Part shown: positions 1 to 34,491 of the stretch, piece by piece
Layout of the letters: every line of letters starts with the position of its first letter
How positions within the stretch are numbered: position 1 is the stretch's first letter
From: an uncultured Roseiflexus sp.
GTDB taxonomy: Bacteria; Chloroflexota; Chloroflexia; Chloroflexales; Roseiflexaceae
Length of the DNA: 34,491 nt
Assembly (NCBI GenBank): GCA_937935075.1
Contig: CALGYB010000118.1
Span: 1 to 34,491, forward strand
Direction of reading: 5' to 3'
Notes under the pieces: model-generated
The model's database searches: none
What the model saw: the letters and a program-made list of their open reading frames with translations, nothing else
What the model was told of the DNA's origin: nothing
Position numbers and translations under genes: made by a program

Positions 1-107
1 TCAAAGACGTGGAGCGGCGAACGTTGGCTTCGACAGGCTCAACCGACGTTCGCCGCGAGACGGTCAACACGAGCACGTATTGGACAACATCCAGGTGATC
101 GCTCTAT
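1..107. repeat. palindromic ~135-bp element, copy 1 (cut by window edge)
   Basis: Right part of an interspersed element found four times in this window. The terminal repeat (rc ATAGAGCGATCACC-like) ends near 107. The central hairpin has arms at 14-29 and 41-56 around the 11-nt loop TCGACAGGCTC at 30-40; 14 of 16 positions pair. Relative to the copy at 6686-6820 the arms are in the opposite orientation while the loop has the same plus-strand orientation. The stem carries GCGGCGAACGT/ACGTTCGCCGC where the other copy has GCGGCTGACGT/ACGTCAGCCGC, so both arms have changed together. Confidence 0.85.
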
Positions 108-160
108 GAGACGACTGATACGAGGTGGATGCTTGCCCAAAAATCTGCACTTGTGAGACA

Positions 161-206
161 CCCCCTTCTCCCCTTGTGGGAGAAGGGGGCAGGGGGGATG
201 AGGGGA
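161..206. repeat. G/C-tract hairpin repeat, copy A
   Basis: A perfect 12-bp stem (161-172 with 178-189) around the loop CTTGT is followed by a G-rich GGCAGGGGGGATGAGGGG tract. The same sequence occurs inverted at 3759-3800. It lies downstream of the beta-helix gene on the minus strand. No T-run follows on either strand, so it reads as a dispersed repeat rather than an intrinsic terminator. Nothing gene-like is seen in 208-279. Confidence 0.7.
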
Positions 207-279
207 AAATGGCCAGAGGGACGCTGAAAACGCATGTTGCATCTCATCTGCGCCTCGCCCCTCACGCCTCCCATCGCGC

Positions 280-2268
280 TCAGCGACGAATCGCCGGCAG
301 ATAGACGCGGTGCACCTGCGCCAGAACGCGCAGCGTGACCGGCGGAAGCGCCGAGTTGCTGACCCGCACCTCGAGATCGCCGACACTCGACACATCGGCT
401 GCGGTCAATGTCGTGCGCAGTTCAGTGGCGCTCACAAACGTCGTCGAGCGTTCGACCCCGCCGATGACAATCTTGCTGCTCGCATCGAACCCGGCGCCGG
501 AGACGATCAGGAGTGTTCCCGCTTCGCCGACGCCAACGAACGGCGGCATGAGCGCCAGCGCCAGCACCAGTTCATACGCGCCGGCATCGCAGCCGCCGCC
601 CTGTGGCCGACTGATGCCGCGTTGGTCGATTGCCGGGCACGTCGCCGCCGCAGCACGGTTGAACGCCGGGCTTGACGCAGTGATGGCCATCGTCGGCGTG
701 GGACCGCCATTGTTTGCCAGCGGCGCGAGTTGCGGGTCCTGGAAGAGGATTGCCGAAGCCGGCGAGGTAATCAGGTTGTTGATGTCGTTGTTGAAATCAG
801 GCGCCTTGGTTCGCGGAAATTGAATGTTCCCGCCGCCGTTGAGCAACGAGCGGTTGGTGTGATACCCCTGGAACTCGGTCGTGACCGGATTGGTATGGGT
901 TGGATCGAGGCGGTTGGAAACGAAGATCGAACTGGTCAGCGTTACCGCCGCTTCGTTGCCGGCAAAAATGGCGCCGCCCTGAAATGTTGCGAAGTTGCCG
1001 GCGAACGTCGCGTGGTTGATGTCGATTGTTCCCCTGGCGATGATCATTCCGCCTCCCTGGCCGATAATGTTCGTTCCGGCAGTTGCGGCGCGGTTGTCGA
1101 AGAACGTCGAGTTGACCACTCGCCCGCGACCGTTGACCGACATCCAGACGCCGCCGCCCTGCCGTGCGGCATAGTTGCCGTTGAAGGTCGACTCGCGGAT
1201 CTCGATGTTATCCTCGTTCACACCGCCTGCCCAATCGTCTTCGATATGGTAGATGGCGCCGCCATGACCTTCGGCGGGCGGTGCGTCGAGCACCCGGTTG
1301 TTGCTGAACGTCGAGCGGGCATAGGTGGCTTTGGTGTTCAGATTATCGGAGATCGTCACCTTGAGTGCGCCGCCGCCGCGCGTTGCGGTGTTGCCATCGA
1401 AGACGCTACCGCAGACATCGACGGTGTTGCTGGTGATCGGGTTGAAATTGTTGCTCACGCCATCGAGATAAACCGCGCCGCCGTGCCCGCGCACGATGCC
1501 GCCCGCCGTCGTATCGGCAGCGCGGTTGTTCGTGAAGCGCGAGTTGTACACCTGCAACCCGGTGGCGATGCCGCCGAACGCGCCGCCGCTGCCGGCCTCG
1601 TTGTTGACGAACACCGATCCGACGATGATCGTTTCATAGATGTTTCCAGCAAAGATCGCGCCGCCCTGGTTATCCTCATCGGCAATGCTGGTAGTGCGGT
1701 TATTCTCGAAGACCGAGTTGATAATGTGCAGGCGCGTCCCCGGACTCGTCACCCAGAGCGCGCCACCGCGCGCTTTGTCGTCCTGCGTTTTCGTGGCGGC
1801 TGGCGCGCGTCCGTTGATGAAGCGCATATTCTGAATGACTAGATCGTTGCCCGAGGTTTTATCGATGTGAGAACCGGGAGTAAACGGCTTCTCGAGAATA
1901 CGGGTGACGCCGCCGCCATCGAGGGTGATCAGTCCCTTGCCATCGAGCACAATATCGCGAGTCGCCGAGGTGACCAGCGGTGAGGTAATCGGAATCGTGA
2001 CCGGATTGGGTCCACAGTCGAACGTAATGTGCCCGCCGGCTGCAAGCGCCGTTTGCAGCGCCGCCTGCGTGCAACTGGTGATAACGGTCGGATTGACCAG
2101 CGTCACCGGCGCAACTGGAGGGGTGCAGGCGGCGGGAGGCGCACCAGGAGCGCCAGCAGGCGCCGACGCAATACCGGATGACGGCGGCGACACGATGGCG
2201 CAAACGGTTATGAGACACATACTCACAAGCAGACGATGCCAGCGGTTGGATGAGCGTGGGTTGTTCAT
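280..2268 (-). CDS. secreted right-handed beta-helix protein with choice-of-anchor Q-type region
   Basis: 662 aa. A long Sec-type signal sequence lies at about 11-38. The core (about 50-570) has repeating Asn/Gly-rich units such as 'SVFVNNEAGSGGAFGG' and 'STFNGNYAARQGGGVW', typical of parallel beta-helix and polymorphic outer-membrane-protein-like repeats. It ends in 'DQRGISRPQGGGCDAGAYE', the hallmark of choice-of-anchor Q regions. A C-terminal Ig/IPT-like domain (about 575-650) follows, with the tail 'VYLPAIRR'. Such proteins are secreted and often bind or process polysaccharide, but no catalytic residues can be assigned. ATG start at 2268; the Shine-Dalgarno is weak. It is divergent from the glycosidase-like lipoprotein, so 2269-2496 probably holds both promoters. 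It may act on or anchor the polymer made by the adjacent locus; that is inference from position. Confidence 0.85.
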   Translation of the reverse strand: MNNPRSSNRWHRLLVSMCLITVCAIVSPPSSGIASAPAGAPGAPPAACTPPVAPVTLVNPTVITSCTQAALQTALAAGGHITFDCGPNPVTIPITSPLVTSATRDIVLDGKGLITLDGGGVTRILEKPFTPGSHIDKTSGNDLVIQNMRFINGRAPAATKTQDDKARGGALWVTSPGTRLHIINSVFENNRTTSIADEDNQGGAIFAGNIYETIIVGSVFVNNEAGSGGAFGGIATGLQVYNSRFTNNRAADTTAGGIVRGHGGAVYLDGVSNNFNPITSNTVDVCGSVFDGNTATRGGGALKVTISDNLNTKATYARSTFSNNRVLDAPPAEGHGGAIYHIEDDWAGGVNEDNIEIRESTFNGNYAARQGGGVWMSVNGRGRVVNSTFFDNRAATAGTNIIGQGGGMIIARGTIDINHATFAGNFATFQGGAIFAGNEAAVTLTSSIFVSNRLDPTHTNPVTTEFQGYHTNRSLLNGGGNIQFPRTKAPDFNNDINNLITSPASAILFQDPQLAPLANNGGPTPTMAITASSPAFNRAAAATCPAIDQRGISRPQGGGCDAGAYELVLALALMPPFVGVGEAGTLLIVSGAGFDASSKIVIGGVERSTTFVSATELRTTLTAADVSSVGDLEVRVSNSALPPVTLRVLAQVHRVYLPAIRR

Positions 2269-2496
2269 TGGTACGTCACTCGTTGACTGGAATATGGAAC
2301 GATACGAAATCTCTCAGTAGCATAAACCTTTCTTTGACCTTGCTCAATAGTACCTCTTCCCCACTTCCCTTCCAGGACCCACAGTGGCGACAGCAGTGAA
2401 CAACGATGCGGGCTGGTATGTCTATCGCACGTTTCACGCCAGATGAGCGCGTTTGCGGAGGATGCCCGTTCTGAAGATGTGATACCATATGAGGTG

Positions 2497-3681
2497 ATGA
2501 GAACCCATATCGGACAGCATGCACGATGGCGCATTCTTCTGAGCATACTCCTGGTTGCAGTATGCGTCGCGTCGTGCGCTGCGCCTGCCAGTTCAGCGCC
2601 AGCAGCGCCGGTGCGCGTCCAGGAAGCCTATTTCTACAAGCCGCCACGCGACGGAACCACCGCAGAAGCGCTGGCAGCACGCGCCGACCTGATCATCCTC
2701 ACGCGCACCGATGAACCGTTTCGAGACGCAGTACGCGCTGCCGGATACCCCGGCATTATCCTCCAGTACATGCTGGCTGCCGAGGTCAGCGGTCCGGTTG
2801 ACGCTGTGCGCGCCGATGCCCCCTGCAACCCCGATCATCGCCCGTGGCGCAACCAGGCGGCGTTTCGCGTCGGCGAGTTCTGCGACCTGATCCATCCCAA
2901 TGACGACTGGTTCCTGCACAACGGCAGGGGCGAACGTCTCTACACGAACTGGCCCGGCCACACCGGATATTTTTACCATATGAACCCCGCCAGTCCGGGA
3001 TGGCGCGCTTTTCTGATCGATCGACTCCGTCAGGCGCTTGAAGGTGACGACCGGGAACCTGCACTGGGGTACGATGGCATCTTCCTGGATAACGTTGCGC
3101 TTTCGCTGTGGAAACTGCGCCGACAAACGAGCGCCAGCGACGGTGTGGTGCGCGAGTTCGACTCGGACGAGGCGTATCGCACCGCCTGGATCGGGTTGCT
3201 CGCCGAAATATCCGACGCACTGCGACCCACGTGGCCGGTGTGGGCAAACCTGATCGTCGACTCAGGTCGCGGTTGGACCGATTATTTGCCCTACTTGGAT
3301 GGCGTTATGGTCGAAGCATTTGCGACAGGGTGGCAAAATCAGGTGCAACCGAACGAGTGGGAGCGCGGACTGGCGCAGGCTGAAGAGGTGCTGCGTCAGG
3401 AGAAGGGATACCTGGCGGTGGTACAGGCAAAGGACTCGTCGCTCCTGCCGTTCACACTGGCGTCGTATTTCCTGATCGCCGACGGTCGTCACGCTTTCTT
3501 CCGCTATGCCGAACGTGGCGACTACGCGATCTTTCCGCACTACGCGCTGCTCGACGCCTCGCTGGGCGCTCCAAAGGGACCGCGCTATCGGCAGAATGAC
3601 GGAACCTGGCGCCGCGATTTTACAAACGGCTACGTCGTTGCTGATCCGGTGAACCGGAACGGGCAAATTGTTGTAAAATAG
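2497..3681 (+). CDS. lipoprotein, putative glycoside hydrolase-like TIM barrel (GHL15-type)
   Basis: 394 aa from the ATG at 2497, which begins 'MRTHIGQHARWRILL', a standard lipoprotein signal with lipobox VASC (Cys27). An in-frame ATG at 2443 would put 18 extra residues before the signal, so the internal start is preferred although no ideal ribosome site is seen. The mature part resembles putative glycoside hydrolases of the GHL15/GH114-like TIM-barrel group: the 'GYDGIFLDNV' strand (Asp193, Asp199) and 'DGVMVEAF' (Glu273) are the likely active-site acids, followed by 'FRYAERGDYAIFPHY' near the C-terminus. It probably sits on the outer face of the membrane and cleaves or modifies a polysaccharide, perhaps the product of the neighbouring locus. 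It is transcribed away from that locus. Substrate and catalytic activity are not evident from sequence. Confidence 0.75.
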   Translation: MRTHIGQHARWRILLSILLVAVCVASCAAPASSAPAAPVRVQEAYFYKPPRDGTTAEALAARADLIILTRTDEPFRDAVRAAGYPGIILQYMLAAEVSGPVDAVRADAPCNPDHRPWRNQAAFRVGEFCDLIHPNDDWFLHNGRGERLYTNWPGHTGYFYHMNPASPGWRAFLIDRLRQALEGDDREPALGYDGIFLDNVALSLWKLRRQTSASDGVVREFDSDEAYRTAWIGLLAEISDALRPTWPVWANLIVDSGRGWTDYLPYLDGVMVEAFATGWQNQVQPNEWERGLAQAEEVLRQEKGYLAVVQAKDSSLLPFTLASYFLIADGRHAFFRYAERGDYAIFPHYALLDASLGAPKGPRYRQNDGTWRRDFTNGYVVADPVNRNGQIVVK

Positions 3682-3685
3682 CCGC

Positions 3686-3759
3686 CCGACGCTAAAGCGT
3701 CGGAATGATTGCACCGGGGGCGTTGCTTCGCCCTTACCTGCGTTCCGACGCTGGTTTTT
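3686..3759 (+). terminator. possible branched terminator after the glycosidase-like gene
   Basis: Five bases after the stop codon a small hairpin CCGACGCT-AA-AGCGTCGG occurs (3686-3703). Its right arm AGCGTCGGAA (3696-3705) can instead pair with TTCCGACGCT (3743-3752), enclosing an inner GGGCG/CGCCC hairpin (3718-3733). A run of five T follows at 3755-3759. The layout fits an intrinsic terminator with an alternative fold, but the outer loop is long and the sequence may simply be a repeat. Confidence 0.4.
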
Positions 3760-3800
3760 CCCTCATCCCCCTGCCCCCTTCTCCCACACGGGGAGAAGTG
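3759..3800. repeat. G/C-tract hairpin repeat, copy B (inverted relative to copy A)
   Basis: Reverse complement of the sequence at 161-206, with the hairpin CTTCTCCC-ACACG-GGGAGAAG (3778-3785 with 3791-3798) and the same CCTCATCCCCCTGCCCCC flank. The two copies bracket the beta-helix and glycosidase-like gene pair in opposite orientations. Confidence 0.7.
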
Positions 3801-4284
<484 letters not shown>

Positions 4285-5505
4285 TCACACACTTTCGACG
4301 GTGGCAGTCACATCGAGCGCGCTGAGCATTTGCCTGATCTCATCGACGTAGAGCGCATTCATGACGATCACGACCTCAGGCTGATATGAACGCAGAAATG
4401 CCGGCTCGACGACTTGTTGCCCGCTGCCGGCGACATACTTCCCCTGTTTGCGCGGGTTAATATCAACCACATACTCAATTGCGCCCTGGTCATGGAAGAC
4501 ATTCAGAAATGTCACACCCTTCGACCCGGCGCCCCAGACGACCACGCGCCTGCGCTGCTCCGCCAGCGCGCTGAGCCGTGCCCGCCAGTGCGCAACCTTC
4601 GCGCGGTAGTTGTCACCAAATGCAGTCACATCACGCATCATGCAATCAAAATCGAGACGCATTTGCGCCGAGAGTGGTACGCTGCCAGACGCCGGTCGCG
4701 CTTCGATTGCCAGGAACTGACCGCCAAATTCCTCGCGCACATCGAGCGTCTCAAAGCCAGAAGTCTCGAACAGATGCACCAGCGACGCCGGGCTGAAGTA
4801 CGAACAATGCTCGTAGATAATGTCCCAGATGCCCAGATCACGCAGCGTCCAGAGTGCATTGGGCACCTCGAAGTACACAACCGGGCATCGATGATTGCCG
4901 ATCACCCGGCGAAGATCGGCGATGAAAGCGCGGGGATCTTCGATATGTTCGAGCACGTGCCGACACACGATCAGATCAGCGGGTTCGTGAGCATACGCTG
5001 CACCGAAGAAATCCACAACAAAGCGCACATTCGGATCGAGCGCATCGCGCACCGGATCGGGCACAAAACTTTTGTCGAACCCGACGCCACGATTGTCACC
5101 GGCACGACAGATCTGGCGCAGGAAATCACCCTTGCCACAACCAATCTCGACAATATCTTTGCCACGGAGGTTGTAACGCTCGATCAGGCGTTGCGTCAGA
5201 TCGGTTGCATACTGCTGGAAACGCCCGGAAAAGTGGAGTGAATTTTCATACTCCTGCGAATAATCCATAAGAGACGGGTCAAAGGCATAGTTGTACACGT
5301 GACTGCATGTCGGACAATAGCCGAGTGTCATATCGCCTCGTGGCGCAGCCATCGCCGCTTCGCGCGTCTCCCACAGCACATTGCAATAGATCGGCGCCTG
5401 ACGGACTTCCATAAACAGATGCACGCCGTCTGATCGACAGATCGGGCAGGAGTGCGTATTGGCCGCCTGTTGAGCACGAAGTTGCAGTGTTCTTGTGTCT
5501 TTCAT
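4285..5505 (-). CDS. zinc-domain class I SAM C-methyltransferase (TylC3-like), paralogue 1
   Basis: 406 aa. The N-terminal zinc-binding module has two CxxC pairs (Cys20/Cys23 and Cys64/Cys67). The SAM-binding motif I 'IVEIGCGKGDF' is at 119-127, the family motif 'YEHCSYFS' with the probable catalytic Tyr231-Glu232-His233 follows, and a C-terminal Rossmann-like domain begins at 'VVVWGAGSKGVTF'. This three-part layout is that of sugar C-methyltransferases (TylC3/TcaB9 group), which methylate C3 of NDP-4-keto sugars; related proteins have other sugar substrates. The ATG overlaps the stop of the upstream glycosyltransferase (ATGA), so the two are translationally coupled. It is the last gene of the polysaccharide locus and is the same length as the methyltransferase at 9597-10817, suggesting an old duplication. 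The exact sugar is unknown. Confidence 0.88.
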   Translation of the reverse strand: MKDTRTLQLRAQQAANTHSCPICRSDGVHLFMEVRQAPIYCNVLWETREAAMAAPRGDMTLGYCPTCSHVYNYAFDPSLMDYSQEYENSLHFSGRFQQYATDLTQRLIERYNLRGKDIVEIGCGKGDFLRQICRAGDNRGVGFDKSFVPDPVRDALDPNVRFVVDFFGAAYAHEPADLIVCRHVLEHIEDPRAFIADLRRVIGNHRCPVVYFEVPNALWTLRDLGIWDIIYEHCSYFSPASLVHLFETSGFETLDVREEFGGQFLAIEARPASGSVPLSAQMRLDFDCMMRDVTAFGDNYRAKVAHWRARLSALAEQRRRVVVWGAGSKGVTFLNVFHDQGAIEYVVDINPRKQGKYVAGSGQQVVEPAFLRSYQPEVVIVMNALYVDEIRQMLSALDVTATVESV

Positions 5506-6662
5506 CGTTTACCTGTCAAAACGTTATGAGATGAGAGGGAATCCTCTGTAATACCGAAGAATGCCTCTCTCATGATTGCAACCAGCATATGCGCGTGATG
5601 AGCGGGATTGAACTTTTGAAGAATATCCTGATACGCACATTCAATCATACGCTCAACATCCGGCTTGTGCGCAGGATCGAGCGCCCAGTGCAGCGCTTCG
5701 ACGTAACTCTCAGGCGTCCCACACACCACCAGCCCATTCTCCCCATGACGCACATAGTCGCGCACACCCAGCGCATCATTGACGATCACCAGCTTCCGAA
5801 GCGCCATTGCATTCAGATAGGTCTGTTGACCACTGGCGCGGTATGTGCCCGTGCGCAGCGGTACGACGACCAGCGCGGCGCCGCGTAGCAATCGCGCATA
5901 TTCATCGGTTGGGACCTGCCCTGCACGCACGTTTGGCGGAAGGTTCGGATAATCGCTCAGTTTGCGTGTGGCGAACACGAATGTATGTTCCGGCATCATT
6001 CGCGCCGCTTCCACCAGTGGCGCATAGTTGCGAAATGAATTGCCGCCAGCGAAAATGTACGTTCCTGTCTCAACACATCCCTGCATATCCTTTTCGGTCA
6101 GCGAATACGTGAAAGGAACAAAGCGCACCTTTGCTTCATCGACGCCCCAGACCAGCGAGAAGAAGCGGCGCTCATCGTTGGAGAGCAACGCATAACGACT
6201 GATCACCCGGTCGGCAAAACGCACAATAATGCGGTCGAGCACAGCGCGCCATCCGGTGTTGGGTTCCCACGCCTCGCCGCAAAAAACGATGGTCGGTCGC
6301 CAGCGATGCGGCAGAAAACTCAAGAGAAACACCGCCAACACTTCGGGTTTGAACCGTCCGCGTCCGGTAAACAACAGCAGTCCTTCATATTTCGTCGCCG
6401 CCTGCAACACGCCTTTCAGCAGCGCAATCTCACCCCACAGATCATAGCCGGTCTCATATCTCCACGGCGGCATGGGAACTTTCTCGAATACCGCTGCAAA
6501 TTCTGGAACACCCATCAGGTAATCCAGGGTTGTCGCCCATTGAGGACTTATCCGAAAACTCGCCGCGTGAAGCGCGGCCAGGGAGGCGAAGGCGCTGCCT
6601 CTGACCGCCCAATTGACTTTTTCAGATGCGCTCGCAGCGCGCTGTAGGATATGAAGAGCCAT
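5502..6662 (-). CDS. glycosyltransferase, GT4-like
   Basis: 386 aa. The C-terminal half has a GT-B Rossmann fold with 'GTYIFAGGNSFRNYAPL', 'HTFVFATRK' and a nucleotide-sugar-site region 'GQQTYLNAMALRKLVIV...GVRDYVRHGENGLVV', as in GT4 enzymes. The N-terminal half contains 'PTIVFCGEAWEPNTGWR', an acceptor-side loop. The first ~45 residues are less protein-like than the rest and lie close to a repeat, so the true start could be an internal ATG near 6515; the ATG at 6662 is kept because it has GGAG upstream. It overlaps the following methyltransferase by four bases. It probably adds one sugar of the repeat unit at the cytoplasmic face of the membrane. Confidence 0.82.
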   Translation of the reverse strand: MALHILQRAASASEKVNWAVRGSAFASLAALHAASFRISPQWATTLDYLMGVPEFAAVFEKVPMPPWRYETGYDLWGEIALLKGVLQAATKYEGLLLFTGRGRFKPEVLAVFLLSFLPHRWRPTIVFCGEAWEPNTGWRAVLDRIIVRFADRVISRYALLSNDERRFFSLVWGVDEAKVRFVPFTYSLTEKDMQGCVETGTYIFAGGNSFRNYAPLVEAARMMPEHTFVFATRKLSDYPNLPPNVRAGQVPTDEYARLLRGAALVVVPLRTGTYRASGQQTYLNAMALRKLVIVNDALGVRDYVRHGENGLVVCGTPESYVEALHWALDPAHKPDVERMIECAYQDILQKFNPAHHAHMLVAIMREAFFGITEDSLSSHNVLTGKR

Positions 6663-6685
6663 TGAGGACTACTCTCCTGCTTCTG

Positions 6686-6820
6686 ATAGAGCGAACAACC
6701 AGATGTTGCCCAATACTTGCCCATGTTGACCATCGTGCGGCTGACGTTGGCTTCGACAGGCTCAGCCAACGTCAGCCGCTCCACGTCCTTGATGGTCCAG
6801 GTTTCGGTTGATCGCTCTAT
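6686..6820. repeat. palindromic ~135-bp element, copy 2 (best-preserved hairpin)
   Basis: Complete copy bounded by imperfect terminal inverted repeats (ATAGAGCGAACAACC at the left, GGTTGATCGCTCTAT at the right). The centre is a perfect 16-bp stem, GCGGCTGACGTTGGCT at 6737-6752 with its complement at 6764-6779, around loop TCGACAGGCTC. The arms outside the stem are conserved with the other copies ('TTGCCCAATACTTGCCC', 'CCACGTCCTTGATGGT'). It contains no open frame of note. It sits between two genes of the polysaccharide locus, so the operon transcript would carry this hairpin. Confidence 0.9.
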
Positions 6821-6892
6821 GAGACGTGCAGCGCCAGGCGTTACAGAGAGTCCAAACGTAATGTCGAGAACATAATACACCTTCTCTGCGTT

Positions 6893-9535
6893 CTACGGGG
6901 TCGTCACCAGCGGCAACCAGAGAGTGGAAAGGGATGCGCCAACCCCGGACGTTGCGCTCGGCGTCGCTGTGGAGGTTGCGCTCGGCGTGGCGCTTGGCGT
7001 GGCGCTCGGCGTCGCCGTCGGCGTGGCGCTTGGCGTCGCCGTCGGCGTGGCGCTTGGCGTCGCCGTCGGCGTGGCGCTCGGCGTCGCCGTCGGCGTGGCG
7101 CTTGGCGTCGCCGTCGGCGTGGCGCTCGGCGACCCTGCGCCGCCGAGCGGTTGCACAGTGATGTTGCCAAAACTGGCATCGACGTGGTGCGCCACCAGCA
7201 GCAGCGACCCGCGTGCCAGCGGCTGCTCCCCCGCCGGCGCAACCCCCTCCACCGTCCATCCCGCCGGTTCCGCCTCACTCGCGCGCCACACCTTCAGCCT
7301 GTACCGCTGCGCGCCCCCTGCCTCCGTCGCCACGCGCGCCTTGAACAGATACGTCTCCCCCATCCGCAGCCGCATCCCGCTCACGTCGCGTGCAAACACC
7401 GTCGCCGCCCCCGTGTCCAGATGCAGGTGCATCACCCGCTGCGGCGAACTCGCGTTTGGGTAGCGCTCCAGCCGGTACCATGCCAGCGCGCCAAGCGGGT
7501 AGTACACCCAGCGTGGCTGCGTCTCCCATCCCGCCGGCGCGTCCCAGTGCCCTTGCCACCGCAACAGCACCCCCACCCCCGGTCCCCCGCTGTTCGGCCG
7601 CTGCCCGCGATACATGTCGATTTCATGAATCGTCACCGCCACCGTCGCCTCGTAGTCCGTCCACGTCTCGTTTCCAATCGCCAACAGCCGGTCGTACCCC
7701 GTTGCCGCCGGGCGCACACTCCCCTCCTCCAACACCCACAACCCGTCCACCGCCTGCGCCGCGTCTCCCACGCGCTCCACCGTCCCCCAGTCAATCGCAT
7801 CCGGCAACGGCCACGTCGCGCCGGGAGTGTACCGCACCGTCACCGTCTGCACGCTCGTGTTCCCCAGCCGGTCCGCCGCCGTGATTTCCAACGTGTTCTC
7901 TCCGGCGTTCAACTCCGCCCGGTCCAGCTCGATGTTGAACTCCCCCGTCACGTACACCCGTCGCCAGTTCAACAAAGGATTCGTGTAACTCCCCGGTCCC
8001 AGCATCAGCGACCGCTCCGCCCCGCCGTTCAAGCGGTAGCGCAGCGGCCACGCCGCCGTGCCGAAATTGGCGATGGTCGTCTCGAACCCGTCGGCGTCAT
8101 ACACCCGCCCCAGCACATTCACCCACCGCTGCGGGTTGCCGCGCTGCCCGAACTGCTGCACCGCCCCGCCCCACACGTCGATCACCGGATTGCTCCCCAC
8201 TGCCGTCGGCAGCGTCCGCACCACTCCGCTGCACCTGCTCTGCCGTCCGCTCCCATCGGTCACTGTCAAGCGGTACCAGTAACTCGTCGCCACCGCCAGC
8301 CCGCTCACCGTGAAGGCGTGCGTCTGCCCCAGCCCGCTCGTCAGCGTCCCCCCTGCCGCCGTGCGCGACCCGTAGCGCAACTCCGCCGTCGTCGCTTCGT
8401 CGCTGTACCCCGTCACCGCCAGCGTCGTCCCACTCAGCGTATGCGGCGGGCACGCCAGCAGCGGCGCGTGCTGATCGGGAAACGCCTGCGGGTCGTCGAG
8501 CAGCGGCGCGCTCGCCACGTGAAAGTAATCCACTGCCGCCGTAAACGGCTGCGCATACCGTCCGCTCGCCTCGGCGTTCCCCGCAAACACCCCCACGCTC
8601 GTCAGGCTTAGCGTTACCGTCGCATTTGCAAACGTCGTCCAATTCACGCCATCGAACGAGTAACGAAACTGCCAACTCGTCCCACTGCGCGTCATCCGCA
8701 GCCATACCGGGTGCCCTGGCGCACTTAGCGCACTGTTATTGAAGGTGGTAGCGCTTGCTCCGCTCACCAATCCGGCGAACAGCCACACCTGCTCCTCCCC
8801 GGCGCTATTCCGCCGGCTCGAAATATTGAAACGCACATACGTCGCATCGTCCGCCTGCGCGATCAGCCCTTGCAACGCCATATGTCCGCTCACCCGCGAG
8901 TTGAACTTCGCCATCACGTCGAAGTCGGCGTCTGGCGCCGCCTGCAACAGGCGCACCGCCGTGTTGCCGCTCGTCCACGGCTCGTGCGGCGGACCGTCGG
9001 GCACGATCAGGCGAATGTCCGTGCCGGTCAACTCATACGCCGCGTCGCCGCGCGGATTGACGAACGTCCAGGGACCCAGCCCGCCGGTGCGGTTGAAGTC
9101 GTCGGAAACGAGCGGACCGGAGGCGGGCGGCATCAGGGACGCCGGAGCGCCGAGCGCCGGCGCAGGCGTCGGGGTGGCCGCAGCGGTGGTAAAGGTCTGC
9201 GGCGGCGAAAAGGCGTTGCTCCCGTCGGCGCGATAGGCGGCGACCCAGAAGCGATAGGTCGTCGCGGGAACGAGGTCGGGGAGCAGTGCGGTATGGGCCG
9301 TCCCATCGCCGGCGGCGGGGACGCTTTCCGTCCAGGAACCGTCGGCGGGACCATAGAAGACCGCGCCGCCGGCGGGGAGCGAGGTCGTCCAGCGGATGGC
9401 AGCACTGCCGGTATTGACCGTCACCTGCACATCGGTGATAGTCAGCGCCGCCGGACCGGGCGTCGGATCGGCGGCGAATGCGCTGCCGAGCGCCAATGCG
9501 GTCAGCGTGAGCAGAATGATGACGGTAAAGCGCAT
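6893..9535 (-). CDS. large secreted FnIII / concanavalin-like multidomain protein
   Basis: 880 aa with a clear signal peptide ('VIILLTLTALALGSAFA', cleavage near 21). Domains in order: fibronectin type III (about 29-118), a short Pro/Ala/Thr linker, a ConA-like/GH43-C2-like beta-sandwich starting 'DDFNRTGGLGPW' (about 142-345), a second FnIII (about 365-445), an Ig-like domain with 'NTLEITAADRLGNTSVQTV' (about 450-570), a second ConA-like sandwich (about 575-768), a Thr/Pro repeat (ATPTATPS units) and the tail 'LWLPLVTTP'. No catalytic motif is visible; the domains suggest carbohydrate binding at the cell surface. Its position inside the polysaccharide locus suggests it binds or organises the exported polymer. 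The Shine-Dalgarno is weak. The C-terminal repeat is encoded by a 24-bp tandem array. Confidence 0.85.
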   Translation of the reverse strand: MRFTVIILLTLTALALGSAFAADPTPGPAALTITDVQVTVNTGSAAIRWTTSLPAGGAVFYGPADGSWTESVPAAGDGTAHTALLPDLVPATTYRFWVAAYRADGSNAFSPPQTFTTAAATPTPAPALGAPASLMPPASGPLVSDDFNRTGGLGPWTFVNPRGDAAYELTGTDIRLIVPDGPPHEPWTSGNTAVRLLQAAPDADFDVMAKFNSRVSGHMALQGLIAQADDATYVRFNISSRRNSAGEEQVWLFAGLVSGASATTFNNSALSAPGHPVWLRMTRSGTSWQFRYSFDGVNWTTFANATVTLSLTSVGVFAGNAEASGRYAQPFTAAVDYFHVASAPLLDDPQAFPDQHAPLLACPPHTLSGTTLAVTGYSDEATTAELRYGSRTAAGGTLTSGLGQTHAFTVSGLAVATSYWYRLTVTDGSGRQSRCSGVVRTLPTAVGSNPVIDVWGGAVQQFGQRGNPQRWVNVLGRVYDADGFETTIANFGTAAWPLRYRLNGGAERSLMLGPGSYTNPLLNWRRVYVTGEFNIELDRAELNAGENTLEITAADRLGNTSVQTVTVRYTPGATWPLPDAIDWGTVERVGDAAQAVDGLWVLEEGSVRPAATGYDRLLAIGNETWTDYEATVAVTIHEIDMYRGQRPNSGGPGVGVLLRWQGHWDAPAGWETQPRWVYYPLGALAWYRLERYPNASSPQRVMHLHLDTGAATVFARDVSGMRLRMGETYLFKARVATEAGGAQRYRLKVWRASEAEPAGWTVEGVAPAGEQPLARGSLLLVAHHVDASFGNITVQPLGGAGSPSATPTATPSATPTATPSATPTATPSATPTATPSATPTATPSATPSATPSATSTATPSATSGVGASLSTLWLPLVTTP
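6981..7130 (-). repeat. in-frame tandem repeat encoding ATPTATPS units
   Basis: About five near-identical 24-bp units (7009-7129; plus strand CTTGGCGTCGCCGTCGGCG followed by TGGCG) and a more degenerate 12-bp stretch at 6981-7008. Each 24-bp unit encodes eight residues, so gain or loss of units keeps the reading frame and only changes linker length before the C-terminal tail. Confidence 0.9.
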
Positions 9536-9596
9536 ACGTCACTTTCGAGGTTTGATGAAAGCGGCGCGACTGCCGCTGCGAACCATATGTCAGAGG

Positions 9597-10817
9597 TCAG
9601 GATCGTTGCACAAGCGCCGGCGCCGCGCGACTGAACATGTCCACGGTCAACACGTCTGCCGCCACACCAAGCGCCGTCAGATCGCGTTGAATTTCATCGC
9701 AATAGATCGGGTTCATAATGATGACCACATCAGGCTGATAGTCGCGTAAAAACGCCGGACTCACAATCTGCTGACCGGTTCCGGCCATAAACATGCCGTG
9801 CTTATTGGGATTAATATCAACAGTATACGTAATCTCACGCTCAATCCCCAGCGTGGTGAGGAACGCCACTCCTTTCGACCCCGACCCCCACAGCACCACC
9901 TTACGACCGGCAGCGTACTGCTGCGCCAGATACTCCCGCCAGCGCCGCAACACCTGCGGCGCCTCGCGGCGAAACATCTCGACATCGGCGGCGGTGCGTT
10001 GCAGATCGTTCTCCAGTTCGGGAAACGCCTGATCTCTTCCGCTGCCGGGTTGCGCTTCGATCATCAAATACTGATCGCCATAGTCGCGCCACAGATCGAT
10101 CACATCAAACCCGCAGCGTCGGAACAGGCGCGCCAGCGAACCAGGCGTGAAATACGAACAGTGCTCGTAGTAAATATCCCAAAACCCGATTTCTTCCAGA
10201 ACACGGGTTGTATCGGGGATTTGAAAGAAAACCGTGGTATCTGGACGACCATCGAGCGCGCGCCGCACCATGCCGACAAACGCCGCCGTCTCGTGAATAT
10301 GTTCCAGGGTCATTTTACAGACCACAAAATCTGCGCACAGATGCGCATATTTTTCCGAATAGAAGTCGGTGATGAATCTCACACGCTCAGCGGGACGCGC
10401 CAGACTGCGTTCGGCGACATATGCCGGATCGATGCCAATCCCACGATTCCCGCCCATTTCGCAGAGCAACGTAATAAACTCACCCTTGCCGCACCCGATT
10501 TCGAGAATGTCTTTGCCATGCAGGTCATACCGTTCAATCAGATGTTCCGCCAACCGCCTGGCAAAAGCGTTGAACGTCGGCGAGTACCCCTGCGTCTCTT
10601 CGTAGCGATCAGAGTACTCGTGGAGCGACGGGTCGAAGGCGGTATTGCTGATAAAGCCGCATGTCCGGCAAAAACCGAGGCGAATATCGCCGCGCGGATA
10701 ATTGACCGCCTCTTCGCGGGTTGGAAGCAGGAGGACGCTATGCGCCGGCACACGCTCCAGTTCGTAGAAGATGTCCATTCCCACAGCCCCGCAACCAGGG
10801 CACATTGTTGGTTTCAT
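9597..10817 (-). CDS. zinc-domain class I SAM C-methyltransferase (TylC3-like), paralogue 2
   Basis: 406 aa, the same length and layout as the protein at 4285-5505. Zinc ligands are Cys6/Cys9 and Cys50/Cys53, SAM motif 'ILEIGCGKGEF' is at 104-114, family motif 'YYEHCSYFT' gives Tyr217-Glu218-His219, and the C-terminal domain begins 'VVLWGSGSKGVAF' and contains 'YTVDINPNKHGMFMAGTGQ'. Likely role is transfer of a methyl group from SAM to a nucleotide-sugar or to the growing polysaccharide. The ATG has GGAGGGCAGGGTA just upstream. It follows the third methyltransferase at an 88-base gap and precedes the secreted FnIII protein by 61 bases. Possible substrates are CDP- or dTDP-linked keto-sugars; this cannot be settled from sequence. 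Confidence 0.88.
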   Translation of the reverse strand: MKPTMCPGCGAVGMDIFYELERVPAHSVLLLPTREEAVNYPRGDIRLGFCRTCGFISNTAFDPSLHEYSDRYEETQGYSPTFNAFARRLAEHLIERYDLHGKDILEIGCGKGEFITLLCEMGGNRGIGIDPAYVAERSLARPAERVRFITDFYSEKYAHLCADFVVCKMTLEHIHETAAFVGMVRRALDGRPDTTVFFQIPDTTRVLEEIGFWDIYYEHCSYFTPGSLARLFRRCGFDVIDLWRDYGDQYLMIEAQPGSGRDQAFPELENDLQRTAADVEMFRREAPQVLRRWREYLAQQYAAGRKVVLWGSGSKGVAFLTTLGIEREITYTVDINPNKHGMFMAGTGQQIVSPAFLRDYQPDVVIIMNPIYCDEIQRDLTALGVAADVLTVDMFSRAAPALVQRS

Positions 10818-10829
10818 TACCCTGCCCTC

Positions 10830-10904
10830 CTATGGTCGTATGACCCGCGGCAACCAGATGGAGCGGGAAAGGTAAACGGCTCTCCCGCACTTCAGACGAC
10901 GCAC
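10830..10904 (-). pseudogene. possible C-terminal remnant of a secreted protein
   Basis: In the gap between two methyltransferases, the minus strand reads '...AVYLSRSIWLPRVIRP' and then a TAG stop. The IWLPRV tail matches the style of the C-termini 'LWLPLVTTP' and 'VYLPAIRR' of the two secreted proteins here, and the DNA around CTGGTTGCCGC is shared with the end of the 880-residue gene. The stretch has no start of its own and only about 25 codons lie outside the neighbouring gene. It could be the fossil end of a deleted secreted-protein gene, or chance. Confidence 0.35.
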
Positions 10905-10905
10905 G

Positions 10906-12138
10906 CTACACAATGACGGGACTGGGGATCGGAATAATGAACTTCCCGCCGCGTTGGCGATACTCCGCCTGTTGGCGCAGAATCTCGTCGGCGAAGTTCC
11001 ACGCGAGCAGCAGAACGTAATCCGGTTGCTGCTCCAGCAGCGCGACAGGAGGGACAATCGGCAGATGATTGCCGCTCATAAACTTACCCTGTTTGTAGGG
11101 GTTGAGGTCGGCAACGAAATCGACCAGGCGGGTATCGATCTGGCAATACGCCAGCAGCGTCGTCGCTTTGGCGGCAGCGCCATACGCAGCAATCCGTTTC
11201 CCCTGTCGCTTCAGATCATGCAGCAGCGTCGTCAATGCATCACGAATGGCGCGCACCCGTTCGGCAAACGAGAGATAGAAATCGATCCGATCAACGCCAC
11301 GCTCGCGTTCCATCGCCAGCAACGAATGGACACGCTCGCCAACCGCCTCATAGCGCGCCACGAACAGGCGAAGCGAGCCGCCGTGGATCGGCGTGCGCTC
11401 GACATCGTTGAGGAATAGCCCATTGGCGCGGAACAATCGGTCGAGCGCCGTCACCGAAAAATAGCACAGGTGCTGGTGGTAGATGGTGTCGAACTCGCAG
11501 TGATCGACAAGATCAACTACATACGGGCACTCGATCACAGCAATGCCATCGTCTTTGAGCATGATGCGAATGCCGCTAACGAAGCCATTGAGGTCTGGCA
11601 CATGCGCCAGGACATTATTTGCCAGGAAGACATCGGCGGCTTTGCCCTCGCTGCGCAACTGCTGCGCCAGGTCGCGGGTAAAAAAGGTGTTGAGAGTCGG
11701 GATGCCGATCTTGCGGGCCGCCTCAGCCGGAGCGCGCGCCGGGTCGATCCCCAGCACCGGAATCCCGCGTTCGACGAAATTGCGGAGCATGTATCCATCA
11801 TTACTGGCGGCCTCAACCACCAGGCTGTCCGGTCCCAGCGCGCGTGACGCCATAATCGCCTGTGCGCTCTCACCGAAGTGTTTCAGCAACGACTTTGAGA
11901 CCGACGAGAAGTAGGGATACTCAGCATAGAACAGCACTTCGGGATCGACCGTCTCCTGGATTTGCAGCAATGCCGAGTCCGGGCAAAAGACGAGCGTCAG
12001 CGGGGCAAACGGCTCCTCGCTGCCAATCTGATCCGCTGAGAGGAGTCGATCGGCAAGCGGCGTCACACCAAATGAGAGCACCGGCAGTAAATGAGGGGAA
12101 CCGCTGGCGCGGCAGCGTTGTTCGACGCGGTAGAGCAT
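10906..12138 (-). CDS. sugar C-methyltransferase of the TylC3/TcaB9 family with degenerate zinc site
   Basis: 410 aa, the most typical TylC3-like protein of the three. The N-terminal module '[14 protein letters not shown]' and '[14 protein letters not shown]' matches the family, but each CxxC pair has lost its second Cys: Cys9/Ser12 and Cys52/Ser55. Then come 'YPYFSS', SAM motif '[12 protein letters not shown]' (107-118), '[10 protein letters not shown]' with His223 at the expected catalytic base and Gln222 where Glu is common, and a C-terminal domain with '[14 protein letters not shown]' and '[14 protein letters not shown]'. Family members use SAM to methylate a sugar carbon next to a keto group. 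It lies 32 bases upstream of nothing but its own RBS and directly after the epimerase and RfbF genes, so its substrate is probably a CDP-sugar. The loss of two zinc ligands is unusual. Confidence 0.87.
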
Positions 12139-12170
12139 GGTTCGTTCCTTACGGTGAATGGATATAATGG

Positions 12171-13235
12171 TTATGCCGCCTCAGCCGACGCCGCTCCCAC
12201 CGCCAGCGCCTGTTCAGCGCGCCGGAGCGATGAGTCCAGGCGTCCCGCTGCGATCAGTTTCCGAATATGGTCGATACGCTTGTAGCGCGGACCTTCGAAG
12301 TCTTCGAGTTTCAGCCCAATGGTGCGGTAGGCGTCATACAATTCCTGTGCGCCTTTGCGAGCGTCCCAGGCCGGCTGAAAATCCGGCAGCACACGCCGAA
12401 TCTTCGAGCAATCGACGCGGTAGTTGCGCTTATCCGGCTGCGCGCCTTCGGCGAACTGAATGCGACAACCGGGCACCGTCTCATACACAATCTGCGCCAG
12501 ATCGCGAATGCGGTAGTTGTCTTCGTTGCGTCCGACATTGAACGCTTCGTTGTGGATCAATTCACGCGGCGCTTCCAAAACTGCAATAAACGCGCGCGCG
12601 ATGTCGGCAATATGCACGATGGGGCGCCAGGGGGTGCCATCGCTCTTCAGGTACACCAGACCCGTCGTATATGCCCAGGCGACAAGGTTGTTCAGCACCA
12701 GATCGAAGCGCAGGCGCGGCGACACGCCATACGCGGTAGCATTCCGCAGGTAGGTCGGGCTGAAGTCGGCATCGGCAAGTTTCGCCAGGTCCTGCTCCAC
12801 CAGCACTTTTGAGCGCCCGTAGGGAGTAACCGGGTTGAACGACGAGGTTTCATCGAGCATCTCATCGCCGGCCGCGCCATAGGTGCTGCACGACGACGAG
12901 AAGATAAAGCGCGTGATGCCCGCCTGCTTTGCCAGCATCGCCAGGCGCACCGAAGCCAGGTAGTTGATTTCATAGGTCAATTGCGGGTCGAGATCGCCAA
13001 GCGGATCGTTCGACAGACCGGCCAGGTGCATGATTGCATCGACGCCCTCGAGGTCTGAGGCTTCGACATCGCGGATATCCTTGCGGATCTCCGGCACGTG
13101 CACCGGCGCAGCGCCAAAGGTGCACTCCTCGAACAGATCGCTATCAAGCCCCACCACCTCGTAGCCGCGTTCCAGCAGCATGGGGGTCAGCACCGTTCCG
13201 ATATATCCTTTGTGTCCTGTTACCAGCACGCGCAT
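12171..13235 (-). CDS. NAD-dependent sugar epimerase/dehydratase (extended SDR)
   Basis: 354 aa from the ATG at 13235, which has GAAAGGA nine bases upstream; a longer frame to 13322 would run into the end of rfbF and puts 29 residues before the nucleotide-binding fold. The N-terminus '[13 protein letters not shown]' carries GxxGxxG (Gly7, Gly10, Gly13), followed by '[10 protein letters not shown]', the Ser/Thr-rich catalytic stretch 'SSSCSTYG' (113-120), Tyr139-x3-Lys143 and '[16 protein letters not shown]'. This is the extended short-chain dehydrogenase family that epimerises, dehydrates or reduces nucleotide sugars in the cytoplasm. It lies 55 bases after rfbF and 32 bases before a TylC3-like methyltransferase. 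The three may work in series on a CDP-linked sugar. It is not RfbG (CDP-glucose 4,6-dehydratase), whose N-terminus reads differently. Confidence 0.85.
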
Positions 13236-13290
13236 CGCCGAGATCCTTTCGTATCGAGTCTTAAGGTCTGTCATTGCCATTCGAGGCTGG

Positions 13291-14061
13291 CTAGTCCCAG
13301 ATCTTCCAGGGCGCATTGCCACTCTGCCAGAGGCTTTCGAGCAGTTTCTTGTCGCGCAGGGTATCCATACACTGCCAAAACGATGTGTGCTTGTACGCCA
13401 TCAACTGACCTTCGCGCGCCAGGCGCTGTAGCGGCTCACGCTCCCAGGCGGTATCGTCGCCGTCGATATAGTCGAACACTGCCGGTTCGAGCACGAAAAA
13501 CGCGCCATTGATCCAGCCCTCGCCGGTTTGCGGCTTTTCGTTGAATTCGGTGATCCGGTCGCCATCCAGCTCCAGGTGCCCGAAGCGCGCCGGCGGACGC
13601 ACCGCCGTCAGGGTCGCCAGCTTGCCGTGGGCGCGGTGGAACTCGAGCAGCGCGTGCAGATTGACGTCCGACACGCCATCACCCCAGGTCAGCATAAACG
13701 TTTCGTTGCCGATATACGGCGCCAGGCGCTTGATCCGGCCGCCGGTGTTCGTCGGAATGCCGGTATCGATCAACTCAACGTTCCAATCGGGACGGTACCC
13801 GCCATTCATCTCGACCGCGCCGGAGCGCAGGTTGACCTTCAGGTTGCTGTTGAGCGAGCAATAATCGACCATGTATTTCTTGATGACCTCGCCTTTGTAC
13901 CCCAGGGCAATGACAAAATCCTTGAAGCCATAGTACGAATAGTGCATCATGATGTGCCACAGGATCGGACGTCCGCCGATCTCGACCATCGGCTTTGGCT
14001 TGACTTCGGTCTCTTCGGAAAGGCGTGAACCGACGCCTCCCGCAAGAATGGCAACTTTCAT
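13291..14061 (-). CDS. rfbF: glucose-1-phosphate cytidylyltransferase
   Basis: 256 aa, the usual length of RfbF. It makes CDP-glucose from CTP and glucose 1-phosphate, the entry step to CDP-linked deoxy- and branched sugars. The N-terminus '[14 protein letters not shown]' with '[15 protein letters not shown]' is the nucleotide-binding signature of this cytidylyltransferase group, 'LTWGDGVSD' supplies the metal-binding aspartates (Asp128, Asp132), and '[19 protein letters not shown]' is typical of RfbF. The ATG at 14061 has GGAGG eight bases upstream and overlaps the stop of the upstream GT2 gene by four bases. No rfbG is found in the window, so CDP-glucose is either used by the adjacent epimerase/methyltransferase or processed by enzymes encoded elsewhere. 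Confidence 0.93.
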
Positions 14062-15005
14062 AGCGAGTTCCTCCGTGCGATTGTCGTGGAATTCAATGCG
14101 CGAACGCGCTGTAATGCACGCATTCCCAGTTGACGAACGGCGTGGACGACATCGTTCCCCAACCGCGCCCAGTTGTAATCAGAGGCGACCCAATGCAGCA
14201 GCGCGCCATAGCATCGGCGCGCCTCATCAGGCGGAAGCGGCGTTTCGCGAATGGCTTTGATATATTCGTACAACGTGCGAAAATGCGGCATTACGATTTT
14301 GCCTTCGTTGGCGGGGTCGAACCAGGCGGCGCGGGCGCGCAGTTTCGCAGCGCGCACCGACTGTGTCGGATGCCGTCGAGAAATGAACAGATGCTCAGGC
14401 GCCTCGTAGAACGTTCCCAGCAACCCCAGCCGCGCCAGCAGAATCCGGTCCGATGGCACATAGGCGCCGATCAGCGGCGTGCGCCGGAGCACATCCGCGC
14501 GGATAACCCCAAACACCTGAAAACAGGGATGCCCAATGCAGATCAGATCGTGGAAGCGCACGCTCGCAAGCGGCGCGTCGGTGCGCAACCGCTCATCATA
14601 GGTGTACAACGTGTTGCCATCAGCATCGACGACGCGGGTGCGGCTGAAGGCGAGCGCCACCTGCGGATCATGATCGAGCATAGTCACACACCGCTCGAGG
14701 AATGTCGGTTCGAGCATATCATCGTGGGCATGCCACTTGAAATAGACCCCGCGCGCCAGCCCGAACACATAATTGAAGTTCCACGCTGCGCCGCGATTAA
14801 TATCGTGACGCACATACCGGATGCGCGGGTCACGCGCAGCGTAGTCACGACATATCTCAGGCGTGGCATCATTCGAGGCGTTATCGGAAATGATCACCTC
14901 AAAGTTGTGAAATGTCTGCGCCAACAACGAATCCAGCGCCTGACGAAGATACTGCTGCCCGTTGTAAACTGGAAGACCGATACTGACGCGCGGTTCGACA
15001 TCCAT
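14058..15005 (-). CDS. family 2 glycosyltransferase
   Basis: 315 aa. GT-A fold with 'RVSIGLPVYNGQQYLRQAL' at the N-terminus, 'VIISDNASNDATPEIC' (nucleotide-binding Asp), 'GAAWNFNYVF' and the acidic 'KWHAHDDM' that takes the place of the DxD metal site. No membrane segment is evident, so it works at the inner membrane face on a lipid-linked oligosaccharide. SD GAGGTGAT lies about eight bases before the ATG. The stop overlaps the rfbF start. It is closely similar in layout to the GT2 at 18511-19416 ('KWMAHDD', 'GAAFNYNRL'), so the two are probably paralogues with different acceptors. Confidence 0.9.
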   Translation of the reverse strand: MDVEPRVSIGLPVYNGQQYLRQALDSLLAQTFHNFEVIISDNASNDATPEICRDYAARDPRIRYVRHDINRGAAWNFNYVFGLARGVYFKWHAHDDMLEPTFLERCVTMLDHDPQVALAFSRTRVVDADGNTLYTYDERLRTDAPLASVRFHDLICIGHPCFQVFGVIRADVLRRTPLIGAYVPSDRILLARLGLLGTFYEAPEHLFISRRHPTQSVRAAKLRARAAWFDPANEGKIVMPHFRTLYEYIKAIRETPLPPDEARRCYGALLHWVASDYNWARLGNDVVHAVRQLGMRALQRVRALNSTTIARRNSL

Positions 15006-15156
15006 AGCATTATCACCTCGACCATCACCTCATCATCCCAGCAGACGTCTGAACAGTGCAGCCCATAACCTGATCGTTCTCATCGCTGAAAACCGTTTGT
15101 GTATGACCCAGAACCAGAGTTCTCAGGCGTGGCATCGTTCGAAGGTCTACCAAAAT

Positions 15157-15265
15157 AAGGCTTAACCACAAAGGACACGAAGCGCACGAAGGTTTAATAA
15201 AATGAAGAGCATTTTCTTTGTGTCTCTTTGTGACCTTCGCGTTTAACAGATTTTTGCAGTGAATT
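15157..15265. repeat. dispersed repeat, CCACGAAGG family, copy A
   Basis: Starts 'AAGGCTTAACCACAAAGGAC' and ends in 'TTTTTGCAGTGAATTC'. It is the diverged relative of the two copies at 34232-34461, with imperfect terminal inverted repeats around the core 'GACACAAAGG'. Sequences of this kind are scattered in many bacterial genomes; no coding function is seen. Confidence 0.75.
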
Positions 15266-15427
15266 CAATCATGGAATATCTGTAAAATCAGCACATTCAG
15301 ATCATTTTGACAATGCTAGACCTAAAGAATGATACTGATGATGTGAGAGATTTTATCATTCCTTGAAACATCACGAGACCTTTTTCGAGCAACCTTCGAT
15401 AGAGACCGCCGTAAGACTTTTATCCAT

Positions 15428-15456
15428 ACTATAGTGCATCACAGATCGTTTTTCAA
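15428..15456 (-). promoter_or_regulatory. sigma70-like promoter inside the polysaccharide locus
   Basis: On the minus strand: -35 TTGAAA (15451-15456), 17-base spacer, -10 TATAGT (15428-15433). The start would be near 15421. It could give the downstream block (GT2, rfbF, epimerase, methyltransferases) its own transcription, with a ~415-base leader that contains the repeat at 15157-15265. Prediction by consensus match only. Confidence 0.5.
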
Positions 15457-15515
15457 TTACAACTTCGTTACCCAGGGGCGCTTCGTCATTGATCTGGTTA
15501 CAAAAATTGTCATTT

Positions 15516-16106
15516 TCATGAAAAAAGGGCGCGTTCGACAATCTCGCACACCACATGCGCCACAGTAATATGCACTTCCTGAATCCGCGCTGTATTTTGC
15601 GACGGAACGCACAGGCACAGATCAACAACACCGACCAGCAACCCGCCGGTCGCCCCGGTCAACCCGATCGTGGTCATGCCGCCATCGCGCGCAGTGCGCA
15701 TTGCCGCAAGCACGCTCGCCGACGTTCCGCTGGTGCTGATGCCGATCACCGCATCACCCGGCTGACCGAGCGCTTCGACCTGACGGGCAAAGACGCGCTC
15801 ATACCCATAGTCGTTGCCGATCGCTGTCAGGATTGAGGTATCGGTGGTCAGCGCAATCGCGGGCAGGCCCCGTCGCTCACGACGAAAGCGGCTGACGAAT
15901 TCCGCTGCGATATGCTGCGCATCGGCGGCGCTGCCGCCATTGCCGCACAGCAGCACCCGGTTGCCGCGCTCAAACGTATCGACAATCCGCTGCGCAATCG
16001 CCACAATGACCGGCAACTGCGTTTCGAGCGTGCGACGCTTGAGATCGATGCCAGCTTCGATCTCTTCGATCACCCAGCGTGTGTACGCATCACTTCGTGA
16101 GTCCAC
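15516..16106 (-). CDS. GmhA-like sedoheptulose-7-phosphate isomerase (SIS domain)
   Basis: 196 aa from GTG at 16106, chosen because GAGGA lies eight bases upstream and because the longer frame to 16160 would overlap the upstream gene. Length fits GmhA (about 192 aa). Visible landmarks are 'LLCGNGGSAADAQHIAAEF' (phosphate site and Glu69), 'IGNDYGYERVF' (97-105), 'GISTSGTSASVL' (phosphate-binding loop; GmhA usually has Asn where Thr128 stands) and 'IQEVHITVAH' with His179. GmhA converts sedoheptulose 7-phosphate to D-glycero-D-manno-heptose 7-phosphate, so a heptose may be part of the polymer. The kinase, phosphatase and nucleotidyltransferase needed to activate the heptose are not in this window. 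An alternative is another phosphosugar isomerase of the same SIS group. Confidence 0.82.
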   Translation of the reverse strand: MDSRSDAYTRWVIEEIEAGIDLKRRTLETQLPVIVAIAQRIVDTFERGNRVLLCGNGGSAADAQHIAAEFVSRFRRERRGLPAIALTTDTSILTAIGNDYGYERVFARQVEALGQPGDAVIGISTSGTSASVLAAMRTARDGGMTTIGLTGATGGLLVGVVDLCLCVPSQNTARIQEVHITVAHVVCEIVERALFS

Positions 16107-16131
16107 AGGCGCTATCCTCAAACTTCCAGAC

Positions 16132-17304
16132 CTACGCAGGAGTGCGCACAGCACCCGCATTCCTGCCGTTCAACAGGCTTTCGTACAGTGTCACGTAGCG
16201 TTGCGCCACTGCATCAATGGCGTATCGGTCCTGAATACGCCGACGGGCGCGGATGCCCCACGTTGGCGTTGCCAGCGCTTCCGCCAATGCCTTTGCCAGC
16301 GCAGCGGCATCTTCCGGCGCAACCAGCCGCCCACTCGTGCCATCCTCGAGCACTTCCACCGAACCGCCAACGCGCGTGGCGACGCATGGCAAACCGCATG
16401 CCATCGCTTCGAGCAGCGCCACTGGCATCCCCTCGGTGCGCGATGACAGCACAAATGCATCGCAGGCGCGCAGATACGCCGCAGTGTCATTTGTGCTGCC
16501 GGTGAACACAACCGACTGCGCAATACCCAGAGCATGCATCTGACGCATCAGATCATCGCGCAACTCGCCATCCCCTACGAGAATAAGGTGCGCATCCGCC
16601 AGCGTCGCATCACGTTGCGCCCATGCGTTCAACAGCACATCCAGCGCCTTGGCGACCGTCAACCGCCCGACGAAGACGACCAGTTTTCCATCGGGCAGAC
16701 CAAGCCTGCGCCGCAAGTCCATGCGCTCATCGGGAGCGGCTGGCGCAAAACGTTCCACATCAACGCCGTTGGCAATATCCCATATACGCTCTTCCTGAAC
16801 CCCCATCGTGCGCAGTTCGTCGTGAATCTCACGAGCAATGGCAACGAAAGCATCCCCCCAGCGCAACGCCGCCGCCACGCGCAGTTTCCCGGTCAGCGGA
16901 CGCAGCCTGGTCAGTTTTGCGACATCACCGCGCGGACCGCGCCCATGCGGATTGATCACCAGCCGTTTTCCGGGCAGCGCACGCGCCATCAGCGCCAGCG
17001 TCATCGGCGAAATCATCTGATGGCAGTGCAGCACCTGGTAGCGCCGTCGCTCGCGCGCCAGGAGCGCGAGACCGGCGGTCAGGTAGCTCAGACCCGCAAT
17101 CGCGCGCCCGCCCTGCATTCCGACGCGATATGTCGGAATGCCCTGAACCTCTTCATATGCCGGCGTTCCGGGATGCGGGCGGGTGACCGCTATCACGTCG
17201 ATGCCGCGCGCCCGCAGCGCCCGGCTGAGCGCCAGCGTATGCGTTTGCGCTCCACCGATGGACGGGTAGAAATCGTGCAGGATCATGGCGACGCCGATGG
17301 GCAT
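16132..17304 (-). CDS. glycosyltransferase family 4
   Basis: 390 aa. N-terminal 'MILHDFYPSIGGAQTHTLAL' is the glycine-rich acceptor-side loop of GT4 enzymes. The C-terminal Rossmann domain has 'VVFVGRLTVAKALDVLL', 'LILVGDGELRDDL' and the E-x7-E region 'RTEGMPVALLEAMACGLP', which binds the nucleotide-sugar. It retains anomeric configuration and acts in the cytoplasm on a lipid-linked intermediate. Strong AAGGAGG before the ATG at 17304. It sits 18 bases after the next GT4 gene and 25 bases before the GmhA-like gene, so it is part of a tight transcription unit. Confidence 0.92.
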   Translation of the reverse strand: MPIGVAMILHDFYPSIGGAQTHTLALSRALRARGIDVIAVTRPHPGTPAYEEVQGIPTYRVGMQGGRAIAGLSYLTAGLALLARERRRYQVLHCHQMISPMTLALMARALPGKRLVINPHGRGPRGDVAKLTRLRPLTGKLRVAAALRWGDAFVAIAREIHDELRTMGVQEERIWDIANGVDVERFAPAAPDERMDLRRRLGLPDGKLVVFVGRLTVAKALDVLLNAWAQRDATLADAHLILVGDGELRDDLMRQMHALGIAQSVVFTGSTNDTAAYLRACDAFVLSSRTEGMPVALLEAMACGLPCVATRVGGSVEVLEDGTSGRLVAPEDAAALAKALAEALATPTWGIRARRRIQDRYAIDAVAQRYVTLYESLLNGRNAGAVRTPA

Positions 17305-17322
17305 TGCGATCCTCCTTCTTAA

Positions 17323-18456
17323 TCAGCGCTGCAAACCGGCGATTCGCGCTCGTCCACGCGCCACCGTCAACGATGCGTACAACTGCTCGTGTCCCCGTAC
17401 ATACTGTTCCAATCCGAATGCGCGGCGTACTTTCTCGCGTCCGCACCGCCCAAACAGGCGCTGGCGCTCAGGATTGTTGAGCGCATCAAGGAGCGCCGTC
17501 GCCAGCGCTTCGACATTCCCCGGCGGGACCAGCCACCCCTCGACTCCTGGCGTCACCAGGGCGCGACAACCGCCAACATCGGTCAGCACAACCGGACGCG
17601 CCGCTGCCATGGCTTCGACTGCCGTCACCGGCAGCCCCTCCCAGAGCGACGAGAGCGCAAAAACGTGCGTTTCCGCCAGCACTTCCGGGATGTCGTGCCG
17701 CAATCCATCGAACGACACCGCGTGAGCAATGCCGAGGTCCTGCGCCTGCTGACGCAGCGCTTCTCCCAGGCGCCCCTCGCCGACGAAGCGGAAGCGCGTC
17801 TCAGGACGTTTGTCCAACACCAGACGCGCGGCAGCGATCAGCAGATGATACGCCTTTTGCTCGCTCAACCGACCAATGGTGGTCACCGTTGGCGGAACAT
17901 GGTCAGCGACCCCTTCGGCAATTGCCAGATACGGGGCCATCGGCACCGAATTATTGATTGTGACAATCCGCGACGCAGGAATGCCCCACTGCCGGACATA
18001 CTCAACGTCAATGCCCGGCGCGACCATCACCAGGCGCGCTGCAAGCGTCCGCGCAGTCAGGCGTTGCAGCGCGCGTCGATGCCATTTCTGCTGATCGTAG
18101 TCACGCGGGATATTGTGCATTGTCGAAACGACCGGCACGCCGGCGGCCGCCCCCACGATCCGCCCCACAACATCGGCGCCGGTCAGGTGCGTATGGATGA
18201 CATCGACCTGCCGGGTGCGCACCAAGCGCGCAATTGTCGAAACAACCTTTGGTTCATAGAAACGTCGTGCGCCCACAACGGTCAGCGGCAGGCGAGCGGC
18301 CTCGAACTCCTGGCGCAGCGGACCGTCATGCAACGCCACGACGTGACTTTCAAAGCGCTGCGGATCAAGGCCGGTCAGCAACCCTGGCAGCAGCCGTTGC
18401 GCGCCGCCGAGCCAGAGCGTTTCGACGATCTGCAGCACGCGAATACGATGATTCAC
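17323..18456 (-). CDS. glycosyltransferase family 4
   Basis: 377 aa from a GTG at 18456, preceded by AAGGAG at seven to eight bases; an in-frame TTG at 18480 is possible but has no ribosome site. The N-terminus 'VLQIVETLWLGGAQRLLPGL' is a GT4 glycine-rich loop. 'VTTIGRLSEQKAYHLLIAA', 'FRFVGEGRLGEAL' and the E-x7-E region 'WEGLPVTAVEAMAAARPVV' identify the donor-binding domain. It belongs to the block of four consecutive glycosyltransferases at 16132-20421. Donor and linkage cannot be read from sequence. Confidence 0.91.
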   Translation of the reverse strand: MNHRIRVLQIVETLWLGGAQRLLPGLLTGLDPQRFESHVVALHDGPLRQEFEAARLPLTVVGARRFYEPKVVSTIARLVRTRQVDVIHTHLTGADVVGRIVGAAAGVPVVSTMHNIPRDYDQQKWHRRALQRLTARTLAARLVMVAPGIDVEYVRQWGIPASRIVTINNSVPMAPYLAIAEGVADHVPPTVTTIGRLSEQKAYHLLIAAARLVLDKRPETRFRFVGEGRLGEALRQQAQDLGIAHAVSFDGLRHDIPEVLAETHVFALSSLWEGLPVTAVEAMAAARPVVLTDVGGCRALVTPGVEGWLVPPGNVEALATALLDALNNPERQRLFGRCGREKVRRAFGLEQYVRGHEQLYASLTVARGRARIAGLQR

Positions 18457-18510
18457 CCTGATGCTCCTTATCCGTTCCAATGCAGAGATGGGCGCTCGAC
18501 TCCCGATACC

Positions 18511-19416
18511 TTATCGCCGCCATGTGGGAGCGTATCGAACCGCCATCACCATCTCGCCGAACAGTTCGCGGCGCGTCCATTTCAACCAGCGCGTCAACGC
18601 AATCATGCAGCGCATCTTTTCCGCCGGATTGATCGGCGCACGCCGGATAATCCGCAGGTACTCCATCACCCAGCGCCAGTGCACCATTGGTGCGCGCCCC
18701 CGATAGGACGGATCAAACCAGCGTTGCCGCTCACGCGCCGACGGATTGGCCCGCACCGACATCTCGCGATGCTCACGCCGAAAGAACAGAGATTCGGGCA
18801 ATTCGTGAATCTCGCCGCGCAACGCAATTTCAGCAATCAGGATCATATCCGACGACGGATAGCTGCCGATGCGCTGCGTTTGACGCAGGACATCAATGCG
18901 ATACAGCCCGAACACCGGGTTCATCCAACCGCGCGCCAGCGGCAGAAACCGGCGAAATCGATCCGATGGGCGTCGCTCGCGGAAATGAAATCCATCACGA
19001 ATGGTGCGCAACCGGCGACCCTGCTCGTCAATAAACGTCGTTGGCGCATAACAGAGCGCCACTCCCGGTTCGCAATCCAGCACATCCACACAGGCGCCGA
19101 TCAGGTCAGGATGACAGCGATCATCGTGCGCCATCCATTTGAAATAGCGTCCACGCGCCAGATCGACCAGCCGATTGTAGTTGAAGGCGGCGCCCATATT
19201 CCGCTCATTGCGGACATAGCGAATACGCCGATCCTGCTGTTCATAGCGACGGCAAATATCGGGCGTTCCATCGGTCGAGGCGTTATCGCTGATGATCACT
19301 TCCAGCCGGTCAAAGCGTTGCGCCAGCACCGACTCGATTGCCTCAGCCAGATACCGTTCGCCGTTGTAGACCGGCATGCCAACCGTCACGGTTGGAGAAA
19401 GATGTTCAGGCGTCAT
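18511..19416 (-). CDS. family 2 glycosyltransferase
   Basis: 301 aa. 'VTVGMPVYNGERYLAEAI', 'VIISDNASTDGTPDIC', 'MGAAFNYNRLV' and the acidic 'KWMAHDDR' form the GT-A donor and metal site. The C-terminal part has 'YPSSDMILIAEIALRG', a typical acceptor-side motif. Soluble or peripheral at the membrane. Shares many positions with the GT2 at 14058-15005, so likely a paralogue. The gene is 27 bases after the preceding GT2 stop and 54 bases before the next GT4 start. Confidence 0.9.
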   Translation of the reverse strand: MTPEHLSPTVTVGMPVYNGERYLAEAIESVLAQRFDRLEVIISDNASTDGTPDICRRYEQQDRRIRYVRNERNMGAAFNYNRLVDLARGRYFKWMAHDDRCHPDLIGACVDVLDCEPGVALCYAPTTFIDEQGRRLRTIRDGFHFRERRPSDRFRRFLPLARGWMNPVFGLYRIDVLRQTQRIGSYPSSDMILIAEIALRGEIHELPESLFFRREHREMSVRANPSARERQRWFDPSYRGRAPMVHWRWVMEYLRIIRRAPINPAEKMRCMIALTRWLKWTRRELFGEMVMAVRYAPTWRR

Positions 19417-19443
19417 GCGTCATTCTACTCCGCATTTATGGCA

Positions 19444-20421
19444 TCAAGGCAGTTCGAGACCCTCGCGCTTATCGGCGGGGCGTCGCATCACGCCACGCAC
19501 AGTGCGCCCAATAGCGGCATACGATTCCTCGCCGAGAAGTGATCGCAGCAGGCGCTTCGTTTTACTCACCGGCCGCTCGAAGGGGAAGAGCGCCAGCCCC
19601 ATCCACGCATGCGCCACACGGCGTAGATAAGGCAATCCGAGTTGCGAGGCATATGCCGCACGATCACACTGGTCCCAACTCAAACGTCGCGCAAACAGGA
19701 TGGGGCGACGCCACACCGGATAGACGCGCGCAATGCCGCGACAGGCAATCGACTGGAACATATCGAGGCGCTCGATGCCGCGATGGTGCGAGATGCCGCC
19801 GGGATGCCAGCGATAGATCATCAGCGGCTCCATCACAAATCCCACCGGTCCATACGCTGCGATCCGAATGAACAGGTCCCAATCCTGCCCCCAACGCAGG
19901 GCGGGATCAAACACACCGACCGCATCGAAGACCGAACGCCGGATGAGCGTCATTGATGGGTTGCCGATGACATTGCGCACCACGTTTTCGTGCATCAGGT
20001 TGCGCCCCGGACGCACGCCAAAATATTCGATATGACGCTCACCAGTTGTTTGATCCCAGCGCCAGCGCAGACAACTGACCATCACGGTTTCGGGATGGGC
20101 GGCAAGGTATGCTGTCTGCCGCTCGATCTTGTGCGGCAACCAGAGATCATCGCCATCCAGGAACGCCACCAGATCGCCGCTCGTCTCGCGGATACCGCGA
20201 TTGCGCGCCGCACCGGCCCCCTGATTGGGCTGTTGAATCAGACGCACACCGTGAGATTCATAGCGTCGCGCGACTTCAGCAGTGGCATCAGTCGAACCAT
20301 CATCAATCACGACGATTTCGTCAGCAGGGCGCGATTGCGCCAGCACACTCTCGATCGCCGCGCCGAGATATGCTGCTGCGTTGTACGCGGTCACCACGAC
20401 GCTCACACGAAAATCACGCAT
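19444..20421 (-). CDS. family 2 glycosyltransferase
   Basis: 325 aa. Standard inverting GT-A enzyme: 'VSVVVTAYNAAAYLGAAI', 'VVIDDGSTDAT', 'GAGAARNRGI' and a full DxD-type metal site 'VAFLDGDDLWLP'. The mid-part 'RWGQDWDLFIRIA' is the usual catalytic-base region (ED/WD motif). AGGAGAGGAT precedes the ATG. Unlike the two 'HDD' GT2 proteins of this locus, this one has the canonical metal site. The C-terminal tail is basic and may help attach it to the membrane. Confidence 0.91.
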   Translation of the reverse strand: MRDFRVSVVVTAYNAAAYLGAAIESVLAQSRPADEIVVIDDGSTDATAEVARRYESHGVRLIQQPNQGAGAARNRGIRETSGDLVAFLDGDDLWLPHKIERQTAYLAAHPETVMVSCLRWRWDQTTGERHIEYFGVRPGRNLMHENVVRNVIGNPSMTLIRRSVFDAVGVFDPALRWGQDWDLFIRIAAYGPVGFVMEPLMIYRWHPGGISHHRGIERLDMFQSIACRGIARVYPVWRRPILFARRLSWDQCDRAAYASQLGLPYLRRVAHAWMGLALFPFERPVSKTKRLLRSLLGEESYAAIGRTVRGVMRRPADKREGLELP

Positions 20422-20496
20422 ATCCTCTCCTCTGGCGTACCCAGCCGCGTCTCAGCGCCACATCCGCCATCACAACGGCATCATGCCGTTCACATA

Positions 20497-21960
20497 TCAA
20501 CCGCGCGCCAGGCTGCCGCGCAGCATGGTGCGCGCCTGGATCAGCGTGTCACGCCCGGCAAACCAGATCGCCCCGATATACGCAGCGGCGCCCGCCAGGG
20601 GGATGATCGCCACCTGGACCCATGCGCTGGAGATCGAGAGAACCAGCGTGGTCACGACAAGCACCATTATTGCGGCGCCCAACAACGCCGGACGCACCGC
20701 GTCCAGCACGCCGATCAGCGGCGCTTTCGTGACCCGACGGATCATCACCAGGTCGAGCGCCATGCACACCAGCGTCAACGCCACATGACCGGCTGCGACA
20801 CCGACAATGCCCCAGAACGTACCGGCATAAAGAACCGCCACCACAACCGGCAGTTTGACCAGCGACAGTTTGAACGTGAGATCAGGGCGACCAATGGCAT
20901 TGTAGATAATGCCCGACAGATAGGAAACGATAGACAGGGCGCTGGCGATTGCAATGAATTGCATTGGTGCAATCATTGGACGCCACACCTCCGCGAAAAA
21001 CACCTGCACGAGCGCCGGAGAGAGCAGCGCCAACCCAAACCCGGCAGGAAATGTGACCAATGACATATAACGCAGGTAGGCGAAATACACTTCGTGAGTC
21101 TTTTCAGGATCGGACTGGGTGCGCGCCAGAACGGGGAACGCCACCGTATCGACAATGTGGCTGACGCTTCGAATCACTAGCTCCGGGATACGGAACGCCA
21201 TGGTGTAGTACCCCAGCGCCGTCGCACCGAGGAGTCGCCCGACCAGCAGGTAGTCAACATTCACCATAAACGAGCCTACCAGGCTGACCCCGGTGATATG
21301 GATGCCATACCCCAGCATCTCGCGCATCACCTGCGGATCGAAGGCGCGAGTCGGGCGCCAGCGGACAATCCACCACGGAATAATGACTTCCAACACTTTG
21401 TTGACCAGTTCGGAGACCACGAGACTCCAGACGCCAAATCCTTGCCATGCCATTCCAACAGCAACAATCGCCCGAATGACATTGCGGACAATCCCCGGCA
21501 GCAGATAGGCTTTGAAGCGCAGATCGCGCTGCAACATCGCCATTGGAACCGTACCGAACCCGATGAGAATCAACCCAACGGAAAGAACGCGCAACAACGG
21601 CGTCACCTGCGGTTCATTGAAAAAAACAGCCAGCGATGGCGCTGCTAGCCATGTACCTGCGTACAGTACCACACTGCTGCCGACACTGACGACAAACGCC
21701 GCATTTTGCGCTTCTTCCAGTCGGTCACGTCGCGCAATCAGGGCGTGACCGACGCCAAAATTGTTGAGCAGATCGAGGTAGGCGATGACAATCGTACAAT
21801 ACGCGATAACGCCGAACTCTTCCGGCACAAGCAGGCGCGCCAGAATAAGCGTCGTCACGAATGTGACGAGGCGTCCGCTTGTGTATGAGAGGAACGACCA
21901 GAACGTGCCGCGAACGGCTCGTTTGCCAACCGTCTCCGATACGGTCGTCGTCGGTGTCAC
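20497..21960 (-). CDS. Wzx-type polysaccharide flippase (WzxC-like)
   Basis: 487 aa, hydrophobic throughout, with about 12-14 predicted membrane segments. The N-terminus 'GTFWSFLSYTSGRLVTFVTT' with 'LILARLLVPEEFGVIAY' and the later 'VDYLLVGRLLGATALGYY' are signatures of the polysaccharide-export subfamily of the MOP superfamily. It flips polyprenyl-linked repeat units from the cytoplasmic to the outer face of the membrane. The start is GTG at 21960, with AAGGAG seven to eight bases upstream. Its presence next to Wzy- and Wzz-type genes supports a Wzx/Wzy-dependent pathway. Confidence 0.92.
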   Translation of the reverse strand: MTPTTTVSETVGKRAVRGTFWSFLSYTSGRLVTFVTTLILARLLVPEEFGVIAYCTIVIAYLDLLNNFGVGHALIARRDRLEEAQNAAFVVSVGSSVVLYAGTWLAAPSLAVFFNEPQVTPLLRVLSVGLILIGFGTVPMAMLQRDLRFKAYLLPGIVRNVIRAIVAVGMAWQGFGVWSLVVSELVNKVLEVIIPWWIVRWRPTRAFDPQVMREMLGYGIHITGVSLVGSFMVNVDYLLVGRLLGATALGYYTMAFRIPELVIRSVSHIVDTVAFPVLARTQSDPEKTHEVYFAYLRYMSLVTFPAGFGLALLSPALVQVFFAEVWRPMIAPMQFIAIASALSIVSYLSGIIYNAIGRPDLTFKLSLVKLPVVVAVLYAGTFWGIVGVAAGHVALTLVCMALDLVMIRRVTKAPLIGVLDAVRPALLGAAIMVLVVTTLVLSISSAWVQVAIIPLAGAAAYIGAIWFAGRDTLIQARTMLRGSLARG

Positions 21961-22105
21961 CGGTATGCTCCTTACGTTTGTTCCAGGTACGTGTCACGCT
22001 GCGCCGGATTGTTATGCCAGGGCATTGGACGCAACCCCAATCACGCTGATGACAGCCTGTACTAAGCGCCTATCCGAATAATTGCGACTGAAGTGCGCCC
22101 GGATA

Positions 22106-22126
22106 GGCGAAGGCATTACCTTCGCC
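22106..22126. repeat. short palindrome related to the one at 3883-3915
   Basis: GGCGAAGG-CATTA-CCTTCGCC, a perfect 8-bp stem with a five-base loop. The core matches the 16-bp-stem palindrome at 3883-3915. It lies in the 357-base gap between the Wzx and propeller-protein genes, next to copy 3 of the ~135-bp element. Confidence 0.6.
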
Positions 22127-22156
22127 CGCCTGACGATCTGTTCCGGATAGACTCCT

Positions 22157-22290
22157 GTAGAGCGATCAATCAGATGTTGCCCAATACTTGCCCGTGTTGA
22201 CCGCCTTGCGCAGCTTTGGCTTCGACAGGCTCAGCCGACGTCAGACGCTCCACGTCCTTGATGGTTCAGGTTTTGGGTAATCGCGCTATA
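22157..22290. repeat. palindromic ~135-bp element, copy 3 (degraded hairpin)
   Basis: Same orientation as copy 2, with terminal repeats 'TAGAGCGATCAAT' and 'TAATCGCGCTATA' and the shared arm 'CAGATGTTGCCCAATACTTG'. The centre keeps GGCTTCGACAGGCTCAGCC, but the left stem arm has substitutions and a deletion, so the hairpin is weaker. It fills most of the gap between the flippase and propeller-protein genes; the rest of that gap (21961-22105 and 22291-22317) shows no gene. Confidence 0.85.
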
Positions 22291-22317
22291 AGAGCCGTTC
22301 GCCTGAATCGTTGCGCC

Positions 22318-23241
22318 TCACCAGCGCATATAGAAACGCTTCCGATGCCCATCCACCAGCGCCAGCCAGGTCCCTTCCCGAAGACGATGGAGATCGAGTG
22401 TGTGCATCCCGCGCTGATTCCAGCCGGATCGCTCTGGTTCAAGCAAGGCTGCTGAACTCCAGGGGCGTTCCGCATAGCGTTCAGCAGTCAGGTCCACGAC
22501 CTCGAATGCCAAGACCCGCGCACCATAGTGCTGCGAACAATCCTGCGCCAACCGGATCAATCGTCCGTTATGGCACACCACCCGCCCTGCCGGACGCGCT
22601 ATTCGCGCATCGCCTGCCACAATCGGGCTGCATGGATGCTCGCGCCAGGGACCATATGGCGTCGTAGCGCCATAGAGACGCAGCGTGTCATTGCGTTTGA
22701 TGTTGGTTCCGGCGAACAGCCACCAGCGCCCCTGATAGAAGAACGGAGTCGGATCGAGATAATCGTCGTCCTCCAGCAATGTGGCGACATACTCCCAGCG
22801 GAATGGAAAGTCGACCGCGCGATACAGCCGCACCTGGCGCTGCGACGCTGTTTCGGGCGTCATATAGTAAGCGCCGTTCCACTCGAATACCAGCGGATAC
22901 GACAGGTGGAACGGCTCGTCCAGCACAATCTGGCAATATTCCCATTCCCGCCCGTTGCGACTGACCGCTACACCGATCTGCCCGCGACGCAGGGTTGCGT
23001 GCAACACCTCGAAAAACAGCCACCAGTGATCGTCGGTGCGTACCACGAACGGGTCAGCGACGAACAGCGCCGGCACATCGCGCACATGCGCCGCTGTGAG
23101 CACCGGATTGCGCATGCCGGGCAACGGCTGCAATCTATCCAGATCATTCCCGCCGTAGATGCCGATCGCCCAGTCATCTTTGCGCCGCACACGACGCAGC
23201 AATGGTAATGCTTTGCGGACGGAGGAGAGAAACGTCTGCAT
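22318..23241 (-). CDS. GINT1 N-terminal / GH43-like five-bladed propeller protein
   Basis: 307 aa without signal peptide or membrane segment. Blades are visible through repeated Trp- and Asp-rich strands: 'FVADPFVVRTDDHWWLFFEV', 'GQIGVAVSRNGREWEYCQIV', 'HLSYPLVFEWNGAYYMTPET', 'DPTPFFYQGRWWLFAGT' and 'RPAGRVVCHNGRLIRLAQD'. This pattern is that of the domain N-terminal to plant glucosamine inositolphosphorylceramide transferase and of related bacterial proteins, with a GH43/GH68-like fold. Bacterial members often lie in polysaccharide loci, sometimes fused to formyltransferase-like domains; here it stands alone. The ATG overlaps the last base of the polymerase stop codon. It may modify or transfer a sugar; catalytic activity is unproven. 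Confidence 0.78.
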   Translation of the reverse strand: MQTFLSSVRKALPLLRRVRRKDDWAIGIYGGNDLDRLQPLPGMRNPVLTAAHVRDVPALFVADPFVVRTDDHWWLFFEVLHATLRRGQIGVAVSRNGREWEYCQIVLDEPFHLSYPLVFEWNGAYYMTPETASQRQVRLYRAVDFPFRWEYVATLLEDDDYLDPTPFFYQGRWWLFAGTNIKRNDTLRLYGATTPYGPWREHPCSPIVAGDARIARPAGRVVCHNGRLIRLAQDCSQHYGARVLAFEVVDLTAERYAERPWSSAALLEPERSGWNQRGMHTLDLHRLREGTWLALVDGHRKRFYMRW

Positions 23242-24737
23242 TACCGGCTCACCTTCACTGCCTGCTCCGCACGCTCCGCTGCTTCACGCTGCGCAATCAC
23301 CACAAGCGCAACCGCCATGCCGACCTGCAGCCAGAGCATATACCCATACGCGCCATGCAGGAACAGCGACGTCACCAGATACCCTAAAAACCCGACTTTT
23401 ACCGCAACAGCGAGCGCAGCCATACGATGGTCGTCTGCCGCATTGAAGAGAAGTTCGGCTTTTCGTAAACGCCCCCACACCGTCGCCAGCAATCCGATAA
23501 AGATCGCCAGGCCGATCATTCCCTGTTCGGCAGCGACTTCGAGGTAGAGACTATGCGCATCGCGCTCGGTATTCGAGCCGGCGCCTTCGATTTCGTTGAT
23601 GTAATCACGGTAATGCAACCGATAGTTGCCACGCCCAACCCCAAAGATCGGATGGTCTGCCGCCATCGTGAGCGCAATCTCCGCTTTAACCGTGCGCCCC
23701 TGGATCGAGCCATCAGCATAGGCGCCCGCACTGTTTCCGGGCAACACCTCATAGAGCGTGCCGAAACGCGCGCGGAACTCTGGCGGCGCGACATAGAGCA
23801 GCGCGCCAATAAGCGGCAGGATGAGCACATAGCGCGCATCGAGCCGCAAATACATTGCGTAGACGCCGAGGACGATCACTGTTCCAAGATACGCGCCGCG
23901 TGAGAAGGTCAGACCAATTGCGGCAAGCAACAGGAGCAAAGAGGCTAATCCGAACGATTTGCCACGCCAGGTTCGCCCGTTCAAAGCCGCCCAGACCGCC
24001 AGCGGCACGAGCACGAGCAGCAACTGACCGAAATAGTTGGGATCATTCACCGTACCAAACGCGCGCGCGCGGTCGTCCATGGTTGTCGAAATCTGGCGCA
24101 CCGCCGCCTGCGCGAAGCCCCAGTAGTTGTTGTCGTAGGTTTTGGTCATCTCCTGATAGACCGTCAACGCACTCAACGCTGCGCCCACGATCAACAACCC
24201 CCACACGGCGCGCTCGAATGCCTGGCGCGTTATAAGCAGATTGAAGATCAACCCGGCGATGACACAGTCCTTAGCCGTATCAACCAGGCGACTCATCACC
24301 GCATCGGTATCGCGCGCAAACCAGAGACCCGTCGCTCCGACGACCAGGTATGCCAGCATCCACCAGATCACCGGGTCGGACACCAGACCGCGCGGTCGCT
24401 CGGAAAGAAATCGCCGCGCCAGCAATACCACGGTCAGCAGGGCAACCATCAGTTTCACGACTGAAGGAATGCCGTGATACTTGATCAAAACGTCATGGAT
24501 ATTGCCCCAGTGGATGACCAGCAGCGTCGCCGCGACATACTCTGGCTTGATGAATGCAATCGCAACAACAACGATTCCCGCAATGCCGCCAAAGAGCAAC
24601 CACACCGGAAGGTCACGCGATACGATCATCCCCGCAGCCATTGAGACGGCGACAACCACGCCCACTTGCAACCAGACATGCTGCCAGAGTTGAGCGGTGA
24701 CGTGAAGCGGGTTCTTTAATAGACGTTCCAATTGCAT
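23241..24737 (-). CDS. Wzy-type polysaccharide polymerase / O-antigen ligase family
   Basis: 498 aa with about 11-12 hydrophobic segments and one large outside loop between about 340 and 420. The loop region contains 'PIFGVGRGNYRLHYRDY' and 'DAHSLYLEVAAEQGMIGL', the characteristic Wzy_C / O-antigen-ligase motif with the conserved His-Ser and Glu. 'GTVNDPNYFGQLLLVLVPLA' and 'TFSRGAYLG' are also typical of this family. It joins flipped repeat units into polymer at the outer face of the membrane; since the organism type is not expected to make LPS, a polymerase role is more likely than lipid A ligation. 'GAGGGTGGT' precedes the ATG. Next upstream is the Wzz-type gene, separated by 95 bases. Confidence 0.9.
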   Translation of the reverse strand: MQLERLLKNPLHVTAQLWQHVWLQVGVVVAVSMAAGMIVSRDLPVWLLFGGIAGIVVVAIAFIKPEYVAATLLVIHWGNIHDVLIKYHGIPSVVKLMVALLTVVLLARRFLSERPRGLVSDPVIWWMLAYLVVGATGLWFARDTDAVMSRLVDTAKDCVIAGLIFNLLITRQAFERAVWGLLIVGAALSALTVYQEMTKTYDNNYWGFAQAAVRQISTTMDDRARAFGTVNDPNYFGQLLLVLVPLAVWAALNGRTWRGKSFGLASLLLLLAAIGLTFSRGAYLGTVIVLGVYAMYLRLDARYVLILPLIGALLYVAPPEFRARFGTLYEVLPGNSAGAYADGSIQGRTVKAEIALTMAADHPIFGVGRGNYRLHYRDYINEIEGAGSNTERDAHSLYLEVAAEQGMIGLAIFIGLLATVWGRLRKAELLFNAADDHRMAALAVAVKVGFLGYLVTSLFLHGAYGYMLWLQVGMAVALVVIAQREAAERAEQAVKVSR

Positions 24738-24832
24738 ACCACCCTCGCTGTGCTGAGTTATGCTATCGACGACCGTCTCAGATTCGAGACGGTGTCGAGC
24801 GTGCGTCCTGTTAAGAGACCGAGGGTGCTACG

Positions 24833-25522
24833 TCACTCATCCGTTGACGATGCTGAAGGCGAAATGGCCGCCTCAGCCGGTGAAAGCGCCGGCGTCTGCG
24901 TGGCGCTCATATCGATGCCCGGCAAGCCGACGCCGCTGCGCAGACTCTGGAGCGCCTGCTCCAGCAGCGCGAATGCCACACCCAGGATCAGACCAAAGAC
25001 AAAGCCCAGCGTCAGCAAGCGCAGCGGCTGTGGCGCAATCGGCGACGTTGGCGGCATTGCCGGGTCGATCACCTCGACCGCAATCACCTTCTCGTAGTCT
25101 TGCCCCACCATGTTTCGCGCGACGGTGTTTGCCACCAGCGCCGCAAACGCCGGATCGGCGCTCTGCGCGCGCACTTCAATCAGGTTCGTCTCCGGCGGCG
25201 TAATCGTGCGCACCTGCGCAGCAAGCACGGCCTCGACCGGTACGTTGAGTTCCCGCGCCACCTCTTCGTGCATCGACATACTGGTGGCTTTGCGTGCAAT
25301 AGTGTTGATGACGTTGCGTCGGGTGAGCGCGTTGATCGTGTTCAGAATCTGGTTCGGATCCTCAAGCACCGCGCTTGGTTTCAGTTCGACAATCGTCGAT
25401 GCCTGATACACCGGTTTCTGCATCAGCACGAATATCGCCGTGCTCCCCACCGTCAGCGCCGTTGCCAACACCACCAGCCACCAGTTGCGGATCAGGACGC
25501 GAATGAACGTTGACAGACTCAT
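24833..25522 (-). CDS. Wzz-type chain-length determinant / capsular polysaccharide co-polymerase
   Basis: 229 aa from the ATG at 25522 ('MSLSTFIRVLIRNWWLVVL'), which has AAGGAAG nine bases upstream; the frame extends ten residues further but those lack Wzz character. Layout is membrane segment 14-34, an external alpha/beta and coiled region with 'VYQASTIVELKP', a Pro-rich juxtamembrane stretch 'PAMPPTSPIAPQPLRLL' (154-170) and a second membrane segment (about 169-190). A 40-residue Ala/Ser/Pro tail follows. The protein sets polymer length in Wzx/Wzy systems. It has no C-terminal tyrosine-kinase domain, and no separate kinase is present in the window. Confidence 0.9.
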   Translation of the reverse strand: MSLSTFIRVLIRNWWLVVLATALTVGSTAIFVLMQKPVYQASTIVELKPSAVLEDPNQILNTINALTRRNVINTIARKATSMSMHEEVARELNVPVEAVLAAQVRTITPPETNLIEVRAQSADPAFAALVANTVARNMVGQDYEKVIAVEVIDPAMPPTSPIAPQPLRLLTLGFVFGLILGVAFALLEQALQSLRSGVGLPGIDMSATQTPALSPAEAAISPSASSTDE

Positions 25523-25561
25523 TGATCGTTCTTCCTTTCTTCTCTTCGTCATGTGACAGAT

Positions 25562-26785
25562 TTACGCGGCTCTCTGCTCAGACACACTGCTCTCACGTTC
25601 GCGCCGCTGAACACGGTTCCAGAGCGAGGTATGACGTCCGGTCAAAAAACGATACAATCCAACCAGCGCCGCACGATTGCCGTTGACCAGAAAAGCCGGA
25701 ATGTACAACACTTTGCCCACCATACCTCGACGTTCGCTCCGACCTCCCACCCATGCCAGCGCGTAGAACACCGCCTGCAACGCCAGCATGATCCAATTGA
25801 ACGGGGGCGCCAGTCGCGCCAGGCCGCCCTGCGATGCCGGACGAACCACCGCCGCCAGATTAGCCAGCAGCGCGCCGATCATCACCAGCGGAACCAGCGG
25901 GCGCAGGTATTTATGCGACACGATCTGCCAGACCAGCAACGGATTCGTCAGCGGCAGCATGATGTGCGAATGCCGCATCATCACAAAGCGTTGTGCGACA
26001 ATCCGCGCCCGGCGTTCCTGCTCATCCCGCGCCGAGGCGGACACCCGCTCGATCGAGCGCGCATCGGGTGCGTACACCACGCGATACCCTTGCTTGAGCA
26101 CGTGCATGGCGATCGCCAGGTCATCGGCCATGAACCGCGCTTCCGGCGGCAACGGCTGTTCCAGCAGGAATCGCCGCACCGCCATGATTTCGCCCACCGC
26201 GCCGGTGCAACTGCCAAGCCGCGTTTCCTGGCGCTTGATGTACGACTCGTACTTCCAGTACAACCCTTCTGAGTCGCCGAGCGCCCCGTCGCCCTTCGCA
26301 ATGACTTTGGCGCCGGTCACCGCCCCAATGTGCGGATCGACGAACGGCGCCACCAGCGCGCGCAGCGCCCCGGCATCATAGAGATTATTGGCGTCGGACA
26401 GCACGACAATCTCGCCGCGCGCCTGCGGCAGCGCCCGGACGATCGCCGCCAGTTTTCCGGCGCGCTCCGGGCGATAACTCAGTTCGACGCCGCGATCGGC
26501 GAAGTCGGCGACGACCGTCGGCGTGGCATCGTCGGAGCCGTCGGCGGCGACCAGGATCTGGAGTTTGTCGCGCGGATAATCGAGCGCCAGGCTATTCTCC
26601 AGTTTGGTTGCAATCACCTGCTGCTCGTTGTATGCTGCGATCAGCAGCGTCACCGCTGGCAGTTCGGCAGGCGGCGCAAACGACGGCGACGGACGCAACC
26701 GCGCCAGCACCGTCAGCAATGCCGGATAGCCGGCGTAGACGTACCCGACCGTGGCCACGCAGAACCAGAACAATCGACCGCTCAT
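25562..26785 (-). CDS. membrane-associated family 2 glycosyltransferase
   Basis: 407 aa from ATG 26785, which has GGGAG eight bases upstream and overlaps the preceding stop codon (ATGA); a GTG six codons earlier is less likely. One N-terminal membrane segment ('LFWFCVATVGYVYAGYPALL'), a GT-A domain with 'VTLLIAAYNEQQVIATKL', 'ILVAADGSDDAT', 'GEIVVLSDANNLYD' (metal site in the DAN form typical of this branch), 'FMADDLAIAMHV' (catalytic-base region) and 'RRARIVAQRF', then two or three C-terminal membrane segments. Processive synthases such as hyaluronan synthase share this plan, but the short C-terminus suggests a single-addition transferase of the polysaccharide locus. Confidence 0.9.
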   Translation of the reverse strand: MSGRLFWFCVATVGYVYAGYPALLTVLARLRPSPSFAPPAELPAVTLLIAAYNEQQVIATKLENSLALDYPRDKLQILVAADGSDDATPTVVADFADRGVELSYRPERAGKLAAIVRALPQARGEIVVLSDANNLYDAGALRALVAPFVDPHIGAVTGAKVIAKGDGALGDSEGLYWKYESYIKRQETRLGSCTGAVGEIMAVRRFLLEQPLPPEARFMADDLAIAMHVLKQGYRVVYAPDARSIERVSASARDEQERRARIVAQRFVMMRHSHIMLPLTNPLLVWQIVSHKYLRPLVPLVMIGALLANLAAVVRPASQGGLARLAPPFNWIMLALQAVFYALAWVGGRSERRGMVGKVLYIPAFLVNGNRAALVGLYRFLTGRHTSLWNRVQRRERESSVSEQRAA

Positions 26786-27936
26786 TGCGCAACTCCCTGC
26801 CACCGGTGCAATGCCGCCCGATAGACGGCCTCAGTGCGCTCGAAAAAGCGTTGCCGGGTATACTGCCGCTCAACGGTGCGCAGACCTTCTTTGCCAAGGC
26901 GCTGGACCAGATCCGGATTGTCGAGCAATAGCGTGATCCGCTCCGCCAGCGCCTTGCTATCGCCCGCCGGAACCAGCAGACCATTCTCCATCGGACGCAC
27001 GTGTTCGGGAATGCCGCCGACGTTGGTCGCCACCACTGGTTTGCCGCAGGCAAACGACTCGGTAATGACAATCCCAAACTCCTCTTCCAGCGATGGCAGT
27101 GCGGTAAAGGTCGCCAGCGCCATGATTGCGACCGCATCGCCACGCGCGCCTGCGAAGATGACATGCTCCGCCACACCCAGCGCCTGCGCTTCTCGTTCGA
27201 GCGTTGATCGCTCCTCGCCATCGCCCACCAGCACCGCCTGCACATCGGGATGGCGGCTGATCACATCAGGCAGCGCCCGTATCAGGTAGATATGCCCCTT
27301 GCGCGACACCAGACGCCCAACGCTCACGATAATCGGCGCATCGCCTCTCAGGTGCAACTCCTTCAACAGTCGCTGACGCTGATCGTTGGACAACGGCGCC
27401 GGAATGGTGATGCCAATCGGAATGACCGTGACCCGATCCGGAGCGATGCCGCACGTTTCGACCACGAACCGCTTCATCATCGCGCTCATCGTGATGGCAT
27501 GCGTTCCCAGGGCAAATCGCGTCAGACTGCGATTTCGCCACGGCACCTCTTGCAGGGTCGTCACCACCGGCACGCTGGTCAGGCGCGCCGCCAGCCGGGC
27601 AGCCAGCGCCGCAAAGCGATGGTGCGTGTTGATCAGATCGATCTGCTCGGCGCGAATAATGCGCGCCAGTCTGAGACCCGATGCCAGTAATCCCGGAATA
27701 TTCGGCGCTCGTTTGCCGGCGCCAAGATAGGGTGTCAGCGGCAGCCGATCATAGGATCGCGTGAACCCTGTAATGCGCCTGAGCCATTCGCCGCCGCCCG
27801 ATGCGACCACCACGTGATACCCTGCCTCCGCCTGACTCTCCGCCAGGCGGATCAGGTACTCGGTGGCGCCGCCGATCCCCAGACGCGGACGGACGTGCAG
27901 AACGCGCAGTGGATGATGTGGAAAATCTATCAACAT
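26782..27936 (-). CDS. glycosyltransferase family 4
   Basis: 384 aa from ATG 27936, with GAGG seven bases upstream; a GTG directly before it (27939) is an alternative. 'RVLHVRPRLGIGGATEYLIRL' is the N-terminal glycine-rich loop; 'IIVSVGRLVSRKGHIYLIRA', 'AVLVGDGEERSTL' and the E-x7-E region 'EEEFGIVITESFACGKPVV' mark the donor domain. Overlap with both neighbours (TGATG upstream, ATGA downstream) indicates tight translational coupling in the operon. Donor and acceptor are unknown. Confidence 0.92.
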   Translation of the reverse strand: MLIDFPHHPLRVLHVRPRLGIGGATEYLIRLAESQAEAGYHVVVASGGGEWLRRITGFTRSYDRLPLTPYLGAGKRAPNIPGLLASGLRLARIIRAEQIDLINTHHRFAALAARLAARLTSVPVVTTLQEVPWRNRSLTRFALGTHAITMSAMMKRFVVETCGIAPDRVTVIPIGITIPAPLSNDQRQRLLKELHLRGDAPIIVSVGRLVSRKGHIYLIRALPDVISRHPDVQAVLVGDGEERSTLEREAQALGVAEHVIFAGARGDAVAIMALATFTALPSLEEEFGIVITESFACGKPVVATNVGGIPEHVRPMENGLLVPAGDSKALAERITLLLDNPDLVQRLGKEGLRTVERQYTRQRFFERTEAVYRAALHRWQGVAQ

Positions 27937-29228
27937 CACGATGCCTCGACGGGTTGCACAGACCGACGCTGTTCCGGCGAACGCCAGTCGCGCTCAAACA
28001 GGTCACGCAACTGCTGCGCACTGCGTTCGAGATTGAATTCCTGCAACACCAGTCGCCTGCCAGCCTCCGCCAACCGCTGCCCCAGTGCCCGGTCGGCGTA
28101 CAGACGCTCCAGCGCGTCTGCCAGCGCCGCTGCATCACGTTGCGGCACGAGCAGACCGGTTTCACCATCGCGCACCAGTTCTGGAATGCCAGAGATCGAT
28201 GTCGCCACGACAGGAACTTCAGACGCCAGCGCCTCCATCAATGCCACTGGAATGCCTTCCATCTTGCCGTTCGGCATCACCACGCTCGGCAACGCCACAA
28301 CATCAGCCTGCCGCACCACCTCGCTGACCCGGTGGCGTGGCAGGGCGCCCATCAGGGTGACCTGCTGCTCCAGTGCCAGATGACGTATCTGCGCCTCCAG
28401 ACGAGGGCGGTCGTCCCCCTCGCCGACCAGCAGGCAGCGGAAGGGAATCCGCCGGTCGCGCAGCCTGGCGCAGGCGTCGATCAGATACCGCTGTCCTTTG
28501 TAGCCAGCCAGGCTGCCGACGCAGACGATCGTGAACGGCTCACGCGAATCGCGCTGCTCGCGCGGGCGAAAGAGAGTCGGGTCAATCCCGCAGTGCACCA
28601 CGATGACCCGTTCTGCGGCAATTGAGCCGTACAGATCGATCAGCATCCGGCGGTTGAACTCGGAAATCGCCACGACAAAACCGGCGGCGGCGACCTTTTC
28701 GCCCAGCATCGGGCGCTCGACATAGAGATCGTGCGCATGCACCGTAAAACTGTACGGAATGCCGGTGAGCAGGCTTACAATATACGCAAACAGCGCCGGA
28801 TGCGTCGCATAGTGCGCATGCAGATGATCGACTTCGAGCTCAACCATGCGGCGCGCCGCGTATGCCGCTTTTGGAACGACGACCAGCGCGCGGGAGAGAA
28901 ACTTCGGCGACGCGAGATTGCCGCGCAGCGCGCGCCACCATGCCCGCAGATACGCCGCCGGCCGGCGCACCAGCCAGTAGATCTGCGCATCGAGCGTCGG
29001 GCGCGACAGCAACGTGCAGTAATGCGCTCGCTCGACCATCGCCTGCGCGTCGGCATGCTGAACCGGCGCGCGCTCACGGATCAGCGGAAAGATTTCAATC
29101 CGCATCCCCTGGCGTTCGAGTGCGAGCATTTCAATCAGAATGAAGGTCTCCGTCAGCTTGGGAAAGCGCGACATCGTGTACGCAACGGTGCGTGGACGCT
29201 GCGGGGTCCGGCTCATAGGCTCACTCAT
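27936..29228 (-). CDS. glycosyltransferase family 4, WcaL/AmsK-like
   Basis: 430 aa. The N-terminus 'VAYTMSRFPKLTETFILIEM' with 'ALERQGMRIEIFPL' is the hallmark of the WcaL/AmsK group of colanic-acid and amylovoran transferases. 'LHAHYATHPALFAYIVSLLT' and 'FTVHAHDLYVE' follow, then the donor domain 'FTIVCVGSLAGYKGQRYLID' and the E-x7-E region 'KMEGIPVALMEALASEVPVV'. It is the second gene after the initiating sugar transferase, so it is a good candidate for adding an early or branch residue, though gene order does not fix reaction order. ATG 29228 has an AGAGAG-type ribosome site. Confidence 0.91.
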   Translation of the reverse strand: MSEPMSRTPQRPRTVAYTMSRFPKLTETFILIEMLALERQGMRIEIFPLIRERAPVQHADAQAMVERAHYCTLLSRPTLDAQIYWLVRRPAAYLRAWWRALRGNLASPKFLSRALVVVPKAAYAARRMVELEVDHLHAHYATHPALFAYIVSLLTGIPYSFTVHAHDLYVERPMLGEKVAAAGFVVAISEFNRRMLIDLYGSIAAERVIVVHCGIDPTLFRPREQRDSREPFTIVCVGSLAGYKGQRYLIDACARLRDRRIPFRCLLVGEGDDRPRLEAQIRHLALEQQVTLMGALPRHRVSEVVRQADVVALPSVVMPNGKMEGIPVALMEALASEVPVVATSISGIPELVRDGETGLLVPQRDAAALADALERLYADRALGQRLAEAGRRLVLQEFNLERSAQQLRDLFERDWRSPEQRRSVQPVEAS

Positions 29229-29283
29229 ACTGCTCTCTGTCGTATAACGTTACCGCTGGCGCCGCTCCGTGACCGGAAGCGAC

Positions 29284-29976
29284 TCAGTGCGCTCCACGCC
29301 CCTGAAACACTGCCAGGACGGTTCGGATCAGTATCTCCAGGTCCAGCCCCAGGCAGCGATGCTCGATGTACATGATGTCCAGGCGCAATCGTTCATCGAA
29401 CTCGGTGCTGGCGCGCCCGTACACCTGCCACAAACCGGTCAATCCCGGCTTCACGTCCAGGCGCGCCGTCTGCCAGAGTTGATACGTGCTGGCATCGAAC
29501 GATGTCGGGCGCGGACCGACCAGGCTCATATCGCCGCGCAGCACATTGATAATCTGCGGCAGTTCATCGAGACTGGTCTTGCGCAGGAACTTCCCGACCC
29601 GCGTCACGCGCGGATCATTCGTAATTTTGAAATCGGGCCACTGCAATTCATTCAGGTGCGCCAGTTGCTTCTTCAACTCTTCAGCATTCGGCACCATAGT
29701 GCGAAACTTGTACATTTTGAAGCGTCGCCCGCCCTTTCCGGTGCGATTCTGCGTAAAGATCACCGGCCCGCCTGGCGACTCGATCTTGATCGCCAGGGCG
29801 ATGAGCACAAACAGCGGCAGAATGACAGGCAGCGCAAGTAACGACAGGCACAGATCCATCATGCGCTTGGCGCGCCGGTAAGCCCGCCCGCGCAACCACT
29901 GACGTTCAGGGCGGTACCGTTCGATCCAATCGAGCGCATAGACCGGGCGACTTCGTTTATCGACAATCGTAGCCAT
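29284..29976 (-). CDS. initiating polyprenyl-phosphate sugar-1-phosphate transferase (short WcaJ/PssY type)
   Basis: 230 aa from ATG 29976 (GAGGACGTT before it). A membrane-entering helix lies at about 42-65 ('LCLSLLALPVILPLFVLIAL'), then the conserved catalytic domain: 'IFTQNRTGKGGRRFKMYKFR' (KFRTM at 90-94), the 'DPRVTRVGKFLRKTSLDELP' block with catalytic Asp-Glu, 'GDMSLVGPRP' and 'KPGLTGLWQVYGR'. It transfers sugar 1-phosphate from an NDP-sugar to undecaprenyl phosphate and so starts each repeat unit. It lacks the N-terminal four-helix and CoA-binding-like domains of full-length WcaJ, as in the short PglC/PssY class. The sugar is not determined. Confidence 0.93.
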   Translation of the reverse strand: MATIVDKRSRPVYALDWIERYRPERQWLRGRAYRRAKRMMDLCLSLLALPVILPLFVLIALAIKIESPGGPVIFTQNRTGKGGRRFKMYKFRTMVPNAEELKKQLAHLNELQWPDFKITNDPRVTRVGKFLRKTSLDELPQIINVLRGDMSLVGPRPTSFDASTYQLWQTARLDVKPGLTGLWQVYGRASTEFDERLRLDIMYIEHRCLGLDLEILIRTVLAVFQGRGAH

Positions 29977-30015
29977 AACGTCCTCACACAAAGAACCTCA
30001 ACACGTTGCTCCGGA

Positions 30016-30900
30016 TCACGATGACGCCTGCACTTCCGGCGCATTCAGCACTTCCTGCGACGGTGGATCGAGCACCTTCTGCTGATCCTGCTTGAGATGA
30101 CGTTCAGCGGTATCGAGCAAGTCCTCGAACGTCAATGAATGGTCAGGAAACGCCGCCACGCCATACCTGGCGGTGATGCCCAACCGATCCTGCACCAGAT
30201 GCACCAGGCGATCGCCGAGCAATCTGGCTTTGTCTTCCGGGGTTTCGGGCGTCACCAGGATCAGGCGGCCAGGGCGCTCATCCTCGATAATCAGATCGGT
30301 GCGACGCAGATGGCGAGCCAGCATGCGCGCCGTGACCGCCAGCACATATCGTTGCATCATCGAGCGCTGCAAATCCTGGACGAAGCGGTGCATCATCATG
30401 TTGAGCGAGCGCGCATCGGCTTCGAGGACAATCACGCTCAACGGGCGATGCAAGCGGCGACTGGCGCTCATCTGCGTCTGCACCATTTCCTGCGCACCGT
30501 GGAGTGAGTGCAAGCGATCATTCTTATCGCGCAATGTCATAATCTCGACGGCTCGACGGAACTCTTCGAGCGCTTCACCTGCGCGATGAGCGAGCAACGC
30601 CGCACCCCCCACCAGAGTAAACTCGATAACGGTCAGATAGGTGTAGATGTCACCGAATTTCGGCGATGGATCAAGCACAAGCCCAATCCCCAACGCAACC
30701 CATCCCAACGCAATGACCAGGATGGCCGGGCGCTTCTGAAATACGCTGAACAACGGCAGCAGCACGACCACCGCGATCACCACATACACGACCGGCTCGA
30801 GATCGATCGTATTGACGCTTCCCAGATCAAGCCGCTCGATATTGAAGCAAGCAATCAGCCAGAGAAGAAGCAGGATGAAACGACGACGCAAACTACTCAT
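30016..30900 (-). CDS. membrane protein with degenerate GGDEF-like domain
   Basis: 294 aa. About four hydrophobic segments occupy residues 7-105 (near 7-20, 34-52, 58-76, 86-104), followed by a helical linker and a domain that follows the GGDEF fold: 'HRPLSVIVLEADARSLN' (substrate-side strand, 151-167), 'ARHLRRTDLIIEDERPGRLI' at the position of the RxGGDEF turn, and 'GITARYGVAAFPDHSLTFED' then 'LLDTAERHL' at the C-terminal end, typical of GGDEF proteins. The GGDEF signature itself is replaced by Glu-Asp-Glu-Arg-Pro-Gly (206-211), so diguanylate cyclase activity is not expected. By analogy with PelD it could be a c-di-GMP or other-ligand receptor controlling polymer synthesis. Its start overlaps the first GT2 gene stop by four bases. 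Confidence 0.75.
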   Translation of the reverse strand: MSSLRRRFILLLLWLIACFNIERLDLGSVNTIDLEPVVYVVIAVVVLLPLFSVFQKRPAILVIALGWVALGIGLVLDPSPKFGDIYTYLTVIEFTLVGGAALLAHRAGEALEEFRRAVEIMTLRDKNDRLHSLHGAQEMVQTQMSASRRLHRPLSVIVLEADARSLNMMMHRFVQDLQRSMMQRYVLAVTARMLARHLRRTDLIIEDERPGRLILVTPETPEDKARLLGDRLVHLVQDRLGITARYGVAAFPDHSLTFEDLLDTAERHLKQDQQKVLDPPSQEVLNAPEVQASS

Positions 30901-31793
30901 GGCGCATGTCTCTCTTTCATAGCCTGATCCTGCGGATCGGAACCCTGGGCGCGGTAGATATGGTAGGGGCGATCAACATTTGCCTGGTGATCGTCGGGAT
31001 TGGTCATTCCGACACGCACCCGCAGCATCTGAACGTTGTAACGCAGCCGATAGATCAGATAACGCACCAGTTCACGCCATCCACGCTCGAAATACCGGCC
31101 CGACGTCAAGACCGCCAGCCGTGGCGAACCGTTGTACACCACAGGCACATTCCTGGCACGCAACACGGGACCGATACTGAAGTCAGCCGGCAGGTACCCG
31201 GCATCGAATAACTCAATGAAGAGATCGCGATCAATGGCGAAGTTACTGCCGCGGATCGTCGGTACGCCCATCACCTGGCGCTTGAACCAGCGCGTCAGAT
31301 GATGGATGGCAACCCGCGTCTGCGTGGCAGCATCGTCATTCAGATCGCAGAAGTTGACCGGCGTATACGCAGCGCGAGCGCCAGACGCAAACTGCTCGAC
31401 ATACCAATCCAACAGCGCCGTCGGATCCGGCACGCGACAATCGGCATCGATATGGATGGTCAGTCGAGACGCAGCGACGCGCGCGCCGTGGACCCGCGCC
31501 GTGACCGCCACCCGAATGCCCGGCAGACGGACATCCGGCTTGCTGACAACGCCTATCCCCGCATGATGAAACACCGTGAGATTCGGAGGTTCATCAGCAG
31601 GATAATTGTTGACCATCACAATAATCTCGAACGTATATCGTCCCTGGTAGTCGAGCAGATCGTTGATGACCACCCAGACGCGTTCGAGATCGGACTGCGC
31701 ATTGACCGGAATAATGATCGAACCAGCGGGGCGACTCAACGGATCGCCCCGGAAGCGAGGCATCCTGAGCGTGTATATGTTATGTGCACTCAT
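30897..31793 (-). CDS. family 2 glycosyltransferase, first gene of the polysaccharide operon
   Basis: 298 aa from ATG 31793, which has GGAAG seven bases upstream; the frame continues to 31880 but the extra residues precede the fold. 'GSIIIPVNAQSDLERVW' replaces the usual nucleotide-binding start, 'EIIVMVNNYP' is the second strand, and 'LTIHIDADCRVPDPTAL' carries the metal-site acids. 'RGSNFAIDRDLFIEL' and 'YLPADFSIGPVLRARN' resemble the catalytic-base region of large GT2 proteins. No membrane segments are obvious. As the first gene of the run it marks the 5' end of the operon. The stop overlaps the next start (ATGA). Confidence 0.85.
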   Translation of the reverse strand: MSAHNIYTLRMPRFRGDPLSRPAGSIIIPVNAQSDLERVWVVINDLLDYQGRYTFEIIVMVNNYPADEPPNLTVFHHAGIGVVSKPDVRLPGIRVAVTARVHGARVAASRLTIHIDADCRVPDPTALLDWYVEQFASGARAAYTPVNFCDLNDDAATQTRVAIHHLTRWFKRQVMGVPTIRGSNFAIDRDLFIELFDAGYLPADFSIGPVLRARNVPVVYNGSPRLAVLTSGRYFERGWRELVRYLIYRLRYNVQMLRVRVGMTNPDDHQANVDRPYHIYRAQGSDPQDQAMKERHAP

Positions 31794-31808
31794 CACATCT
31801 TCCAACGT

Positions 31809-31828
31809 GTCGAAGAGAATATTTCGAC
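31809..31828. promoter_or_regulatory. inverted repeat upstream of the polysaccharide operon
   Basis: GTCGAA and TTCGAC separated by eight AT-rich bases, 16 bases before the first start codon of the operon. It may be an operator or a leader hairpin. No clear -10/-35 pair is found on the minus strand in 31794-32000, so the operon promoter is not located. Confidence 0.3.
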
Positions 31829-32111
31829 GCTCGCAAGCCACAGTGCTTCCTTCTGTGCCGTCACTGCCGTTGTGGAACATAACGCTGCAACACTGCCGGG
31901 GAAATCAGGTGAAGTTTTATTTCTGACTACGCATTCAGTCTAAAGGAGACAGTGAAGTAAGAGATGACATTCAGGATCGCTTTTATGAAACTTTGTTCAT
32001 ATCCTCGCCTGGACCCATACGCTCACTTGAGTGGCGCAGTCGCCTCACGGACTTCAGTTGCCGCAGGCACTGGCGGAACCAAAAACCACGCCATCGCACA
32101 AGGCGCGTCAC
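31829..32111. other. divergent intergenic region
   Basis: Separates the operon from the plus-strand isomerase gene. Plus-strand frames such as 31964-32335 have a poor ribosome site and run into the isomerase gene, so they are not called. The region should hold the operon promoter, but no strong match to sigma70 consensus is visible. Confidence 0.4.
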
Positions 32112-32140
32112 TTGACTCTTTGACCGTGCTGAGGCACGAT
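32112..32140 (+). promoter_or_regulatory. weak sigma70-like promoter for the double-SIS gene
   Basis: TTGACT (32112-32117), 17-base spacer, CACGAT (32135-32140). The start would be near 32147, giving a leader of about 30 bases. The -35 is good and the -10 is poor (three of six matches). Confidence 0.3.
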
Positions 32141-32177
32141 GAGAAGGAACAATCACCTTCGCCAGATGGAGACATGC

Positions 32178-33221
32178 ATGGACACCTCGACGCTTCTTCA
32201 GGAGATCTACGAACAACCCGCAGCGCTGCGTCAGCTTATCAACACCGAAAGCGCCCCGGTCGCCCGATTGGCGCACAAGTTAAGAGATCGCAGATATCAA
32301 TATGTTGTCATTGCAGCGCGTGGTTCATCGGATAATGCGGCGCGCTACGCGCAATACCTGATAGGCGCCGCTCTGGGTCTGCCGGTCGCACTGGCAACGC
32401 CTTCGCTCCATACGCGCTATGGCGCGCATCTGCGCTTCGAAGGCGCACTGGTCATCGGCATCTCACAGTCGGGCGCGTCACCCGACATCTGCGCCGTCAT
32501 CGACGACGCGCGCCGCGCAGGGGCGCCGACTATCGCAATTACAAACAACCTGGGGTCGCCGCTGGCACGCGCGGCTGAGTTTAATATTCCGTTACATGCC
32601 GGCATCGAGCGGAGCATTGCCGCCACCAAAACATACACGACACAACTGGCGGCGCTGGCGCTGCTGACCCTCAGCATGGCAAACGACAGCGCCGGACTGA
32701 CGACGCTGGCAACCATCCCTGATGCAATGGAAGCGATACTCACACTTGATGCCCGCATGCGCGAGATTGCTGGAGACCTGGCAGACGCAACCGCCGCCGT
32801 CACCATCGGACGCGGCTATCATTACGCAACTGCCTGGGAAATTGCGCTTAAGCTCAAGGAACTCACATATGTAGCGGCTGAACCGTATTCAGCCGCCGAT
32901 TTTCAGCACGGGCCCATCGCGCTCGTGCGCGAAGCGTTTCCGGTCGTCCTCGTGGCAACCAGGGGCGCAGTCGCCGATGATCTCACAGCGATCACACGTC
33001 GTCTGCGCGACCTTGGCGCTCATCTGACGGTCATCAGCGACGTGCCCGCCATCCTGGAGATGGCAGATCGACCCGCGCTGCTACCGGTAAGCGTTGAGGA
33101 GCGTTTCTCGCCAATGACGACGATCATTGCAGGGCAGTTGCTGGTTTTTCATCTGGCACGCGCGCGTGGTCTCGACCCGGATAACCCTCGCGGCCTGCGC
33201 AAGGTGACGGAAACCCGGTGA
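32178..33221 (+). CDS. double-SIS phosphosugar isomerase (GlmS isomerase-domain / NagB-II-like)
   Basis: 347 aa from ATG 32178 (GGAG seven bases upstream; another ATG at 32166 is possible). The first SIS domain has 'VVIAARGSSDNAARYAQY' and 'VIGISQSGASPDICAVID'; 'GIERSIAATKTYTTQLAAL' is the linker typical of GlmS. The second SIS domain has 'TIGRGYHYATAWEIALKLKE' and 'EPYSAADFQHGPIALV' with the conserved Lys, Glu and His of GlmS-type isomerases. There is no glutamine amidotransferase domain, so it cannot make glucosamine 6-phosphate from glutamine. A NagB-II or AgaS-like role (amino-sugar phosphate deamination/isomerisation) is more likely. It is divergent from the polysaccharide operon and may adjust amino-sugar supply. 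Confidence 0.87.
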   Translation: MDTSTLLQEIYEQPAALRQLINTESAPVARLAHKLRDRRYQYVVIAARGSSDNAARYAQYLIGAALGLPVALATPSLHTRYGAHLRFEGALVIGISQSGASPDICAVIDDARRAGAPTIAITNNLGSPLARAAEFNIPLHAGIERSIAATKTYTTQLAALALLTLSMANDSAGLTTLATIPDAMEAILTLDARMREIAGDLADATAAVTIGRGYHYATAWEIALKLKELTYVAAEPYSAADFQHGPIALVREAFPVVLVATRGAVADDLTAITRRLRDLGAHLTVISDVPAILEMADRPALLPVSVEERFSPMTTIIAGQLLVFHLARARGLDPDNPRGLRKVTETR

Positions 33222-33279
33222 GGGGGAAGGTTGCAGGTGGGGCGGGGCTACTGGCGGCGCACCTTCGTCTGTGGAACAG

Positions 33280-33350
33280 TCACTGCGAGACTTATAAGAC
33301 GAAGCAATCTCCTGCGAACCAGTGAGATTGCTTCGCTCGGCTCACAGTGG
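33280..33350. repeat. nested palindrome around GAAGCAATCTC
   Basis: Inner stem CGAAGCAATCTC (33300-33311) with its exact complement at 33324-33335; outer stem CACTGCGAG/CTCACAGTG. This motif belongs to a family of palindromic intergenic repeats seen in many bacterial genomes. Confidence 0.75.
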
Positions 33351-33410
33351 CGCCGGACTGTCGATCTCGGACAGGCGCCAGGTGCAAGGAGGGATTTACC
33401 TTCGCACCTT

Positions 33411-33546
33411 ATCGAGCAATCAACCAAAACCTGGACCATCAAAGACGCAGAGCGGCTGACGTTGGCTTCGACCGGCTCAGCCAACATCAGCCACACGACG
33501 GTCAACACGGGCCAATGATCGTGCAATATCGGGTTGATCGCTCTAT
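33411..33546. repeat. palindromic ~135-bp element, copy 4
   Basis: Complete copy in the orientation opposite to copies 2 and 3, with ends 'ATCGAGCAATCAACC' and 'GGGTTGATCGCTCTAT'. Stem arms at 33452-33467 and 33479-33494 pair at 14 of 16 positions around loop TCGACCGGCTC. The arms match the reverse complement of copy 2, but the loop has copy 2's plus-strand orientation. Confidence 0.88.
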
Positions 33547-33622
33547 TGGGCTTCCTGTCACGCTCCTGAGTTTCGGATGGGCGCCGGGTTGCAGGGAGGG
33601 ATATAACCCTTAACCCCTGCAA

Positions 33623-34102
33623 TTACGGCGCAACCGTCATCACACCCTTCATACCGCCAGCGTAGTGCGCCGGATAGGTGCAAAGAAAGACATACGTGCC
33701 AGGTGCAGGCGCGGTAAAGGTGATAGTTTCGCTGCCGCCAGGACCGAGCATCTTCGTCGCGGCGATAATATCCGCCCGATCAGCCGGCAGGAAATCGGGA
33801 GGACCGGCATTGATCGCCTCTTCATCAACCTTTGCGGCAATGTCCTCGCCGCCCTTGACAATCACGATATTGTGCTGCTGCGCTGTTGACACATTCTTGA
33901 ACGTCAGAGTGATCGTCTGGCCGGTGGGAACGGTGAACTCTTTCTTATCATATGCCAGATTCTCGCCATCGGATGCGATCTCGATCGTTGTGCTTGCGCC
34001 GCCACCGCCGCCACCGCCGCCACTGCCACCGCCGCATGCAGCCAGCGCAAACGCGGTGACAACCGCAACCATCAGCACCCACAAGGACTTGCGCATCTTC
34101 AT
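33623..34102 (-). CDS. auracyanin-type blue copper lipoprotein
   Basis: 159 aa. A lipoprotein signal ends at 'ALAAC' (lipid Cys23), followed by a Gly/Ser tether of about 11 residues and a single cupredoxin domain. Copper ligands are visible: His77 in 'QQHNIVIV', Cys141 and His146 in 'YVFLCTYPAHY', and Met151 in 'GGMKGVM', with the C-x4-H-x4-M spacing of auracyanins. Auracyanins are membrane-tethered electron carriers of filamentous anoxygenic phototrophs, thought to carry electrons between the alternative complex III and the reaction centre. The ATG at 34102 has GGGGAG six bases upstream. It is a single-gene unit with its own strong promoter, unrelated to the polysaccharide locus. A generic plastocyanin-like protein is the alternative, but domain details favour auracyanin. 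Confidence 0.88.
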   Translation of the reverse strand: MKMRKSLWVLMVAVVTAFALAACGGGSGGGGGGGGASTTIEIASDGENLAYDKKEFTVPTGQTITLTFKNVSTAQQHNIVIVKGGEDIAAKVDEEAINAGPPDFLPADRADIIAATKMLGPGGSETITFTAPAPGTYVFLCTYPAHYAGGMKGVMTVAP

Positions 34103-34139
34103 AAAACTCCCCTTTACTGGTTTTCAGGTGAACACGTGT

Positions 34140-34167
34140 ATTTTATCACGATCTATCGGGCTGTCAA
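34140..34167 (-). promoter_or_regulatory. near-consensus sigma70 promoter of the auracyanin gene
   Basis: On the minus strand: -35 TTGACA (34162-34167, perfect), 16-base spacer, -10 TAAAAT (34140-34145, five of six). The start would be near 34133, giving a leader of about 30 bases with the GGGGAG ribosome site. The match suggests strong constitutive expression. Confidence 0.7.
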
Positions 34168-34231
34168 TCGGTAGTACGCGCTTCGCGCATTGGGGGATGC
34201 AAGGATCGACGATCAGCAAACCAGATTATGA

Positions 34232-34344
34232 CTTCACTGCAAAAAGCTGTAACCACGAAGATCGCAAAGGGACACAAAGGAAATGGACTTCTCACCTTCG
34301 TGCGCTTCGTGTTCTTGGTGGTTAAGCCTTTGTGCAGTGGACTC
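34232..34344. repeat. dispersed repeat, CCACGAAGG family, copy B
   Basis: 'ACTGCAAAAAGCTGTAACCA' at the left and 'GGTGGTTAAGCCTTTGTGCA' at the right form imperfect terminal inverted repeats of about 35-40 bases. The inner sequence 'GGGACACAAAGGAAATG' is shared with copy C. It lies upstream of the auracyanin gene. Confidence 0.8.
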
Positions 34345-34363
34345 AGATTATGGTTTGGGTACG

Positions 34364-34461
34364 GGAGTAACCACGAAGGTCACAAAGGGACACAAAGGAA
34401 ATGCGCTTCCACCCTCGTGCGCTTCGTGTCCTTTGTGGTTAAGCCTTTTTGCAGTGGACTC
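34364..34461. repeat. dispersed repeat, CCACGAAGG family, copy C
   Basis: Direct tandem partner of copy B in the same orientation, about 20 bases later, ending in 'AAGCCTTTTTGCAGTGGACT'. The left terminal part is shorter than in copy B. Nothing gene-like is seen between here and the window end. Confidence 0.8.
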
Positions 34462-34491
34462 TGGCATGAAAATGCAAAGAATCAATGCCGA

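Follow-up and report, generated by a model that had tools for sequence, protein, structure and literature searches.

Bacterial MITEs of the IS5/IS1031 type are short, gene-less, and bounded by terminal inverted repeats (TIRs), occur in many intergenic copies, and carry a TNA duplication at CTNAG; the element described here resembles them in all of these respects. Duplication of TNA at a YTNAR-like target is the signature of IS5-family elements of the IS1031 type. Correia elements are Neisseria MITEs that are likewise dispersed and of similar size, and their ends may resemble the ends seen here; they duplicate TA, where the present element duplicates TNA. Inversion of Correia elements has been reported (PMC10969869). 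REPs and REPINs with RAYT share other traits with our element, namely, a short palindrome, hundreds of copies, patchiness between species, and both tandem and opposed arrangements. Among the small dispersed repeats of cyanobacteria, a repeat of about 24 nt, reportedly described by Elhai in 2008, acts as a mobile unit and inserts into other repeats. Off-array insertion of spacer-sized pieces with duplication of a repeat-sized target is said to have been described in 2018 by Nivala as neo-CRISPR; known ectopic spacer integration has mainly been induced in E. coli or has taken place within arrays. In A. variabilis, T. roseum, and H. neapolitanus, REPs lie nested in longer palindromes (Di Nocera 2013, PMC3733652), so that one palindromic repeat contains another, smaller one, as is seen here.

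We analyzed a stretch of DNA of 34,491 nt (the window), which is the entire contig C118 of a 4.85-Mb Roseiflexus genome (G000) in 220 contigs, and sampled the sequence of this genome in stretches that come to 1.79 Mb (37% of the genome). The element found there rather likely comprises three layers: a MITE shell, a REP-like hairpin core with a flipping loop, and spacer-like scars. A MITE with a REP-like hairpin joins known kinds of element, and the finding is in that measure explained; frequent natural spacer-like insertions at hairpins are the added, surprising result.

All four palindromic copies previously noted in the window are present, as are their shared TIR-like ends, which occur at 7 places in the window against 0.87 expected by chance. 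Copy 2 is an intact 133-bp element of the family that we call A (TAGAGCG...CGCTCTA). Once the 3-bp target duplication is counted, its bounds are 6687 to 6819 on the plus strand, with TGA on each side (6684 to 6686 and 6820 to 6822). The central hairpin of this copy has its left stem arm at 6737 to 6752, the 11-nt loop TCGACAGGCTC, which is the core of the REP-like repeat, at 6753 to 6763, and its right stem arm at 6764 to 6779, all on the plus strand; folded as single-stranded DNA, the copy reaches −36.5 kcal/mol (z = −6.5), and folding is weaker for copies 1, 3, and 4 (z = −3.8, −1.3, and −1.8). Copy 1 (1 to 106, minus strand; loop at 30 to 40) is truncated by the contig start, has its short arm on the left side, and is followed on its right by TGA at 107 to 109. 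Copy 3 (22158 to 22288, plus strand; loop at 22222 to 22232) is diverged, and its target duplication is now inexact. Copy 4 (33412 to 33545, minus strand; loop at 33468 to 33478) is flanked by TTA and TTG. All belong to family A. The loop is the same in copies 1 to 3 and has one change in copy 4 (TCGACCGGCTC), the arms of copies 1 and 4 are inverted relative to the loop, and the stem change between copy 2 (CTG/CAG) and copy 1 (CGA/TCG) is real and affects both arms. No Rfam family was found in the window. Where the sequence-only reading fell far short was in its count of four copies: at up to 2 mismatches, the genome holds 467 sites for the loop motif GCTTCGACAGGCTCAGC and 220 for the TIR ATAGAGCGATCAACC (2 and 3, respectively, for the reversed-pattern controls), and the TIR sites correspond to about 110 elements. 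Among named genomes, an exact loop and end pattern was found only in a Roseiflexus MAG and a Chloroflexota MAG.

Other repeats are also present in the window. Adjoining copy 2, positions 6538 to 6672 hold a repeat between 12-bp direct repeats (CCATTGAGGACT) that congeners lack. A further repeat, in which CTTCGTG...GTGGTTAAGCC is frequent, is present in tandem and inverted copies at 34249 to 34461 and 15145 to 15245, and a 12-bp tandem repeat (GGCGTGGCGCTC-like) at 6926 to 7155 lies within an 880-amino-acid open reading frame (6893 to 9535).

The shell is a 133-bp element with terminal inverted repeats at both ends (TAGAGCGATCAACC...GGTTGATCGCTCTA). In the 64 copies with both ends recognizable, the sequence across the two junctions runs C-T-N, A|TAG...CTA|T, N-A-G. 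Across left/right flank position pairs (n = 225), the N pair is the only one whose members agree much more often than chance would allow (62% versus 25%; z = 6.8), and an exact TNA repeat is retained in 32 of the 64 copies. This pattern indicates insertion at CTNAG with duplication of TNA; a TA duplication of the IS630 type disagrees with the flanks, and TNA alone fits. Copy 2 is missing from the orthologous spacer of congeners, and in this genome that spacer has another repeat alongside. Family A copies are intergenic in 35 of 36 cases, in sequence that is 86% coding. A second family, B, has ends TAGGAAGATCAACC, a length of about 118 bp, TNA repeats, and the same core as family A; hybrids with one family A end and one family B end occur, and family B is also found in a genome from another family of the order (G066). 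Heptamer tracts of the form (AGTTCTC)n serve as family A insertion targets (G000:C30:51150-51390, C133:24591, and C60:13754). No match to the element was found in plasmid and phage collections, and a search of published text did not turn up the hairpin sequence. The shell is thus almost certainly a MITE, as the sequence-only reading of a non-autonomous, MITE-like element had it, with the TNA target duplication in its flanks bearing this out. We take that duplication at CTNAG to place the shell in the IS5/IS1031-type group, and a MITE shell of IS5 type is accordingly likely.

Two kinds of mover had been proposed for the element, a REP-associated enzyme (RAYT/Y1) and a DDE transposase. Of these, the TNA duplication favors a DDE enzyme, and the shell would be moved in trans by such a transposase, most likely of the IS5/IS1031 type; this attribution draws on the insertion signature. 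A transposase gene lying between the same ends had been suggested as a check. At 104 plus 55 TIR sites that were read, no transposase with matching ends was found; at 11 of these sites the 200 or 250 bp inward of the end hold neither a core nor a transposon, and sampled TIR sites without a core resemble relics. Loci carrying PF01609 that were checked as a partner have ends that differ from those of the MITE. The genome does contain an IS5-type IS, considered as the partner and rejected on account of its ends (GAGCCTGTTATGCACTTC), which do not match. Two places at which an autonomous element was considered, C41:47520 and C102:10037, belong to another repeat family and hold no transposon.

The other half of that proposal is not supported. 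If this were a REP/BIME system moved by RAYT (TnpA-REP), the hairpin would be the mobile unit and the arms would be passive. Consistent with that idea, the core is REP-like, abundant, and patchy, and in relatives some of its copies form oppositely oriented pairs; a Y1 protein of the genome comes close to the RAYT model (72 bits; cut-off, 80), and RAYT hits are somewhat more numerous in hairpin-rich genomes at one of three thresholds (P = 0.04). Against it, the 30 RAYT loci tested have no core closer than about 1.5 kb, copy number is not correlated with RAYT strength in a set of 82 genomes (Spearman rho = 0.13; P = 0.25), and one genome with 599 copies has only weak RAYT-model hits. No GTAG or GTGG tag is conserved 5′ of the hairpin in the contexts read, and the shell carries a TNA duplication, which Y1 enzymes are not known to produce. 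Another RAYT-model hit with a lower score (C115:725-1147; 48 bits), outside the 30 loci tested, lies near IS remnants with core inserts, a proximity that we count as coincidence. We therefore rejected RAYT as the best reading of the mover, given the absence of flanking cores at the 30 loci and of a correlation with copy number, and consider it very unlikely.

Within a separate REP-like repeat, the 11-nt loop is what is conserved; this repeat is found outside the MITE as well, including as an insert of 23 to 24 nt within an IS gene. One core is common to the centers of families A and B and is also found solitary and as tandem copies with a spacing of 19 or 25 bp. Its distribution across 82 genomes of the order is patchy (0 to 599 copies). 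Of 400 genomes sampled from the phylum, 99 contain the exact 15-mer CTTCGACARGCTCAG, for which the reversed control gave hardly any hits. The IS5-type IS with ends GAGCCTGTTATGCACTTC gives a view of the core in another setting: some copies are empty, and others carry a core insert at two positions, of 23 nt (TTCGACAGGCTCAGGCGCCGCGC) at one site and 24 nt (GCTTCGGCAGGCTCAGCGCATCGC) at the other (copies with and without inserts are at L117:4210-4440, L085:1-660, and L088:1-400). These empty and filled sites suggest that the core is able to move into new sites as a discrete piece of about 24 nt, deletion being the less likely alternative. Copies of this IS also have inserted poly-C/poly-G palindromes, and several contigs end in the IS.

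The inverted arms of copies 1 and 4 are part of a general pattern. When hairpins are sorted by orientation, the loop points one way relative to the family A arms in 52 of 107 and the other way in 55; one copy (on C209) has two opposite loops 19 bp apart. On an arm tree of 52 copies, which is poorly resolved, at least 13 changes of loop direction are needed, compared with 17.6 for shuffled directions (a number as low came up in 8 of 500 shuffles). Loop direction is weakly inherited, slightly clustered on the tree, and has switched repeatedly; because of this clustering, the flips are not fast. Covariation of the 16-bp stem likewise holds in the large set, with 29 double-sided pair changes against 8.4 ± 2.2 in shuffled data (0 of 500 as high).

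From the covariation it had been concluded that the hairpin itself is maintained. The covariation is confirmed, but the conclusion of selection need not follow, since template switching gives covarying stems and flipped loops without selection. When the template switches from one arm of an inverted repeat to the other, the arms are homogenized and the spacer is inverted (PMC8604942, PMC8794818), so that a single DNA-level process can explain both flips and covariation. In the core, the loop would invert while the arms stay complementary, most likely through switches of the replication template from one stem arm to the other, and we hold this mechanism, which the pattern of flips suggests, to be moderately likely. 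Template switching often leaves multi-base blocks; multi-base compensatory blocks, considered as proof of it, were not seen here, and the compensated pairs are mostly single, which leaves room for selection on the hairpin. Under such selection the hairpin would be an RNA or DNA element (a terminator, an mRNA stabilizer, or a protein site), the covariation would reflect purifying selection, and the flips would be neutral. The significant covariation of the stem and the intergenic placement noted above fit that explanation. It is nevertheless improbable: the loop is conserved while stem sequences vary between contexts and lies on either strand at about equal frequency, no Rfam family marks the window, and only 6 of 35 copies lie between convergent genes, no excess over the 20% share of such spacers, for which reason a terminator role was rejected. 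Covariation by itself is no proof of a functional RNA. With template switching as the preferred reading, the 107 hairpins with a flipping loop and covarying stem form a large natural set for measuring this process in bacteria.

A third feature, absent from the sequence-only reading, is a class of CRISPR-like scars. Fifteen of the 64 family A copies are at least 180 bp long, and 12 of these 15 contain a duplication of 23 to 39 bp, mostly 36 to 39 bp, around a unique filler of 32 to 53 bp (offset, 69 to 79). A scan of the 1.79 Mb for direct duplications with filler gave a sharp peak at an offset of 72 to 80, where, with protein repeats left out, 48 pairs were counted against 6.3 expected (P = 3 × 10−26). 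In 35 clean events, the median duplication is 37 bp (quartiles, 35 to 39) and the median filler is 38 bp (35 to 41); a few events are weak or lie within protein repeats. Sixteen of 44 events overlap core sites, which make up 2 to 3% of the sequence (P = 6 × 10−13, a value that ignores that the sequence was partly picked for holding the element), compared with 5 of 66 background duplication pairs, and many scar ends fall inside or beside the loop. Unique sequence and a different palindrome (GGGTAGGCGAAGGC...) hold further events. Two loci (C152:12217 and C207:8865) have apparently two fillers and three repeats, and most fillers have no second copy in the sampled 37% of the genome. The dispersed palindrome GGGTAGGCGAAGGC...GCCTTCGCCTACCC is present in the window at 3880 to 3914, at 22101 to 22135, and near 6580 to 6605, and it takes spacer-sized insertions elsewhere in the genome.

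Similar events are found in other genomes. In a congener of another species (G010:C59; L240:1427-1538), a glycosyltransferase-like gene is interrupted, out of frame, by an unrelated 36-bp insert between exact 38-bp duplications; its ortholog at 5502 to 6662 of the window is continuous, as it is in G012 and G013, which provides a precise empty site. The same hairpin has single cases of 38/34 in G013 and 36/34 in G066.

Cas1-Cas2 inserts a spacer-sized piece and duplicates a repeat-sized target, and no other enzyme known to us sets both of these lengths. The scar geometry matches CRISPR repeat and spacer lengths. CRISPR repeats are often palindromic, and an integrase that recognizes palindromes would account for the enrichment at hairpins. 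The hairpin is a preferred landing site for short unique inserts (about 38 bp), with about 37 bp of the target duplicated, and ectopic Cas1-Cas2 spacer integration would most likely turn it into a mini-CRISPR with one or two spacers. On the strength of the geometry, we conclude that the scars are probably ectopic Cas1-Cas2 integrations.

Error-prone repair of broken hairpins, by end joining with templated filler and no Cas1-Cas2, would be another source of duplications with filler. Palindromes are known breakage sites, and scar ends often lie in or beside the loop, a possible cut site of a hairpin nuclease. Repair would not, however, keep the duplication near 37 and at once the filler near 38, the peak at 72 to 80 is sharp, events also occur in unique sequence and in the protein gene of another species, and most fillers are single-copy in the sampled sequence; we consider this origin unlikely.

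Searches for a CRISPR context gave the following. A 37-nt repeat at C62:23899 (L265:12999-13035) matches Rfam CRISPR-DR10 (47.5 bits; threshold, 39); it is solitary, with a degenerate copy 39 nt before it and a WYL-domain gene adjoining. The start of contig C11 (L286:1-130) has a 37/36/37 CRISPR-like unit upstream of acetyl-CoA synthetase-like genes. The open reading frames checked beside these two repeats include no cas genes. One of six fillers tested against viruses has a match (20 to 21 nt of 35, with ends not matching), two reversed controls had none, and searches of fillers against plasmid and phage collections gave no useful match.

If Cas1-Cas2 integration is the right reading of the scars, this genome is a natural record of off-target adaptation machinery and a ready data set on Cas1-Cas2 recognition outside arrays, and there would be a direct link between palindromic mobile repeats and the way in which CRISPR arrays arise. 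More tentatively, and with slightly more doubt than belief, we propose that dispersed hairpins (REP-like cores, MITE centers, and another palindrome) may be natural Cas1-Cas2 entry points, with this lineage continually seeding one- or two-spacer mini-CRISPR arrays throughout its chromosome, on the order of a hundred per genome; mobile palindromes would in that case be a source of new CRISPR arrays.

Set beside the known systems, the element departs from each of them. IS5/IS1031-type MITEs are the closest match for the shell, but here a separate REP-like hairpin, with its loop either way, sits at the center, and the sites sampled include no transposase with matching ends. In contrast to Correia elements, the loop alone inverts and TNA is duplicated. 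The nested REPs, in the part of the report considered here (PMC3733652), come without the TNA duplication, loop flips, and spacer-like inserts seen in our element. Unlike REPs and REPINs, the core has no GTAG tag and no flanking RAYT gene, and it is the loop, not the stem, that is conserved. From cyanobacterial small dispersed repeats it differs in both sequence and host. In comparison with neo-CRISPR, the insertions described here are natural, amount to tens of events in 1.8 Mb, and are enriched at dispersed hairpins.
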